64,000 bases of DNA from Spirochaetota bacterium (GTDB lineage Bacteria > Spirochaetota > UBA4802 > UBA5368). Positions 1 to 64,000 of this stretch are shown here, in pieces. The DNA is taken from contig DATIKU010000031.1 of assembly GCA_035477215.1 (NCBI GenBank), forward strand, positions 1 through 64,000. Reading direction: 5' to 3'. Under the pieces are notes generated by a model. It ran no database searches, had not been told where the DNA came from, and saw nothing but the letters and a program-made list of their open reading frames with translations. A program made the position numbers and the translations under genes. Within the stretch, counting starts at the first letter, position 1; each line of letters begins with the position of its first letter.

Positions 1-1
1 G

Positions 2-109
2 GATGCGACTGGTTTTGCTTGTGATATCGGCCGGCTGGAAACACGCGGTGGCGACGAACGCTCATCGGTCATCGCGGACTCGATAAAGTACGTTCGCGAA
101 TTGCTGTAA
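2..109 (+). CDS. 3' end of a protein-coding gene (partial at window edge)
   Basis: Frame 2 is open from the window edge to a TAA at 107-109 and gives about 35 residues ending in SIKYVRELL. The composition (acidic, helical C-terminus) is protein-like, while the other two forward frames close early. The family cannot be told from this fragment. It converges on the TetR gene. Moderate confidence that it is coding, none on function. Confidence 0.5.
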   Translation, partial: DATGFACDIGRLETRGGDERSSVIADSIKYVRELL

Positions 110-190
110 CAAACGATCGCGGGCACCACGCCCTCGAGTCAATCGACACGGTCACTCCACGGGAAAAGGTCCCCATGCAGCCTCCTCCCC

Positions 191-805
191 TCACCCCCTC
201 AGCAATTCCTCAACCTCCGTTAGAGCCTTCGGAGTGAGATGGGGCTTCAGCAAATAATAGACCTGCCGCGCGCTTTCGCCGAGGCGCTCGGGCGTGATCT
301 TCGCGTCGCTTATATAAAGCCAGGTGAGCCAGAAGTCGCTGACGATCCAGCCGTTGGTGAGGTTGGCCACGAGCTCTTTCTCCGACGAGGCCCTGATTAT
401 TCCGGCGTCGGCGAGACGCGCATAGAAGGCCTTCTGCCGCCTGAAGCGCACGCGGAGGTTGGCCAGGTATTTCTTCTTGAGCAGCGGGTCGCGCCCCAAC
501 AGCGTGGCGAGCTCCAGGTAAAAGAAGCGGTATTTATAGTAGAGGTCGCAGGTCCGCGTGAATATACCGAAAAACCCGGCCGCCGTGGGCGAGAAGTCCT
601 TTGGCGCACGGTAGAGCGTATCGAAATCGGCGACGATGCGCCCGAAGATTTCGCGGATGATCTCCTCCTTGTCGCGGAAATGGTAATAGAGGTTGCCGGG
701 GCTGATCTTCATGGCCGCGGAGATGTGGTTGGTGGTGACGCGCGAGGCCCCCTTCTCGTTGAAGAGCTCCCTCGCCGCCTCGGTGATGCTGTCCCTTGTT
801 TTCAT
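191..805 (-). CDS. TetR/AcrR-family transcriptional regulator
   Basis: A protein of about 204 residues starting MKTRDSITEAA. Residues 1-50 form a TetR helix-turn-helix (ISAAMKISPGNLYYHF, with the family's typical NLYYHF ending), followed by an all-helical ligand and dimerisation domain. I prefer the ATG at 805 to the upstream in-frame ATG at 826, because the latter lies inside the -10 box. Divergent from an 8-TM membrane protein; a palindrome overlapping its own promoter suggests autoregulation and possible control of that neighbour. Ligand unknown. Confidence 0.9.
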   Translation of the reverse strand: MKTRDSITEAARELFNEKGASRVTTNHISAAMKISPGNLYYHFRDKEEIIREIFGRIVADFDTLYRAPKDFSPTAAGFFGIFTRTCDLYYKYRFFYLELATLLGRDPLLKKKYLANLRVRFRRQKAFYARLADAGIIRASSEKELVANLTNGWIVSDFWLTWLYISDAKITPERLGESARQVYYLLKPHLTPKALTEVEELLRG

Positions 806-825
806 CGCGCGCGCCCCTCTCTCCA

Positions 826-854
826 TTTATAGAGCATATACTCTATATTGTCAA
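826..854 (-). promoter_or_regulatory. Promoter of the TetR gene
   Basis: On the minus strand, TTGACA (849-854) and TATAAA (826-831) are separated by exactly 17 bases, a near-consensus sigma70 promoter. The predicted start near 819 leaves a leader of about 15 nt that carries GAGGGG before the ATG at 805. Confidence 0.75.
828..847. promoter_or_regulatory. Putative TetR operator (inverted repeat)
   Basis: TATAGAG and CTCTATA arms of 7 bases flank a 6-base centre. The repeat sits between and over the -35/-10 elements of the TetR gene, in the intergenic space shared with the divergent membrane protein gene. This is the expected position and size for a TetR-family self-operator; binding is inferred. 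Confidence 0.65.
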
Positions 855-967
855 ACACAATTCCCCCGGCCGGGCCCTTTACGGGCGCCGGCCGTCTCGA
901 TAAAATCCTTGCGTTCCTCCGGGCCGGCGGATAGCATCTGGATACGACGAACGGTTGGAGCGTCATT

Positions 968-1870
968 ATGGCATCGCGCACGTATCCCTTTTACATCTAC
1001 ATCGGCGTTCTTCTCATACTCTTCATGCAGCTTTTCATCTTTCTCGACATGCGGCAGCTTACCACCTGGGCCACGCCGGTCTTCTGGACGGGCCTCATCC
1101 TCGTTCTCGACGCGGTGCTCTACGGCACGGCGCGCCGCTCGCTCCTCCGCACGGGGGCCATCGTCCCGGTCGCGGTCATCTCCGTCATCGGCTGGTGGGT
1201 GTTCGAGTGGTTCAATATCTTCCTGTCCAACTGGCACTACGAAAATCTCGTCGAACCATCATGGCTCCTCTACCCGGCCTATGTATGGTCGTTCGCCACC
1301 ATCATCCCGGGGGTCCTTCTTTTTTATGGCGTGATGTATACGCTCGTCCCGAACATCGCCGCCCGGCCCTTACCTGTCGGCCGGCGTACGCTCACCGCCC
1401 TTTTCATCACCGGGCTCTTTTTTCTATCCATCCCGATCATTCCGTTCTCGATGTACTATGTGAATCGCGCAGCGGACGCCACGCTCTTTTCGTTTCTTTC
1501 GTGGTCGGCGAACACCTACTACTCCGAATTCACCGCCGCTTTCGTGTGGCTCGGATTTGCATTGCTACTTGAACCGGTAAATTTTCTGATGGGGAACCCA
1601 TCGCTGCTTCGGAGTATGTCGCGCGGCGACTACCGCCCGCTCGTGGTTCTCGGCCTCGCGGGCCTGCTCTGCGGCTACCTGTGGGAATTCTGGAACTACT
1701 GGGCGCACACCAAATGGCACTATACCGTTCCGATACTGGGGCACATCAAGCTCTTCGAGATGCCCGTTCTCGGCTACCTCGGATTCATCCCTTTCGCCTG
1801 GGAGCTCTACGCCATGGTGGCGCTCGTCTATCCGCGCGCCATCCGTATCATCGAAGGGGAAACGGCATGA
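968..1870 (+). CDS. Polytopic membrane protein with internal duplication, function unknown
   Basis: 300 residues with about eight hydrophobic segments spread over the whole length and no signal-type N-terminus beyond the first segment. Two stretches resemble each other: a W/F/E/N-rich motif ending in NWHYENL (about residues 78-98) and WEFWNYWAHTKWHY (about residues 238-251), each followed by a hydrophobic segment. This suggests an ancient duplication. I do not recognise the family; the aromatic motifs faintly recall integral-membrane cyclase domains but that is speculation. It overlaps the next small gene by ATGA and may be controlled by the divergent TetR regulator. Confidence 0.8.
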   Translation: MASRTYPFYIYIGVLLILFMQLFIFLDMRQLTTWATPVFWTGLILVLDAVLYGTARRSLLRTGAIVPVAVISVIGWWVFEWFNIFLSNWHYENLVEPSWLLYPAYVWSFATIIPGVLLFYGVMYTLVPNIAARPLPVGRRTLTALFITGLFFLSIPIIPFSMYYVNRAADATLFSFLSWSANTYYSEFTAAFVWLGFALLLEPVNFLMGNPSLLRSMSRGDYRPLVVLGLAGLLCGYLWEFWNYWAHTKWHYTVPILGHIKLFEMPVLGYLGFIPFAWELYAMVALVYPRAIRIIEGETA

Positions 1871-2070
1871 TCACCGTCGTGGAGAACAGAGACTGCGAGG
1901 CCTGTAAGACGAAGGAAGCCGTGGTGCTCTGTAACGGGTGCGGGAAGGCCCTGTGCGCCGACTGCCGCGTCTTTGACCTGTGGTGCTACGGCTGCGGCCA
2001 TGGCGACCCCAGGGTCTTCTGTAAAAGCTGCAACGACAATCCCGAGGTCAACGTGTGGAAGGGGCCGTGA
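1867..2070 (+). CDS. Small cysteine-rich, probably zinc-binding protein
   Basis: 67 residues starting MITVVENRDCEACKTK at an ATG that overlaps the stop of the membrane protein gene (ATGA), so translation is probably coupled. Paired cysteines (CEAC, CNGCGKALCADC, CYGCGH, CKSC) form treble-clef or B-box-like zinc motifs. No DNA-binding or catalytic segment is visible. It is probably an accessory of the 8-TM protein; function unknown. Its stop overlaps the GTG of a gene remnant. Confidence 0.75.
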   Translation: MITVVENRDCEACKTKEAVVLCNGCGKALCADCRVFDLWCYGCGHGDPRVFCKSCNDNPEVNVWKGP

Positions 2071-2171
2071 ACACGCCCGACCTCAACCGCTTTCGGGGAA
2101 TCCACACGCGCATCGCCGCAGGCGCGCCGGGCGGCCAATCCAGGCAGCACAACAGCATGCCTCCTGTTTAA
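2067..2171 (+). pseudogene. 5' remnant of a paralogue of the gene at 4636
   Basis: Begins with GTG overlapping the previous stop (GTGA) and reads VNTPDLNRFRGIHTRIAAG, closely matching the first residues of the protein at 4636-5070 (MGTPDLSRFREICTRIAEG). Similarity fades after about 27 residues and a TAA follows at residue 35, against 144 residues in the intact copy. I read it as a truncated duplicate; a functional short peptide is unlikely. Confidence 0.7.
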
Positions 2172-2181
2172 CCGGTTATGG

Positions 2182-2295
2182 TTATCTCTTCACAAGCCGG
2201 AGAATGAACAGTAAAACAATCGCTCCGACAAGCGCGATCACTACGGAGCCGACGAACCCTCCTGTCGACACTCCAAGAAATCTGACATGATTTCA
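2182..2295 (-). pseudogene. 3' remnant of a GlsB/YeaQ-family gene
   Basis: The minus strand reads VRFLGVSTGGFVGSVVIALV and continues to a ...LRLVKR stop. This aligns almost residue for residue with the C-terminal half of the intact protein at 6582-6830 (FRLLGITAGGMLGSIVVALV...). An in-frame stop lies immediately upstream, so only the last ~35 codons survive. It abuts the other remnant at 2067-2171, marking a deletion or recombination junction near 2172-2181. Confidence 0.7.
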
Positions 2296-2504
2296 ATAGA
2301 ATCTTGATGGAAGCCTATCGCTCACTTTATGGAATAGCAGGGTGAAAAGAATAAAAATCGGAGAAGGTCCCTGTTGCCGTAAAGTGTTTCCCGCCGGCTG
2401 ATGCCCGCTCGGGCGAGGCGCTTCCTTCCTGAATACATTTTCTTTGGTCGTTAAATCCATCTGCCGGAGTCTGGATATTGCTTTTGGCCCCGGGCATGCA
2501 TATT
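2296..2504. other. Intergenic region without recognised gene
   Basis: About 200 bases between the GlsB-type remnant and the 3' end of the chemoreceptor gene. A short GCCCGAGCGGGC hairpin occurs but no T-run follows on either strand, so I do not call a terminator. Nothing else is supported. Confidence 0.4.
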
Positions 2505-4103
2505 TCAGAGCGAAAGCCGGGTACTACCCGCGCCGGCAACGCCTCTGGTGGATCTAACCGCGTTTTCCAGTCCGGCCGCTATATCCGACATGCGCCGGGA
2601 ATTCTGTAAAATCTTCTCCGCTTCCGTTACGAAATTCTGAGTGATACCATTGACGTCTGAAATCGTTTTCACGATCTCGCTTATGGCGTTCTTGTGCTCT
2701 TCGATGATAATCATGCTTTCATTTGACCGGATTTTCACGTTGTTCACCTGCTCGTTCGCGGCGACGTTGACGGTCGACTGCCGCTGAACATGCTTTGAGA
2801 TTTGATTCATCATGCCGTCGATGGAGGTTATTCTCTCGATAACCAGCGCGATTTTACCGGTGACCTCGGTAACATCGATCATTCCCCTGTTGATTTCATT
2901 GTCGCTGGTCAGTATGAGGGTGTCGATGTCCTTGATGCTGCTTGCCGTTTGATCGGCGAGCTTCGATATTTCGTCGGCGACGACCGCGAAACCCCTGCCG
3001 GCGTCGCCCGCCCTCGCCGCTTCGATCGCCGCGTTCAGGCTAAGCAGGTTGATCCTGTCGGAAATATCATCGATGATGTTGATTATATTCCGGATGTCTT
3101 TCGAACCGTCCACAATCGTCCCCAGGCTCCCGCTCATTTTCGTGAGAGACTGCTCTCCCGCGTGCGCGTCGCGTCCGATACCGCTGGAAATATCAATGGT
3201 CTCCCGGGTTATATGTCCGATATCACCCACCGTAGCGGAGAGTTCTCCCATTCGTTCCGCCAGGACGCTCAGGTCGTTATACTGGCTGCGCGTCCCTCCC
3301 TCGACGGATTCCATACCGGCGGAGATTTCCTCCACTGCCGAGGTAATCTCCTCAATCGACGCGGCGAGGTTCTGGGCCGCTTCGGTGAAAACCAGCGATG
3401 CCCCCGAAAGGTCCTGTGAAAGCCTTGCCAGATCCGACGAGGATTCGGTAATCGAGTCAACGAGCTTATGCAGGGCCTCATTCTGCCCCGCTTGCTGGTG
3501 CGACACTTCCTCAAGTCTTTTCAGCGTGGCCCCGAAGATTGTCGTTATGAGCAGAGAGATCGCGACGGTGAAGATCACGGCGCAAACGGAATAGATGCAC
3601 CCCATCCTCGCAACGGCCGCCCCCGCCTCATCAAGCCGCTGCGATACCAGCGCATAAGCTGCAATGGCGCATGCAATGATGATTACGGCGAAGGATACGA
3701 CCCATCTTTTTGTGCAGAAAAGCGCGATAAAAACCACGGATGCCTGCAGGAAGTAAAAATTTGCCGAGAAGACCGTGTTCGGTTCGCGAACGATTCTGGC
3801 GATAACGCCACCCAGGAGAGCCAGCACAATGATCGTACTGATCAGGTTGGCCGCCGCGTTGTAGTGCCCGCGCCTGAGAATGACGAGGGACACGGCCATG
3901 GAGGCCACGATCGCGGCGACAACCGGAAAGGTGGTCCTGAGAGAGGCGGGCGCTGTCAGAACGAGCATTACGATGAGCAGCGTGCAAACTATCATGCAGA
4001 ATAAAATGAATTTTACAAGGGTCCTGGCGAGTCTTTCCTTGAGGAAGGACGTTTCTCTGAACCTTTCAATAAAATAATCGATTATTAACGAAAAGTTGTT
4101 CAT
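2505..4103 (-). CDS. Methyl-accepting chemotaxis protein with 6-TM N-terminal sensor
   Basis: 532 residues. The N-terminal ~200 residues contain about six hydrophobic segments and no large periplasmic loop, so the sensor is membrane-embedded. There is no obvious HAMP domain. The C-terminal half is a coiled-coil signalling domain with the conserved hairpin tip ([16 protein letters not shown], then [15 protein letters not shown]) that binds CheA/CheW. A strong ribosome binding site AAAGGAGGGG precedes the ATG at 4103. The same architecture recurs at 17220-18785, so these are paralogues. Signal sensed is unknown. Confidence 0.93.
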
Positions 4104-4360
4104 CAGTCACCCCTCCTTTGCCCTGCCGCATCGCTTCCCGTGTCGCTATCCAGGAAAGTTCTTCCTCTCCGGAGAAAAATTTCTTCGGATATATGCCCGG
4201 TTGTCGGGAGTTCTCCTCCGGTGACGGCCCTTCTCCCACCGAAAGGCCCCATATCAGGGGACTTTTATAAATTCTCCGCTCACGCATGCTGCCTTTTTGC
4301 CTCTACGGATGGAAGCATTGTCGACAGCGTCAAGGAACGGTACAGGACGGTAATTGTATG
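4104..4360. other. Intergenic leader region of the chemoreceptor
   Basis: This stretch holds the ribosome binding site of the chemoreceptor gene (about 4110-4122) and presumably its promoter. I found no consensus sigma70 or FliA-type promoter that I would defend, and no RNA element. Confidence 0.4.
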
Positions 4361-4645
4361 TCAATGATTATTCCGTTTTAGTAATGACTCCTTGACCGGC
4401 CGCAGGCCTCGCTTCACCTCCTCCAAATATTCTTCGTGACACTCGCATCCTCTACGCATCATATACCATGCCTGTTCGGCCCGGTACCCATAAACAATCG
4501 AGGGGGCGCATCGATACAGCCGACACGATCCGGACATTCCGCCGGCGGATCCAGGTTCCCATTCCCGGCAATCATGCAGGCCCCCACACTCCTCCGCAGC
4601 TTGACATTCAATCGCACCGGGTATACTCTCCGTACATGGGCACAC
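4361..4645 (-). CDS. Possible small cysteine-rich protein
   Basis: An open frame of 94 codons with a protein-like second half (YGYRAEQAWYMMRRGCECHE, then a charged helix) and cysteines in the first half (CQAAEEC, CREW, CRLYRC). The nearest start at 4645 overlaps, on the opposite strand, the start of the gene at 4636; an internal ATG at 4537 preceded by GGCGGA is an alternative. It lies in an otherwise empty 530-base gap. No family recognised; it could be a chance frame. Confidence 0.4.
   Translation of the reverse strand: MCPCTESIPGAIECQAAEECGGLHDCREWEPGSAGGMSGSCRLYRCAPSIVYGYRAEQAWYMMRRGCECHEEYLEEVKRGLRPVKESLLKRNNH
4601..4627 (+). promoter_or_regulatory. Promoter, probably driving a leaderless mRNA
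   Basis: TTGACA (4601-4606) and TATACT (4622-4627) with a short 15-base spacer. The ATG at 4636 begins only 8 bases after the -10 box and no Shine-Dalgarno sequence is present between them, so transcription would begin at or next to the start codon. Confidence 0.5.
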
Positions 4646-5070
4646 CCGATCTCTCCCGCTTCCGTGAAATCTGCACCCGCATCGCCGAAGGCACGCCGCG
4701 GGGCCATTCGTGGAAATGGGACGACCGTTTCAACGCCGCGCTCATGGCCTTCGAATCGGCCCAGAAGGAGCGTGTGTTCGGCGCGGTCATCAACGAGTTT
4801 GTCCGGCACTGGGACGTCGGCACCATCGAAAAGGCCTCGCAGCGCGTGCGCGGCATCGTGGACTCGACCTTCGATATCCGTCCGGGACAGCTCATATTCG
4901 CCGCCGAGGCCGACGGCGACTTCATCCTCCTGGCGGCCTGGTGGCCCTGGGCGAACGAAACAATCATCTCCATGCGCATAGGGCTGTATTCGACGGGAAG
5001 GGCTCCGCTCTGCCGCGACGAGGCCGCCCGATGTCTGCGCGAATGGCTGGGGGTGGAGGAGGAAGGGTGA
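4636..5070 (+). CDS. Conserved-looking protein of unknown function
   Basis: 144 residues starting MGTPDLSRFREICTRI. The body mixes alpha and beta predictions, with a Trp-rich hydrophobic stretch (ILLAAWWPWANE) and a C-terminal RCLREWLG helix. No signal peptide or TM segment, so it is probably cytoplasmic. I prefer 4636 to earlier in-frame starts because the promoter ends at 4627 and because a truncated paralogue at 2067 begins at the equivalent codon. Function not recognised. Confidence 0.75.
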   Translation: MGTPDLSRFREICTRIAEGTPRGHSWKWDDRFNAALMAFESAQKERVFGAVINEFVRHWDVGTIEKASQRVRGIVDSTFDIRPGQLIFAAEADGDFILLAAWWPWANETIISMRIGLYSTGRAPLCRDEAARCLREWLGVEEEG

Positions 5071-5100
5071 GAAGTTTATTCTTTTGCCTTCAACGCCCTG

Positions 5101-5119
5101 TTTGACAAACACTGTCAAA
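5101..5119. promoter_or_regulatory. Palindromic putative operator upstream of the barrel gene
   Basis: Perfect inverted repeat TTTGACA-AACAC-TGTCAAA. The left arm contains a TTGACA that would serve as -35, but the -10 at the right distance (TAAGCA, 5125-5130) is weak, as is usual for regulated promoters. It lies about 107 bases upstream of the ATG at 5226. The size suits a dimeric HTH repressor; the binding protein is unknown. Confidence 0.5.
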
Positions 5120-5225
5120 TAATGTAAGCATAGTGACCGGCACGCCGCTCGATCGGTCCTTTGGGCCCGGTCGCCCGGACCCCGGCGGGCGTCCTGCGTC
5201 GCGCGCCACAACAGGAGGATACACG

Positions 5226-5972
5226 ATGAAAACCATACGGCGAACACTACGCACATTCGTACTACTGCTCGCGCTCTCCCCGATTCCCGCGGCCGCGGAA
5301 TTCATAGCCGTTCTGCAGGGTGGCACGGTGTACTCATCCCGCAACGACGTGGCCCTTCCCGGCGACACGGGAACGCGCTTTTCGTACGTCGACGACCTCG
5401 ACTCGGACATTGTGTTCTCGCCGCGCGTGGAGGCCGGGTACGAGTTCGCCGGGCGGCATTACGTCGGGCTCATGGCGTCGTGGCTGAGGATTCGTCCCGA
5501 GGGAAGGCTCGACCGGGCCGTCGAGTTCGACGGCAAAACCTTCCCGGCCGGCACCGACGTAAAGGGGCGCTTCAGGTTCGATTCATACCGGGCGCATTAC
5601 CGCTATTATTTTCTGAGCAACGGGATCGTGAAGCTCGGCGCCGGCATTACCGGGAAGATTCGGGACGCCGAGATTTCGCTGGAGGGCGGCGGGCAGAAAG
5701 GGGGGCTCGACAATACCGGCTTCGTGCCGCTATTGAACTTCTACCTGGAATGGATCGTCTCTCCGGCCCTGTCGCTCCTCGCCTGCGGCGACGCGGCGTG
5801 GTCGCCCTACGGCCGCGCCGAGGACGTGTTCGCGGGGATCGTGTACCGCCGCACCGAACGCGTGGCGCTCATGGCCGGCTACCGGCTGCTCGAGGGCGGC
5901 GCCGACAACGACACGGTCTATACCTTCTCAATGTTCCATTACGCGGTGCTCGGCGCGGAGCTGCGCTATTAA
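5226..5972 (+). CDS. Outer-membrane beta-barrel-type protein
   Basis: 248 residues after choosing the ATG at 5226, which has AGGAGGA in front. Residues 1-24 are a signal peptide ending PAAAEF. The rest alternates short amphipathic strands (GYEFAGRHYVGLMASWLRI, YRAHYRYYFLS, VALMAGYRLL) and ends with a strand closing in Tyr (LGAELRY), typical of an outer-membrane barrel of about 8-10 strands. Substrate or role unknown. Possibly regulated through the palindrome at 5101-5119. Confidence 0.8.
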   Translation: MKTIRRTLRTFVLLLALSPIPAAAEFIAVLQGGTVYSSRNDVALPGDTGTRFSYVDDLDSDIVFSPRVEAGYEFAGRHYVGLMASWLRIRPEGRLDRAVEFDGKTFPAGTDVKGRFRFDSYRAHYRYYFLSNGIVKLGAGITGKIRDAEISLEGGGQKGGLDNTGFVPLLNFYLEWIVSPALSLLACGDAAWSPYGRAEDVFAGIVYRRTERVALMAGYRLLEGGADNDTVYTFSMFHYAVLGAELRY

Positions 5973-6043
5973 GGCACGGACCTCCGATCCTGGCGCGCGC
6001 CGCTACGTCCGCGCCAGGCGAGCCCGTTATCAGGCGGCGCCGC

Positions 6044-6520
6044 TCAGGCCTTAACCGAAAGCGTCACCAGTTCCTGAACCGCGCCTTCGATCCCCCTGGA
6101 GGTCTCGGACAGCTCGGTGGAGCCGTGCGCGATCTCCTGCGCGCGCTGGTTGATGTACGATATATTCCTCGAAATCTCGTCGAAGGCGGTCTTCTGCTCG
6201 TCGACCGCCGTGAGTATCCTGTCGGCCTCCGAGAGTATCCGCCCGAGCGAGCCGCGCGCCATCGTGACGAATGAGTAGCAGCCCGCGCTCGTAAACACCA
6301 GGGAGACGGTGCTGTCGATTATGAAATCGAGCATCTGGGAGAAATTGAGGTCGCCGGCGGACTCGAAGACGATGCCGAGTAGAAAAACCAGCGCGATATT
6401 CGCCACCGAGGAGATGCGTTTAACGGGGCGAACCGAGGCAATGCACCGCCGGGTTCCGGTTGAACGGGCGCTCGGTACGCGCGGCCTGCGCGAACAGGAA
6501 CAGCAGTGACGCGCCGATAT
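6044..6520 (-). pseudogene. Truncated, frameshifted chemoreceptor-like gene
   Basis: Minus-strand reading from about 6520 gives a hydrophobic stretch DIGASLLFLFAQAARTERPF that runs to a stop at 6420-6422. A second frame takes over near 6430 (VKRISSVANIALVFLLG) and continues through a helix and a coiled coil (FDEISRNISYINQRAQEIAH) to the typical receptor C-terminus ending at 6044. The CheA-binding hairpin tip is missing and no N-terminal start is found before a large inverted repeat at 6520-6577. Best read as a decayed receptor; the 3' part (from GTG at 6406) could still be translated. Confidence 0.55.
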
Positions 6521-6577
6521 CCCTGAATATTCAGGGACACCGTGCGCCCCGGGAGCGGACGGGGCACGGTGTCCCTG
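6520..6577. repeat. Composite palindrome / large hairpin
   Basis: Two nested inverted repeats: TCCCTGAATATTCAGGGA (6520-6537, perfect) and CAGGGACACCGTGC(G)CCCC at 6532-6550 pairing with GGGGCACGGTGTCCCTG at 6561-6577 (17 paired bases, one bulge, 10-base loop). It lies between the 3' end of the GlsB-type gene and the broken receptor. As a minus-strand terminator it lacks a U-run. It could be a small mobile or REP-like palindrome that marks the truncation point of the receptor. Confidence 0.65.
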
Positions 6578-6581
6578 AGGA

Positions 6582-6830
6582 TTATTTTTTGATCAGCTTC
6601 ACGATATACAACAGCACAATCGCACCGACGAGCGCGACAACGATTGAGCCGAGCATTCCTCCCGCCGTTATGCCGAGGAGCCTGAACAGGAAGGCGCCGA
6701 TAAACGATCCGATGATGCCGACGATGATATTACCGGCGAGGCCGAACCCGCCGCCTTTCATGATTATTCCGGCCAGCCACCCGGCGACCGCCCCGATCAC
6801 CACAAACAGAAGTAACGATGTAAGGCTCAT
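6582..6830 (-). CDS. GlsB/YeaQ/YmgE-family small membrane protein
   Basis: 82 residues starting MSLTSLLLFVVIGAVAGW at an ATG preceded by AGGAGGGGAAT. Three hydrophobic segments rich in Gly contain the family hallmarks (GWLAGIIMKGGGFGL, NIIVGIIGSFIGAFL, GGMLGSIVVALVGAIVLLY). Members of this 'transglycosylase-associated' family are stress-linked inner-membrane proteins without known catalysis. A 3' remnant of a paralogue lies at 2182-2295. Confidence 0.92.
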   Translation of the reverse strand: MSLTSLLLFVVIGAVAGWLAGIIMKGGGFGLAGNIIVGIIGSFIGAFLFRLLGITAGGMLGSIVVALVGAIVLLYIVKLIKK

Positions 6831-6911
6831 ATTCCCCTCCTGGCGTATTTGATATACCCGCATTCTTTCACGGTCCGCGGATAAAGTCAAGCGCGCGTGA
6901 TGTATTTCACC

Positions 6912-9077
6912 TTACGGCTTTTTCGTCATTTCTTCACCCGGTCGGTATTCGCGCTCGAGGTTCGCGCGTATCTCGCTCTCGTCGCGCCACACCGGCTTGA
7001 GCTCGCGCCTTGCGAAGAGCGGCGACTGGTCGGCATAATGTTTCGACGCCGCGTCGAGAGTGGCGCTTCCGTACTGGTGGATGCTCCGCGAGGAGAGCTT
7101 CCCGTTTCGGTCCCAGGTGACCAGAAGCACGTAGGAATCGCCGACCCTTCCCCGGAACCGTCCGTCCTTCATCAAGTCGCCGGTCACATCGTGCAGCACG
7201 TCGGGACCGCCGCCGAGACCCAGGTCGGTAGTCCCGCGTATCAGCCGGTTCACCATCGACCAGGGAACATCGACGCGCCCGTGCGCGCTTTGCACGAGCC
7301 TCGCGGCCTTCGCGAACCCGTTGGCGATGGCGCGTTCCGGGACGTCCGCGACCTCGACCCTCTCGCGGCCCTTCATGATGATGGTATGGCAGGTCACAGC
7401 CAGAGCCGCGCCGGTGTTGTCCGGATCCACGCGCAGGTCCCAGCGTGCCAGAACATCACGGGCATTCTTTACAACGGGATCATCGGACGGGGGAAGCGCG
7501 AGGATGCGCACCACGAGCTTCGCCATCTTCGACTCCTTCGAGTAGGCCATGTCATACTTGTAGCGGTAGAATTCTTCCGGCGTTATGGAGTCGTCCGAAC
7601 CGAAGAGCTCGAGCGCGCGAAGCGCCCTGTTCGTCATGCGAAGCTCTATTCCATACGATTTCGAATAGTCCTCCGCGCGCGGATTTTCGGGGTCGAGCGT
7701 GGCGCGAAACGGCGTGTTGTTGCAGTTCTGGACGAAACCCGACGCGGGGTTCTTGACGCGCGGCAGGCGCCCGTACGGCAGATACCCGGTCCACAGGGTC
7801 TTCGAGGTGTCGCCGGGCAGGCGCTTCGACCAGTCGTAGCCCTCGTCGCGCAGTGGAAGCAGCGCCTGGTAGTGATACAGGATGTTCCCCTCGCGATCGG
7901 CGTAGGTGCAGTTGAACATCGGCAGGGTCGCCATGCCAAGCGCCTCCTCCCACTCGGACATGTTTCTCGCCCGGTTCATGCGGTACCACTGCTCGACCTG
8001 GCGGATGTCGCTCATCCCGGCGTAACGCACGGCGAAGACCCCGTGCGGCCTGCGAATGGCCGGGCCGTAGACCGACCACAGCACCTCCTCTTTGAAGGTC
8101 CAGCGCAGTGGCCCCAGCAGTTTTACCCGTATCGGCGCCTCGCGGACCTCGAGCTCGCGCCACGCGCCGTCGTAGCGGTACTGGTTCGGGTTGTCGGGGT
8201 TGATGTCGAGCTCGTACACGTCCACAAGGTCCGGGTAGTTGTTGGTGTGGGCCCAGCCGAGATACTCGTTGTGCCCGTGGAACACGACGGGCGAGCCCGG
8301 GAACAGACCGCCGGTCATGTTCCATCCCTCCTCGCTGTGCACGTGGGCCTCGTACCAGGTGACGGGCCCCTCCCACGGCTGGTGCGAATTAATGGCCAGC
8401 ATCGTTTCGCCGCCGGCGCTCCGCCGGGGCGACAGTGCGATGGCGTTCGAACCGACGCCCGTCCCGAAGCGGGAGGGCGCGTCATGCCCGAAGGACGCGG
8501 CGAGCATTGAGTCGATCGGCCGGAGGGCCGCGGTCTTCGGCTTTTCGAAAAGCTCTTTCAGTACGACATCGACGCCCACCATGAGCGGCATCTTGTGGAC
8601 AAACCCCGCCACGATGTGCTTTCCCGTTACGCGTCCCAGGCCCGGAACGGTTTCGCGCGGATGGAGAGCGGCGTAGTGATTGACGCCCCCGGCATAGGCC
8701 TCGCACAGGGCGCGCGTGCGCGGGTCCAGGTCGGTCTCGTATCTCGCGTTCACCGTGTCCCACAGGCGGATGAGGTTCACCAGGTAATCGTTCCCCGCGC
8801 CCTTCGGCCCGAGCACGCTCGCCAGGCGGCCGCCGACCGCCATCATGACCAGTTGCATGGTCTTGAAGTCGTCTTCGGCGTGGGCGTACGCCAGCCCGAA
8901 GGCCGCGTCGGTATCCTTCTTCCCGAACACATGCGGCACGCCCCAGCGGTCGCGCAGTATCCGCACGTCGTATCCGGAAGAGATATCGGCCGCGGCATTC
9001 TGGTCGCGAATCGAGGCGACCAGGATCAGAGGTACTATGACGAGCACGGCTGCGAGGCGACGCGTCGACGATTTCAT
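6912..9077 (-). CDS. Penicillin acylase-family N-terminal-nucleophile hydrolase
   Basis: 721 residues with a signal peptide (residues 1-30). The alpha part carries the family's DRWGVPHVFG and GLAYAHAEDD motifs. The beta-chain nucleophile is Ser210 in GVGSNAIALS, where autocatalytic cleavage would occur after Gly209. HTNNYPDLVDVYEL and the C-terminal GGGPDVLHD region also fit the family. The arrangement resembles acyl-homoserine-lactone/aculeacin acylases (PvdQ type) more than penicillin G acylase, so the likely reaction is hydrolysis of an amide in a fatty-acylated substrate in the periplasm. Exact substrate unknown. Confidence 0.92.
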   Translation of the reverse strand: MKSSTRRLAAVLVIVPLILVASIRDQNAAADISSGYDVRILRDRWGVPHVFGKKDTDAAFGLAYAHAEDDFKTMQLVMMAVGGRLASVLGPKGAGNDYLVNLIRLWDTVNARYETDLDPRTRALCEAYAGGVNHYAALHPRETVPGLGRVTGKHIVAGFVHKMPLMVGVDVVLKELFEKPKTAALRPIDSMLAASFGHDAPSRFGTGVGSNAIALSPRRSAGGETMLAINSHQPWEGPVTWYEAHVHSEEGWNMTGGLFPGSPVVFHGHNEYLGWAHTNNYPDLVDVYELDINPDNPNQYRYDGAWRELEVREAPIRVKLLGPLRWTFKEEVLWSVYGPAIRRPHGVFAVRYAGMSDIRQVEQWYRMNRARNMSEWEEALGMATLPMFNCTYADREGNILYHYQALLPLRDEGYDWSKRLPGDTSKTLWTGYLPYGRLPRVKNPASGFVQNCNNTPFRATLDPENPRAEDYSKSYGIELRMTNRALRALELFGSDDSITPEEFYRYKYDMAYSKESKMAKLVVRILALPPSDDPVVKNARDVLARWDLRVDPDNTGAALAVTCHTIIMKGRERVEVADVPERAIANGFAKAARLVQSAHGRVDVPWSMVNRLIRGTTDLGLGGGPDVLHDVTGDLMKDGRFRGRVGDSYVLLVTWDRNGKLSSRSIHQYGSATLDAASKHYADQSPLFARRELKPVWRDESEIRANLEREYRPGEEMTKKP

Positions 9078-9127
9078 GGGGCTTTCTCCCTCGGTCTTAC
9101 GGGTACTACGCTCGTTTGAGCTCGATC

Positions 9128-9155
9128 AGAATAGCACGAGGAGCGGAATTGGCAA
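9128..9155 (-). promoter_or_regulatory. Probable promoter of the acylase gene
   Basis: On the minus strand TTGCCA (9150-9155) and TATTCT (9128-9133) are 16 bases apart, about 50 bases upstream of the ATG at 9077, which is preceded by GAGGGAGAAAG. Confidence 0.5.
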
Positions 9156-9274
9156 TAAGTTTACGGAACGAGCGCTTTTCTTCGCCAGACGCGGGAACGC
9201 CTTCGCCTTCCGGGGATCGGCCTGGAACGATACTCCACTTTCCAGAATCCATCCCCCTTCCCCCAACATTACTG

Positions 9275-9303
9275 TTGACGCCGCGCTCCCGTTGTGCTAT
9301 ATT
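9275..9303 (+). promoter_or_regulatory. Promoter of ssrA (tmRNA)
   Basis: TTGACG (9275-9280), 17-base spacer, TATATT (9298-9303). The tmRNA 5' end (9314) lies 10 bases after the -10 box, so initiation occurs at or just before the mature end. Confidence 0.8.
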
Positions 9304-9313
9304 GTACTATGCA

Positions 9314-9664
<351 letters not shown>

Positions 9665-9665
9665 T

Positions 9666-9731
9666 GCGTTTCTATCTTCCGGCCAACCCCTCCCCCATTT
9701 ACGTTTTGCGGCGGCCGGTGCCGAGAAACGC
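9666..9731 (+). other. Nested stem-loop just downstream of tmRNA
   Basis: GCGTTTCT (9666-9673) can pair with AGAAACGC (9724-9731), enclosing CCGGCC (9679-9684) with GGCCGG (9713-9718). It begins two bases after the mature tmRNA end and could act in 3' processing or termination, although no U-run follows. Confidence 0.35.
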
Positions 9732-9828
9732 CCCTCCACCACCCCGATCATCGATAAAAATGACTGGCCATATTCCGGGGTTGAGTGTACCGTCGTGCCA
9801 TCATGAAGTACAGTCCGGATAACTCGAT

Positions 9829-10326
9829 ATGAAGCACACCGCGCGGTTTAAAAGCGTGCTCATTGTCCCCGACCGAAGACGTAAACCCGACACCATTACA
9901 TTCGACGTTGAAAATGCACGCGATCATGTCCTGAGCATAAGCCCCGGCAATTTCTTTATAAACCGCTCATGGATATCGAGTTTCCTCATTTCGCTCATGG
10001 CGATCATTCCCCTCGCCGCCCTGGTATACGGCGTTATAACAATGGGATTGAGCCTTGATGTGAACAGGGCGCTTCCGTGGTTCATCCTGTCATGTGTCGT
10101 CGCTTTTATCACGCTACTGGCCCTGGTGGGAACACCCGCCTCGGTGCGCCGTCTCAAATGGGATCTGGTGGTAAAAGAACGCGGCGCAGGAAACTGGAAG
10201 ATCATCGAAGACACCGACTGGGAAAACTTTACCCGCATGATCAGGCTCGCCGAAGAGCGAAAAAAAAGGGTGAAAGAGGAACTCGAAAAGGAGATGGCGA
10301 AAGGGCCTTCATGGCCCGCACGATAA
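9829..10326 (+). CDS. Membrane protein of unknown function, two TM segments
   Basis: 165 residues: about 45 residues of soluble N-terminus, TM segments near residues 50-70 and 84-104, then a charged C-terminal helix rich in Lys/Glu (RLAEERKKRVKEELEKEMAK). This looks like a helical-hairpin membrane anchor with cytoplasmic tail. No family recognised. Followed after 16 bases by a tiny membrane ORF, probably co-transcribed. Confidence 0.7.
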   Translation: MKHTARFKSVLIVPDRRRKPDTITFDVENARDHVLSISPGNFFINRSWISSFLISLMAIIPLAALVYGVITMGLSLDVNRALPWFILSCVVAFITLLALVGTPASVRRLKWDLVVKERGAGNWKIIEDTDWENFTRMIRLAEERKKRVKEELEKEMAKGPSWPAR

Positions 10327-10342
10327 CTCCCGGAGGGAGCTC

Positions 10343-10447
10343 ATGAAACCCGTTATCCGCTTCGCGAAAATATTCTGGCTTGCGTTCTGGGCGGGCATAC
10401 TGACACTCCTTGTTTTTGTTCCGATGATACTGGGCACTCGGTCTTAA
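10343..10447 (+). CDS. Small single-TM protein or truncated acyltransferase N-terminus
   Basis: 34 codons from an ATG with CGGAGGGAG in front. The peptide is MKPVIRFAKIFWLAFWAGIL and continues hydrophobic through about residue 30, ending ILGTRS. It may be a genuine membrane microprotein. The pattern of Arg/Lys, a long aromatic TM segment and a final GxRS also resembles the beginning of PlsC-type acyltransferases, so it could be a leftover 5' end. Too short to decide. Confidence 0.45.
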   Translation: MKPVIRFAKIFWLAFWAGILTLLVFVPMILGTRS

Positions 10448-10479
10448 GCACCAGGATTCCCCGCGGCCGGAAAACCGTA

Positions 10480-11457
10480 TCATCCCACCATCGGGTTCGG
10501 CAGTATTTTTCCCGAAAGGCCGGCCCCTTGGATGAAGACTTCATCGATCCCGAACATCTCCCGCGACAGCGCGTCGATAAGCACGACGGTACCCGCCTCG
10601 CGTAGCGCGCTCACCGAGGTGGCGAGCTCTTTGCGGGCCTCCTCGCCCGTGTGCTCGATGATGATGTCCCAGTAGCGGTCGGGCGTGTTCCGGTTGATGT
10701 AGAGAGCGGTGTTCGAGTCGATCACCGAGATCGTTTCAGGGCCAAGCGCGATCGCCCAGCGCAGGAAGAGCGGAAGCTCGTGAAGGTTGAGGGGCGTAAC
10801 GAGGTACTTCAAGTGCACCGTGGTCCTCTTTCGCTTCACCAGGTCCCCGGCGAAGCGGAGCGTCTTTTCAAGTTCCATGCAGGTGATGCGCCGGTAGGTC
10901 TCGGCCTGGAAACCGTACACCGAAACCAGCACGTTGAAAAAAAGCGACTCAACGAACGGCACCGTATCCGCTTCCACGTTCCCGTTCGTGATGAGGGCCA
11001 GTGGGATTTCCGGACGCCTCAGTGAAAGCGCGCGAAGCCAGTCCATGGTCTTCTTCTGGATGAGCACCTCGCCGCCCTGGACCACCATGTGATTGATGGC
11101 GGGCAGGGTTTCGATGAGCCGGTCGAGTTCCCCGTAATACAGGTACGGGCTGTGTGAAGAAGGGGCGTCGACGCAGCACATCGCGCAACGTCCGTTGCAG
11201 GCGAGGCCCGTTTCGACGTTCAGCTTGTACTCGCGTTCGTCCGACGGCGTCCCCTTCCTCAGCGTAAAGCTGGAGCACCGGCACGAGCCGTCGAAAGCGA
11301 GTATGCGGTCCTCGAGATCGGTGTCGCAGATGTGGCCGATGCGGAGGGAGGGATTGTTCCAGGTGAGGCAACAGGGATAGAGGCCGCCGTCCGAGGCGAT
11401 GAAAAGCTCCCGGTAATGGCACGGCCGCTCCGTGCCGGGAGTGAACGGCGAGCGCAT
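10480..11457 (-). CDS. Radical SAM protein with N-terminal SPASM-like cysteine region
   Basis: 325 residues. The radical SAM cluster motif CNGRCAMC lies near residues 88-95, followed by a partial TIM-barrel (VVQGGEVLIQ corresponds to the GGE motif). Before it, residues 13-61 read like a SPASM segment: C13, then ASDGGLYPCC (C29, C30), GHICD (C44) and CRC (C59, C61). SPASM normally follows the radical SAM core, so the order is inverted here. Likely role: modification of a peptide or protein; substrate unknown. Starts 4 bases after the lipoprotein gene ends, so the two are one operon. Confidence 0.8.
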   Translation of the reverse strand: MRSPFTPGTERPCHYRELFIASDGGLYPCCLTWNNPSLRIGHICDTDLEDRILAFDGSCRCSSFTLRKGTPSDEREYKLNVETGLACNGRCAMCCVDAPSSHSPYLYYGELDRLIETLPAINHMVVQGGEVLIQKKTMDWLRALSLRRPEIPLALITNGNVEADTVPFVESLFFNVLVSVYGFQAETYRRITCMELEKTLRFAGDLVKRKRTTVHLKYLVTPLNLHELPLFLRWAIALGPETISVIDSNTALYINRNTPDRYWDIIIEHTGEEARKELATSVSALREAGTVVLIDALSREMFGIDEVFIQGAGLSGKILPNPMVG

Positions 11458-11461
11458 GCTC

Positions 11462-12112
11462 CTATCGCCGGAGAAAGTTAAGGTCGTCGAGTGTGTGTAT
11501 CAGGCGCTCGCTCACCCTGTCCAGGAGTTGCTGCCTCAGTCGCGTGGCGCTGATCTCCTCAACGTCGAATGAGTCAAACTGGTGGTCGAGGTACACGGTC
11601 CTAAGGTCGCGATCGAGTACGCACACGACCGAGTCGAAATCGAAAAACTGCATCTCGAGGGCCATGACCCCGTAGACCTCGTAGATGATGAGGCCGTCAC
11701 AGTCGTTTTCGGCGAGGATCTTTTTGAGTTCGGCTCCATTGGCGCGGACGAATTCGTTCACCACTCCGGTCGCCTTGAATTTCAGGAAATTTCCCTCGCC
11801 GTCGACCTGAAAGAAACGCTCTTCCTCGCCGCCATAGGAACAAATCCCCTCACCGCACGCGGGGGCGATGGCCGTCTTTTTAAGCGGCCTGGCCGCCGCG
11901 ATCCAGTTGGACAGGTTGCTGGTCTGCTCTTCCCGGCTTATCTTGCTCTTCTGCGACATGCGCAGCACGATGCATGCGTTTTTTATTTTTTTCAGGGCGC
12001 TCCCGCTCGACATCTCCTTCGACACTGAATAGGTCGAGCAGGATACGACGGCCACAGCGGCCGCCAGCGCGATCACGCACATCGACCGTTTTAAAATTTC
12101 TGAATTCTTCAT
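11462..12112 (-). CDS. Lipoprotein of unknown function
   Basis: 216 residues with a signal sequence and lipobox (AVVSCS, Cys25). The mature part contains a central alpha/beta region (NDCDGLIIYEVYGVMALEM, then VVCVLDRDLRTVYLD) reminiscent of the domain in curli/LpoB-like secreted lipoproteins, but I cannot assign a family. Start at 12112 has GAGGGGAAG in front. Directly upstream of the radical SAM gene. Confidence 0.75.
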   Translation of the reverse strand: MKNSEILKRSMCVIALAAAVAVVSCSTYSVSKEMSSGSALKKIKNACIVLRMSQKSKISREEQTSNLSNWIAAARPLKKTAIAPACGEGICSYGGEEERFFQVDGEGNFLKFKATGVVNEFVRANGAELKKILAENDCDGLIIYEVYGVMALEMQFFDFDSVVCVLDRDLRTVYLDHQFDSFDVEEISATRLRQQLLDRVSERLIHTLDDLNFLRR

Positions 12113-12170
12113 GCGCTTCCCCTCTTTTTACGGGGTGTTTTTAACGTTCGCCTTCAGCCTTTGGCGCCGG

Positions 12171-12602
12171 TCACCCTCCGATAATGTCGGTTCTTTTAAC
12201 TATCTTGTATCCTTCGCCGGCAAGCGCCTTCTTGGCCGTCTCGATGTCATCAAATCTAAAAATCATTACGGCCTTGTCGTCTCTTTTTTCGGTGAATGCG
12301 TACATATATTCGATGTTAAGTCCGTGCCGCGAGAAGGCCTCCAGGGCCTTTTCCAGCGCCCCGGGCACGTCCGCTATCTCGATCGCCAGCACCTCGGTCG
12401 TCGCGCAGGTGAAGTGGTTTTCCCGTAGCGCCCTCGCCGCTTCGTCGGGATTGTTTACGATCATCCGGATGATGCCGAAATCGGCAACTTCGGCGATGGT
12501 GAGCGTGCGTATGTTGATATTCTTTGCGGCCAGCACCTTGAGGGCGCTTTGGAGCCTGCCGGGCTTGTTTTCAAGAAAGAGAGAAAGCTGCGTGATATTC
12601 AT
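12171..12602 (-). CDS. Tandem ACT-domain protein
   Basis: 143 residues made of two ACT domains: residues 1-66 (ITQLSLFLENKPGRLQSALK) and 72-138 (VLAIEIADVPGALEKALEAF). ACT domains bind amino acids and regulate enzymes. The gene follows paaK closely, a pairing common in anaerobes that degrade aromatic amino acids (paaK-ACT next to indolepyruvate oxidoreductase). Probably senses an aromatic amino acid. AAGGAGGCGG precedes the ATG. Confidence 0.9.
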   Translation of the reverse strand: MNITQLSLFLENKPGRLQSALKVLAAKNINIRTLTIAEVADFGIIRMIVNNPDEAARALRENHFTCATTEVLAIEIADVPGALEKALEAFSRHGLNIEYMYAFTEKRDDKAVMIFRFDDIETAKKALAGEGYKIVKRTDIIGG

Positions 12603-12650
12603 GACCGCCTCCTTTTAGTGTGATCCACCGCGGGCCCATCGCGCCCCGGT

Positions 12651-13955
12651 CTATTTCAGTTTCCGCTTGTCGACGACGCGCACCGCCTTTCCCTCGCTGC
12701 GGGCGAGCGTCCGCGGCTCCACCAGCGTAACCTTCGCCGAGACGCCCAGCACGCTCTGCATGCGCTGTTTGATGCGCGCCGCGAGCTGGTTCATCACCTT
12801 CAGCTCGTCGGAAAAAATCCGCTCGTTCACCTCTACCAACACCTCGATATCGTCCAGCGCGTCCTTGCGGTCCACGATGATCTGGTAGTGCGGCGCGGTC
12901 CCTTCCGCCTCCATGAGCACGGCCTCTATCTGGGACGGGAACACGTTGACGCCGCGGATGATGAGCATGTCGTCGGAGCGGCCGGTCACCTTTTCCATTT
13001 TGACCAGTGTCCGTCCGCACGAGCACGGCGTGCGGTAGAGGCGGGTGATGTCGCGCGAACGGTAGCGAATGACCGGACAGGCCTCCTTGGTAAGGGAGGT
13101 GTAGACGATCTCGCCCTTCTCTCCCTCGGGGAGCGCTTCGCCGCTTTCAGGGTCGATAATTTCCACATAGAAATGGTCCTCGAAAACGTGCAGGCCCGAT
13201 TTGGCGCTGCACTCGCACGAAACTCCCGGGCCTATCACCTCCGAGAGCCCGTAGATGTCGAAGGCGTCGATTCCCATGCGGCCCTCAATCTCCGTGCGCA
13301 TCTGCTCGGTCCACGGTTCGGCGCCGAAGATACCGGCGCGGAGCTTCGTTCTGCGGAAATCGTAATCGGGCCTGTTCCGTTCGACATGGTCGGCCATGTT
13401 GATCGCGTAGCTCGGCGTGCAGGCGAGCATCGTGGTGCCGAAGTCGCTTATCAGCATGAGCTGGCGCTCCGTGTTGCCCCCGGAGATAGGGACCACGGTG
13501 GCCCCGATCTTTTCGGCCCCGTAATGCGCGCCCAGTCCGCCGGTGAAAAGCCCGTATCCATAGGCAACCTGGACAACGTCCTTAGACGACCCTCCCGCAC
13601 AGGCTATCGTTCGCGCCATAACCTCGGCCCATATCTCGATATCGTTTTTGGTATAGCCGACCACCGTGGCATTGCCGGTGGTCCCCGACGAGGAGTGTAT
13701 GCGGATAACCTTTTCCATCGGCACCGCAAATAGCCCGAACGGGTACGAGTCGCGCATGTTCTGCTTCATGAGAAAGGGGACCCGGCGCAGGTCGTCCAGT
13801 GTCTTGATCTGTTCGGGCTTGAAGCCCGCCGCGTCGTACGACCGCCGGTAGAATGGAACATTATCGTAGGCGTGCTTCACCGACCATCGCAGCCGCTCGA
13901 GCTGCACCTCCCTCAGCTTTGACAACTGCATCGCTTCGTATTCCTTATTGAACAT
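12651..13955 (-). CDS. paaK: Phenylacetate-CoA ligase
   Basis: 434 residues, the normal length for PaaK. The AMP-binding motif [15 protein letters not shown] (about residues 92-106), [15 protein letters not shown] and the hinge region [19 protein letters not shown] are all present. Converts phenylacetate (or a related aryl acid) with ATP and CoA into the CoA thioester. Together with the following ACT protein it suggests use of aromatic amino acids under anaerobic conditions. No ring-oxygenase genes are in the window. Confidence 0.93.
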
Positions 13956-14052
13956 GGCCTGACCTCATACCGCTGGTAGTTATATCCGCTTCTTTTGCCC
14001 GCTACCGACACTGACACGTCCGGTCGCTTTTCTCTCAAGAAGGAGGGAGAAT

Positions 14053-14081
14053 AACGTAGAGAGTATTTTATTATTTGTCAA
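14053..14081 (-). promoter_or_regulatory. Candidate promoter of paaK
   Basis: On the minus strand an exact TTGACA (14076-14081) and TACGTT (14053-14058) are 17 bases apart, about 100 bases upstream of the paaK ATG. The -10 is weak. Confidence 0.4.
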
Positions 14082-14084
14082 TCG

Positions 14085-14260
14085 AAAGTGTCCATAAATT
14101 TAAAAATATTCAATGGAGTACGGGGCGAGGCCGGGGAAGAAATTATTTTCTATACCATCACAGAATATACGATATATAAATAATTATATATATTATCATT
14201 CATTATTAAAATATATATTATTTTTTCATTGAATAAAAAAACAGGTGTTTTAAATTTTGT
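14085..14260. promoter_or_regulatory. Strongly AT-rich intergenic regulatory region
   Basis: Between the divergent paaK and acyl-CoA synthetase genes lies a block with long A/T runs and TATATA steps (densest at 14158-14245), in sharp contrast to the GC-rich surroundings. It contains no ORF. Likely UP-element-like promoter DNA or a target for nucleoid proteins; a short CCCGCT-CAG-AGCGGG hairpin follows near 14301-14315. Confidence 0.5.
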
Positions 14261-14374
14261 ACTTTCGATATGCGGTCAAATACGGGCATTCGTCATTGTA
14301 TCCCGCTCAGAGCGGGAGAGCCCCGCGCCGGATATTTATAGGCGCGGTTTGGATCACCAATCAGGGAGCGCTCC

Positions 14375-15754
14375 ATGGACAAGTTCTTCAACCCCGCATC
14401 CGTCGTCGTAATCGGCTCATCGAACTCTCCATTCAACCTCGGAGCCAGCATATCAATTGCCCTGAGCCATCTCGGCTATGCGGGCAAAATGTACGCGGTC
14501 AACTCGAGGGGGGAGGATGTCCATGGCTCCCGCGGCTTCAAATCTGTATTCGATATACCCGGCGAAATCGACCTGGCGGTCGTGCTCACCCCCGCCAGAG
14601 TGACCCCCGCCATCGTCAGGGAATGCGGCGAGAAGGGTATCCGCCACCTCGTTATTGAAACCGCGGAGTTCTCCGAGGCCGGCGAGGAGGGCAAACGACT
14701 CCAGGAGGAGATCAGCGAATGCGCGCGCGAGTACGGCATACGCTTTCTCGGCCCCAACTGCCTTGGAACCATCAACGCTCACAACAAGTTCTGCTGTTTC
14801 TTCGGCATCACCCCCGGCATGTACGACGGCGTCTTCGATCGGCCGGGCTCCATCTCGTATATAATCCAGAGCGGCGGCATAGGTGCGCTCATCATCGATT
14901 CGTTCCGTAAGGATATCACCAACATCAATAAGATAGTTTCAATCGGTAATAAGGAAGACGTAGATGAGTCCGATCTCATCGAATACTTTAACGGCGACAA
15001 CACCGAGGTTGTCTGCCTCTATCTCGAGAACGTGAAAAACGGCAGGAAGCTCCTCGAAACGGCGAAGCGCGTGAAAAAGCCGGTACTTGTCTATAAGGTG
15101 GGTCGGACCGGCGAGGGATCGAAAGCCGCCATGTCGCACACGGCGGGGATGGCCAACAACGACGTCATCTTCGAGAGCGCCTGCCGCCAGGCGGGCATCG
15201 TGCGCTTAAAGTCGATCTCGGAGCTTTATTCGCTTCCGAAGATGTTCACTACCATGCCGCCCATGAAAGGCAGGCGCGTGGCGGTCTTCACCAACTCCGG
15301 CGCCTTCGGCGGCATAATGGCCGATCTGATCGTGGAAAACGGCCTCGAGATGGCATCCTTCTCCGAGGAGACGAAGCAATGTCTGCGCGCCACCGCTAAG
15401 CTCTTCAACGTCTCTAACCCGGTAGACCTGGGCCCGACGCTGGGAAAACAGACCTTCATCGACATCTGGGACGCCATTCTGTCATCGGACCGCGTGGACG
15501 GGCTTCTCGCAATACCCAACGTGTGGCAGAAGGTGGTCGTGGAAGCCATCTGCGAGCTCGGGACTATCTGTAAAAAATACGACAAGCCGGCCGCAATCTA
15601 CATCCCCAACGCGATCGATCGCATACTTTCAATAAGGACCGAGTATAACCTTCCCATCTTCGAGTCTCCGGAAGAGGCGACGCGGGCGCTCACGGTCTCG
15701 TATCAGCACTATCACTCTCTCGGGAAGAAGGAGAAAGAGGCGCTGGCCGTTTAA
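14375..15754 (+). CDS. Acyl-CoA synthetase (ADP-forming) alpha-subunit-type protein
   Basis: 459 residues: CoA-binding Rossmann domain (FFNPASVVVIGSSNSPFNLG), ligase_CoA-like domain (SGGIGALIIDSFRK) and a flavodoxin-like third domain (VAVFTNSGAFGGIMADLI). The phosphorylated histidine is expected at His255 in SHTAG. These proteins conserve energy by turning acyl-CoA + ADP + Pi into acid + ATP. The ATP-grasp beta subunit is not adjacent, so the partner must be elsewhere or the protein acts differently. AGGGAG precedes the ATG. It ends convergently with the next gene, sharing a TTAA. Confidence 0.88.
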   Translation: MDKFFNPASVVVIGSSNSPFNLGASISIALSHLGYAGKMYAVNSRGEDVHGSRGFKSVFDIPGEIDLAVVLTPARVTPAIVRECGEKGIRHLVIETAEFSEAGEEGKRLQEEISECAREYGIRFLGPNCLGTINAHNKFCCFFGITPGMYDGVFDRPGSISYIIQSGGIGALIIDSFRKDITNINKIVSIGNKEDVDESDLIEYFNGDNTEVVCLYLENVKNGRKLLETAKRVKKPVLVYKVGRTGEGSKAAMSHTAGMANNDVIFESACRQAGIVRLKSISELYSLPKMFTTMPPMKGRRVAVFTNSGAFGGIMADLIVENGLEMASFSEETKQCLRATAKLFNVSNPVDLGPTLGKQTFIDIWDAILSSDRVDGLLAIPNVWQKVVVEAICELGTICKKYDKPAAIYIPNAIDRILSIRTEYNLPIFESPEEATRALTVSYQHYHSLGKKEKEALAV

Positions 15755-16593
15755 ACGGCGGGCGCCTCCGAGGCCGTTTTCTTTAACACGTCCGGGCGGT
15801 TCGAAAAGATGCCGCTCGCTCCCATTGCGATGAGTCTTCTCATCGTCTTGGGGTCGTTCACAGTATAGATGTTCACCGGAATTCCGTGCGCGGCGCAGTC
15901 CGCCATCCATTCCCCGGTGATCTCATCTTTCGAACAATTGAACGCATCCGCGCGGAGGTGCTCCACGATCGCCGCCGGCGCCTGCGAACGCGGATAATAC
16001 CGGTCGTCATAAAGGACCGCCGTCACCGCCGACGGGTCGATGATTTTACAGTGCAACAGCGCGCGCGGATCGAAGCTCGAAAACACCACGTGCGACTCCA
16101 TTCCGTGGCGGTACACAAGTTCCAGGCACCTCGCCTCTATACCGTCCAACACCATGTCCTGCACCGCTCCCGATTTTATCTCGATGTTGAGCGCGATGCG
16201 GCCGGCGCACAGAACCAGCACCTCCTCGAGCGTCGGGACCTGTTCGCCCCTGGCCGCCTTGAACCTGTAGCCGAAATCTAAGCGTTTAAGCTCGGCCACC
16301 GTGTATTGCGCCACGCGGCCATGCCCTCCGGTCGCGCGGTGGATGCGCTCGTTGTGCACCACCACCGGCACCCCGTCGCGCGAGACCAGCACGTCGATCT
16401 CGGCCATATCCGCGTCCATAGCGATGGCGCCCTCGAGCGACAAAAGCGTGTTCTCGGGGAAATAGGCCGAGGCGCCGCGGTGGGCGATGACGGCAAATCC
16501 CTCCCGTATCGGCTTTCTATAGAGAAGTGTATGGCATGGACGTCCCAATGAGGCCTCCCCGGAAAATACTCTCACAGGAATACTATCGGCCAT
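15751..16593 (-). CDS. Glycerophosphodiester phosphodiesterase family protein
   Basis: About 280 residues. HRGASAYFPENTLLSLEGAI contains the catalytic HRG and ENT motifs, followed by AEIDVLVSRDGVPVVVHNE (metal-binding E/D and the catalytic His) and NIEIKS. The C-terminal VNIYTVNDPKTMRRLIAMGA is also typical. Hydrolyses glycerophosphodiesters to glycerol-3-phosphate and an alcohol. There is no signal peptide, so it is a cytoplasmic UgpQ-like form. The start is uncertain: ATG 16593, or an in-frame TTG at 16611. Confidence 0.92.
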   Translation of the reverse strand: MADSIPVRVFSGEASLGRPCHTLLYRKPIREGFAVIAHRGASAYFPENTLLSLEGAIAMDADMAEIDVLVSRDGVPVVVHNERIHRATGGHGRVAQYTVAELKRLDFGYRFKAARGEQVPTLEEVLVLCAGRIALNIEIKSGAVQDMVLDGIEARCLELVYRHGMESHVVFSSFDPRALLHCKIIDPSAVTAVLYDDRYYPRSQAPAAIVEHLRADAFNCSKDEITGEWMADCAAHGIPVNIYTVNDPKTMRRLIAMGASGIFSNRPDVLKKTASEAPAV

Positions 16594-16712
16594 CCCCCAT
16601 AAGACTTGCAATCAGAAAAAAGACGGGCGTATTCTCGAAGGGAACCGGCGGCGGGAAGGCTCCTCCATTCGCCCCGATGCCCCGATAACCGTTCGCGCGG
16701 AGGTTTCGATAG

Positions 16713-17212
16713 ATGACCGCCGAAAAAATTATCAGGATGCTGCGCCTTGAAGTACATGCGGAGGGAGGCTGCTTCGCGGAGTCCTGCCGTTCAACCGAAT
16801 CGATCGCGCGCGGCCATTTGTCGCCGCGCTACAACGGAGACCGGTCGTTTTGCACTGCCATCCACTACCTGCCGTCCCCCGACACCTTTTCGTCTATGCA
16901 CCGACTGGCGAGCGACGAGATCTTTCATCACTACCCGGGGGACCGGGTCGAAATGCTGCACCTCTTTCCGGACGGGAGGGGGAAAATGATCATGATGGGT
17001 GCCGATCCGGCGAAGTGAATGGTTCCGCAGGCGATCATTCCGGCTGGCGTGCGGCAGGGGGCGCGGCTCGTGCCGGGCGGCTCATACGCGCTCCTCGGAA
17101 CAACCGTGGCGCCGGGCTTGATTTCGCCGATTTCGGGACCGGCGACCGCACGGATCTCGTCGAACGCTATCCGCCGCGGGCCGGGCTCATAACGGCGCTC
17201 ACCCGGCATTGA
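16713..17212 (+). pseudogene. Broken cupin gene (DUF985 family)
   Basis: The N-terminal part (MTAEKIIRMLRLEVHAEGGC to MIMMGADPAK) is a normal DUF985 cupin start. It meets TGA at 17016-17018. The same frame continues with MVPQAIIPAGVRQGARLVPG, exactly the expected next segment. A one-base loss near 17117-17122 then shifts the frame, and the end GLDFADFGTGDRTDLVERYP follows in another frame to 17212. One nonsense change plus one frameshift indicate a recent pseudogene (or sequencing error). Confidence 0.8.
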
Positions 17213-17219
17213 CGCCCCC

Positions 17220-18785
17220 TCAGGCCTCCTGCGCAAGTATCTGGTTTTTAAGCGAATCCGCGACAAATTCGACGTTTTTGGCGCTCTTCGAGAGCCTCTC
17301 CGCTCCCGCCGCGTATGACTGGGTCAGCTCGTTCACGCTCGCCACGGAGCGCACGATCTCGGTGACCGCTGTCTTCTGCTCCTCGGTGCTGTTTTTGATC
17401 TCGTCCGAGCGTTGCTTCACCTTGGCCGCTTCCGCGTTGACATCCACGTTTATTTCCTGCTGCACGCGCATCTGGTTGGTCAGGGACTCCATCATGGAGC
17501 TTATCGTGTTTACACCCTCGATAATACTCCTTATAACCCCCACCGTTTCGTCGACGTTGCGCAGGCCGCTGCCGATCTCGCTGTTGTTTCCCTTGATCAG
17601 TTTGTCTATCTCCTTGAGGCTGTCGGCGGTCCGGTCAGCCAGTTTGGATATCTCGTCGGCGACAACGGCGAATCCTCTGCCGGCCTCGCCCGCACGCGCC
17701 GCCTCGATGGTGGCGTTGAGCGAGAGCAGGTTGATCTGATCGGATATCCCGTTGATGATCGCGACGATCCCGGTCATCTCCTTCGAGCTCTCGCCGATCT
17801 TCTGCATGCTGCCACTCATATCGCCGAGCGAACGGTCGCCCTCTTTGGCGTTGGCGGCGATATTGCCGGTAAGCGTGACGGCCTCGGAAATATCGTCGCC
17901 CATCGACCCGATCGTCGTTGACAGGTCGTTCATCTTGGCGACGAGCGCCGTCAGGCTCTGGAACTGCTCGCCCGCGCGAATTGCGACCTGGTCGACTCCC
18001 GCCGACACCTCCTCGATCGTCGCCATGATCTCCTCGGCCGAGGCCGCCTGGTTCTGGGAATATTCCGAAAACGAGTTCGATGTCGATGAGAGTTCCTCGA
18101 CCGAATCGGCAAGGCGCTTCGAGGTCTCGCGGACCGAACCGAGGAGGCTTCCCGCCCTCGCATAACTTTCTTCGCTGCGCCTGCGCTCCTCGTCCGATTT
18201 TTCAATCGCCTGCTCGGTGATGCGCAGTACGAGGTATGACAGAACGAAGGTAAAGATGATGACAAAGCTGCTGTCGACCATGCCGACCTTGGCCGCCTTG
18301 AGGCTTATCGGATCGAGTTTGTCCTTCACGAGAAAGAAGAAGGAGATGTCGCTGACAAGAAACAGCGCCGTGAAGCTGAATATCCACTTTTTTTCGCAGA
18401 AAAGCATCGCCTGCACTATGAGCGCTATCATGAAGTAAATGAAGGTCGTATATCCCGCATAGGCGTCGCGGTTGACCTTGGCGAACAGCCCCGCCGTTAC
18501 GGCGAGCGAAACTACCAGCATGAAGATATTGGCGGCCCCATGGTACCGACCGAGTTTCAACATAAACAGAGTGACAATGGTTGTGACAAAAACTATAAAG
18601 ATGACCACGTTCGCTTGCACCGCCCTTTCGGACAGGAAAAGGAAGAAGATGGCCGAGAGAACAATCATCAACAGGCCTATCACAATGGTATAATACATCA
18701 GCGTCTGCGCCTTCTTCTGGATTATAAAAGGAGCGTCGTGATATTTATTCAGAAAAAAACGCTCCAGAAAGTTTTCACGGGCCAT
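17220..18785 (-). CDS. Methyl-accepting chemotaxis protein with multi-TM sensor
   Basis: 521 residues, same plan as the receptor at 2505-4103: residues 1-205 carry about six hydrophobic segments without a periplasmic domain, and the rest is a signalling coiled coil with [20 protein letters not shown] and [16 protein letters not shown]. No HAMP domain is visible. The ATG has GAAGGGG upstream. The two intact copies and a broken one in the window indicate a small expanded family. Signal unknown. Confidence 0.93.
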
Positions 18786-19174
18786 CGGTTAACCCCTTCG
18801 TGTATAAAATAAACTGATTTTTTTATTTCCGCAACGAGCGACAGCCAACGATCCGGTCTGTCGACGCAAAACGATTTTTTCAAGCTGACATCATTTATTA
18901 TGCAACCCCGACCATACCAAGCCTGTCAACCCGAATTACCATTCCCGTAAAGTAAAAATGATCGGGGCTCGCTGAAAAGGTCGCGGGTCACTGATAAATT
19001 AATTGTTTCACGGATTCAGCATGCCATACGTACACGGAACGAGGCCGATTATTAAAAGACCACACCCGGCTTGAGTTTGGGGCTGTTTTAATTCGGATTT
19101 ATTACTGCATATTTATGGTTCGATACCGGTATTTTTCGAATGTTTGTTTGGAAGCGCGCGTTTTTCAGAAAATC
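18786..19174. other. Intergenic region between the receptor and the transglutaminase operon
   Basis: 389 bases between the start of the receptor gene and the 3' end of the three-gene operon, both on the minus strand. It should contain the operon's terminator and the receptor's promoter. I see AT-rich DNA near 18805-18825 and 19085-19120 but no hairpin with U-run and no consensus promoter. Confidence 0.4.
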
Positions 19175-22100
19175 CTACCTTGGTTTTTCGATTATAACGT
19201 GCCGTTGTTCGGCCTGCTGGACGGCCGTCGAGAAGTCGACAAACTCACCGTAATCGGCCGGATCGATGCAGACCGCGTTAACGTGTACTTCCTTGTCGAC
19301 ATCGAGCTCAATGGACCCCGGGCGCTTCGACACCCGAATCATGGCATACCCGAACCGGCACCGCACCACGTCTTCCCTTTCCAGCACGGCCCCGCGATAC
19401 TCCTCGGGGAGAACAAAACTATAGGACTCTGACTCGTTTACCGGACGGACGATGTGAAAAAGATGCTTTCTATTACGATCGTCGACATGGTTCAGCACTT
19501 CGCTCGAGTTGAGCACCGGTGAAATGACGATCCGGTCGGGCGCTACCGCGGAAATGGAGAATACCCTTCCCTTGACCGCAAGTTCCAGGGGCGAATCAGC
19601 CGCTTCGAGGCCGGCGAGTTTAAAATCGTCAAGGCTGAAAGCTGGAAACATTTGTGCGAGGAGCCGGTTGACCATCTCCTCCCTGGATTGTGCGTCCTGG
19701 AACAGCGAACGCACCTCCCCCCGGGCGCCGTAAAAGCGTATGCTCCCGTTGAAAAAAGCGTTCCCCCTGTTGTCGATTTGCACCTTCATTCCGATCCTGC
19801 TCCCGCTCATTCTCAGAGAGGTGACGGTGCGCGTTTCAGCCTTGTCCCGCAGAATGACCAGGGCCTCGGTCCCCTCAATCTCCGGGCCCACCACGCCGTA
19901 GCCGTTATTGGCCTGCGAGAAATCAATCCAGACCCCGCCTCGCCGGTCGATTGGCACATACAGCAGTACATGCGAAAATATCCCGGGAGAGACGAAACCG
20001 CGAAGGTCGGGGAAATCCCGCCCACCCGTGAAAGCGAAATACGAACGTATCCCCAGGCATTCCAGCATCGCCCTGGCAAGCACCGCCTTGTCCTCCGGCG
20101 TGCCCCTGCGCTTCATCATCGTTGTCGCCGCTTTTTCGGGATAGTAAAGTACATTGCCTAACAGATCGATCTCCCGCGACACAAAGGCATAAATCCTTCT
20201 TGCCGCTTCATCCACGCTGCCGCCGGCGAACTTCGTGCGGATATCGTCGTCCGGAAGAGAGAACGCATCACGCACAAGGCCGTTATACCATATAGCAAAT
20301 TCCTTCCGATTCCGCATCGTGGAGATCGAATACAGCGGAAGATATTGCAGCCTGTTCCCCATCGCGCGTTCCATCCGGACAGGCTTATGGCTTTCGCTTC
20401 TCATCAAATACTCGATCATGCCGTTGCGCCTTCGGTGCGTCACCTCGCCGCCGGTGTAGACAATTTTCACGTCCATGTCCTCTGGAGCGATTACCCGGCA
20501 TGAAAACACGCCAAGCGCTTCGTCAAAATCGTGTATTGCCGCGATGGGAGTCGCGAAAATCCTCGATGAACCCCGCAGGTCGAAGGGATTGTCCGCGTAG
20601 TAGGCGACATGAATGACGGAACGCTCGCCGAGCGACGGGAGGGAAAGATATGAGGTCCCGTCCACACGAATAATCCGGCCGGCGTCGCTGTAGCTTCCGT
20701 CCTCACGATAGACCCGGGCCCTCACTGGATACACCCTGTTCCCGTGCTCGAGCCTGAACTCTCCATATCGCTCGATACCCCGGCTGTCATGGATATAAAT
20801 AACGTCCTCGCAGAAAGCCCGGCTGCTGCCGTCCGCGTTCAGCCGGTATATCCTTCCCCGGTAAATAACCTCGGATGGAACGCCGGTGCCTTTTTTCTTG
20901 CCACGTATCCACGAGGCGGCGTGGTCCTCGCCCTTTTCCTCCCGGTCGCGGGCCATTGGTGGTTCGAACCCTCCCCCGGCGAGGAAATCCAGCAGGTCGC
21001 CCATCTTATAATAGGACGGCGCGATCGCAAGCATCCTTCCCCAGTCGGGCGAAGGGACCTCCCCTTCCAGGTAGCCGATCCTCCCCAGTCGCAGGTAATC
21101 CTCAGGATCTTCCTTTACGGCGACCCTCTCTAAAAGCAACCGGGAGGCCCGCTCGTATTCACCGATGTCGATGAGTGCGTCGATACGTTCCCTGCCGTAG
21201 TCGTCGAAACGGTCGTGTTCGTCCACAAGAGCGATAATATCCCCATGCCGTTCCATGTCGCGGCAGATGTCTATCAGCGTTTCGAACGAGGTTCTGTCAA
21301 AACCCTTGCCAAGGATCTCACGGTACTGCCGGGCCGCGAGAGCGGGGTCATTCCAGCGGTTGTGCGCGGCCAGTCCTTTTCTCGGCGCCGGCGAAGACGG
21401 GAACTCCTTCGCAAAGAGCGCGATATCTTCCTCGAATTCCTTTTCATACCCGAGCTCCGAAAGCAGCATCGAATAGGCCTCCCTTAGAGGCAGAAAGAAC
21501 GGGGCGCGCCGCACAAGCGATCTGCCAACGGCATAAGCCTCAGCCATTGCCCGCCTGCCCGTCATGATCTGCAGTCGGCGGTACTGTGCCGGAATAAACG
21601 ACGAGTCCGTTTCGCACAGATCATGATAGATGCGCGCCGCTTCCACATACTCCGCGGAACTTTTGTCGCTTTCCGCACTCTCCAGAAGTGATTCCGCCAG
21701 GAAATAGCGAGAGGGATATCCACCCTCGGATGATTTCCCCTTCCTGAAATGCTTAACCGCCTCGCGGCTGTCGCGTTCGCGGAAATAGCTTCCCAGGTGG
21801 AAGGACGCGCCGGGTACCCCGCTGTACAAACGCCCCACCAGCAGATCGTAGGGATAATCCAGCACCTCCATAAATTCGCACGGCCCCGTGGCCGGCCTGT
21901 CCGAAGAGCCCTTCAACGGGACGGGCCTGTCGTTCATGTCGGTCACGATCAATCGGAATCGCCAGTCATCATCGGCGTACAGTTTCATCACTATCGTTAT
22001 GTTCCCCTCCGCTTTCGCCTCGATTACGCGGACCGACCGGCGGATACCGGCATCGATGTTCGCGACGGCCTCTCTCCCGTTAATAAAAAGCCGGTACGCG

Positions 22101-22759
22101 CATGGTGAATATACGCGCAACCTGACGGGACTCCCTGGCGAAAGGGTTGTAGTCGCGTATGCCACACCCCTCTCGGGGTAGAGTATACGCTTGAAATCGA
22201 CCTCCCCGGTTTTTTCATCCGCGACAGCCTTTTTCCATCGCGCTTCGTTCCCCGCCTCCGGTGAAGCTATTTCGGGCAGGAACGGATACTCCAGGTCGGC
22301 AGCGCCGAATTGATAATAGGGCCCCGACACCATCCAATGCCGGACCGGGTGCAGAAGCTTTGCATCCTCGATCGCTTTCAAAGGCGCAAACCGGCGCGCC
22401 AGTTTTTCGCGCTCAATCAGGATCAAAAGGCGGTACAGGTTCGCGTTCGGCGCATTTTCCGCGTCGAGCCCGGCGATGACGCGCGTAAAAACGCCGTCGA
22501 CCCTGGCGAATCCATGAAGGTCTGAAAGCGTACCAAGATCGGAGAAATACAGCGCCGCCTCGGGCGCGGCGGGAAATCGCAGCAGCATGGCCTCGATGGA
22601 ATCGTACAGTGCGTAATAATCGCCTGCGGCGAAGCTCCTGAATATACGCTCCTCGTACGCGCGTATGTCTTCCTCCGCCGCTCCCGCCGGAACGGCCCAC
22701 AGGAGGAACACCGCCCCTGCCAGCGCGAGCGTCTTACCGAACAGCCTTCGGCCCGCCAT
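19175..22759 (-). CDS. Large secreted TPR protein with inactive transglutaminase-like domain
   Basis: 1194 residues with a signal peptide (to about PAGAAEE). The N-terminal half is helical TPR-like. Around residue 650-800 is a DUF3857-type beta region, then a transglutaminase-like fold. Compared with its neighbour's GDCKD, this protein has GTPED: the nucleophile is Pro888, while the His (SHVLL, His930) and Asp (IDFS, Asp946) positions are kept. It therefore cannot be a Cys-dependent enzyme and may be a structural or regulatory partner of the active paralogue. The start overlaps that gene by 26 bases. Confidence 0.85.
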   Translation of the reverse strand: MAGRRLFGKTLALAGAVFLLWAVPAGAAEEDIRAYEERIFRSFAAGDYYALYDSIEAMLLRFPAAPEAALYFSDLGTLSDLHGFARVDGVFTRVIAGLDAENAPNANLYRLLILIEREKLARRFAPLKAIEDAKLLHPVRHWMVSGPYYQFGAADLEYPFLPEIASPEAGNEARWKKAVADEKTGEVDFKRILYPERGVAYATTTLSPGSPVRLRVYSPCAYRLFINGREAVANIDAGIRRSVRVIEAKAEGNITIVMKLYADDDWRFRLIVTDMNDRPVPLKGSSDRPATGPCEFMEVLDYPYDLLVGRLYSGVPGASFHLGSYFRERDSREAVKHFRKGKSSEGGYPSRYFLAESLLESAESDKSSAEYVEAARIYHDLCETDSSFIPAQYRRLQIMTGRRAMAEAYAVGRSLVRRAPFFLPLREAYSMLLSELGYEKEFEEDIALFAKEFPSSPAPRKGLAAHNRWNDPALAARQYREILGKGFDRTSFETLIDICRDMERHGDIIALVDEHDRFDDYGRERIDALIDIGEYERASRLLLERVAVKEDPEDYLRLGRIGYLEGEVPSPDWGRMLAIAPSYYKMGDLLDFLAGGGFEPPMARDREEKGEDHAASWIRGKKKGTGVPSEVIYRGRIYRLNADGSSRAFCEDVIYIHDSRGIERYGEFRLEHGNRVYPVRARVYREDGSYSDAGRIIRVDGTSYLSLPSLGERSVIHVAYYADNPFDLRGSSRIFATPIAAIHDFDEALGVFSCRVIAPEDMDVKIVYTGGEVTHRRRNGMIEYLMRSESHKPVRMERAMGNRLQYLPLYSISTMRNRKEFAIWYNGLVRDAFSLPDDDIRTKFAGGSVDEAARRIYAFVSREIDLLGNVLYYPEKAATTMMKRRGTPEDKAVLARAMLECLGIRSYFAFTGGRDFPDLRGFVSPGIFSHVLLYVPIDRRGGVWIDFSQANNGYGVVGPEIEGTEALVILRDKAETRTVTSLRMSGSRIGMKVQIDNRGNAFFNGSIRFYGARGEVRSLFQDAQSREEMVNRLLAQMFPAFSLDDFKLAGLEAADSPLELAVKGRVFSISAVAPDRIVISPVLNSSEVLNHVDDRNRKHLFHIVRPVNESESYSFVLPEEYRGAVLEREDVVRCRFGYAMIRVSKRPGSIELDVDKEVHVNAVCIDPADYGEFVDFSTAVQQAEQRHVIIEKPR

Positions 22760-25700
22760 TTTTTATGCTCCTTAGAATTATGCGCTCGTTTTCTTTCCGG
22801 TGGATGAAGAGCAGAAACTCCCGGAATTCGCCGTACTCCGACGGGTCGACCGAGGAGTCCCTGAAAACGATGCTCGATCTCACCTCGATTTCCGCTTTCC
22901 CCTTCATCGCGTATTCAAACTTCGCCACGAAGCGGGAATGAACGCGCTCCTCCCCCCTCGGCAATACCGCGACCTCCCATCCCACGGGCATCGTGAACCG
23001 AACGGTCGTCTCGCTCGTCCATCCCCCCGATATGCGGACAGGGAAAACACGCGATTTCATCATTCCGTATTCTCGGTAATAATCCGACGACACGAGGAAC
23101 GATTGGAAGGCGGCGTACTCCCCCGTCGTGGAGAGAAACGAGGGGATGCGTCCGTCGTACGAATACACCACCGGCCGCTCGATTCCGGCCTGATGCATCG
23201 AAAGGCCGTTAATGGACGTACCGGTGTATTTGGAATTCCAGTAGGAAGCGATCCCCCTCAGCTTTTCGGATTCGTCCAGAATATCGAGTCGAACGGAACG
23301 GGCGAACGCCCCGCCCTTGCTAAGGGTTCTTTTAAAAACAGCGCCGCCCCCCGCATCGATGGCAACGTCGGTGGTCACCGCATCAGTGTTCTCGTGATAA
23401 AAACTGCCGGTCGTAGTAATAAAAGAATGACCGCCGTCACCGATGACGAACGCCTGTATATTCCGGTCTTCCGTCGGCAGCTCGCGGCTGCCCGCCATTT
23501 TCGCCGTGGCGTCCAGGAAAATGCCTCCTTCCAGATTGACAAAACAGATTGCATGGTTGAACTGCCCGATGAATGCGATGGACCGGTCAAGGGCGCCGCG
23601 CTCACGGGTGCGGACGAGAGCCATCCTCGCGTCGATCCCCGATTTGCGGAGCATCGATATTAGCACAAGTGTGAGGTCCTTGCAGTCGCCCATCCGTGTC
23701 GCATAGGTCAGGTCGGCGTTCCGCGGCTGCAGCCCGCCCAGGCCCAGTTCAAAACCGACATACCGTATCGACGAATTGACATGGTTGAATATCTTCCTCA
23801 TTTTTTCCAGGTCGCTGTCTTCGGGTCCGACAATTTCGGCGAGGTCTTTTTGCATCTCAGTGCTCATCGTTACCCTGCCGCGCATAAGGGATGAGTACCA
23901 GCGCGCGGCTTCCTCCCAGGTGCCATGCGAACTGACGATCAGGGACGGGACGATCTCGCTCTGGTGCGGCATGGCGACCTCGTCTTTGCTGGGGGGCAGG
24001 TTCGAAAGCGAGAGCCGGTATATTCGCCGATCTCCCTGGCGCGTAACGGATAAGCGATCGTTCCCAAGCCCCCTCAGGCGCACATGCAGCCGCATGCCCT
24101 CGGGCCGGCTGATAACGGTGTTCGAAATCAGCGTCCTGTAGCGCCCACCGGCCATAATCTGCTCGCCGACATACCCGCGGTACAGCCGCGCCTCACCGCT
24201 CCGTACCCGGTAGCTCAGATCGACCAGGCTCCCCTTGCCAAGCGAGGGGACCGAGAGCACCCTGGCCTGCACATCGTAGTACATCCGGCTTTCTGGGTCC
24301 GAAAGCGAGCGAACGTACGACTCCGCGGATTCCACCACCTCGCCGCCGCGCGTGACGGTGCAGCGCACGTCCTCGACACGATCCGTCGCGGGATTGAAGA
24401 TAATGTACTGTGTGGAGAAATCGCGTATGGCGCTTTCAGCGTTGATTCGGAACACCCTGCGCACCGTCTTCTCGTACGACCCGTCGGCCGTGATCTTCAT
24501 CACGCACTCATCAAGTATCACCACCGCGGCCTCGTCCGGATATAGCCCCGTGCCATCATCGAACACGGGCAGGTCTTTCACCCGAAAGCGGTCCAGCGGG
24601 TCGGGAGTACTCTCTATCGCGTCGATATACTCCTTCATTCTGAAGTTGTCGGGATTGCGCAGGAGCGCTTCTTTCATATAGTAAAGACCCGACGAGACAC
24701 TCCCGGTCTGGTAATAGAGGGAGCCAATATCGAAAAGTATACCGCTGTCATCCGGAGCGAGCGCGAGTGCCGCGGTAAGGTAGGGCAGAGCGGCCTCTCT
24801 TCCCCTGGAGGTTCGCACGGCACCGGCAAGTCTTCGGCGCAGGTCGGCATCGCAGGGGAAAAGGTGCACGGCCCCCTCAAGGGCGGATATGGTCCCGCCG
24901 GCTTCGCCCGTGCGTTCCAGCGAATCGGCGAGCGCCCTTGCATACGTCCTGTTGTATCGGTCCAGGCCACACAGTATTCCGTATTCGTCGGCCGCGCTTC
25001 GGTAACGCTGCCGAAGGTTCAGGACCCGGCCCCGGACGGTCCTTCCCACAGAAGGAAAGCCCGATTCGATCAGGGATCTCGCTTGTTTAAGCGCCTCGTC
25101 GTACCATCCCCTTTCCGTAAAATACAACGATTTAAGCTCCGACGCGGCGGGGCAGGACGGATTTATCTCTCTTATCCGGGCGATGAGCGGCGGCGTCTCG
25201 TGGAGAAAGCCGTTGGATATCCTGCTTTCCACAATCTTCACGAGCGGCAAAAGGGCGGTGCGATCGCCGTCAGCGGCCTGGCGCAGGAGTATATCGCGCT
25301 TCTCCTCATCATCCCGGCACAGGGCAAGATAGTAGCGCGCCATGCGACCATATGCGTCACTTCCGAGGGCGGCCTGGAACAGGGCGGCCGCTTCGCCCGT
25401 CTCCTCGCTGTCAAGGCCTGCGGCGTATATCAGGTATCCGGCGCGAAACGCATCGTCCGGCCCGCCTTTGCCGGCACGGGCGGAAAGCTCGCGTAAAGCG
25501 GGAAACCATGAAGCACCGGCCACCGTTCCGGTATCGCGCGCGACCTTCGCATTTTCATTTTTATCGAGCTCATTGTGGCGGAGCGAGAACTTGATTCCGT
25601 CCCCGAGCGAATCCTCCATCCTGACAAGTACGCGATGCCTCCCGGGGACGCAGCGCACCTTCACACGGTACTGGTCGTGCACGAATCGGTGCCTGGTCTC

Positions 25701-26423
25701 GCTCTTAAAAACCCGCCTTCCGTCAATCCATATTTCCGTATGACCGGTCTTCCCGATATGGAACACCCGGGTCTCCTCGGAGCGCGTCGTGAACTCGGCC
25801 GCGAAGAAATACAGCGCGTCCGCCGCGTCGAGGTTCCTTTCGCCGATATCGAGGATGCCCATGCGGTCTGTCCGGGCGTCGAACCAGCGCACCGGATGGA
25901 GTTTTCCGGGATAGAGTACGGCCGCGCCGATGTCGGCCTTCGGCATCCGCGCGGCATCGAATGGTGTCGCGCCATGAGGATCAAAGGGCCCGAGCACTTT
26001 GAAGTCATTAACGAAACCGAGCTCATCGAGCATCGCTTCCGCCGCGCCGGTAACGCCGCTTCGAAGCGACAGCCAGGCGTGAAGAATCCGTATGCGGGCC
26101 CTGAGCGATTCGCTCCGGGCGACGGCCTCATTCTCCGCGAGCAGCCGTTCACATGCCCGAATGCCCCCGGGGACCAGTTCAGGATAGCTCAGCGCTTCGG
26201 CCATCCTGAATACGCCGTACTCGAGCAGCGCCGGATCGTCTTCCTTCAGCGCCGTCTGCACAAGCTCTTTGAGCGCACCGCGGGAATCTCCGCGCCAGAG
26301 CCGTTTTCCGGACGACAGCCAGGGGTCTTCCGCCGCCCCCGCGGGGGCGGACGCGTTCACTGCCGCCAGCACAAGCACGGCCGTAAAAATTCCCATGAAG
26401 ATCCTGTAGAGCATCCTCTGCAT
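22734..26423 (-). CDS. Large secreted TPR-DUF3857-transglutaminase protein (intact triad)
   Basis: 1229 residues with signal peptide (MLYRIFMGIF...ASAPAGAAED). Residues about 30-600 are alpha-helical repeats, about 620-800 a DUF3857 domain, and about 880-980 a transglutaminase-like domain with Cys914 (GDCKD), His957 (NHAIC) and Asp971 (FLDAT). The C-terminal part is beta-rich. Such proteins act outside the cytoplasmic membrane; the reaction may be amide hydrolysis or crosslinking, but the substrate is unknown. Lies between the TPR lipoprotein (2-base gap) and the inactive paralogue (26-base overlap), so the three are one operon. Confidence 0.88.
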   Translation of the reverse strand: MQRMLYRIFMGIFTAVLVLAAVNASAPAGAAEDPWLSSGKRLWRGDSRGALKELVQTALKEDDPALLEYGVFRMAEALSYPELVPGGIRACERLLAENEAVARSESLRARIRILHAWLSLRSGVTGAAEAMLDELGFVNDFKVLGPFDPHGATPFDAARMPKADIGAAVLYPGKLHPVRWFDARTDRMGILDIGERNLDAADALYFFAAEFTTRSEETRVFHIGKTGHTEIWIDGRRVFKSETRHRFVHDQYRVKVRCVPGRHRVLVRMEDSLGDGIKFSLRHNELDKNENAKVARDTGTVAGASWFPALRELSARAGKGGPDDAFRAGYLIYAAGLDSEETGEAAALFQAALGSDAYGRMARYYLALCRDDEEKRDILLRQAADGDRTALLPLVKIVESRISNGFLHETPPLIARIREINPSCPAASELKSLYFTERGWYDEALKQARSLIESGFPSVGRTVRGRVLNLRQRYRSAADEYGILCGLDRYNRTYARALADSLERTGEAGGTISALEGAVHLFPCDADLRRRLAGAVRTSRGREAALPYLTAALALAPDDSGILFDIGSLYYQTGSVSSGLYYMKEALLRNPDNFRMKEYIDAIESTPDPLDRFRVKDLPVFDDGTGLYPDEAAVVILDECVMKITADGSYEKTVRRVFRINAESAIRDFSTQYIIFNPATDRVEDVRCTVTRGGEVVESAESYVRSLSDPESRMYYDVQARVLSVPSLGKGSLVDLSYRVRSGEARLYRGYVGEQIMAGGRYRTLISNTVISRPEGMRLHVRLRGLGNDRLSVTRQGDRRIYRLSLSNLPPSKDEVAMPHQSEIVPSLIVSSHGTWEEAARWYSSLMRGRVTMSTEMQKDLAEIVGPEDSDLEKMRKIFNHVNSSIRYVGFELGLGGLQPRNADLTYATRMGDCKDLTLVLISMLRKSGIDARMALVRTRERGALDRSIAFIGQFNHAICFVNLEGGIFLDATAKMAGSRELPTEDRNIQAFVIGDGGHSFITTTGSFYHENTDAVTTDVAIDAGGGAVFKRTLSKGGAFARSVRLDILDESEKLRGIASYWNSKYTGTSINGLSMHQAGIERPVVYSYDGRIPSFLSTTGEYAAFQSFLVSSDYYREYGMMKSRVFPVRISGGWTSETTVRFTMPVGWEVAVLPRGEERVHSRFVAKFEYAMKGKAEIEVRSSIVFRDSSVDPSEYGEFREFLLFIHRKENERIILRSIKNGGPKAVR

Positions 26424-26425
26424 GT

Positions 26426-27268
26426 CTATCTCGCCTCGCCCCCGTCCCCGTGGTCCATAAGCCGCATGGCCCTGTTCAGCACCTTCCGGGCGTCGTCTTT
26501 CCTGTTTTGCCTCAGCAGCATGGAGGAATAATCGATATACGCCTGCCGGTACCCCGGGAAGGACTTTATACAGCGCCGGTAGTAAACCTCCGCTTCATCG
26601 TCCCTGCCGGCCTTTTCCATGAACACCGCCATGCGATGTACGGAGACCGGATTGTCATCATTGGTTTCCAGCGCCTCGCGGTAAAAACGCCCGGCCATGG
26701 CGTAGTCTTCTCGCTCGAAAAAGATATCGCCCAGTTCCAGGCCCGCGTAACTGTTCTCCGGATAGCGTTCCTTCATAAGCAGCAGGGTCTTCGCCCCGTC
26801 CTCGAGACGCCCCGCGTGCCGGTAGAGTATGTACAGGTTATAATATGCTGGAATGATCGCGTCAGCACCGCCGATCATATCGAGAAATCCACTCTCCGCC
26901 TCCCTGACTTTGCCGTCGTTGAGACTGATACAGGCCATGTTGTTCTTTGCCATCGCACGATGCCGTGCACCTGTGGCTGTTATCGCCTCATATTGCTTCA
27001 TGGCCCGTCCCGCGCTCCCCGAAGCGCGCTCGACCGTGTGATAATACCGGGCGAGGTTCCATAAATCGCAGCCCGTTTTGACCTGACGCTTTGCGATCCT
27101 GTCGATATCGCCCTTCCACTCTTCGCCGCAGTCCGACGGAAACCTCAGCGCGAGCGGAAGAAGTCCCGGGCTGTTTTCTATTATATCGTCCGCTTTATTG
27201 CGCACGGTTGGCGAGGCGCAGACGATGAAAAAAAGCGCAAAAGCGACGATAACGGCCTTCATGGACAT
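26426..27268 (-). CDS. TPR lipoprotein, first gene of the transglutaminase operon
   Basis: 280 residues with a short signal and lipobox-like FIVCAS (Cys17). The mature part holds about five TPR units (NLARYYHTVERASGSAGRAM, YYNLYILYRHAGRLEDGAKT, ELGDIFFEREDYAMAGRFYR and others). Probably a membrane-anchored scaffold for the two large proteins encoded downstream. Divergent from another TPR protein gene at 27493. Confidence 0.85.
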   Translation of the reverse strand: MSMKAVIVAFALFFIVCASPTVRNKADDIIENSPGLLPLALRFPSDCGEEWKGDIDRIAKRQVKTGCDLWNLARYYHTVERASGSAGRAMKQYEAITATGARHRAMAKNNMACISLNDGKVREAESGFLDMIGGADAIIPAYYNLYILYRHAGRLEDGAKTLLLMKERYPENSYAGLELGDIFFEREDYAMAGRFYREALETNDDNPVSVHRMAVFMEKAGRDDEAEVYYRRCIKSFPGYRQAYIDYSSMLLRQNRKDDARKVLNRAMRLMDHGDGGEAR

Positions 27269-27313
27269 CTCCCGACGAGTAATAATCCGCGAACGCTCCC
27301 ATAAATTTAACTT

Positions 27314-27331
27314 GAATCGTTAATTCGATTC
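27314..27331. promoter_or_regulatory. Short inverted repeat in a divergent promoter region
   Basis: GAATCG-TTAATT-CGATTC lies in the 212-base gap between the TPR lipoprotein operon and the divergent TPR gene. A possible operator for coordinated control; no regulator is identified. Confidence 0.3.
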
Positions 27332-27492
27332 GTTTAGACATTTGGTTGCGGTACCGTTTACGATTGGCGGACACATGGCCTCGCCGCGTCTGATGTTCCC
27401 GGGGCGCTGCGCGACCATTTCAGCGGTGACTACGCTGAGGTAGTAGTGCCCGCCATGGCGAGTTTTTCAAGAGTTTTTCTTTGAACCGAACG

Positions 27493-28455
27493 ATGATGAC
27501 ACCCAGAACCGGACTGCTTTTATGCTCGTTGATAGTGTGCATCATTCTGCCCGCGCATATCCCGGCGTCCGCTGACCGCTCGCGCGTTGACCCGTTCCAT
27601 GATGTCTTTTACCTCTATTATACCGAAAGCCGGCCACAGGCGCGCCGCATGCTTTCCGCCCTCTTGAAAAATCGTGCTCTTCGCGGACGCGCCCTTATAA
27701 ACGCCGGTAAAATCGACGAGATGGAAAGACGCCCTTCCGCGGCCCTCTCTTCCTACCGAACTGCGCTCGAGTCCGGCGAAACGCTTGCGATTCCCTATCT
27801 TTATTCCGCCCTGCTTGCGGGCGACCCGTCGGCCGCCGATGCGATGCTCCGGTCGCTCCCCCCGACAAAGGGCGTCCACTGGCTGTCGTACGAACGAGCG
27901 CTAATTCGGCTTCGCTCGGGAGACACGGCCGGGGCAATTCGTTTTTTACGGGAGGCCATTGAACTGGGGTTCAACTCGCACGAGCTCATCCGGCGGGAAC
28001 CGCTTTTTGACGCGATCCGGAGCTCGCCTGAATTTTTAAAGATTCTTGCGGGGATTAACATGATTCCGCCTGTACGGCTCGCACCGATGCTCGATGAAAT
28101 CCGGCTGGGCGAAACCCGGGGCACTCCTCTGGCCATGAGCCCGGAGCTGTCGGCCGCCGGAGCGCTCGAACGGAAGGGCCGGCTTGCGGAGGCCGAGCGC
28201 ACGCTTCGCGGCCTGCTCGAAACGCGCCTCGCGTTTAATGAACGTAGCGTGGCGCTCTACCGGCTCGCGCGCCTGCGCGCCCGTCAGGGCGACGCGGCGG
28301 GCGCCCGCGAGTTTCTCAGACGCCATGCGGAACATTTCAATACGGTCCGCGACGATCCCTCGGGCTATCGCGGGATCGTCCTGCCACTGATGGGCGAGAT
28401 CCTCGCCAACGACGATACCGGATTATTTTCCTATGCAGAAACGGGAGAATATTGA
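27493..28455 (+). CDS. Secreted TPR-repeat protein
   Basis: About 320 residues. Signal peptide MMTPRTGLLLCSLIVCIILP ending around PASADR, then helical repeats (ALINAGKIDEMERRPSAALS, AERTLRGLLETRL, RLARLRARQGDAAGAREFLR). The ATG at 27493 or 27496 fits the signal peptide better than the TTG at 27481. No catalytic motif; likely a periplasmic scaffold, possibly functionally linked to the divergent operon. Its 3' end overlaps the mnmE 3' end by 33 bases on the opposite strand. Confidence 0.75.
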   Translation: MMTPRTGLLLCSLIVCIILPAHIPASADRSRVDPFHDVFYLYYTESRPQARRMLSALLKNRALRGRALINAGKIDEMERRPSAALSSYRTALESGETLAIPYLYSALLAGDPSAADAMLRSLPPTKGVHWLSYERALIRLRSGDTAGAIRFLREAIELGFNSHELIRREPLFDAIRSSPEFLKILAGINMIPPVRLAPMLDEIRLGETRGTPLAMSPELSAAGALERKGRLAEAERTLRGLLETRLAFNERSVALYRLARLRARQGDAAGAREFLRRHAEHFNTVRDDPSGYRGIVLPLMGEILANDDTGLFSYAETGEY

Positions 28456-29784
28456 ATTGAGGACATCGTCCGGCGTCACCGCGCCGGTCACCGACGCCAG
28501 GATGTCGAGCAGGGACTGGAGTTCAAACGCGACGATCTCCCTGGGCTCCCCCGTGGAGAGTAGCCCCGCGGCCCTGCCGATCGAACCGAGCGCCTCTTCG
28601 AGCAAACCGGTCATCCGGACGTCCGCAACGAAAAAATCCTTCTGATCCGCGAAATCCTCCGCGAGGGATGCGGCAATCGTCGCCTCGAACTCCTTCAATC
28701 CGCGACCGGTTTTCGCCGAAAACGCCAACCCCTCGCCGCCAAGCTCCACGCGCAGACGGGAAAGCGCCGCCTCGTCGACCAGATCGGCCTTGTTGAGGAG
28801 CAGTACGCGTTTTTTCGCTGCGGTCGCGGCGAGAACCCTGCGGTCCTCTGGAAAGATGCCGACCGACACATCGACGACGACGACCAGCATTGAAGAGGCC
28901 TCAATCTTCGCAAGGCTCAGCTCCACCCCCATCTTTTCGATCTCGCACGAGGGAACGTCGATCCCCGCGGTGTCGATAAGGTTTACGTGCATGCCCGCTA
29001 TCCGTATGCTCTCGCTGATGGTGTCGCGCGTGGTTCCGGGTATCGCCGAAACGATGGCGCGTTCCGTGTTGAGCAGAAGGTTGAGCACGCTCGATTTCCC
29101 GACGTTTGGCCTGCCGACAATGGGAAGGTCGATGCCGCGGCTGATTCGCTCCCCGATCCGGCACTGTCGATGCACTCCTTCAACGAGCTCCCGGATGGAA
29201 TCCAGCCCCTCCAGGGCGGAATCGTTGTCGACGAACTCGATATCCTCCTCGGCAAAGTCGATGCCGCATTCAATGTCCGCCTTCAATACCACAAGGCGCT
29301 CGCGTATTTCGCAGATCGCACGCGCAAGCGATCCGTGCATCTGCCTGATCGACGCCTCGATCTCCCACTCCCCCCGCGCGGTGATGATATGATTGATCGC
29401 TTCCGCCTCGGTAAGATCTATCTTGCCGTTCTGGAACGCCCGGCTGCTGAACTCGCCCGGAGCGGCCACCCGCACGCCGCGGGCCCGAAGAAGCGTCATG
29501 ATCCGGTTGACGATGAGTGGGTTCCCGTGGCAGAATATTTCGGCCATGTCCTCGCCCGTGAAGCTCGCAGGCCCGCGGTAAGCCAGCACTACGGCATCGT
29601 CCACAATCGACCGCCCGTCGAGTATCGATCCGTACACGGCCCGCCGGTGCGCAAGCTGGTCCGGGCGGCTGAACAGAGACGCGACGGCCCTGAAAGTTTC
29701 AGGGCCGCTCAATCGCAGTATCGCTATGGGCGAGTTGACCGGCGGCGTCGCCGGCGCGCAAATCGTGTCCTCGATCATCACCAT
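28423..29784 (-). CDS. mnmE: tRNA modification GTPase MnmE
   Basis: 453 residues, normal length. N-terminal tetrahydrofolate-binding domain (EDTICAPATPPVNSPIAILR), helical domain, then the G domain: GRPNVGKS (P-loop), DTAGI and NKADL. The C-terminus ends in FCIGK, the hallmark motif that participates in catalysis. With MnmG it installs cmnm5 groups on U34 of tRNAs. Last gene of the rpmH-rnpA-yidD-yidC-jag-mnmE cluster, 3 bases after jag. The first ATG at 29784 or the next one (29778) is the start. Confidence 0.97.
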   Translation of the reverse strand: MVMIEDTICAPATPPVNSPIAILRLSGPETFRAVASLFSRPDQLAHRRAVYGSILDGRSIVDDAVVLAYRGPASFTGEDMAEIFCHGNPLIVNRIMTLLRARGVRVAAPGEFSSRAFQNGKIDLTEAEAINHIITARGEWEIEASIRQMHGSLARAICEIRERLVVLKADIECGIDFAEEDIEFVDNDSALEGLDSIRELVEGVHRQCRIGERISRGIDLPIVGRPNVGKSSVLNLLLNTERAIVSAIPGTTRDTISESIRIAGMHVNLIDTAGIDVPSCEIEKMGVELSLAKIEASSMLVVVVDVSVGIFPEDRRVLAATAAKKRVLLLNKADLVDEAALSRLRVELGGEGLAFSAKTGRGLKEFEATIAASLAEDFADQKDFFVADVRMTGLLEEALGSIGRAAGLLSTGEPREIVAFELQSLLDILASVTGAVTPDDVLNSIFSRFCIGK

Positions 29785-29787
29785 TCA

Positions 29788-30423
29788 TCACCTGTTAGGC
29801 GAAATCTTCACCTTCCGGTAGATGCCAAGCCCCTCGCTCTTGGTGGTAACGCGGGAATCGTTCTGAAGCGTCAGGTGTATCAGGCGCCGCTCGAAGGGAT
29901 TCATCGGCTCGAGCGTCCAGGGTTTCCCGGTCTTGATGACCTTGAGCGCTATCTCCTTCGAGAGTTTCCTGAGCGTCTTTTCGCGCTTGGCGCGGTATGA
30001 CTCTATGTCGAGAATGATCTTCTTGTCACCCTTGGTCCGGTTGTTCACCATCAGGTTCACCAGGAACTGCAGCGACTCAAGCGTCTTCCCCTTTTTGCCG
30101 ATGATCAGGCCGGACTTCGGGCTCTCTATTTCAACGTACACCTTGTTTTCGCCCTCTTTAACGTCCCTGACCGTGCCCTCTATTTCCATCTTTTTAAGTA
30201 TCGTTACAAGTATTTCTTTCGTCATCTCCCCCACGTCCGCGGCGATGTCGTTATAATATACGCGGAGCCTGGCGGGCCTGGAGACGCCGAATCCGAATAT
30301 TCCGCTCTTTCCCTGGTCAAGCACCTCCATCTTCACTTTCGCGACGTCGTCGATATTGAGCTCGGCCATCATCTTCCGGGTTGCGTCCTCAACCGTCTTA
30401 CCCTCAATCTCCAACACCTTCAT
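29788..30423 (-). CDS. jag: Jag/KhpB RNA-binding protein
   Basis: 211 residues with three domains: Jag-N (MKVLEIEGKTVEDATRKMMA, about 1-50), KH type II (SGLIIGKKGKTLESLQFLVN, about 103-125) and C-terminal R3H (LEPMNPFERRLIHLTLQNDS). It binds RNA and is linked to cell elongation and division control in other bacteria. The position between yidC and mnmE is conserved across phyla. Confidence 0.96.
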   Translation of the reverse strand: MKVLEIEGKTVEDATRKMMAELNIDDVAKVKMEVLDQGKSGIFGFGVSRPARLRVYYNDIAADVGEMTKEILVTILKKMEIEGTVRDVKEGENKVYVEIESPKSGLIIGKKGKTLESLQFLVNLMVNNRTKGDKKIILDIESYRAKREKTLRKLSKEIALKVIKTGKPWTLEPMNPFERRLIHLTLQNDSRVTTKSEGLGIYRKVKISPNR

Positions 30424-30582
30424 ATAAGCCTCCTCACCGAAATAATAGAGTCGCCGCGTAGATCCAGGATACCGGCTTCCACCCGCCGGCGGAAGGTTGG
30501 AATGTGCATATCCTCACTATCGCGACAATTCAAATGCGTCGCACGACGGATATCCGGGGACCCGTCGTACGAGAAAAGATCA

Positions 30583-32232
30583 TTATGCGGTCTTCTCGCT
30601 CCCCTTCCTGTTGGTATAGAGCTGGTGCAGCATCTGCAAGGCGTTCTGCATGATCCAGTAAAGCACCAGGCCCGACGGCATGTTCCAGAATATCACGATG
30701 AATATCAGCGGCAAGTACATGAGCATCTTCTGCTGCTGGCCCACCGCCTCCCCGGTTGTCATGCGTTGCTGAAGATAGGTGGTACCCGTCATTATGATCG
30801 GCAGGATGTTGATGTTGAACCCGTATATCTTGAATATGGTATCCGGAAGCGACAGGTCCTGAATCCACAGTATGAACGGCGCCTGCCAGAGATCGATCGA
30901 GTTGATCAGCGCGCTGTAGAGAGCGAAGAAGAAGGGCATCTGCAACAGCAACGGCAGGCAGCCGCTCGCCGGGTTGACCTTGTTTTTCTTGTAGAGTTCC
31001 ATGATCTTCTTGTTAAGTGCCTCGGGCTTGTCCTTGAACTTCTCCCGGAGCTCGGTTATCTGCGGATTGAGCGCCTGCAGCTTCTTCATCGATTCGGTCG
31101 ATTTCTGAGTCAGCGGCAATAGTACGATTTTAGAAAGAATCGAGAACACCACCAGCGACCAGCCGAAATTGCCGAAAAGGATGTTTATCTTAAGCAACGA
31201 CCACAGCACAAAATCGCGTATCGGCTCTATCCATTTGCTCACATCGGCCGCGTCTATGACGCTCTCCGATACGGCCCGAAGCTTGTCCTTGTCCTTCTCG
31301 CCCGCGTAGACCTTGAAGTTTTTGGAAAGAGTCTCCCCTCCCTTCAGCTCGTCGAGTGGAAGGTACATTCCGGTCCGGAAACCGGTTCCCGGCCTGTTGT
31401 CCGAGATCACGCCGCTTCCCGAAAAATCATCGGGAATCATTATGAGGAGGAAATACCTGCTCATCATCCCGACCCACTGGATGACGCCGTTTTCCTTTTT
31501 TACGATTCCTTCCTTTGTGAAAAAACCGCTGCCTTTCGATGTCCTCTCGAAGCTGTTGTCCACGGAATAGATGCCGTGGACCTGGTTATAGGTATTGTCG
31601 AAGTCCATCGCCGGGCCGATAAAATCCGAGGCCGAGAATATCACCGCCCCGCCGGGAAAGACCACGCTTCTTCTGCCGGCGTTCTGCACCCTGTAAGAAA
31701 CGGTAAAATAATCGGCATCCTTAACGAATCGATAGATCTTCTCAATGCGCACCGGCACGTCCTGCATGGTGCCAGCGGCCACGAACTTTACTTCCTCGTT
31801 CGAAGCCTTTACAGTTCTCCACAGTACCTCATCCAGAGCGGAGCCTTGGAGAAACTCGTTCTCACTCAGGTGCAGGGAAAAATCGAACCTCCCCTTCGCC
31901 TGAAAACCACTGTCTTCCACTACAAGCTGGGTGCTGCGGGCATTACACTTGAAGCTCTTCATCGCGGCGCCCCTGTTGCTCAATACGATCGTATACTTGT
32001 CGGTAGTAACGTTTATGGTCTCTTCCTTCGCCGCGCCGCGAACCGTTATGGCGCCTCCCGCCGGGGCGCGCGGAACTTCCCGCAGGGCGGGGGTATCCGG
32101 CGATTTTTCAACGCGCTCCTGTGGGACCGGGGCCTGCCCCTCCTGTGGGGCCTGGGGCTGCACGAAAAAATAGGACCACAGGAGCCAGACTCCCAGGGCG
32201 AGCACGACTGCAAGCAAGGTTCTTTTTTCCAT
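30583..32232 (-). CDS. yidC: Membrane protein insertase YidC
   Basis: 549 residues starting MEKRTLLAVVLALGVWLLWS, preceded by AGAAGG; an earlier in-frame ATG at 32280 is less likely. It has an N-terminal TM, a large periplasmic beta-sandwich domain (residues about 60-330) as in Gram-negative YidC, and the conserved 5-TM insertase core (FGNFGWSLVVFSILSKIVLL, with the hydrophilic-groove Arg not obvious because the region reads LVVFSILSK). Inserts and folds inner-membrane proteins with or without SecYEG. Confidence 0.96.
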   Translation of the reverse strand: MEKRTLLAVVLALGVWLLWSYFFVQPQAPQEGQAPVPQERVEKSPDTPALREVPRAPAGGAITVRGAAKEETINVTTDKYTIVLSNRGAAMKSFKCNARSTQLVVEDSGFQAKGRFDFSLHLSENEFLQGSALDEVLWRTVKASNEEVKFVAAGTMQDVPVRIEKIYRFVKDADYFTVSYRVQNAGRRSVVFPGGAVIFSASDFIGPAMDFDNTYNQVHGIYSVDNSFERTSKGSGFFTKEGIVKKENGVIQWVGMMSRYFLLIMIPDDFSGSGVISDNRPGTGFRTGMYLPLDELKGGETLSKNFKVYAGEKDKDKLRAVSESVIDAADVSKWIEPIRDFVLWSLLKINILFGNFGWSLVVFSILSKIVLLPLTQKSTESMKKLQALNPQITELREKFKDKPEALNKKIMELYKKNKVNPASGCLPLLLQMPFFFALYSALINSIDLWQAPFILWIQDLSLPDTIFKIYGFNINILPIIMTGTTYLQQRMTTGEAVGQQQKMLMYLPLIFIVIFWNMPSGLVLYWIMQNALQMLHQLYTNRKGSEKTA

Positions 32233-32406
32233 TATCCATCCTTCTGAGGTTATAATGATGTCGTCAGCTGCGAACCGCAATAGTTACAAAAAGGACCATC
32301 GGCACATAAGTACGCGCTAAGCACGCCCGGGCGCAAGGATCGGCACCTTGATGGGAGGGAACAAACTCGTGGAAGTCGCGGCTGAATGTATGAGATCCCC
32401 ACTGCT
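32233..32406. other. Gap between yidD and yidC
   Basis: 174 bases within an otherwise tight cluster. No ORF of quality and no terminator hairpin seen. Confidence 0.4.
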
Positions 32407-32637
32407 CTATGGCACGGGATCGTAACCGCCCCTGCAGAACGGGTTGCAGCGGGCGACGCGCCCGACCGTTAGAATAAGCCCTTTCGCCAGTCCATGCCTG
32501 CCGAGCGCTTCCATCGCGTACATCGAGCATGTCGGAATAAACCTGCATGAAGGCGGAAGGTACGGAGAAAGAAGCGCCTTGTAAAGTAATATCAGTTTTC
32601 TAAGCGTCATCACCGCGAAGGCGCTCGCCCGATTCAT
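32407..32637 (-). CDS. yidD: Membrane protein insertion efficiency factor YidD
   Basis: 76 residues. [20 protein letters not shown] and [17 protein letters not shown] are diagnostic, as is the C-terminal [14 protein letters not shown]. Start at ATG 32637 overlaps the rnpA stop (ATGA), giving coupled translation. Assists YidC-dependent insertion. Confidence 0.96.
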
Positions 32638-33017
32638 CGCTTCAGCACACCTGACATCAGAAAAAGTCGCCGTATCGAATCCTTCGCCCGGGAATACTCC
32701 AGTCCACCGAATGCGCCGGTCGGGCGCAGCACAAGATAATACCCCTGCTCTATTGACGGCAGCATCTCCCCGCATATCGCTCGTATTCTTCTCTTTGCCG
32801 TGTTCCGTTCGCACGCGCCGCCGTATCGTGCGCCGATGGAGATGCCTATCCGTATCATGCGTCCGCCGCCTTCCGGCCCGCCGTCCCGCGTCGATGAAGC
32901 TTCGTTGAATTTCAATCTTAACACGATTAACTGGATTCCTTCAATATTGAATCGCTTCCCCTTCTCGAATACCTCTTGATAATTCCCTTTTCCCTTCAAG
33001 GAATAGATCTTCTTCAC
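32634..33017 (-). CDS. rnpA: Ribonuclease P protein component
   Basis: 127 residues with GTG start. The signature RNTAKRRIR (about residues 70-78) and the preceding SIGARYGGA match the RNase P protein, which binds the catalytic RNA to mature tRNA 5' ends. The region between residues 38 and 55 holds a Gly/Asp-rich insertion ([10 protein letters not shown]). It follows rpmH by 12 bases. Confidence 0.96.
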
Positions 33018-33029
33018 CCGGTCATTTCT

Positions 33030-33188
33030 CTATTTGGGCAGCCTCTTCTCGTCGGAAACAGTCAGCTTATGCCTTCCCTTCGCCCTCCTCCGCCGCAAGA
33101 CCTCTCTGCCTTCGGGCGTACTCATCCGCGCGCGGAACCCGTGTGTCCTGTTCCTTTTCAGTCGGCTTGGTTGAAATGTCATCTTCAT
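33030..33188 (-). CDS. rpmH: 50S ribosomal protein L34
   Basis: 52 residues: [20 protein letters not shown], then [20 protein letters not shown] and a short tail ending KRLPK. This is the complete L34 pattern with a C-terminal extension of about 8 residues. GAGGTG lies 6 bases before the ATG at 33188. Below the usual ORF-calling length. dnaA is not upstream here. Confidence 0.97.
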
Positions 33189-33390
33189 CGCTTACACCTC
33201 ATTATTATTTATCATATAGTTGCATATCATACGGAATGCAATTAATCCTCGAGTCCGGATATGACAAAACATCCCCTGCGCTGGGTCAGGGTTTCCGGTA
33301 CAGAAGCCGGATAAAAAGCAATTTCAGTCAAGAGGAAAACGATAAATTAAATCAAATAAATGTCAAATCCTTTAAGGAGAGGGGGAAGGC
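33189..33390. other. rpmH upstream region
   Basis: AT-rich near the gene. On the minus strand TTGCAT with a TATATG 17 bases later (or TATGAT 19 bases later) could be the rpmH promoter. No DnaA boxes of consensus TTATCCACA, so it is not recognisable as an origin. Confidence 0.35.
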
Positions 33391-34275
33391 TTATTTCCGC
33401 GCATAAACCTCGATAGTGTCGGAAAAACGCAGAAGCGGCGCAAGTTTCCCGTAGATGAGGCTGAAAGGCCGGAAAAATGGGGAAGCCCGCGGAAGGACGC
33501 GATCCGGATGAACGCCCGCGGCGCGAATTCTTACCGTGCAAAATCCCATCCTCTTTAGCGTTCGTTCCGCAGAGGCGGGCGAGATGTCAATCCGGTGGTC
33601 TTCAGGATGATTTTCCCCCCAGGTCCGGCGGTCAAACAGGAACTGGGGACCGAAAACCGAGGGGGCCGAGAAGGCGAAAATACCGCCGGGGTTGAGTAGC
33701 GCGTATATACGCTGTATGACCTCGCGTGGCCGCTCGCAATGTTCGATGAAATACCAGGCGGTTATGATATCGAAGGTTTCATCGAACATGGTCTTTTCAA
33801 ACGCCGTGTTGGCGACACGGAAACCCGTCTCGCGCCTGCACCACTCACACGCATAGCGGGATATCTCCACACCATACACCCGGCCGATACCGGCATCTTT
33901 CGCGCTTTCCATAAAGAAGCCAAGCGCCGAACCAATATCGAGCAGGCTCAACTTCCCGCGCTTCTCCTTTCTGCCGCAGAGGGCCAGTATTTTACGCAGT
34001 CGTGCGTCGGCCAGGAGCCGTATGGCGTCCCTGTCTTCGGCGTAGGTTTTCCCGTACTGGCTCCGGTAAGCATCGAGAAAATAGCGCTCATCATAACGCA
34101 ATGGCTTGTACGCGGAATTAAAGACGATACCGCACCGGCGGCATCGGTGGAAATGATCGATATCACGGGAAACCGGTTCGCCGCCGGGCGCCGAACAGAG
34201 AGGGCATGTCAGTCCCTCGGGCGAGGTACTATCCGGTGCGCTACCCGTTTTTTTTCCTTTTTTTCGCCGGCTCAA
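33391..34275 (-). CDS. SAM-dependent methyltransferase with N-terminal zinc knuckle
   Basis: 294 residues. Cys pairs CPLC (about 24-27) and CRRCG (about 45-49) form a zinc ribbon. The class I methyltransferase domain follows (LLDIGSALGFFMESAKDAGI as motif I, YGVEIS as motif II, DIITAWYFIEH as motif IV). The architecture is typical of sugar or lipid C/O-methyltransferases acting with glycosyltransferases. The start is a TTG at 34275, overlapping the upstream gene by 35 bases. Substrate unknown. Confidence 0.88.
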   Translation of the reverse strand: MSRRKKGKKTGSAPDSTSPEGLTCPLCSAPGGEPVSRDIDHFHRCRRCGIVFNSAYKPLRYDERYFLDAYRSQYGKTYAEDRDAIRLLADARLRKILALCGRKEKRGKLSLLDIGSALGFFMESAKDAGIGRVYGVEISRYACEWCRRETGFRVANTAFEKTMFDETFDIITAWYFIEHCERPREVIQRIYALLNPGGIFAFSAPSVFGPQFLFDRRTWGENHPEDHRIDISPASAERTLKRMGFCTVRIRAAGVHPDRVLPRASPFFRPFSLIYGKLAPLLRFSDTIEVYARK

Positions 34276-34732
34276 TGACGATGGGGACTCCCTTGATCTT
34301 CACGTTTTCGAACGAAAGCAGCACAAGTTCAGCGTATTGCTCGGGCACTTCGAGAAACGAGTACGTGGGATGGATGTCGATCTTTCCTATCTGCTTGCCG
34401 TCGACGCCGGACCTCTTGACTACCTCGCGGATAAGATCGCCCGGCGAAATCCCGTGGTTTTTGCCTATGTTGATAAACAACCGCGCACGACCGTCCTTGA
34501 TGTCCTCGAATACGACCGAGCCCGCCTCCGGTTTTCTGGTGAATTTATCCAGCGACAAATCGAGCCTCGATATGTCCCCCAGGCTTTCCTTTAACAGCGC
34601 CGCGGCGATGCGTTTCGTGGCGCCGAAGAAGGGAAGGGGCTTCTTTAAAATTTTTAAAAGCTTAACGTATTCCGTCAGATCTTCCGTGAGTGCAATTTCG
34701 AGGACCTTCTCGATTTTTTTTTCCTGATTCAT
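34241..34732 (-). CDS. Stand-alone DbpA-type RNA-binding domain protein
   Basis: 163 residues. The C-terminal ~75 residues (ARLFINIGKNHGISPGDLIR, then IGKIDIHPTYSFLEVPEQYA) match the DbpA/CsdA C-terminal RNA-binding domain of DEAD-box helicases. The helicase core is absent; instead there is an 80-residue charged helical N-terminus (EKVLEIALTEDLTEYVKLLK). It probably binds structured RNA such as rRNA. AGAGGA precedes the ATG. A helicase partner is not in the window. Confidence 0.8.
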   Translation of the reverse strand: MNQEKKIEKVLEIALTEDLTEYVKLLKILKKPLPFFGATKRIAAALLKESLGDISRLDLSLDKFTRKPEAGSVVFEDIKDGRARLFINIGKNHGISPGDLIREVVKRSGVDGKQIGKIDIHPTYSFLEVPEQYAELVLLSFENVKIKGVPIVIEPAKKRKKNG

Positions 34733-34943
34733 GGAATCCTCTCACATAAAAATCGTCACCCGCCAGGGGCAACCCGGGTTCACCGGGCTCCTCCGTGGTG
34801 ACATGGTGGCAGTCATATACTTTGGGATGGTGGTCGCGCAACTTTCTCTGACAGTGTGTTCGAATCGCCCGACAGGCGGCTTCTCGCGTAAAAAACCCTG
34901 GACAGTATCGACACACGATTTAAAATAGCAAGCAATTTTCGCC

Positions 34944-35624
34944 TTATTCCCCGCCCTGCACCCGGCAGCGATAGCCGACATTGCGTACGGTCTCGATGAT
35001 GCTGTTAAACTCGTCGCCCAGCTTTCCCCGCAGACGGCGAATATGCACGTCGACGGTCCTGGTGCCGCCGATATACTCGACACCCCATATCCTGGCAAGG
35101 AGGTCCTTGCGCGAAAAGACGACCCCCTCGTTCTGGGCCAGCAGCCTCAGAAGCTCGAACTCCTTGTAGGTGAAATCCAGTTTCTCTTTATTAAGGTAAA
35201 TCGAATATTCTGAAAGATTGATTTTAATATTGCCGATCGCGATGACGTTTTCATCGTCCGGCAGGTTTTTGTCCCAGAGGAGTCTTTGTACACGGCTGCG
35301 CAACTCGCTTTTTCTGAAAGGGTAGAGCACGAATTCGTCATAGAACCATTCGTGGTCGAGGCCCTCCAGATGGCTGACCCGCAGAATCAAAAGCACCGGA
35401 ACGCCCTGGAGCTTTTTCCTCAGGCGCGAAAGATGGAACTGGATGAGGTCGTTCGACTCGAACATGTCGGCGTCGATCGCGAGCAAAAGCGTTCCCTCGC
35501 CCTTTACCGCGTCGACCGACCGGAACACGCGCACATCCTGGTCGGCATACTGCGCGGAAAAATCGTCGACCAGCTCGCTGTTTACCGACAGCAGGCCTAT
35601 GCTGCGTTCGGAATCTTCACTCAC
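34944..35624 (-). CDS. OmpR/PhoB-type regulator with degenerate receiver
   Basis: 226 residues. The C-terminal ~95 residues are a winged helix (FTYKEFELLRLLAQNEGVVF, RTVDVHIRRLRGKLGDE, ETVRNVGYRC). The N-terminal domain has receiver-like topology, but the acidic pair (VNSEL instead of DDxxx) and the conserved Lys (LYPFRKSEL instead of TKPF) are missing. It is therefore unlikely to be switched by ordinary phosphorylation. No histidine kinase is adjacent. The start overlaps the glycosyltransferase 3' end by 8 bases. Confidence 0.88.
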   Translation of the reverse strand: MSEDSERSIGLLSVNSELVDDFSAQYADQDVRVFRSVDAVKGEGTLLLAIDADMFESNDLIQFHLSRLRKKLQGVPVLLILRVSHLEGLDHEWFYDEFVLYPFRKSELRSRVQRLLWDKNLPDDENVIAIGNIKINLSEYSIYLNKEKLDFTYKEFELLRLLAQNEGVVFSRKDLLARIWGVEYIGGTRTVDVHIRRLRGKLGDEFNSIIETVRNVGYRCRVQGGE

Positions 35625-36771
35625 GATTGCCCGAAACCTCTCTGAATGTAGCGGTATAGCGCGCGGCCACGTTTTCCGCGTAAAAATCCTTTACCTTCGT
35701 TCGATTGTTGCCGGAGCACAGTTTGTACAGCTTGCCGTCATCGATAAACCGGCGTACCGACCGGGCGTAGCCTCCGATATCGCCGACGCCGACCAGGAGC
35801 GCGTTTTCTCCATTTTTCAGGAAATCGACCTGGCCGCCATGATTGCTGCAAATAATCGGCAGGCCGCAGTACATCGCCTCCATAAAGACGATCCCGAAAC
35901 CTTCATGCAGGGACGTGGAAATGAAAACGTTCGATACCTCGATATACTCGAACTTCTGCCTGTCGGTGACATGGCCGGTAAACACCACCCTCCCGTTCAT
36001 GCCAAGCTCGCGGGTGACCGATTCGAGGTATTCCCTCTCCGGCCCGTCGCCGAGCACGAGCAGCCGCACCCGCGCGTCGGGGACGGCGGCGACGGCCCGG
36101 ATCATGTGGTCGATGGCCTTTCGCTTGATGAGCCTGCCGATCGTTATGAGGAGGAACTCGTTCTCGTTGAACCCAAGGGATGCACGTTTTGCCCCCGAAA
36201 GAATCGGGGGATGAAATGCAAGGGGGATGATGCCGACTTCCTTCCGCGGCGCATAATACTTTAGCGCGTTATCGCGCGTATTGCTCGACTGGGCGACGAT
36301 ACGATCGGCCCGGTTCATGATGAACCGTACCACGTTCCGCCAGAAAAAACTTCTATGCGGCGACATCTTCTTGCTGGGATCGTAGATGTCTCCCCCGTGG
36401 AGCGAGAGCACATTGGGAATCCGGAAGATCAGCCCCAGGATATACCCCAGCGGCCCCGACGGCACGGCGAAATGGGTGTTTATGACGTCGTAGCGGTTTT
36501 TCAGGCATAATCGCAGCCCCTTGAAAAATCCAAAGGGAAGATACGAAAACATGGAAAGGAAGCTCGCCGCGTCTCTCGACTTCCTAAAAAAAATCGGGAC
36601 GCGATAAACGTTGATCCCCTGCACCCGCTCGTAATAAGGAAGCCCTTTAAACCACGACGTCAGCACGTCCACCCGCGCGGTTTTCACCCACTCCAGCGCG
36701 AGGTCCATTGTCGCAACACCTCCTCCTCCGCCGAGAGGAGGAAATTCATAATTGATGATGAGTATTTTCAA
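35617..36771 (-). CDS. GT4-family glycosyltransferase
   Basis: About 384 residues from a TTG at 36771 with GGAG at 36780-36783; this start gives the normal KILIINYEFPPLGGGGGVAT N-terminus of GT-B enzymes. C-terminal donor-binding features include ITIGRLIKRKAIDHMIRAV and SLHEGFGIVFMEAMYCGLPI (EX7E motif). Transfers a sugar from a nucleotide donor, probably for lipid-linked or surface polysaccharide. Translationally coupled to the downstream regulator. Confidence 0.9.
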   Translation of the reverse strand: MKILIINYEFPPLGGGGGVATMDLALEWVKTARVDVLTSWFKGLPYYERVQGINVYRVPIFFRKSRDAASFLSMFSYLPFGFFKGLRLCLKNRYDVINTHFAVPSGPLGYILGLIFRIPNVLSLHGGDIYDPSKKMSPHRSFFWRNVVRFIMNRADRIVAQSSNTRDNALKYYAPRKEVGIIPLAFHPPILSGAKRASLGFNENEFLLITIGRLIKRKAIDHMIRAVAAVPDARVRLLVLGDGPEREYLESVTRELGMNGRVVFTGHVTDRQKFEYIEVSNVFISTSLHEGFGIVFMEAMYCGLPIICSNHGGQVDFLKNGENALLVGVGDIGGYARSVRRFIDDGKLYKLCSGNNRTKVKDFYAENVAARYTATFREVSGNRE

Positions 36772-36857
36772 GATGATATCTCCGCAGATTGTTGCCGGCA
36801 CATGCTCAATCATCATTCCCTTTATGAAATAGTAAAGTTATTTTTACCCGGGGCGGG

Positions 36858-36891
36858 TTTTCCCCCTGCCGGCCCGCCGGCAGGGGGAAAA
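36858..36891. repeat. Perfect 34-base palindrome in a divergent intergenic region
   Basis: Two 16-base arms (TTTTCCCCCTGCCGGC and its complement) around CC. It sits upstream of both the glycosyltransferase and the lipoprotein genes, where no terminator is expected; on neither strand does a U-run follow the GC stem. Could be a repeat element or a regulatory site. A looser relative occurs at 44969-45001. Confidence 0.6.
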
Positions 36892-36921
36892 CGTCTTCTC
36901 GGGCCACACCAGCAATTAATA

Positions 36922-36950
36922 TTGACACACTGCCGGCGCTGATCTATGCT
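36922..36950 (+). promoter_or_regulatory. Promoter of the lipoprotein-barrel operon
   Basis: TTGACA (36922-36927), 17-base spacer, TATGCT (36945-36950). The in-frame ATG at 36946 lies inside the -10, which supports the later ATG at 37006 as translation start. Confidence 0.7.
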
Positions 36951-37005
36951 CGGAGGGTTCGTGAAATGCGATAAATACAGACCACTTTTTCGGACGGCGG
37001 ACACC

Positions 37006-37497
37006 ATGAAAAAACACCTGCCATTCATAATTACCATTGCATGGATCGGATTATCGGCGTGCTCCACGATCGACATCGCCATAACCAAGAAGGTCGATGT
37101 CAGCAAAAAATTGAACAAAGTTGCCGTGTTCCCCTTCGACGTAAAAGGAGCCGCCTGGGGCGATGAATTCTCCGACGCCATCAGCCACTACTTCTTCAAA
37201 ACCGGACGGGTAGAGGTCGTGGAGCGTGAAGCGCTCGAGCGCATACTTAACGAGCAGAACCTCTCAATGACCGGTTTCATCGACGATAAAAGCGCGGTGA
37301 AGATCGGAAAACTGCTGGTGGCCGACGTCATCCTGGTCGGTCGCTATTACGCCAAGTACTGCTGCAGTCTTTCGCTTATATGGGACAGAAACGACATCCT
37401 CATTGGAAGCTCGCGATACGATGATATATCGCGACAGATCGTAAAAAAGGTGCTGTCAACGCTCGATGAGATCGAAAAGAAAAAGAGCATTAAATGA
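37006..37497 (+). CDS. Lipoprotein with CsgG/LpoB-like domain
   Basis: 163 residues starting MKKHLPFIITIAWIGLSACS with a clear lipobox (Cys19). The mature part NKVAVFPFDVKGAAWGDEFS, VVEREALERILNEQNLSM and LLVADVILVGRY follows the CsgG/LpoB/TolB-like pattern (strand, then helix after 'VVER', then 'ADVILVGRY'). Such proteins are periplasmic lipoproteins in secretion or envelope assembly. It overlaps the next gene by ATGA. Confidence 0.85.
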   Translation: MKKHLPFIITIAWIGLSACSTIDIAITKKVDVSKKLNKVAVFPFDVKGAAWGDEFSDAISHYFFKTGRVEVVEREALERILNEQNLSMTGFIDDKSAVKIGKLLVADVILVGRYYAKYCCSLSLIWDRNDILIGSSRYDDISRQIVKKVLSTLDEIEKKKSIK

Positions 37498-38294
37498 TCC
37501 GAAGCCTTTTCAAAACGGTCCCCGCGGTCCTGCTCGTTTTTTTCGCAACGGCCACATACGCCGCCGACTTCGACGAGCTTGACAAACCCCCCGAAGGCGC
37601 GCACAAGGGCCAGATGCTCTTGGGTGCCTTTTTTTCGATCGGGATGCCCTTCGGCAGTTGTCTCGACGCCGAAAACGCCTTTCTTGAGGGTTCTACCTAC
37701 ACCATCGACGCAGGTGAAGGATTGGCGAAAGCCTTTGAAGTTTCACATCTTTATTTTGGTGTTGGTTTTTCGTTCGAGTACATGCCGTTCGACCATGTCG
37801 GTGCGAAGATTCGGCTGAAGCGCAACAGCGTGGTGCAGAAGACCAATTTCGGTTCTGATTACGAGAACTGGAGGGGATATCTTTACAAAGACCTGTCGTT
37901 TTATCTGGGTCCTTCATTCCACGTCACGACGCGCAAACGCTGGGATTTCACGCTCACGCCGATGATTGGCTACGCGTTCGCCACGTATCACGCGGCGCCG
38001 GTCGCCAGTAAAATATTGGTCCATAATACTACCTTAATCGGCGTCACCGGGGAAAATGAACGGAGCTTTTCCGCGCTTACTTACGGCGCCGAGCTCAACT
38101 GCACCATCTATTTTTCAGGAGGACTGTTCGTGTCGCTGGGTTGCGACTGGACCAGGCTTAACTGCAGCTTCGGGGAGCCGTTTAACATCACGAATCCACA
38201 AGACCTCTCAAAAGTATATTTCGACGGCGCGACATCCGGAACCATAGACGCCGTCGCGTTCATCCTTACCGCCGGTTACGCATTTTCAAACTAA
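37494..38294 (+). CDS. Outer-membrane beta-barrel-type protein
   Basis: 266 residues, signal peptide ending TATYAAD. Alternating strands with aromatic belts (HLYFGVGFSFEYMPF, KDLSFYLGPSFHVTT, FTLTPMIGYAFATYH) and a final strand ending GYAFSN (Phe near the end, as in barrels). Start ATG overlaps the lipoprotein stop, so the pair is likely one functional unit. Role unknown. Confidence 0.8.
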   Translation: MIRSLFKTVPAVLLVFFATATYAADFDELDKPPEGAHKGQMLLGAFFSIGMPFGSCLDAENAFLEGSTYTIDAGEGLAKAFEVSHLYFGVGFSFEYMPFDHVGAKIRLKRNSVVQKTNFGSDYENWRGYLYKDLSFYLGPSFHVTTRKRWDFTLTPMIGYAFATYHAAPVASKILVHNTTLIGVTGENERSFSALTYGAELNCTIYFSGGLFVSLGCDWTRLNCSFGEPFNITNPQDLSKVYFDGATSGTIDAVAFILTAGYAFSN

Positions 38295-39335
38295 ATCCTT
38301 CGCTGAAACAAGACCGGCACGCGTAAGCAGTCGAAGCGCGTTGAGAGTCACCCAGGGATCGCGTCTGTTGTGCCGCGCCATCCTGCCCCCCTCCCAAAGC
38401 ATCCCCCGCTCTCGTCGCTCGGCCGGAAACGAGCCGTCAGTGTTCTGCTTGGCTATCAGCGCATTGAACGCACCGTTCCCCCTGGTGTCCCCGAACCGTC
38501 CGGCACGGGCGATCGCGATCATGCCCGCAAGAGTGTCATAATGTAAAAGAACGGGGAATCCGGAGCGGGAAAAATCAGATGCCCTTCCCCCCGCGGCGCA
38601 TACGGAATCAGCGCCGTTCGTGATATCCGCAAAAAGTCGGTTTAAAAGCAGGAATTCCGAAGCGCTCACCGCCGCTTCCTCCAGGCGGCCGCGTCTGTCG
38701 CCATGTTCGAGCAACGCCATCAGGCACTCGAACGTGGCAAACACACAGCTCGGAACCGATGCGTCTCCCTCGCGCGCGAGGCCCGCCCCGGCCCTTCTGA
38801 AAAGCAGCAGCCACATCACGTCCATCGAGCCGGCGATGGGGCAGTGCAGCCAGCCGCCGTCCTCCCGCTGATGCTCCCGTATCCACGCGATACCCCGCTC
38901 CGTCCGCTCGTCATCGAAGCCCGCTTCAAGCAGACGACGGACCATGGCCCCGGTGATGCATCCGGCCTCGATAGCCGGTTTCCAGTTCATTACGAATCCA
39001 CCGGACTCGCCGCGGCATTTTTGCATGATGAATTCCGCCGTGGCATCGACGACCGGCTCCCTTCGGTCATAGCCGCGCGCCACTGCTTCCGCGAAACGCC
39101 ACATGGCCCCTCTGGCGACAAGGTCGAAACGCTTCTTATCGCCGAGAATACCTCCCCTGGCCGCACTGAAGAACCGACGATATACATCAGAAGAACGCAG
39201 CGACTCATACCCTTCCAGAACGGCCGCATCGCCACACGTGGGTCGCAGGATGTCGCGGAGGCACAGGTGGCGGACCTCCGGTCCGCACCGGGATATCAGC
39301 CAGGGAACTGGGTTTCCGTTAAGGTAAACGCTCAT
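38286..39335 (-). CDS. Squalene-cyclase/prenyltransferase-like alpha-toroid protein
   Basis: 349 residues, soluble, rich in paired helices. Repeats such as GIAWIREHQREDGGWLHCPI, LIAKQNTDGSFPAE and DPWVTLNALRLLTRAG carry the QxxxGxW/F-like motif seen in terpenoid-cyclase toroids. The catalytic DxDD or zinc ligands of true cyclases and prenyltransferases are not evident. Its ATG overlaps the M23 peptidase stop (ATGA), so the two are coupled. Function unknown. Confidence 0.7.
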   Translation of the reverse strand: MSVYLNGNPVPWLISRCGPEVRHLCLRDILRPTCGDAAVLEGYESLRSSDVYRRFFSAARGGILGDKKRFDLVARGAMWRFAEAVARGYDRREPVVDATAEFIMQKCRGESGGFVMNWKPAIEAGCITGAMVRRLLEAGFDDERTERGIAWIREHQREDGGWLHCPIAGSMDVMWLLLFRRAGAGLAREGDASVPSCVFATFECLMALLEHGDRRGRLEEAAVSASEFLLLNRLFADITNGADSVCAAGGRASDFSRSGFPVLLHYDTLAGMIAIARAGRFGDTRGNGAFNALIAKQNTDGSFPAERRERGMLWEGGRMARHNRRDPWVTLNALRLLTRAGLVSAKDLV

Positions 39336-41083
39336 TTAACGGTGTACCCGGCCGTCAGTTTTTTCATTTCATTGCCCGCCATGTCTTTTAAACCGAGCTC
39401 GATTTCATGCACTCCTTTCGACCAGATATCATTGTGACGGAGTATCTCGATGCGCGAATAATCCGGATCGTAGTCCCACTTTACCGGTTTCCCGTCGACA
39501 GTCAGAGAAATGGAACCCAGGTCGATCCCGCTTCCGATATCCGATACGGGAATATAGAGCGGCCGTCCGGGCGCGATGATTCCGGGCGATTTGAACCGGG
39601 CCTCGGGGAGCGCGTCGTCGCGCAGGAGGAAGAAGCCGGCCATGCGATGGCTGGAATGCACGAACGAGCCCGTTTTAAGGTCGTACCGGTTCCCTATGGG
39701 ATGGAAGCGTCCGGTCGCCGGATTGATCTGGTATAGCCCGACCTTTGCGCGGTCATCACCCCTGTACTCCAGCGACAGCTCCATCGGTCGATCGACGCAG
39801 AGGTCCGGAGGGAACATTGTGTACACGGCGCTCCGGACGGAAAGCCCCGCAACGGCGATGCGAAGCGGCGGATCCTGTTTCAGCCACACGCGCTCGGGGT
39901 ATAACGCGGCCTTTTTATCGAAGACGGCCGCAAACAGGCCGTCTTCGCTTGACAGGCGCAGCTCCCTCCCTGGAACAAGGTTCGGCGAGAACTCGCGTAC
40001 CGGCTTTTCGAGCGGCGGCGCCGCAAGCAGATCGAACTCGAGCTCCGCCCTGTTGTCGTTTGCGTCATACGCGAGTATCGTAACGCGCGCTTTCCCCACA
40101 AGTCGGGTGGTGTCGATCCTCCCCTCGTCTCCGATCCTTGAGTAGAGGTAATGGGTATAAAAAGTACCGTTCGCTGCGGAATAATCGTAATAGAGCCCCG
40201 CAAGATGTATCTTTTCGCGTTTCATGCGGTCGAACCGCGTTTCGAATATCTTTTTCCCATTAACGAGGAGCTCGATCCTGTACACGGCGATTCTGCTGAT
40301 ATACCCGGCCCTGTCACCGGCGGCGACCGTTATTCCAATGATTCCCCCGGCAACCGGCGTGCCGTTCCACTTGGGTCTGTATACCCCGCCCTTAGAGGGC
40401 CTTGCAACCGCCACCGACCGACCGGCATTGACGCCGTCGATATGCGACCGGCCATCCAGAGGAACCAGCCCGAGCTCGGAAAAATCTGGAGGGATGGTAT
40501 CATCGATGCTAAGACCGTGGCGCAGCGGATTGAGATGCACGCCTTTTTCATCGCGCACCTCAAAGTGAAAATGTTCCCTTCCGATGCCGCTGTCTCCCGA
40601 ATACCCGATGCGCTCGCCCTTGCGGACGGGGATATCGCCCCCTTTGAATTCCAGCCTGAAATCCTCCCTATCCAGAATCTTCTGGCGGTACCCGACGACC
40701 GCAGAATTCTCAAGCACCCTGTCGGCGAACCCGTCCATGTGCCCGTAAAAGGTTCTTCTGCCGTCGGGGTGTGTAATGAATATCGCGTATCCGATCCCCC
40801 ATTTCTGGTACAGTGCCGTGCTGATATGGCCGTCATCCGCTGCGAAGATTTCGAATCCCTTCCTCCCTCCGGTACTCACATCGAGCCCCAGATGAAAGCG
40901 CGGTCCCCTGAGTTCGCAGAAAGTGCCGGTTATGCGCTGCGGACGGTCGATAGGCCAGCCGAGAGTCCGTGGGGGTGATGGTGACATGGCGAGGAGCGCG
41001 AGCGGCATGATTAAAACGCAGAGCGCCGCCCGTTTAATCCGGTAAAACGCGTCGGTGTATAAGGCCCGGCGTTTACAAAGCAT
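39332..41083 (-). CDS. Secreted M23 (LytM-type) peptidase
   Basis: 583 residues with an N-terminal hydrophobic signal. The LytM domain occupies about residues 45-200: RFHLGLDVS (zinc His and Asp), TFYGHMDGF and REHFHFEVRD (HxH). All metal ligands are present, so it should cleave peptidoglycan peptide bridges. The 350-residue C-terminal part is beta-rich, probably Ig-like modules. Translationally coupled to the downstream toroid protein. Confidence 0.88.
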   Translation of the reverse strand: MLCKRRALYTDAFYRIKRAALCVLIMPLALLAMSPSPPRTLGWPIDRPQRITGTFCELRGPRFHLGLDVSTGGRKGFEIFAADDGHISTALYQKWGIGYAIFITHPDGRRTFYGHMDGFADRVLENSAVVGYRQKILDREDFRLEFKGGDIPVRKGERIGYSGDSGIGREHFHFEVRDEKGVHLNPLRHGLSIDDTIPPDFSELGLVPLDGRSHIDGVNAGRSVAVARPSKGGVYRPKWNGTPVAGGIIGITVAAGDRAGYISRIAVYRIELLVNGKKIFETRFDRMKREKIHLAGLYYDYSAANGTFYTHYLYSRIGDEGRIDTTRLVGKARVTILAYDANDNRAELEFDLLAAPPLEKPVREFSPNLVPGRELRLSSEDGLFAAVFDKKAALYPERVWLKQDPPLRIAVAGLSVRSAVYTMFPPDLCVDRPMELSLEYRGDDRAKVGLYQINPATGRFHPIGNRYDLKTGSFVHSSHRMAGFFLLRDDALPEARFKSPGIIAPGRPLYIPVSDIGSGIDLGSISLTVDGKPVKWDYDPDYSRIEILRHNDIWSKGVHEIELGLKDMAGNEMKKLTAGYTVK

Positions 41084-41133
41084 TGGCGGTTTGGATTTAA
41101 TGTCCGGACAGCATCGGGCCCGACGCCTTTTTC

Positions 41134-41856
41134 CTATCCGCGGGCCGACAGCCGTGCCAGATTCTGCTGTATCACAGCGTTGCCTTGATTCAACCGATCG
41201 GCTTTTTTATAATATTCGAGGGCTTCCTTTGGCTTTCCCATTTTTTCAAGACACAGCCCCATGTTGTTCAACAGCTCGGGCGATGCGGGAGCAGATGCCA
41301 GCGCCGCCGCGAAAGCGGTGCTGGCCTGGGTGTACCTCCCCAGCCGCATCAGCGTCATTCCAAGGCCGTTGTATGCGGCGAAAAATTCGGGGTCAAGGGA
41401 AATCGCCTTCTCGAAAAATTCCTTTGCCCGCCAGTAATTCCCCAGACCGTATGCGGATTTTGCGACCACGTAATAGGCGGTCGGGCTTTTCTGTAAAGTC
41501 AGGGCACGCTGAGCGAACAGTTCGGCGTCCCTGTAGCGCTTAAAGTCTATAAGCAGGAGTCCCAGGTCTATAAGCGGATCGGGCAGGTTCTTCCGGATGT
41601 CGGCGCACCGGCGGAAATGCGAGATCGCCGCCTCGTGGTTTCCCATTTTCCAGTGGTTATGCGCCGCGAGAAAGCGCAGGGCGTAGTTGGGGGAGTTATC
41701 CTGAAAATCCCTGTCCACCGATAGTTCGGCGGCGATCTTCTCGAGCGACTCGCGGTATTTGTTTTCCTGAAATAGTTTCAGCGCGTCGTCATATGATGCC
41801 AGCACAATGGTGGCCGGAATCAGGAGAATTGCCGCAATACATACCGGTTTTTTCAT
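41134..41856 (-). CDS. Secreted TPR-repeat protein
   Basis: 240 residues from the ATG at 41856 (GGAGAGGGG upstream). Signal peptide MKKPVCIAAILLIPATIVLA, then about five TPRs (NHWKMGNHEAAISHFRRCAD, AYNGLGMTLMRLGRYTQAST, NNMGLCLEKMGKPKEALEYY). Protein-protein scaffold in the periplasm. Located between PPDK and the M23 peptidase with short gaps. Confidence 0.88.
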   Translation of the reverse strand: MKKPVCIAAILLIPATIVLASYDDALKLFQENKYRESLEKIAAELSVDRDFQDNSPNYALRFLAAHNHWKMGNHEAAISHFRRCADIRKNLPDPLIDLGLLLIDFKRYRDAELFAQRALTLQKSPTAYYVVAKSAYGLGNYWRAKEFFEKAISLDPEFFAAYNGLGMTLMRLGRYTQASTAFAAALASAPASPELLNNMGLCLEKMGKPKEALEYYKKADRLNQGNAVIQQNLARLSARG

Positions 41857-41885
41857 GATCGCCCCTCTCCAGTTCGGTAATTCGT

Positions 41886-41907
41886 CGGGGGGCCATGCGG
41901 CCCCCCG
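41886..41907 (-). terminator. GC hairpin after the ppdK gene
   Basis: CGGGGGGCC-ATGC-GGCCCCCCG forms a 9-bp stem just after the ppdK stop and before the TPR gene start. No U-run follows on the minus strand, so termination would be inefficient or Rho-assisted. Confidence 0.4.
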
Positions 41908-41920
41908 TTTCACGCCGAAA

Positions 41921-44911
41921 CTACTTTTTACCGCCCTTTTTCTTCCCGGCCTTTTTTTCGCGAACCGCCTTAGTCACTAACTTAACCTGTTTCTTCACAA
42001 CCTTCTTCACAACTTTTTTTATCGCTTTTTTCGCCGCCGGTTTTCTTTTGGGCGGGGATGCCTTCTTTACTGGTCTGGCCGGTTTCGCCTTCTTTATCGG
42101 CTTAACCGCCGCGGCCTTTTTTACGGGTTTCGCCGGTTTGGTAAGCTTCGCAAGCTTCACCGCTTTTTTCACCGCCGGTTTTTTCTTTTTAGGCCCCGCG
42201 CCGAGGCCGCGGATCGCCGCCTGGGCCGCCGCGAGGCGCGCTATCGGCACCCGAAACGGCGAACAGCTCACATAATCCATCCCGACCCTGTGACAGAACT
42301 CGACCGAGGACGGCTCGCCGCCATGCTCGCCGCAAATCCCCACCTTCAGATTCCTAAGGGTTTTTCTGCCGCGCTCGATAGCGATGACTATCAGCTCGCC
42401 AATGCCCTCCTGGTCCAGAATCTGGAAGGGATCGGCCGGCAGCACTTTTTTCGCCACGTACTCAGGCACGAACCCTCCGATGTCGTCACGGGAGAAGCCG
42501 AACCCCATCTGGGTGAGGTCATTGGTGCCGAAGGAGAAAAACTCCGCCGCCTCCGCTATCTTTCCGGCCGTGAGCGCCGCGCGCGGGACCTCGATCATAG
42601 TCCCGAACAGGTAATCGATCTTGCTCACGCCGTAATTTCTGCACACCTGGGCGTGGACGTTTTCCACGATCGCCTTCTGGTGATCCAACTCGGCCTTCGT
42701 GCTCACCACCGGAATCATGATCTCCGGCTCCACCTTTTTACCCTCGCGAGTGAGCTCGACCGCCGATTCGAGAATGGCGCGCACCTGCATCTCGGTAATC
42801 TCGGGATAAGTGATCCCGAGGCGAACACCGCGGTGCCCCATCATCGGATTGGACTCGTGGAGCGCCTCGGCGCGCCTGTTAAGCTCGTCGAGGGTGATAC
42901 CGAGGCTCGACGCCAGACGCTCGCGCTCGTCCTGGCGGTTGGGCACGAACTCGTGCAGCGGCGGGTCGAGAAGGCGGATGGTTACGGGAAGCCCGTCCAT
43001 CACCTCAAGCGTTGCCTTGAAGTCCTTTTTCACGAACGGATACAACTCGTCGAGCGCGGCACGGCGTTCTTTTTCATCCTTCGATATAATCATGCGCCGC
43101 AGAAAGAAGAGAGGCTGCTCCGAATATTTTCCATAAAACATATGCTCCGTTCTGAAAAGGCCTATCCCCTCGGCCCCGAAGCCTCTCGCCTTCGCAGCGT
43201 CTTCGGGAGTGTCGGCGTTCGTCCGTACTTTAAGTCGTCGGCGTGCATCCACGAACGTCATGAATCCCACAAAGCGCGGGTTCTCGGTCGAGTCAATCAT
43301 CGCGAGCTTTCCGCTGTATACGTATCCGCGGGTGCCGTTCAGCGTCAGGTAATCGCCCTCGCTGAATGTCCTTTCTCCCACGCGCATGGTCTTCGCTTGA
43401 ACGTCGACATGCAGCGCACCACAACCCACGATGCAGCACTTGCCCCATCCGCGCGCGACAAGCGCGGCATGTGAGGTCATGCCCCCGCGCGCGGTGAGAA
43501 TGCCTATGGCTGCCCGCATCCCTTCCACGTCCTCGGGGTTGGTCTCCTCGCGGACCAAAATCACGTCCTTACCCTGGAGAGCCCATTCGACCGCATCGTC
43601 GGCCGTAAACACGATCTGGCCAGCGGCGCCGCCCGGACCTGCAGGCAGCCCCTTGGTCAGCACGGTCGATTCCATCTCGGCGGCCGGGTCGACGATCTGG
43701 TGCAACAGCTCGTCGAGCTGGGCCGGCGAAACGCGCATCACCGCCTCGTCGGTCGAGATGAGCTTTTCGTCCAGCATGTCCATCGCCATGTTCAACGCCG
43801 CGGTTCCGGTGCGCTTGCCGACGCGGCACTGCAGCATCCACAGGTGCCCCTCCTGAACCGTAAACTCGATGTCCTGCATGTCCTTGTAATGCCGCTCCAG
43901 CTTTGTACGATAAGCGTCCAGGTCTTTGTACGCCTCGGGCATCGCGGTCTCGAGCGAGGGCAGGTGCCTGTTCTGTTCGTTTTTGGTAGCCTCGTTCAGC
44001 GGGTTCGGAGTGCGTATGCCGGCAACCACGTCTTCGCCCTGGGCGTTTACCAGCCATTCGCCGTAGAAGTGGTTGTCGCCGTTGGCGGGGTTCCGCGAAA
44101 AGGCCACGCCGGTCGCCGAGCTCGCGCCCATGTTGCCGAAGACCATGGCCTGCACGTTGACCGCCGTTCCCCAGGCGTCCGGGATCCCCTCGATCCGCCG
44201 GTAGGATATCGCTCGCTTGCCGTTCCATGAGGAGAACACCGCTCCGATCGCGCCCCACATCTGCTCGAGGGCGTTGTCGGGAAACTCTTTACCGATCACC
44301 TCCTTCACCCTGGAACGGAAATCATCGCACAACGTCTTTAAATCGGAATCGCTGATGTCCGCGTCGGTGGCGTAGCCCTTGCGGTTTTTAAGTTCCTGAA
44401 GCATCCTGTCGAGCTGCACCCGTATGCCCCTGCCCTCTTCCGACTCGAGACCCGCCGCCTTTTCCATCACAACGTCCGAATACATCATGATGAGGCGCCG
44501 GTACGCGTCGTATACGAAGCGGGGGTTGCCGGTCTTTTTAATCATGCCGGGAATAGTGGCTGAACAGAGCCCCGCGTTGAGCACGGTCTCCATCATGCCC
44601 GGCATGGACGCCCGCGCGCCCGAGCGTACCGAAAGCAGCAGCGGATTTTCTGGGTCGCCGAACTTCGCCCCCATGATCCGCTCGACCCCCTTCAGCGCGT
44701 CCAGCACCTCCTTCTCGAGTCCCGCGGGATACTTCATGTTATTCGCGTAGTATTCATTGCACACTTCGGTGGTGATGGTAAAGCCCGCGGGAACGGGAAT
44801 ACCAATCTGGCACATCTCGGCCAGGTTGGCCCCCTTCCCTCCGAGGAGATTTTTCATTTCGGCCTTTCCATCGGCCTTCTTGCCTCCGAAAAGATACACT
44901 CTCTTCGCCAT
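41921..44911 (-). CDS. ppdK: Pyruvate phosphate dikinase with Lys/Ala/Pro-rich tail
   Basis: 996 residues from ATG 44911 (AAAGGAGAATC upstream). N-terminal ATP-grasp part (GGKGANLAEM), phosphohistidine domain with His481 in GGMTSHAALVARG, and C-terminal PEP/pyruvate TIM barrel (GICGEHGGEP with catalytic Cys, FFSFGTNDLTQMGFGFSRDD). Interconverts pyruvate, ATP and Pi with PEP, AMP and PPi. Enzyme homology ends near residue 904. The last ~92 residues are a basic, low-complexity KKAxKP repeat tail resembling histone H1 or bacterial Hc1/AlgR3-type DNA-binding tails, which is not part of the family. Confidence 0.95.
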   Translation of the reverse strand: MAKRVYLFGGKKADGKAEMKNLLGGKGANLAEMCQIGIPVPAGFTITTEVCNEYYANNMKYPAGLEKEVLDALKGVERIMGAKFGDPENPLLLSVRSGARASMPGMMETVLNAGLCSATIPGMIKKTGNPRFVYDAYRRLIMMYSDVVMEKAAGLESEEGRGIRVQLDRMLQELKNRKGYATDADISDSDLKTLCDDFRSRVKEVIGKEFPDNALEQMWGAIGAVFSSWNGKRAISYRRIEGIPDAWGTAVNVQAMVFGNMGASSATGVAFSRNPANGDNHFYGEWLVNAQGEDVVAGIRTPNPLNEATKNEQNRHLPSLETAMPEAYKDLDAYRTKLERHYKDMQDIEFTVQEGHLWMLQCRVGKRTGTAALNMAMDMLDEKLISTDEAVMRVSPAQLDELLHQIVDPAAEMESTVLTKGLPAGPGGAAGQIVFTADDAVEWALQGKDVILVREETNPEDVEGMRAAIGILTARGGMTSHAALVARGWGKCCIVGCGALHVDVQAKTMRVGERTFSEGDYLTLNGTRGYVYSGKLAMIDSTENPRFVGFMTFVDARRRLKVRTNADTPEDAAKARGFGAEGIGLFRTEHMFYGKYSEQPLFFLRRMIISKDEKERRAALDELYPFVKKDFKATLEVMDGLPVTIRLLDPPLHEFVPNRQDERERLASSLGITLDELNRRAEALHESNPMMGHRGVRLGITYPEITEMQVRAILESAVELTREGKKVEPEIMIPVVSTKAELDHQKAIVENVHAQVCRNYGVSKIDYLFGTMIEVPRAALTAGKIAEAAEFFSFGTNDLTQMGFGFSRDDIGGFVPEYVAKKVLPADPFQILDQEGIGELIVIAIERGRKTLRNLKVGICGEHGGEPSSVEFCHRVGMDYVSCSPFRVPIARLAAAQAAIRGLGAGPKKKKPAVKKAVKLAKLTKPAKPVKKAAAVKPIKKAKPARPVKKASPPKRKPAAKKAIKKVVKKVVKKQVKLVTKAVREKKAGKKKGGKK

Positions 44912-44968
44912 TTTGATTCTCCTTTGTCTTTTTAAATGATTAGAGATGTCGCGAAACCGGAGAATCTC

Positions 44969-45001
44969 CGTTTCCCGCCCGCCGACGGCGGGGGGAAACC
45001 G
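44969..45001. repeat. Imperfect inverted repeat upstream of ppdK
   Basis: CCGTTTCCCGCCCGCCG and CGGCGGGGGGAAACCG can pair with one mismatch. It resembles the perfect palindrome at 36858-36891 in layout (T-run, C-run, GC core, G-run, A-run) and lies in the leader region of the ppdK gene. Confidence 0.4.
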
Positions 45002-45123
45002 TGACACTCGCAATTTGCACAACAAGCCCATTCGAGTTCCTGCGAACCCGGCGGCGCGACGACCCGGGGGCGCTGTCGTGCCCCTTCGGCTAATGAAAAT
45101 ACCGAAAGATCAAATTGTAAAGA

Positions 45124-46071
45124 CTAATTTTCCTTGTGGCGCTTCACCTCGCGGATGAAGCATGCGTCCGCGTCCTCGCAGTTTGCGCAGTACGCGTCGT
45201 CGATGTTGTAATCAGCGCTGTCGCATCGCGCGGAGGCGCCGTCCTTCATGATCGCGAGATATTTGATGTACTGGACCTCGTCGTCGGAAAGCGCAGAAAG
45301 CCCTCCGTTCCGCAGCCTGGCGAGGATGTCCTTTTGTTTCGCCCGCTCGTCCTGCGCCGCCGCCGTGGAGCCGATCTTCGGCACTATTTCCGCGGCCTTC
45401 TTTTCCATCCTGGCCGCGAACATTTTTGTGCGGAACTTAATGCTGTTCCTTCTCGTCGCCAGGAAATAGACGATTCCGAAGAAGAGCCCGCCAAGATGCC
45501 CGATATGCGAGATGCTGCCGTGTCCCCTGCTGAAGAGCACAAGGTAGAGTTCGACCAGTCCGAAAAGCATGACAAGGTACTTCGCCCTCATCGGAATGAA
45601 AAAGAAAAGCAGGATTTCGGAGTTTGGATACAACACCCCGAACGCGAGCAACAGTCCGAATACGGCGCCCGAAGCCCCGATCGTCGGGATGTGATACGCG
45701 TCCCCCTGTAAAATCAGGTTGATTACCAGGATCGAAATACCCGCGCCGGCACCGCAAAAGAAATAATACCCGAGGAATTTCCGGCTTCCCCACTCCTGTT
45801 CGATCGGCGTACCGAATATCAGCACCGCGTACATGTTGAAAAAAATATGAAAAAAACCGGCGGTGCTGTGCAGAAACATGTACGATACCACCTGCCAGAT
45901 GAAGCCTTTCTCCACGACGAGGGACGGTGTAAGGCCGAGGAAGTAAGTAAGCGCGGAATGTTGCGTCTGGTTTGATGCGGTGAATATCTGAAAGACGTAC
46001 ACCACGACGTTAACGATAATGAGCTTGACGACCCACCCCTGGTAGGGACTCGAAGATCCAGGACTTTTCAT
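45124..46071 (-). CDS. Rhomboid-family intramembrane serine protease
   Basis: 315 residues from ATG 46071 (GGGAAG upstream). Six TM segments contain the family motifs: HIFFNMYAVLIFG (His/Asn of the oxyanion site), catalytic Ser in GASGAVFGLL and catalytic His in HIGHLGGLFFG. The C-terminal ~110 residues are cytoplasmic, charged, and end with clustered cysteines (CDSADY...YCANCEDADAC), possibly a metal-binding site. Cleaves TM substrates; which ones are unknown. Confidence 0.92.
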   Translation of the reverse strand: MKSPGSSSPYQGWVVKLIIVNVVVYVFQIFTASNQTQHSALTYFLGLTPSLVVEKGFIWQVVSYMFLHSTAGFFHIFFNMYAVLIFGTPIEQEWGSRKFLGYYFFCGAGAGISILVINLILQGDAYHIPTIGASGAVFGLLLAFGVLYPNSEILLFFFIPMRAKYLVMLFGLVELYLVLFSRGHGSISHIGHLGGLFFGIVYFLATRRNSIKFRTKMFAARMEKKAAEIVPKIGSTAAAQDERAKQKDILARLRNGGLSALSDDEVQYIKYLAIMKDGASARCDSADYNIDDAYCANCEDADACFIREVKRHKEN

Positions 46072-46154
46072 CGACACTTCCCGCAACTAATATGATCAAT
46101 TTTAGGCATTTTGTTCAAAGCAGTACCCTAAATCAGGGGGGGATATCCGTAAAG

Positions 46155-46478
46155 TCATTTTTTGAATTGCGGGCATATTTGAGATGAGCCGGGTCGATAC
46201 TCCGCACATACCCGCGGCCTCAGGTCGTATATGGAACAGGAAAAGCAGCCGTTCACCCGTTCGAGGAACGGGCAGTGATGAAGCTCCCGGCCATCGATCG
46301 CCGATACGAGATGGTCCCCCATCCAGACCGCCCGCTCATTATCGATGATATGCAGGACGTCATCCCGCCCCGCGCGCTTCCACAGCTCGGCATCCTCCGC
46401 GCTCGCGCAGGCGACCATATCGGCAAGACAGCAGGTGCCGCACCGAATGCACTCAACCCCGCCATGATGCTTATCCAT
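46155..46478 (-). CDS. YkgJ-type cysteine cluster protein
   Basis: About 107 residues. Cysteines CIRCGTCC near the N-terminus, then HHCPFL, CFSCSIYDLRPRVCAEYRPG and a final CPQF follow the YkgJ family pattern, thought to bind zinc or an Fe-S cluster. ATG at 46478 chosen over GTG at 46487 because GGTGAG precedes it. Function of the family is unsettled. Confidence 0.88.
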   Translation of the reverse strand: MDKHHGGVECIRCGTCCLADMVACASAEDAELWKRAGRDDVLHIIDNERAVWMGDHLVSAIDGRELHHCPFLERVNGCFSCSIYDLRPRVCAEYRPGSSQICPQFKK

Positions 46479-46653
46479 CCCGCTCACCGGTATATTTTAT
46501 GCCCGTATCGCACTCCTGTCAAAGGCATTTCCCCTTACCTGCCGCCCAAGTGGTTGATGAACCGTTTTTTCGGCGGAGTTTTCACTTGAATAATACATCC
46601 TCTTACCGTAGGGTTGCATCGTAATACCCGATTCCGTTATCCGAGAAAGTGCA

Positions 46654-48495
46654 ATGACACGACTGTTGTCCGTATTCGCCATTATAGCGACGCTCCTGGC
46701 GCTTATCCTACAGCCGCTTTCCCCCGCGTGGAGCTTCTCCGGCATACGCGTGCAGAGCGCCGAAAAGCAGACGGCAATCACCGCCGGTAGCAGCGGTTAT
46801 TTCATTATTGAATTGACGATTCCCCGAGGCTCCTACATCTACGGGAACCCCAAGGGCCCGGGGATTGGTAAGCCGACTACGGTGCGCGTGGTCCCCGTTG
46901 CGGGGTTTGCGTTCCAGCCCGCCCGTTTCCTTCCCCCCGGCCGGTATACGGCCGCCGGCGAAAAAGACTTCGTCTGGATATACGAGGGCGCAACGAGCAT
47001 TCTCCTCCCGTTCTACGTGGACCCGGAGGTAAAACCGTCAACGCACTCAATAAAAATTATAGTAGAGGCGCTTGTGTGCACGCATGGGGCCTGCATGCCG
47101 CAGATGATGGACATTGACCACAGTATCAAAGTACTTCCCTCCTATCCCGCTTCCGTGAAATTCTCGGCAGAGACTCTCTCGCGATATACGATATTCTCTT
47201 CAGATGCGCCTGATAAAACGGCCGTTGGCACACCGCCGTCCGGATCGATAAAAGACGCGCGTTTCACCCCTCGCTACGTGTCGGCAAGCGACATCTCGAG
47301 TATCGTTCAGGCCGTGCTCTTGGGCCTCATCGCGGGGCTTATCCTCAATTTCATGCCCTGCGTGCTTCCGGTGGTAAGCCTGAAGCTCATGGGATTCGTG
47401 CGCCACGTCGGCGAGCAGCGCGGCACGCTCAAAAGGCTGGGCCTTCTGTTTTCGCTCGGCATCCTCACCAGCTTCGCCGTGCTGGCCGCGCTCGGCTCGT
47501 TCCTCGGCTACAACTGGGGCGAGCTTTTCCAGAAACGCCTCTTCCTCGTCGGCATGATAGCGGTAATCTTCGCCATGGGACTTTCACTCCTCGGCGTTTT
47601 CACGCTCGGCGTGCCCTCGTTCGCGTCGCGGGTCTCGCGCGGGATCGGCAATGCTTACGTCGATTCCTATGTCAAGGGAATGCTCGCCACGCTCCTCGCC
47701 ACGCCCTGCAGCGGACCGTTCCTCGGAGGGACGCTGGCCTTCGCCTTCACCCAGCCGCCCACGGTGATATTCGCGATCTTCATGAGCATCGGCGTCGGCA
47801 TGGCCTTCCCTTATTTGGCGCTCGCGGCCGCTCCAGGGCTCATCCGTTTCGTCCCCAGGCCGGGTGACTGGATGGTCATCTTCGAACAGGCGATGGGGCT
47901 CCTTTTGCTCGGCACCACCGTCTACCTAATGGGCATCCTCCACGCTGACAGTTTTATACCGGTACTGTGGTTTCTTCTCGTACTCGCAATCGGGCTCTGG
48001 CAATACGGGCGGTTCGGAAACATTACACGAAGCGCGAGGAGCAGGGCGGTCTCCGCCGCGGTGCTTGTTCTTTTCACCGCCGCCGGATACTGGCTTTCAT
48101 TCGAGGCCTTCGACGGCGCGAACAAACGCGCCGCGGTCGCTTCAACGGCCGGGTTTTCCATGGAAGCGCTCGAGTCGAACAGGGAGGCGGGCAGGATATC
48201 GATCGTGAAGTTCACCGCGGACTGGTGCCCCAACTGCGTCCTGGTGGAGAAAACATCCCTCTACACCCCAGACGTCGTGGCGCGGATAAATGAACAGTCC
48301 ATTACGCTTTTTACGGCCGACCTCACGCGCGAAAACCCGGCGGCGCAGGACCTCCTTCGCGCGCTCGGCAGCCGCTCCATCCCGCTTCTGGCTGTCTTCC
48401 CGCCCGGGAAGCGTTTTAACGAACCCGTGTGCCTGCGGGATATTTACAGCGAGAAGGACGTGCTCGAGGCGATTCTACTGGCGTCGTCGCCCTGA
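46654..48495 (+). CDS. dsbD: Thiol:disulfide interchange protein DsbD
   Basis: 613 residues with all three DsbD parts: an N-terminal periplasmic alpha domain after a signal peptide (with Cys pair VCTHGACMP), a central membrane core of about 8 TMs with the redox cysteines in FMPCVLPVV and ATPCSGPFLGG, and a C-terminal thioredoxin fold with WCPNC. Moves electrons from cytoplasmic thioredoxin to periplasmic thiols for protein and cytochrome maturation. No obvious operon partner. Confidence 0.94.
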   Translation: MTRLLSVFAIIATLLALILQPLSPAWSFSGIRVQSAEKQTAITAGSSGYFIIELTIPRGSYIYGNPKGPGIGKPTTVRVVPVAGFAFQPARFLPPGRYTAAGEKDFVWIYEGATSILLPFYVDPEVKPSTHSIKIIVEALVCTHGACMPQMMDIDHSIKVLPSYPASVKFSAETLSRYTIFSSDAPDKTAVGTPPSGSIKDARFTPRYVSASDISSIVQAVLLGLIAGLILNFMPCVLPVVSLKLMGFVRHVGEQRGTLKRLGLLFSLGILTSFAVLAALGSFLGYNWGELFQKRLFLVGMIAVIFAMGLSLLGVFTLGVPSFASRVSRGIGNAYVDSYVKGMLATLLATPCSGPFLGGTLAFAFTQPPTVIFAIFMSIGVGMAFPYLALAAAPGLIRFVPRPGDWMVIFEQAMGLLLLGTTVYLMGILHADSFIPVLWFLLVLAIGLWQYGRFGNITRSARSRAVSAAVLVLFTAAGYWLSFEAFDGANKRAAVASTAGFSMEALESNREAGRISIVKFTADWCPNCVLVEKTSLYTPDVVARINEQSITLFTADLTRENPAAQDLLRALGSRSIPLLAVFPPGKRFNEPVCLRDIYSEKDVLEAILLASSP

Positions 48496-48529
48496 ACCGG
48501 CGGGGGCATGTATGCAAGCGGCATACTTT

Positions 48530-49330
48530 CTACCGGCAGGCCGGGTTGATGCTCTCCACGTACCGGACGGCCAGGGGCAGCGCCGCATCCGATCCCGCAA
48601 AGCCGTCCTCTTCCGTGAGGCATGCCGGACACTCTTTAAAGATACGGATCCAGTCCGCAAGATAGCCCCCGGCCAGCGGCATATATGACCAGTGCCATTT
48701 CTCCTCCATATGTCCGCCGGTGCGCCCCGCGGTATAGGGCTGGCAGAAGCCGTACGACTGCGCTTTAACGGCGAGCCAGCGATATAAAGTTTTTCCCGGG
48801 CCCGACTCGTAATAGCGGTTATCGAGCTCCTGAAGGTCAAAATCGGTCCCCCAGTGGTGCCGCGAGGTGCCGGGCATCGAGGAAAATTCCAATATCTTCA
48901 CGGCCCGCGCACCGGGATCGCTTATCGCTTCGGCAAGCCGCACTCCTCCGGCAGGCATCGCCCCGTACCACTTGCTTTCCCATATTGTCTTCTGGTGTCC
49001 CCAGCTCCGGGTCGAGCTCCGCACACGGAATTCAAGGCCCGGGTGGGTCTTCCTGAAATCACGGAACATTGCCGCCAGCGCCTCCGCGGCCTCCCGGCGA
49101 AGATACTGACGCCCTCCCTGCACCGGAACGCCGAGCGTCGACAGCTCGACGAAACCCTTCTCCCTCTCCGGATCGAACCGTCCAGTCAGGAATTTTTCGA
49201 TCGCTATGCCGGCATACGATCCCGAATAGCCCTTCCCTCCGCACTCCGCGGGTCCCGCCACGATAAAAACACCCAGCACAAGTGCACAAAGATACGCCGT
49301 TCTTCGCGTTCCCATAGAAACGGGGATCAC
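48530..49330 (-). CDS. M15-family D-Ala-D-Ala carboxypeptidase/endopeptidase (VanY-like)
   Basis: 266 residues with signal peptide. Zinc site motifs SRHHWGTDFDL (His, Asp) and EEKWHWSY (catalytic Glu, His) are intact; STRSWGHQKTIW is the substrate Arg/Gln region. Hydrolyses peptidoglycan stem peptides. The start GTG overlaps the upstream gene's stop as GTGA; an ATG 15 bases later lacks a ribosome binding site. Confidence 0.9.
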   Translation of the reverse strand: MIPVSMGTRRTAYLCALVLGVFIVAGPAECGGKGYSGSYAGIAIEKFLTGRFDPEREKGFVELSTLGVPVQGGRQYLRREAAEALAAMFRDFRKTHPGLEFRVRSSTRSWGHQKTIWESKWYGAMPAGGVRLAEAISDPGARAVKILEFSSMPGTSRHHWGTDFDLQELDNRYYESGPGKTLYRWLAVKAQSYGFCQPYTAGRTGGHMEEKWHWSYMPLAGGYLADWIRIFKECPACLTEEDGFAGSDAALPLAVRYVESINPACR

Positions 49331-50292
49331 TTCGCCCTTTCGGTTATGTGTATATAGTCTGCGATGGGTTTGGAGATGAATTTCAGGCCCTCGTGAGTGA
49401 TGCCGGTATCGCGAGCCATCATCCGCTCGCGCTCTCCCGGGCGCAGGTCTCCGCTTTCGGAGAGGATGATGATGCGCCCGCGTATGCCCGGAACGCGGCG
49501 GCCTACCCTTGAGGGCACCCCGAGTCCGTACGCAAAATGCGCCGCCCCGGCGATGACAACAATGATAGAATTATTTCCGGCGGCGTTTTCCTTCAACAGC
49601 CTCTCCGAAAGAATGTCGGCCATCTTTTCGTCGCGTGCGACCTGCGCCTCATACATACGGCGAAGCCCCTCTCCGCTGGTGAACGCGTGCACCGGAAGCA
49701 TCATACCCAGCAATCGCTTGTGTTCTTCATTCTCAAGATCGATTTCGGCGGGCAGTTCTGCGCGCTCACGCTCATCCAGCGCACAGAGTCCTGCGCGGGC
49801 TACTGCGCGCACTACCTCGGCTCGCGCATTGAGCGCGAGCACCGATCCTCCGGCCTCCCTGCACGCCTCCAGGACGGCACGGTAATCAAGGTAATTGCTC
49901 CACCGCCGCTCCCAGTCCGTATCGGCGGCAAGCCGGTCGAAATCGATCTCCCCGCGATTAAACCGGTCAAGCGCCGGCTGGTAGTGCGACTCCATCTGTT
50001 CGATCCCCAGCAGCAGCGTCCTGCCTTTCGCCGCAAGCGCCTCGACAAACGACCGCTGCATGTCGTGATGGCGCTTCAGGCCGTGCCGCTCGCCGATGTA
50101 TATCACATCGGCCTTCAAACAATCCTCGATCATCGAATCGAATGATACCGGCTCCCCGGTATAGACATCGAGCCAGAGCGCGCACCTCACGGGCAAAACC
50201 CCTGTCTCCGCACCGGCACCGGAAGCGGCGGGTGGGATGGCGACCAGAGTACAGAGAAAAATAAGTATCGCAGTTCTTTGAAATTTCATCAT
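49327..50292 (-). CDS. ChaN/Tiki-superfamily secreted protein
   Basis: About 321 residues from ATG 50292. Signal peptide, then the ChaN pattern: VIYIGERHGLKRHHDMQRSF (the GE.H motif), LLGIEQMESHYQPALDRF, NLDYR-like NYLDYRAVLEACR and NSIIVVIAGAAHFAYGLGVP. ChaN proteins are linked to haem/iron uptake, and the Tiki fold also includes metallopeptidases. Coupled to the M15 peptidase, which hints at an envelope role. Confidence 0.87.
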   Translation of the reverse strand: MMKFQRTAILIFLCTLVAIPPAASGAGAETGVLPVRCALWLDVYTGEPVSFDSMIEDCLKADVIYIGERHGLKRHHDMQRSFVEALAAKGRTLLLGIEQMESHYQPALDRFNRGEIDFDRLAADTDWERRWSNYLDYRAVLEACREAGGSVLALNARAEVVRAVARAGLCALDERERAELPAEIDLENEEHKRLLGMMLPVHAFTSGEGLRRMYEAQVARDEKMADILSERLLKENAAGNNSIIVVIAGAAHFAYGLGVPSRVGRRVPGIRGRIIILSESGDLRPGERERMMARDTGITHEGLKFISKPIADYIHITERAK

Positions 50293-50379
50293 GTGATTTT
50301 CACCGGAGGTCAAATCCGTCCGACCGGCACCCGTGTCTGGTACGCGAAACGCCGACCAACGCACCGCGCGGCCGGTCTG

Positions 50380-51075
50380 TCAGACGCCGCGAAGCTCGCA
50401 CAGGTCGGCAAAGGTGGCTACATATTCGCGGAAACCGTAGAGCGTTTCGACGGGATATGGCTTTAAATTGTGGAAGGACTCGTCCAGCGTGACATCGGCC
50501 ACGAACTGCTGCAGGTAATATCTTTTTACGCGGCCGAGCGCGGCCCCGATACTCCCGAAGTCTTCGAGCTTCACGTACTTCGGGATGCAGGTGGTCCGAA
50601 GCTCATACTCCAGTCCGGAGCTTTTTACCGTTTCAACCGTCTCAATCACGCGCGAAAAATCGACCTGCCGCCCCACAACGAAATCGTACTTCTGCGGCGA
50701 TGTCTTGATGTCGATAGCGATATAATCGACCAGAGCCTTGTCGACAAGGCGCGCCACCACCTCGGGGTTGAGGCCGTTGGTGTCGATCTTCACCGCCATG
50801 GACATCTCCTTGACGGCTCCGATAAACGACTCCAGATTTCTCGAGATGGTGGGCTCACCGCCCGAGATGGTCACGCCGTCGATAAAGCCCCGGCGCTTTT
50901 TAATAAAGCCGAGCGCCTCGTCGTTGGAATACAACCGCAGGCTGCCGCTGTTGCAGGCGAGCTCGGGATTATGGCAGTAGCCGCACCGGAGGTTGCACCC
51001 CCCGGTAAAGAAAACCGAGCATATCCTACCGGGAAAGTCTATCAGCGAGGTTTTGTGTATTCCCTTTATATTCAT
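50380..51075 (-). CDS. nrdG: Anaerobic ribonucleotide reductase activating enzyme
   Basis: 231 residues starting MNIKGIHKTSLIDFPGRICS. Radical SAM cluster motif CNLRCGYCHNPELA and GGEPTISR are present. The protein matches the NrdG-like pyruvate-formate-lyase-activating subgroup. It generates the glycyl radical on NrdD. Its first 50 bases overlap the separate glycyl-radical gene, and it follows nrdD, so the three are an operon. Confidence 0.93.
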   Translation of the reverse strand: MNIKGIHKTSLIDFPGRICSVFFTGGCNLRCGYCHNPELACNSGSLRLYSNDEALGFIKKRRGFIDGVTISGGEPTISRNLESFIGAVKEMSMAVKIDTNGLNPEVVARLVDKALVDYIAIDIKTSPQKYDFVVGRQVDFSRVIETVETVKSSGLEYELRTTCIPKYVKLEDFGSIGAALGRVKRYYLQQFVADVTLDESFHNLKPYPVETLYGFREYVATFADLCELRGV

Positions 51076-51223
51076 ATATGCATGCTTCCTTGACATCCTT
51101 GAGGGAGAACTCCCTTCTTTCGTTGAACTCCTCCCGTTTCCCCTTGTTCCACTGGTTGACCGGCCTGAAATATCCGACCACTCGGGAATACACCTCAACG
51201 GGGATCCGCCTGTCCTTCTTCAT
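51026..51223 (-). CDS. Separate glycyl-radical segment of anaerobic ribonucleotide reductase
   Basis: 65 residues: MKKDRRIPVEVYSRVVGYFR, then PVNQWNKGKREEFNERREF and a basic tail. RVVGYFRPVxxWNKGKxEEF is the C-terminal glycyl-radical motif of class III NrdD, with Gly17 as the radical site. AGGAGAT lies 7 bases before the ATG. The large NrdD upstream lacks this motif, so the two proteins are probably complementary chains of one enzyme. I know of short NrdD-annotated proteins of this kind in some anaerobes; how widespread is unchecked. Confidence 0.85.
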   Translation of the reverse strand: MKKDRRIPVEVYSRVVGYFRPVNQWNKGKREEFNERREFSLKDVKEACIYEYKGNTQNLADRLSR

Positions 51224-51239
51224 ATTTCCATATCTCCTG

Positions 51240-53309
51240 TTACATCGCTATCTTTTTATTATAATCGGCATCTCTTGCCGTAATCTCAACGCCGAATCTC
51301 TCCAGCTCCTCCTCCGTGTGCTCGTATGGGCAGAATTTATGGGCGCCCGCGATATAACCGTGCACCGGGCAGATGCTGAACGTCGGGGTGATGGTAAAAT
51401 AGGGCAGCGAATAGTTCTCGGCGATGCGGCGCACCAGGTGCTTGACCATCTGCGGGTCGTCGATCTTCTCGCCGATGAACCCGTGGACAACCGTACCGCC
51501 GGTAAAGCGCGTCTGCAACTCGTCCTGATGGTCCAGCGCGTCGAAGATATCTTCCGTGTGCCCTACGGGGAGATGCACCGAGTTGGTGTAATAGGGCTCG
51601 TTCGTTCCGGCCGATTTGATGTCGGGATAGGCGTCCCTGTCGTGCTTCGCGAAACGGTAGCTCACACCCTCGGCGGGCGTCGCCTCCAGGTTGTAGAGGT
51701 TTCCGGTCTCGTTTTGGTATCCCCGTATGCGCTCCCTCATGAAGTCGAGCACGCGTATGGTAAACCCCTTTCCCTCGGGCGTTGAGATATCGCTTCCGAG
51801 CAGGTTGACGCAGGTCTCGTTCATCCCGACCAGGCCGACCGTTGAGAAATGGTTCAGCCAGTAGCGGCCGTTTCGCTCGTATTCGTCCGAGAGGTATACC
51901 CTTGTATATGGATACAGGTTGCTCAAGGTGAAGTTCTCGAGCACCTTCCGCTTTATCTCAAGCGAATCCTTCGCGAGGTCCATGAGGTGCGCGAGCCTCT
52001 CGAAAAACCCCGCCTCATCCTTTGCGAGATGCCCGAGCCTGGGCATGTTTATGGTCACCACCCCGATGCTTCCCGTAAGGGGGTTCGCCCCGAAAAGCCC
52101 ACCGCCGCGGCTTCGGAGCTCCCTGTTGTCGAGCCTCAGGCGGCAGCACATGGAGCGCGCGTCCTCGGGGTCCATGTCGGAATTAACGAAATTGGCGAAA
52201 TAGGGTATGCCGTATTTTGCCGTCATCTCCCACAGCCGGTCGTGCGCCGGGTTCTCCCAGTCGAAGTCGGCGGTGATGTTATAGGTCGGAATGGGAAAGG
52301 TGAAAATGCGGTTTCGCGCGTCGCCCTCGAGGAGGCACTCGGCGAACGCCACGTTGAAAACGTTCATCTCCTCCTGGAACTCGGCGTATTTCCTGTCGCG
52401 GATCTCTCCGCCTATTACCACATACTCCTCGCCGATCGTCGAGGGGACCTTGAGGTCAAGAGTCACGTTGGTAAAGGGTGTCTGGAAACCGACGCGGGTC
52501 GGTATGTTCATATTGAACACGAACTCCTGCAGACACTGCTTCACCTCGGTCTTCGTAAGCCGGTCATAGAAGATGAACGGAGCGAGATAGGTGTCGAAGT
52601 TCGCGAAGGCCTGGGCGCCGGCCGATTCCCCCTGCAGGGTGTAGAAGAAATTTACCACCTGGCCGAGCGCGCTGCGAAAGTGCCTCGCAGGGCGGCTTTC
52701 GACCTTTCCCGGAACGCCCCCGAAGCCCCGCAGCAACAGGTCCCTGAGGTCCCATCCTACGCAGTACGCGGACAGGAGGCCCAGATCGTGAAGATGGAAA
52801 TCGCAGGAGACATGCGCCTCGCGTATCTCGGGCGGATACAGACGCTCGAGCCAGTACTTGGCAGTGATCGCCGAGGCAATATGGTTGTTGAGCCCCTGAA
52901 GGGAATAGCTCATGTTGCTGTTCTCGTTGACGCGCCAGTCGGAGCGGTCAAGGTAATGCTCGATGAGCTGTATGCCCTCGTTGAGGAGGTCCTTGCCCTC
53001 GCGGATCTTGCGGTGCTGCTCGCGATAGAGTATGAACGCCTTCGCGACACGCGCGTGGCCCCTCTCAATGAGCATTTTCTCGACGAGGTCCTGGACGTTT
53101 TCGACCGTGGGGGTTCTGCCTTCCTTGTAATGCAGTATATCGAGGATACCGACCACGGAATCGCATACCGACTGCGCCGTCTCCCTGTTGCTCCCACCGA
53201 CCGCCTTCGCCGCCTTGAAAATGGCGTCGGTAATCTTTTCGGCGTCGAAGGGAAGAATTCGCCCATCCCTTTTACGTATATACTGCACCCGGGACGCATT
53301 ATCTTCCAT
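51240..53309 (-). CDS. nrdD: Anaerobic ribonucleoside-triphosphate reductase, catalytic body
   Basis: 689 residues. N-terminal ATP-cone (VQYIRKRDGRILPFDAEKIT, about 8-95), then the glycyl-radical-enzyme barrel with NMNIPTRVGFQTPFTNVTLD, NFVNSDMDPEDARSMCCRLR (substrate cysteine region) and LVGMNETCVNLL. The C-terminus TPTFSICPVHGYIAGAHKFC reaches the zinc-loop region, but the fourth ligand position reads CPYE instead of CxxC, and the protein stops before the radical glycine. That element is on the next gene, 16 bases downstream in another frame. Confidence 0.95.
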   Translation of the reverse strand: MEDNASRVQYIRKRDGRILPFDAEKITDAIFKAAKAVGGSNRETAQSVCDSVVGILDILHYKEGRTPTVENVQDLVEKMLIERGHARVAKAFILYREQHRKIREGKDLLNEGIQLIEHYLDRSDWRVNENSNMSYSLQGLNNHIASAITAKYWLERLYPPEIREAHVSCDFHLHDLGLLSAYCVGWDLRDLLLRGFGGVPGKVESRPARHFRSALGQVVNFFYTLQGESAGAQAFANFDTYLAPFIFYDRLTKTEVKQCLQEFVFNMNIPTRVGFQTPFTNVTLDLKVPSTIGEEYVVIGGEIRDRKYAEFQEEMNVFNVAFAECLLEGDARNRIFTFPIPTYNITADFDWENPAHDRLWEMTAKYGIPYFANFVNSDMDPEDARSMCCRLRLDNRELRSRGGGLFGANPLTGSIGVVTINMPRLGHLAKDEAGFFERLAHLMDLAKDSLEIKRKVLENFTLSNLYPYTRVYLSDEYERNGRYWLNHFSTVGLVGMNETCVNLLGSDISTPEGKGFTIRVLDFMRERIRGYQNETGNLYNLEATPAEGVSYRFAKHDRDAYPDIKSAGTNEPYYTNSVHLPVGHTEDIFDALDHQDELQTRFTGGTVVHGFIGEKIDDPQMVKHLVRRIAENYSLPYFTITPTFSICPVHGYIAGAHKFCPYEHTEEELERFGVEITARDADYNKKIAM

Positions 53310-53744
53310 GTATGAGATACTCCAGATGATCTTATTCTTAAGATTTCATTGACGCTGCAAGTAACGGTTGAAATACAGGGCCGCTCTCGTAAAGCACAGC
53401 AGGGACACATCAGACAGAGCAGTAACGTTTTTATATCAGGCGCCCGAACCGCGATTCATGAAACTACCGTCATTTTGGCTATTCGTCAAGGAAAATATTA
53501 TGTCTCAATAAAAAAACGGCATCGACAGATGATAAACATCATAATCATCAATATGCATATATTATGTGGAATAAATCGTTGTCGCCGAACCCCTCGGAAA
53601 ACCCTGAATTTCACCTGATAAACAACATCAGGCTATCGATGCCTCCGAATGAAAAATATGGCTGCAGACATGCCGCCCGGATGCCGAAAAGGGATGCAGG
53701 CGGGGCCGGACGGCGCCGCCCAAGTGAATTACATGGAGGCAAGC
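53310..53744. other. Intergenic region upstream of nrdD
   Basis: 435 bases divergent between nrdD and a signal-peptide protein. It is AT-rich around 53500-53580 (with AATATGCATATATT), which likely holds promoters. I could not find a convincing pair of NrdR boxes or an FNR site. Confidence 0.4.
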
Positions 53745-54266
53745 ATGAAAAAACGCGCTCTCCCCGTCGTCTCGTCAATCCTGATGCTGCTCCTGATCAT
53801 GCCGCTCGCCGGGGCGGAATACAAGGGAACCATTATCGACCAGATACGCCTGGCCGTCAACGACATCCCCCAGGGTCTCGTCTACGGCAGCATACCCCCC
53901 TTCGCCCAGCGGGTGCTCAGGGAAAACCCCTGGAAGTTCGACCGGGCCGCAATAAAAAGGCTTACCAAAGAAATATATCCCGACGGCGACCCCGACCGGG
54001 TGGCCGATATCCACATGACCATTCTCACGCGTCCGGCTACGCCCTTCGGCGATGACATCGTCTGTTATATCATCGTTTACAACAACATGACGTCGGCAAA
54101 AAATGAGATAAAAAAGATTACCGATTTCGTTGGATATAACTCGGACCGCGCTATTGTGTCGGTCAGGGAAAACATAGTGGTATTCCTGCACGCCGACGAC
54201 ATCGACGACTTCCCCGTCATCAGGGAGATGATGAAAAAGATAGGCGAGAGATTGGACAATCTATAA
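53745..54266 (+). CDS. Secreted protein of unknown function
   Basis: 173 residues from ATG 53745 with GGAGG upstream (an ORF extension to 53649 is less likely). Signal peptide MKKRALPVVSSILMLLLIMP ending AGAEYK. The mature region is alpha/beta (DIVCYIIVYNNMTSAKNEIK, RENIVVFLHADDIDD), compact and without catalytic motifs. Convergent with the next gene. No family recognised. Confidence 0.72.
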   Translation: MKKRALPVVSSILMLLLIMPLAGAEYKGTIIDQIRLAVNDIPQGLVYGSIPPFAQRVLRENPWKFDRAAIKRLTKEIYPDGDPDRVADIHMTILTRPATPFGDDIVCYIIVYNNMTSAKNEIKKITDFVGYNSDRAIVSVRENIVVFLHADDIDDFPVIREMMKKIGERLDNL

Positions 54267-54273
54267 GGACGGG

Positions 54274-54678
54274 TTACGAAGCGTCGTTTTTAAGAAGGAT
54301 TTCCTCGAGCTCGTCGGCCTTCGCGGCGATATATGTAAGCGACTTGAGAAACCTGCGCGGATCGCAGTCTTGAAGCAGAATTGAGTTACGGAGCACCAGC
54401 TTGTCCTCAATCAGGGCGAGCGATCCGAGTGGTAGCGTCGCATTCGTCTGCAGCGCGTACTTGAAAAGTTCGCAGAAGTCGCCCTTCAGTTTCCCTATCG
54501 ATGAATAATAGTTGATGATCCGGTCGCCGACCTCGTCCTTGCTAAGTGTAATGAGCACCTGTTGTGACCGGTCGTTGTCGAAACTCAGTTCGGTGGAATA
54601 CGCGCCAGGGCCGTCTTTATGGAACTTAATTTTAAACTCCGCCGCGATTGCCGCGATAAAACCGTCGAATACTTCCAT
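54274..54678 (-). CDS. CesT/YbjN-like small protein
   Basis: 134 residues, acidic and soluble. The order of strands and helices (helix, ELSFDNDRSQQVLITLSKDE, YYSSIGKLKG, helix, LVLRNSILLQDCDPRRFLKS) resembles type III secretion chaperones of the CesT family and YbjN. No secretion genes are adjacent, but a flagellin-like gene follows, so a chaperone role is possible. GGAGAATAATG precedes the start. Confidence 0.55.
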   Translation of the reverse strand: MEVFDGFIAAIAAEFKIKFHKDGPGAYSTELSFDNDRSQQVLITLSKDEVGDRIINYYSSIGKLKGDFCELFKYALQTNATLPLGSLALIEDKLVLRNSILLQDCDPRRFLKSLTYIAAKADELEEILLKNDAS

Positions 54679-54734
54679 TACATTATTCTCCTTGCAGTCG
54701 GCTCAACATTAAACAGCGCGCCACGCTGAGGCGG

Positions 54735-55475
54735 CTACGCCTGCAAAAGCACGGTAACCGTCTCGCGATTGATGTTTCCCTGCGCGATTAGGGCCGCTTT
54801 TGAATCCCGACCGATGGACTCTTGAACCAGCATTCGCATGCCGGCGAAATCCCCTTGTGCGCCGCCGGGAGCGTATTCCCGCGCCATGTCCAGGCCCCTG
54901 CTCGCGAACAGGGCGACCGTTTTTTCGGCATCGGCGAACCTGTCCTGAAGCCTGGCCCGAAGAATGTCGAGCCGGGAGGTATCCACCTCCTTCCCTTTGT
55001 TTATCTCCGCCGCATAAGCGGACATCTCCTTTAGAGCAGCGCCAATTTCCGCATGCAACGCCTTCACGCCACCGGTGCCGCCCTGGGGTTGCGGATCCAG
55101 CGCCGCCACAGGGAGCGCCGTCATGCCGAATTTTCCGGCGTACTCACCCAGTGCGGAGGATAACTCCGCACTTACTCCTGCGATTCCCACGTAATCCACC
55201 CGGCGGGAGGCCATCGCCTCCATGGCCATGTTGCGCAGGCGCGACGATATCTCCACCGCCCGCTGCAGCACATGCCGCGCCATCTGAGCGATGCTGAGCG
55301 CCTCGGTCATGCGACTTTCCCCGGCCTGCCGGTCAGACACCCACCTGAACGATGGATTAACCGGTTTATGGGAAATTATCGAAGCCTTCTCCGCGGCATT
55401 ATTCCCCTTAGCCCCGTGATTTACAACCACACGGCGCTCAACCGCAAGTTTTATCGTGTCGTCGTTTATCTTCAT
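54735..55475 (-). CDS. Flagellin-like protein (short, atypical)
   Basis: 246 residues. The C-terminus SKAALIAQGNINRETVTVLL resembles the flagellin D0 helix, and the N-terminal helix region (MTEALSIAQMARHVLQRAVE, ISSRLRNMAMEAM) resembles D0/D1. The central variable part is small. The extreme N-terminus lacks the usual MxINxN start but keeps MKIND. It could be a minor filament component, a flagellin homologue with another role, or a secreted hook-type protein. Confidence 0.55.
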   Translation of the reverse strand: MKINDDTIKLAVERRVVVNHGAKGNNAAEKASIISHKPVNPSFRWVSDRQAGESRMTEALSIAQMARHVLQRAVEISSRLRNMAMEAMASRRVDYVGIAGVSAELSSALGEYAGKFGMTALPVAALDPQPQGGTGGVKALHAEIGAALKEMSAYAAEINKGKEVDTSRLDILRARLQDRFADAEKTVALFASRGLDMAREYAPGGAQGDFAGMRMLVQESIGRDSKAALIAQGNINRETVTVLLQA

Positions 55476-55505
55476 CGAAGTCCTTCGCCGATCCTCGTGG
55501 GATGA

Positions 55506-55534
55506 AGTATATATGAGTGGCCTTTCAATGTCAA
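55506..55534 (-). promoter_or_regulatory. Promoter of the flagellin-like gene
   Basis: On the minus strand TTGACA (55529-55534), 17-base spacer and TATACT (55506-55511): near-consensus sigma70, not the sigma28 type usual for flagellin. It lies about 30 bases upstream of the ATG. Confidence 0.7.
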
Positions 55535-55624
55535 TTTAATTGCCCGTTGACGCCTCCCGATTTTATTTATTAATGGATTGCGCCGGAGAAACGCCCGGGC
55601 TATAAACAGTTCATGGAAAAAGCG

Positions 55625-55828
55625 ATGCGGACATGCTGCGCGATGGTTCTGATACTTGCCGTAATCACGGCCGCGTCCGGGTGTAAAAAAGAGGAACGAA
55701 ACGAGGTTTCGCTCGACCAGATCGAGATGGACCGGTCAACCAACTACCGTTTCATTTTCAGGAAAGCGATTGAAAAGGAAACGGAACAATCCCGGAAGGG
55801 GAAAAAGGATCCATTCGCCGACAAATGA
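55625..55828 (+). CDS. Small lipoprotein
   Basis: About 67 residues from ATG 55625 (an ATG 12 bases earlier is possible). Signal MRTCCAMVLILAVITAASGC with lipobox ASGC, then a charged, probably helical mature part (NEVSLDQIEMDRSTNYRF, RKAIEKETEQSRKGKKDPF). Function unknown. Confidence 0.65.
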   Translation: MRTCCAMVLILAVITAASGCKKEERNEVSLDQIEMDRSTNYRFIFRKAIEKETEQSRKGKKDPFADK

Positions 55829-55858
55829 CAAGCACCCCGCTCGCGGTCCGCGGCCGGG

Positions 55859-56320
55859 TCAGTCGCGCTGTATTCTGAGGCTCCTTCTGGACGCGGCCTC
55901 GGCGTTGCGCCTCCTTTGTTCGTCGGTCTCAAGGATCAGTCCGGGTATCTCCATCGGCCTACCCTGCGCGTCGAGCGACACGAACGTAAGATTGGCCGAC
56001 GAGGTATGCCGTACCGCCCCGGTAATAAAGTTCTCGGCCTCAACGCGCACGCCCACCTCCATGGACGTCCTGCCGGCGAAGTTCAGGCCGGCCTTCAGGC
56101 GCAGTATATCCCCGATGTACACCGGACTGTGAAAGTCCAGCCGGTCGATCGACGCGGTAACCACGTTGCTGCCGGCATGTCGCGCGGCGACGATACCCGC
56201 CGTCGTGTCGATGGCTTTCATTATGACACCGCCGTGCACGTTCCCCGCCAGGTTGGCGTCCTGATGCGACATCTGCTGTACCATTTCGATCGCGCTTTCA
56301 TCCACTCGCTTTGCTTCCAC
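55859..56320 (-). CDS. Acyl-CoA thioesterase (hotdog fold, YciA/BFIT type)
   Basis: 153 residues with GTG start and a strong GGAGGGGGAC site. NLAGNVHGGVIMKAIDTTAG contains the catalytic loop of YciA-like enzymes; TASIDRLDFHSPVYIGDILR and GVRVEAENFITGAVRHTSSA complete the hotdog domain. It hydrolyses acyl-CoAs in the cytoplasm. Confidence 0.93.
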   Translation of the reverse strand: MEAKRVDESAIEMVQQMSHQDANLAGNVHGGVIMKAIDTTAGIVAARHAGSNVVTASIDRLDFHSPVYIGDILRLKAGLNFAGRTSMEVGVRVEAENFITGAVRHTSSANLTFVSLDAQGRPMEIPGLILETDEQRRRNAEAASRRSLRIQRD

Positions 56321-56368
56321 GTCCCCCTCCCCTCCCGCTCCTGACTCCCCGCCATCCCGACCGGCCGT

Positions 56369-57220
56369 TCAGACGGGGCGCGAAAAAAACTCCTGTATCA
56401 TATCCGCAGTCTGCGCGGGCTTTTCCATCGGAACCAGGTGTCCCGCGCCGGCTATACTGGCATACTCCCCGCGTGGCATGAGCGAGACCGCTTTTTTCAG
56501 GTCGATGAACTGACGGTTTTCGCTCTCTTCTCCCTCAACCACCAGAACCGGACAGGAAAGCTTCGGCAACAGCGGCCACGGATCGTACTGCATACCACCC
56601 ATGAAAAGCGACGCTTCCCGTCTTGGAGAACAGGCGAGCGTAAGCCCTTCGGTGGGACCATTCACCATCCCATGGCGCACGTACAGGTCGAGCATCTCTT
56701 CGTCCCAGTTTTTAAAGAGCGCCCTCGAGCGCAGATACTCTTTCGCCGCTGCGCGGCTGCTCCAGTGACTGCGGCGCTTTATGGACTTCGACGCCAGCGG
56801 ATGTTGCTCAACGCTGATCTTTGCACGGTAAAAATCCTGCGGCAGGAATATGGGCTCTATGATCACCATCCGTTCCGCCGGCGAACCGTGCGCCGCGTTC
56901 GCGATCGCCATCACCGTCGCGCCCATGGAATGCCCCACCAGATACGGAGGACCATTGCCCAGCGCTTCGCAAAAGCGGAAGAGGTCCTCGGCCAGTATCA
57001 TCCATCCCAGGCCGCCGTCCTCGGGCTCGGCATGCCGGTGATCGCAGAAATAAGGCGCGATGATCCGGTATTTCCCCGCGAGTTTTCTCGCTATGGGGTG
57101 CCAGAGCCAGGGGAGAAAGCCCGTGGCGTGCAGCATTATAATGGTCGGACCGTCACCGTCATAAAAGAGGTATTCTATGGCGGCATCTCCGATGTTCATT
57201 ACACGCAGTGAAGGTTCCAT
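56369..57220 (-). CDS. Alpha/beta hydrolase
   Basis: 283 residues. Oxyanion region HATGFLPWLWHPIARKLAGK, nucleophile elbow VGHSMGA with Ser98, acid region LVVEGEESEN and catalytic His in GAGHLVPMEKP (about residue 264). No signal peptide, so cytoplasmic. Substrate not predictable; probably an ester or lactone. It lies next to a thioesterase gene but separated by 48 bases. Confidence 0.9.
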   Translation of the reverse strand: MEPSLRVMNIGDAAIEYLFYDGDGPTIIMLHATGFLPWLWHPIARKLAGKYRIIAPYFCDHRHAEPEDGGLGWMILAEDLFRFCEALGNGPPYLVGHSMGATVMAIANAAHGSPAERMVIIEPIFLPQDFYRAKISVEQHPLASKSIKRRSHWSSRAAAKEYLRSRALFKNWDEEMLDLYVRHGMVNGPTEGLTLACSPRREASLFMGGMQYDPWPLLPKLSCPVLVVEGEESENRQFIDLKKAVSLMPRGEYASIAGAGHLVPMEKPAQTADMIQEFFSRPV

Positions 57221-57331
57221 TTTTACCGATCTCCCGCCGATGATAAACGACGCATCCGTCCCCGAGTATGCACCCGGTGTGCGGCCGTGTCAAGAACGAG
57301 CACCGTCGGCACGTCCGAAATATATTAATGC

Positions 57332-57360
57332 TTGAATACCCTGCCTGGCGGTGCTATCTT
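57332..57360 (+). promoter_or_regulatory. Promoter of the HtrA protease gene
   Basis: TTGAAT (57332-57337), 17-base spacer, TATCTT (57355-57360), about 105 bases upstream of the ATG. Confidence 0.55.
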
Positions 57361-57464
57361 AAATATCGAGAATCCTGTCACCGGCATGATCTTTTGCCGA
57401 CCCCTGTAACAGGAATTGCCTGGAGAGACCCTATTCTCCAGAAAAATAGCGCAAGGAGCCCGTG

Positions 57465-58607
57465 ATGACCGTCAGGAGAACCGCAGTACTACCCATATTC
57501 CTCGTCCTGTTCGCTTCGCTGTTCATTTACCCGTTCTCATGCTCTCAGAAAGACGCGCCGGTATTCGGAGAGTCGTCCCCGTCACCGATAAAGTCGAGCG
57601 CCGAGGCCGTCAAGGCGACGGAGATCCAGAAGGCCTTCAGGGACATCTACGACATCTACAAGGACAGGGTGGTGTTCATCGCGACCGAGCAGACGGTAAA
57701 AATACCACAGCACCCGTTCTTCAACGATCCGTTTTTCAGGGAATTCTTCGGCGCACCGCAGCAGGGACCACGAACCCAGCGGCGTACCGGACTGGGGACT
57801 GGCTTCCTTTTGTCCGAGGACGGTTATATCTGCACCAACCACCATGTGGTTTCCGGCGTGGATAAAATCACGATCAAAATCAACGAAAAGGAATACCCCG
57901 CGACGATCATCGGCTCGGACCAGAAAACTGATATCGCGCTTCTGAAAATATCGCCCAGGGAAAAGCTCAAACCGGTGTTCCTCGGCAATTCCGACGAGGT
58001 CCGGGTCGGCGACTGGGCCATCGCGATCGGAAACCCCTTCGGATTGGATAAGACCTTCACCGTGGGAGTGATAAGCGCCACCGGCCGCAGGGACGTCGAT
58101 ATGATGGGCGGTTCGCAGTCCCACATCCAGACCGACGCGTCGATCAACCCCGGCAATTCCGGCGGTCCGCTCATCAATATTAACGGCGAGGTCATCGGTA
58201 TCAATCGAATGATCTATTCCAACAGCGGCGGCAATCTCGGCATCGGTTTTGCGATCCCCATCAATACGGCCAGATCCATACTCGAACAGCTCAAGGTCCA
58301 CAAGAAGATTAAACGCGGGTATATCGGCGTGCAGATCGTGCCCCTTACCGAAGAATATGCCAGACAGTTCGGTCTCAAGGCGGCGGAAGGCGCCCTGATC
58401 GGCGGCCTGGAGGAAAATGGCCCCGCGGCCAGAGCAGGCGTCCGGGCGGGCGACGTTATCATAAAACTCAACGACGCCCCGATCAGGGACCATAATATGC
58501 TCGTGGACATTGTGGGCAAAACGCCAATTGGAAAAACTCTCAAGGCCACGGTATGGAGGGAGGGGAAGGAGCTTAACCTGTTCATTAAGGTTTCAGAGCG
58601 GCCGTAA
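57465..58607 (+). CDS. HtrA/DegP-family serine protease with one PDZ domain
   Basis: 380 residues from ATG 57465 (AAGGAG upstream). Signal sequence with possible lipobox YPFSCS. Trypsin-like domain with His (CTNHHVV), Asp (KTDIALL) and Ser (NPGNSGGPL), then a single PDZ domain (YIGVQIVPLTEEYARQFGLK, AARAGVRAGDVIIKLND). One PDZ resembles DegS/HhoB more than DegP. Periplasmic protein quality control or regulated proteolysis. Confidence 0.94.
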   Translation: MTVRRTAVLPIFLVLFASLFIYPFSCSQKDAPVFGESSPSPIKSSAEAVKATEIQKAFRDIYDIYKDRVVFIATEQTVKIPQHPFFNDPFFREFFGAPQQGPRTQRRTGLGTGFLLSEDGYICTNHHVVSGVDKITIKINEKEYPATIIGSDQKTDIALLKISPREKLKPVFLGNSDEVRVGDWAIAIGNPFGLDKTFTVGVISATGRRDVDMMGGSQSHIQTDASINPGNSGGPLININGEVIGINRMIYSNSGGNLGIGFAIPINTARSILEQLKVHKKIKRGYIGVQIVPLTEEYARQFGLKAAEGALIGGLEENGPAARAGVRAGDVIIKLNDAPIRDHNMLVDIVGKTPIGKTLKATVWREGKELNLFIKVSERP

Positions 58608-58665
58608 CGTCGGCTGGTGATTAAACACCGGCAGGCCTTGCCTGCTGAAATCTGTTAACAGCATC

Positions 58666-58692
58666 GAACCTCCCCCACCGGCGGGGAGGTTC
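58666..58692 (+). terminator. Terminator after the HtrA gene
   Basis: Perfect 10-bp stem GAACCTCCCC / GGGGAGGTTC with a 7-base loop, followed by TTCGTTTC. A good stem with a weak T-rich tail, 59 bases after the stop. Confidence 0.6.
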
Positions 58693-58800
58693 TTCGTTTC
58701 GCATTCATCATCAGCAGCCTCAAATTCATTGACGCCGCTGTAGCCCGATGTTATCCTGTCTTCATCAGGCGGCGTTGCCGCAATCGCCGCAGGGAGGTCT

Positions 58801-59004
58801 GCTGTGCGGGAAAACATCCGTTTTATACTGTATCTCGGGGCTGCACTGTGTGTCCTGTACGTGGGATTTCGATACGTCATTCCCCTTATACTTAAACTTT
58901 TGGTCGGCATTCTCGGCTTCCTTATATATGCCGTCATCATACTTCTGATTATAATCGGCGCAGTCTGGCTTTTCGGGTACATAGCGAAGACCCTCCGGTC
59001 CTGA
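58801..59004 (+). CDS. Small membrane protein, two TM segments
   Basis: 66-67 residues. The GTG at 58804 (MRENIRFILYLGAALCVLYV) has GGGAGG upstream. Two hydrophobic helices (ILYLGAALCVLYVGFRYVIP and LIYAVIILLIIIGAVWLFGY) with a basic C-terminus. Position before the PBP gene suggests co-expression. Function unknown. Confidence 0.7.
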   Translation, partial: AVRENIRFILYLGAALCVLYVGFRYVIPLILKLLVGILGFLIYAVIILLIIIGAVWLFGYIAKTLRS

Positions 59005-59108
59005 ACCCGGTAAATGAAATAATTCCTTGATTAATTCGGCCATCAATAGAAATCTGGGCGCGTTGAAATGCGCGGAACCGCTGCGGGCATGCAAAGGGGC
59101 TTCCCTAC

Positions 59109-61397
59109 ATGGAAGACATTAAAAAAAACATCCTCAGGATAGAGAAGGGCTTCCTCATTGCGCTGGTGGTCACATCGCTTGTGGGGGGCGTCGTTTTCGG
59201 CTATGTAATCGCGCAGATTAAGAATTTCTCCGGCATACAAAACCTCCGGCAATTCCAGGTAAGCCTCCCGACCAAGCTATACGATGTCAACGGAGAGCTC
59301 ATAGCCGAGCTCTTTCGCGAAAAAAGGGATCTGGTCGCCTACGAGGACCTGCCCCGCAACCTCATCAATGCGTTCGTAGCCGCGGAAGACCGCGAATTCT
59401 ACGGCCATTTCGGCATCAATCCGCTCGCCATCGTCCGCGCGATGTCCAAAAACCTGATCGCCGGAAGGGTAGTCCAGGGCGGATCGACCATCACGCAACA
59501 GCTCGCCAAGAGGCTTTTCACCAGCGGTGAACGCACGCTCGCGCGAAAGGCCATGGAGGCGGTACTCGCCCTGCAGATCGAAAAGAGGTTTTCCAAAGAG
59601 GAGATCCTCGAGATGTATTTCAACCAGATATACCTCGGTCACGGTTGTTATGGCGTTTCGTCCGCCGCGCGGCTTTTTTTCAACAAGGACGTGCGCCAGA
59701 TCGATGTCGCCGAGAGTTCGGTACTGGCCGCCCTTCCCTCCGCGCCCGGGCGTCACTCCCCGCTCATGAACACCCACGAGGCCTATATCAAGAATCGCGA
59801 TACCCTCAGCCGCATGGTCGACGCGGGCTACCTGAGCGCCGGGCGCGCCGACAGGATTTACCAGGAATTCTGGCCCGGCTTCGTCGATTCAATTAAGACC
59901 GAATTCACGACAAAGAACGCGTTTTCGAGGAGCGAGGACCGCGCCCCGTACTTCACCGATTACGTGCGTCAGATACTCACCGCTCGCTTCGGCAAGGATG
60001 CCGTTTACACGGAGGGGCTGTCGGTTTATACCACCCTCAACCTCAAGCGGCAGGAAATCGCTGAAAAATATTTTCCGCCCGCGCTTGTCAGGCAGAACGC
60101 CGTCTCGGAGCTCGCCAACAAGTACTCCAACAGCGCGGTCGATCGCGGGCTCTTCGATGCATACGAAACCCTGCGCATGGTGTTCAGTCTCCCCGGCGTA
60201 TATGTGAAAAATGATTTCGAGACTATCGTTAAAAAGAAAATGGCGGAAGAAGTGATCGATTCCATCGACATCATGGCGATCCTCATGGACGTTCGGTCGT
60301 CCTCGCAGAGTATTGACGCGTTCCGCACCGCAACCTCGGCCATTTCATCGACGCTTAAGGTCGAGGGCGCCTTCCTCGCAATCGAGCCTAAAACCGGCTA
60401 TATAACCAGCATGATCGGCGGCTCCGGCTTCAACGTCAACAACCAGTTCAACCGCGCGGTCCAGGCGCGGCGCCAGCCCGGCTCGGCATTCAAGCCGTTC
60501 GTTTACGGCGCGGGAATTGAAAACAAGATAATCAGCCCCAATACAGTGCTCCCCGACGCTCCGCTGGTCGACATCGATGAAACCGGGGAGACCTGGGCGC
60601 CAGGAAACTACGAGGGAAGCTTCTCCGGCATGGTTAATCTCCGCCGGGCGCTCGCCGCGTCTATCAACGTGATTTCGGTGCGCATTTATGATATCGTCGG
60701 CGCCGACCGCATCATCGACTTCGCCTCCCGGATGCTCAAGGTGCCCCAGTCGCGTTTTACGCCCAGCCCGTCGCTCGCGCTCGGCTCATCCGAGCTCACC
60801 CCCCTTGAAATCGCGACGGGATACGCCATCTTCGCCAATCGCGGCCGGGACGTGTTTCCTTTCGCGATACGCTACATAGTCGATCGCGACGGAAACGAGC
60901 TCGCCAACATTGAGGAGGAGGTCGGAAACATCATCGCCTCCAGGGAGATGGACGGCAGCATACAGGTGATTTCCGAGCAGACCGCCTATATAATGAACGA
61001 TATGATGCAGGCGGTCGTAAACGGCGGAACGCCCGCCGACGCGATCAGGAACATCGCCCAGTTCCGCAAGAGGTGCGCCGGAAAAACCGGCACCACATCG
61101 AACTGGACCGACGCCTGGTTCTGCGGGTTTACCCCGGAAGTCGCTGCGGTCGTCTGGTTCGGATACGACAGACCGTTCATGTCCCTTGGCAAGCACCAGG
61201 CCGGGGCGGGAATCGCGGCGCCAGTATGGGGGCACTATATGCGGGAGGTCTATAACGGCATGAGCGACCCCGTTTTCCCGGGTGAACCTCCCGGAACGCA
61301 CTATACGCCATCGTACGGTGGCGAAGAAGAAACCGGAACAATGAAGTCCATACTCGATGTGTATATGGAAAAAGAAGGCCTCAAGACCAAAGAATAA
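59109..61397 (+). CDS. Class A penicillin-binding protein (PBP1A type)
   Basis: 762 residues. One N-terminal TM anchor, then glycosyltransferase 51 with the catalytic Glu in AAEDREFYGHFG and QGGSTITQQLAKRLF, EMYFNQIYLGHGCYG. The transpeptidase domain has SxxK (RQPGSAFKPF), SxN (SINVIS) and KTG (GKTGTTSNWTD). Polymerises and crosslinks peptidoglycan. AAAGGGG precedes the ATG. The following carD and yacL are on the same strand. Confidence 0.96.
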   Translation: MEDIKKNILRIEKGFLIALVVTSLVGGVVFGYVIAQIKNFSGIQNLRQFQVSLPTKLYDVNGELIAELFREKRDLVAYEDLPRNLINAFVAAEDREFYGHFGINPLAIVRAMSKNLIAGRVVQGGSTITQQLAKRLFTSGERTLARKAMEAVLALQIEKRFSKEEILEMYFNQIYLGHGCYGVSSAARLFFNKDVRQIDVAESSVLAALPSAPGRHSPLMNTHEAYIKNRDTLSRMVDAGYLSAGRADRIYQEFWPGFVDSIKTEFTTKNAFSRSEDRAPYFTDYVRQILTARFGKDAVYTEGLSVYTTLNLKRQEIAEKYFPPALVRQNAVSELANKYSNSAVDRGLFDAYETLRMVFSLPGVYVKNDFETIVKKKMAEEVIDSIDIMAILMDVRSSSQSIDAFRTATSAISSTLKVEGAFLAIEPKTGYITSMIGGSGFNVNNQFNRAVQARRQPGSAFKPFVYGAGIENKIISPNTVLPDAPLVDIDETGETWAPGNYEGSFSGMVNLRRALAASINVISVRIYDIVGADRIIDFASRMLKVPQSRFTPSPSLALGSSELTPLEIATGYAIFANRGRDVFPFAIRYIVDRDGNELANIEEEVGNIIASREMDGSIQVISEQTAYIMNDMMQAVVNGGTPADAIRNIAQFRKRCAGKTGTTSNWTDAWFCGFTPEVAAVVWFGYDRPFMSLGKHQAGAGIAAPVWGHYMREVYNGMSDPVFPGEPPGTHYTPSYGGEEETGTMKSILDVYMEKEGLKTKE

Positions 61398-61419
61398 TTG
61401 CCAGACGATTATTTTATAC

Positions 61420-61447
61420 TTGAATTCGCCCCCACCTATGCTATAAT
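61420..61447 (+). promoter_or_regulatory. Promoter of the carD gene
   Basis: TTGAAT (61420-61425), 16-base spacer and a perfect TATAAT (61442-61447). Transcription from here leaves an untranslated leader of about 255 nt before carD. Confidence 0.7.
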
Positions 61448-61710
61448 CTGAGCCTGATTGTAATTATACCAAACATAAAACGGTATTGTTCAGTATGCCG
61501 CCGCGGGCGGCAGATACTGGATGGCGGTGGCGTATGGCCCGATACAACCATTTATCGGCTTCCCCCGAAGCGTTTTATCAATGGCGGCATCGCGCCCTTC
61601 CCGTGCGCCGGCACGGGAAAGAGGCCCGTGTACGCGTCATTTTGTGTATCGTTTAAAAATTCGCGATCTATAAAGGGGGCTCTTCATTCCTCCTTTATAG
61701 GGAGAGGGCT
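61448..61710 (+). other. Long structured leader of carD
   Basis: The leader contains three hairpins: GCCGCC-GCG-GGCGGC (about 61499-61513), TTCCCGTGC-GCCG-GCACGGGAA (about 61597-61618) and CTATAAAGG/CCTTTATAG (61668-61676 with 61692-61700, extendable by about 3 pairs). The last ends directly before the ribosome binding site GGAGAGG (61701-61707), so it could gate translation. No known riboswitch class recognised. Confidence 0.5.
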
Positions 61711-62190
61711 ATGTTCAAGGTCGGAGACAAGGTCGTCTACCCTATGCATGGGGTCGGAAATATCGATGCTATCGAGAAAAAGGTAATTCTTGGAAAGAGG
61801 AATCAGTTCTACATGGTGACGATCATCAACAGCGGCATGAAGGTGATGATCCCGGTCGACAAGGCCAAGGAAATCGGTCTTCGATCGATCATTTCCAAGC
61901 GCGAGGTCAACAAGGTGCTCGAGCTGCTCAAGAAAAAGGAAGTAATCACCGAGGACGACTGGAAGCTTCGCTACCAGGGCAATTTTGACAAGGTGAAGAG
62001 CGGCTCCATCTATGAGGTGGGCGAGGTCGCCCGGGACCTTTACCGCAGGGGAAGGGAAAAGGAATTATCCATCATGGAACGCAAACTCTACGAGAACGCC
62101 TACCAACTGGTTATTCACGAGATAGCGCTCGCAAAGAGCATCGTCATCGAAGAAGCCGGCAATCTGGTCTCCGAAGCCCTCTCAGTATAA
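61711..62190 (+). CDS. carD: CarD/CdnL-family transcription factor
   Basis: 159 residues. The N-terminal RNA polymerase-interacting domain ([35 protein letters not shown]) and the helical C-terminal DNA-binding domain ([20 protein letters not shown]) are complete. It stabilises open promoter complexes, notably at rRNA promoters. CarD is widely present in spirochetes, actinobacteria and deltaproteobacteria. Located just upstream of a YacL-type gene, a common pairing. Confidence 0.95.
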
Positions 62191-62317
62191 ACCCGCAAGA
62201 ATCTGGCGTAAGTCCGGATTCGTCGCATGGGGAGAAATAAAACAGTGGCGCCGAAGGCGCCGATCCGGTGATCGGTCCATTCGTAAACGCCATTACAAAT
62301 TCAAGGAGTCATCCGGT

Positions 62318-63322
62318 ATGATAGCTATTTTCAGAATTCTTTTTATCCTCGCCTCGGTCGTATTCACTTCGCTGTATTACGTCAACGTATCACTCCAGGC
62401 GGTTGTTCTGGGCGGGTTTATTTCCGCAATCTCGGCGCTTGCGATCATCATCGTAATCGAGTACGTATCCCATACCTTTTCCACGCGGATACTGCTGGCG
62501 GCGCTTCTGGGACTCTTCGTCGGGCTCATCTTCAGCCACCTTCTGGTCATCGCGTTCGCCTCGATGCCGCTGGCCATTTCGACCGAGTCGCAGTCGGTCG
62601 TAAAGGCGCTCATCTACCATGTAATCGGCTTCGCCACAATGCTCTTTTTCGTCATCAACAACGACAGCATCTCACTGCTCGATTACATTATTCCCGAGAA
62701 GGCCGAGGAGGGGAAAGAGAGCGGGATCGCCTATAAGATACTCGACACCAGCGTCATCATCGACGGGCGTATAGCCGACATATGCGACACAGGCTTCATC
62801 GAGGGCATACTGGTCATACCCAACTTTGTCCTCAACGAACTGCAGATGATCGCCGACTCGGCCGATTCGATCAAGAGAAACCGCGGCAGGCGGGGCCTGG
62901 ACATTTTGAACAAGATGCAGAAAGACCAGACCATCATGGTGAAGATCTCGGACATGGACTTCCCGGAGATACACGAGGTCGACGCCAAGCTCGTCAAGAT
63001 GGCCAAGGTGATGAAGGCGATGGTCATCACCAATGACTTCAACCTCAACAAGGTCGCCGAGTTCCACGGCGTCAGGGTCCTTAATATCAATCAGCTTTCG
63101 AACGCGCTCAAGCCCATCGTCCTTCCCGGCGAGGAGATGAAGGTCGCGCTCATCAAGGAAGGCAAGGACCCCAACCAGGCCATAGGATATCTGGACGACG
63201 GCACCATGGTCGTGGTGGAAAACGGACGGCGCCGCCTCGGGCACGAGGTGGAGGTCATCGTGACCTCGGTGCTTCAGACGACCGCGGGGAGGATGATCTT
63301 TGCCCGTATCAGGGAGGACTGA
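62318..63322 (+). CDS. yacL: PIN-TRAM domain membrane protein (YacL type)
   Basis: 334 residues: about four TM segments (residues 1-125), a PIN nuclease domain ([20 protein letters not shown] with the first acidic residues, [17 protein letters not shown] with the later ones) and a C-terminal TRAM-like region ([20 protein letters not shown]). Domain order as in Bacillus YacL. A likely membrane-anchored ribonuclease; substrate unknown. CAAGGAG precedes the ATG. Confidence 0.93.
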
Positions 63323-63323
63323 G

Positions 63324-63893
63324 ATTAAGGTCCTTGCGCTTTTCGGAAGCCCCCGCAAAACGGGGGCTTCGTCGGCTCTTCACGAATCATTTCTGGCGGC
63401 CCTCGGACCCGACCATGTCAGGCGTGTCTACCTCTATGATCTTTCCATCCATCCCTGCACCGCCTGCGGGCACTGCGCGAGCCGAAGGGAATGTGTTTTT
63501 AATGACGACATGACCTCTCTTTACGACGCCCTTTACGCGGCCGATCTATTGTCGATTTCCATGCCGCTGTATTTCTCGTCTCCACCTGGCCCCCTCAAGC
63601 TCTTCATCGACCGCAGCCAGGTACTGTGGGAAAGCAGGCGGCGCGGAGAACGGACGTCGAAACAACAGACGGGGAACCTGATCTGCACGGGCGGTTCGAA
63701 CTACCGCAACATGTTTTCGCCCACGGTAACGATTATACGCCATTTTTTCAACGCACTGGAATACGTTTATCGCAGAGAGGATTTTCTTCTGTTGGCGAAC
63801 ATGGAAGGATGTCACGCCGGAGATATTCACGAAAAATACCTGTCCGGCGCCCGGAAGCTCGGCGCCTCTTTTCGCCTTCGCCTTTCCCGGTAG
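63324..63893 (+). CDS. Flavodoxin-like NAD(P)H-dependent reductase with extra cysteines
   Basis: About 190 residues. IKVLALFGSPRKTGASSALH is the FMN-phosphate loop, CTACGHCASRRECVFNDDM carries four Cys as in iron-sulfur flavoprotein-like members, and MPLYFSSPPGPLKLFIDR is the flavin loop. The start is unclear: an ATT at 63324 has AGGGAGG six bases upstream and gives the canonical N-terminus, while an in-frame TTG at 63300 overlaps the yacL end. Redox function, acceptor unknown. Confidence 0.88.
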   Translation: MKVLALFGSPRKTGASSALHESFLAALGPDHVRRVYLYDLSIHPCTACGHCASRRECVFNDDMTSLYDALYAADLLSISMPLYFSSPPGPLKLFIDRSQVLWESRRRGERTSKQQTGNLICTGGSNYRNMFSPTVTIIRHFFNALEYVYRREDFLLLANMEGCHAGDIHEKYLSGARKLGASFRLRLSR

Positions 63894-63914
63894 CCGGGGG
63901 GCTCCTGTTGCGGG

Positions 63915-64000
63915 TCAATCTCCGCCGATCGCCCGAAACTGCCGCACCGGAGTTCCCTTCTTCGCTCCAGTTTCGGCAATCGCCCGGCCGGCGGCCTTTT
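63915..64000 (-). CDS. Possible 3' end of a gene running off the window
   Basis: The minus strand is open from the window edge to a TGA at 63915-63917 and encodes about 28 residues (KAAGRAIAETGAKKGTPVRQ to IGGD). The composition is protein-like but too short for a family. Imperfect dyad CCGAAACTG/CAGTTTCGG lies within. Confidence 0.35.
   Translation of the reverse strand, partial: KAAGRAIAETGAKKGTPVRQFRAIGGD

Follow-up and report, generated by a model that had tools for sequence, protein, structure and literature searches.

The window, by which we mean the whole stretch of 64,000 nucleotides that was analysed, belongs to a spirochaete genome, the closest named relatives being unclassified Spirochaetes MAGs and Spirochaetia bacterium UBA5368. 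It carries three tightly packed genes on its minus strand (Table 1). They encode a TPR lipoprotein and two large proteins of the same plan, here called A and B. According to the ORF coordinates only 2 bases separate the lipoprotein gene from the gene for A, and the end of the latter overlaps the start of the gene for B by 26 bases; overlaps of this A/B type are also present in relatives. The original prediction had described this compact arrangement, with Cys914-His957-Asp971 in the 1229 residues of A, and Pro888 (GTPED for GDCKD), His930 and Asp946 in the 1194 residues of B. The arrangement was confirmed and all of the residue numbers proved exact. A scan for a promoter and a terminator of the operon showed no clear excess over shuffled sequences. 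DUF3857 occurs a single time in the whole genome, in protein A. Elsewhere in the window, at positions 9314-9663, a tmRNA gene with the tag peptide ANNELALAA is located.

Table 1. Genes, domains and active-site codons of the locus (coordinates of the window)
Feature	Position	Strand	Remarks
TPR lipoprotein gene, first of operon	26426-27268	-	280 aa; ORF coordinates, TPR matches
Protein A gene	22734-26423	-	1229 aa; ORF coordinates, Pfam, predicted structure
Protein B gene	19175-22759	-	1194 aa; ORF coordinates, Pfam, predicted structure
Divergent TPR gene	27481-28455	+	324 aa, TTG start; candidate accessory only; abuts mnmE, jag, yidC
Overlap of A 3' end with B 5' end	22734-22759	-	26 bases; ORF coordinates
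DUF3857 domain of A	23988-24488	-	Pfam
Codon of Cys914 of A (GDCKD), putative catalytic residue	23682-23684	-	Cys in 24/25 A orthologues
Codon of Pro888 of B (GTPED), at the Cys position	20096-20098	-	Cys in 0/25 B orthologues
Codon of His930 of B	19970-19972	-	His in a minority of orthologues
Codon of Asp946 of B	19922-19924	-	Asp in 25/25 aligned Spirochaetota orthologues

Domain plan and active sites of A and B

Protein A consists of a signal peptide, a helical segment, a beta-sandwich, a TPR array, DUF3857, a transglutaminase-like domain and a C-terminal beta-sandwich, and B follows the same plan with a transglutaminase-like domain that is devoid of the Cys (P888; H930; D946). The Pfam matches of A to DUF3857 (PF12969; E = 2.6e-21, 76.8 bits for a cut-off of 24.6) and to Transglut_core (PF01841; E = 4.4e-9, 37 bits for a cut-off of 23) both exceed their thresholds; B gives traces of Transglut_core and DUF3858 that lie below the curated cut-offs. 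At E <= 0.01, DUF3857 is matched in 11 and DUF3858 in 17 of 23 B orthologues, and one B orthologue has a PA14 match at some place in the protein. A BLASTP comparison of A with B gave 23% identity over 596 residues with E = 8e-17, hence their homology is beyond chance. AlphaFold2 models were built from 21 A and 23 B sequences, and the predicted folds have a mean pLDDT of 87.5 and a pTM of 0.64 for A, and of 88.1 and 0.84 for B. Both models show an N-terminal helical segment, a beta-sandwich and a long TPR solenoid, followed by a unit made of DUF3857, the transglutaminase-like domain and the C-terminal beta-sandwich. The best PDB match is 3KD4 in both cases, with a TM-score by target length of 0.83 for A and 0.75 for B (E = 1.1e-19 for B). 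A PDB sequence search with the C-terminal half of B returned no match, the relationship being seen in the fold search. That the B model matches 3KD4 suggests that the whole fold has been retained in B despite the missing catalytic Cys. The export-type N-termini of A and B indicate that both are exported multi-domain proteins. The initial view of two secreted proteins with one common plan is confirmed.

In a joint alignment of A and B from the window's group, C/H/D is found in 24 of the 25 Spirochaetota A proteins. None of the 25 B proteins has the Cys, and P, V, A, S or T is present instead; the His position is occupied by His in a minority of them, and the Asp is present in all 25. With its Cys-His-Asp triad, A has the residues of a competent papain/transglutaminase-like enzyme and can be predicted to be one, and B lacks this triad. 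His and Asp were expected to remain in B, which is true of the window copy and, for the Asp, of the entire aligned group, but this is no general rule since His is kept only in a minority of the Spirochaetota B proteins. Outside the Spirochaetota most B partners have a shortened Cys loop, with RG-NR in place of GDCKD, and the Cys is replaced or deleted in every B that can be aligned through the active site (the partner ORFs of loci L110, L114, L125 and L152 end before the active site and the B of L193 is misframed or cut, and none of these was counted for the Cys). The alignments across homologues therefore argue for a Cys loss that is old and fixed in B, and not local. Of the predicted Cys-to-Pro change, it is the loss of Cys that is general; Pro is one of several replacements, and outside the Spirochaetota group the residue is usually deleted.

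In the Spirochaetota, several residues that flank the dead site are nearly invariant and particular to B (G886, E889, D890, W944, D946, F947 and S948). Within the genus dN/dS is 0.13-0.17 for B and 0.12-0.19 for A, and purifying selection on B appears equal to that on A. These data bear on whether B could be a decaying duplicate of A, or its Pro a local mutation. The lost Cys and the variably lost His would fit with decay. However, the loss is common to all aligned B across phyla, B has a conserved motif of its own (GTxEDK/WLDFS), its dN/dS is low as given above and its full-length fold is predicted with confidence. The orthologue alignments and dN/dS rule out decay or local mutation, and we consider the probability of this explanation as practically nil. 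It could also be imagined that B catalyses some other, Cys-independent reaction by means of conserved Glu and Asp residues, given the fully or almost invariant E889, D890 and D946 of the Spirochaetota B proteins. However, these residues are not kept in the B proteins of Myxococcota and Acidobacteriota, in which the loop is shortened to G-NR, and such an activity seems very improbable.

Distribution of the pair and loss of the catalytic half of A

Among 98 related genomes, 46 have a match to B and 50 a match to A (E <= 0.001, weak matches included). For a wider view, 84,980 genomes were scanned with a profile of the A alignment and the best 80 loci were taken. Outside the Spirochaetota, an A/B-related ORF of about 1200 aa directly follows 36 of the 38 long A genes among these 80 loci that have room downstream, and GDCKD is found in none of these B-like ORFs. 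The groups concerned are Myxococcota, Acidobacteriota, Planctomycetota, Coatesbacteria, Aminicenantes and unassigned MAGs. Among the same best 80 loci, no such partner follows any of the 12 short A-type proteins (600-870 aa) that have room. As loci ranked by their similarity to A are biased towards the long form, 58 Myxococcota genomes were in addition sampled evenly; several of the loci in this sample are also in the best-80 set. A is present in 33 of these 58 genomes; B adjoins 27-28 of the 35 long A loci, the other 7-8 having no recognisable B beside them, and the Cys is absent from each B whose alignment extends across the site. The counts of 36/38, 12 and 27-28/35 were tallied by reading the result tables. 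A live and a dead homologue are thus encoded side by side in five or more bacterial phyla. In profile comparisons between phyla, the B families align with one another almost from end to end, with E down to 2e-78, and those of Myxococcota and Acidobacteriota score higher against the B families of the other phyla than against the A family with which they are paired. In families f4 and f7 of the order to which the window belongs, A and B are located at separate loci, so that the two need not be transcribed as one polycistronic mRNA.

In a tree of 54 C-terminal halves, which has many long branches and was obtained with a quick tree search, A and B part on one branch with an SH-aLRT of 99, and the organism groups on the A side recur for the most part on the B side. 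A mirror-tree comparison of the patristic distances of A and B gave r = 0.88, and none of 2000 permutations was as high. This congruence points to a shared history, which adjacency of the genes also yields, and is no proof of contact. A and B can be described as an enzyme-pseudoenzyme pair in the sense of two homologous proteins, one of them without catalytic residues, that appear to be conserved together over long times, and we regard the reading of a conserved pair as well supported by the sequences. This pairing was the core of the original prediction, and it is substantiated by the adjacency in several families and phyla, the co-inheritance and fusions of the two in two genomes. It was to be doubted if homologues of B usually kept the Cys, or if the two proteins never co-occurred elsewhere; since B has lost the Cys for good and does co-occur with A, neither objection stands. 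The anomaly noted first is real and much larger than supposed.

In an Aminicenantes genome (L182, G102:C89:12000-19500), two short DUF3857 ORFs of 654 and 630 aa that have no long N-terminal half are found in tandem. The first has C/H/D, and the second keeps the Cys (GNCLD) and has Ser at both the His and the Asp positions. This tandem is possibly a second, independent pair of a live and a dead protein.

Within the order, A is often reduced. In G011 and G020 the N-terminal half of A (residues 1-611) is fused to a Cys-less B, and the DUF3857/transglutaminase part of A is gone. G029, G030 and G034 have a separate protein that corresponds to the N-terminal half of A only, alongside a B gene, which in G030 and G034 is interrupted by a contig end or a gap. 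The A protein of G033 has S/R/D in place of C/H/D, both C and H being mutated. Ten further genomes have a shortened B only (812-896 aa), also without the Cys, and the search for A in these ten gave no match beyond weak TPR matches. The reverse case, an A with an intact catalytic domain and no B, is found only in G043, an assembly that is 81% complete. Single absences are weak because some assemblies are incomplete; the trend for the dead partner to be retained longer than the live one nevertheless appears clear within the order. One genome of the order has a third protein of the DUF3857/transglutaminase type, encoded by an ORF of 1394 aa (L079, G035:C3:706000-722000; 5121-9305 on the minus strand), in which the A-like part is N-terminal.

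One might propose that B is a regulatory pseudoenzyme that mainly controls the catalysis of A, as an allosteric activator, an inhibitor or a substrate decoy. The homologous fold with a dead site, the gene pairing and the co-inheritance would all be in line with such a role. However, B is kept in about 16 genomes of the order in which the catalytic half of A is missing or mutated, and a pure regulator would not be expected to survive there. As B persists without the catalytic domain of A, it cannot serve solely to regulate A, and a mainly regulatory B is in our opinion improbable. A more serious possibility is that A and B are co-inherited in one process and do not bind each other, each having its own ligands and being joined by operon history. 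B would then be a pure binding or scaffold protein and A an enzyme acting on another target. The separate loci in f4 and f7, the ten genomes with B alone and the loss of the enzyme while B is kept are all consistent with it. Nevertheless, the direct fusion of the N-terminal half of A to B in two genomes, the near-constant adjacency in distant phyla and the congruent divergence of A and B argue against it, and we judge independent action rather unlikely. A physical complex of A and B, reasoned from the sequence and gene patterns, is what we consider somewhat more probable than its absence.

Possible membrane anchoring, neighbouring genes and a working model

The lipobox of the 280-aa protein, FIVC, is poor, with an atypical V at -1. 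The same Cys lies in a better lipobox in each of five close orthologues (LTSC, IAAC, LIAC, FIAC and VAGC), and by this conserved Cys the assignment of the protein as a lipoprotein holds. Its suggested role as the scaffold of the complex does not. Apart from one other genome (G030), a separate TPR lipoprotein gene precedes A in the window's family alone, and the protein is therefore not a core scaffold; beyond the window's family, the gene neighbourhoods rule out a core role. The divergent gene next to the operon had been proposed as a fourth member; its TPR product has a hydrophobic segment at the N-terminus and is predicted to be exported or anchored in the membrane. Its orthologues adjoin A divergently in 12 genomes of four families, a distribution wider than that of the lipoprotein gene, but this adjacency may only reflect that gene order is conserved next to mnmE, jag and yidC. 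At best, the lipoprotein and the divergent TPR gene would be lineage-specific accessories. No conserved third partner was found near the pair in other phyla; the common neighbours are rsgA, trpE/trpG and a sugar nucleotidyltransferase gene, all of them housekeeping genes. In family f7, at the locus with B alone (L068:2358-5510), the upstream genes include those for a trypsin-like PDZ protease of the HtrA type and for an N-acetylmuramoyl-L-alanine amidase-like protein, in four genomes.

A and B themselves were scored for a lipobox with a regular expression in place of a trained predictor. By this test 18 of 26 B and 1 of 27 A proteins have a lipobox in the Myxococcota census, as do 12 B and no A in 40 pairs from several phyla. 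In phyla other than Myxococcota most B proteins fail the test, and in the Spirochaetota neither A nor B passes it. Given the lipoboxes of B in Myxococcota and the separate lipoprotein in the window's family, membrane tethering through B or beside B is plausible.

We propose, with somewhat more confidence than doubt, that A and B are ancient duplicates kept as an enzyme-pseudoenzyme pair in which B is the structural and anchoring half and recruits the soluble A. The two proteins, products of an ancient gene duplication, would be located in the periplasm or on the outer envelope. The TPR array and the conserved dead cleft of B may bind a polypeptide partner, and B would be attached to the membrane through a lipid anchor of its own, as in most Myxococcota, or through a separate TPR lipoprotein, as in the window's family. 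B would recruit A through like-with-like contacts of the N-terminal beta-sandwich/TPR halves. The contact is placed there because this part of A is the one that remains, alone or fused to B, where the catalytic part has disappeared. A could then act on the partner held by B, by Cys-dependent proteolysis, deamidation or cross-linking; an envelope protein or a peptidoglycan-linked peptide is our guess for the substrate. Lineages that no longer need this chemistry would drop the catalytic half of A and keep B, and sometimes fuse the N-terminal half of A to it. In its widest form the model describes a trans-phylum envelope machine, made of a lipid-anchored pseudo-transglutaminase TPR receptor (B) as indispensable core and a soluble, putatively competent paralogue (A) as optional effector, which would stem from a single duplication that took place when these phyla separated or earlier, or have spread as a unit. 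We give this wider form an even chance of being correct.

Comparison with known systems

DUF3857 proteins occur widely among diderm bacteria and have hardly been characterised. Live and dead homologues side by side in at least five phyla, the dead one outlasting the live one, offer a testable working model for this family. In the literature on DUF3857, inactive transglutaminases and BDI_1141 we found no description of such an enzyme-pseudoenzyme pair, and a single paper among those searched names DUF3857, merely for its position next to lolA. A model for B is absent from NCBIfam. The occurrence of the pair in so many phyla suggests that the proposed two-part envelope system is old, and it is apparently undescribed.

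Inactive transglutaminase domains are present in polymorphic toxins, for which peptide binding or anchoring at the cell surface has been proposed (Zhang et al. 2012, PMC3482391). Like B, these domains are exported and have lost the catalytic residues; they are, however, N-terminal and associated with RHS repeats, whereas B is a stand-alone TPR protein paired with a triad-bearing homologue. Another envelope protein with a dead transglutaminase domain has been reported, whose disruption alters the production of membrane vesicles (PMC12096838). It resembles B in both location and dead domain, but is an inner-membrane protein with seven transmembrane segments, and it is not described as having DUF3857, a TPR array or an A-type partner.

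The closest structural relative is 3KD4 (BDI_1141 of Parabacteroides distasonis, named 'putative protease'), whose three-domain fold of DUF3857, Transglut_core and DUF3858 (PF12969/PF01841/PF12970) is the same as that of the C-terminal halves of A and B. It differs by its size of about 500 residues, with no TPR array and no N-terminal beta-sandwich. In the sequence alignment 3KD4 has GTPLE where A has GDCKD, which means that the only solved DUF3857 relative seems to be Cys-less despite its name of protease, and it looks like a pseudoenzyme itself. Current annotation thus overlooks half of the system, with no NCBIfam model for B and a sole solved structure that is named a protease and seems to be without the catalytic Cys.

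LbcA is among the TPR fold matches of the B model. The PDB entry 7RQF we take to be LbcA/CtpA of Pseudomonas aeruginosa. In this system a lipid-anchored TPR protein recruits a soluble periplasmic protease; CtpA belongs to the serine proteases, which have no relationship to transglutaminases, and LbcA and CtpA are not paralogues. LbcA/CtpA may thus serve as an analogy for the working model in which B recruits A.
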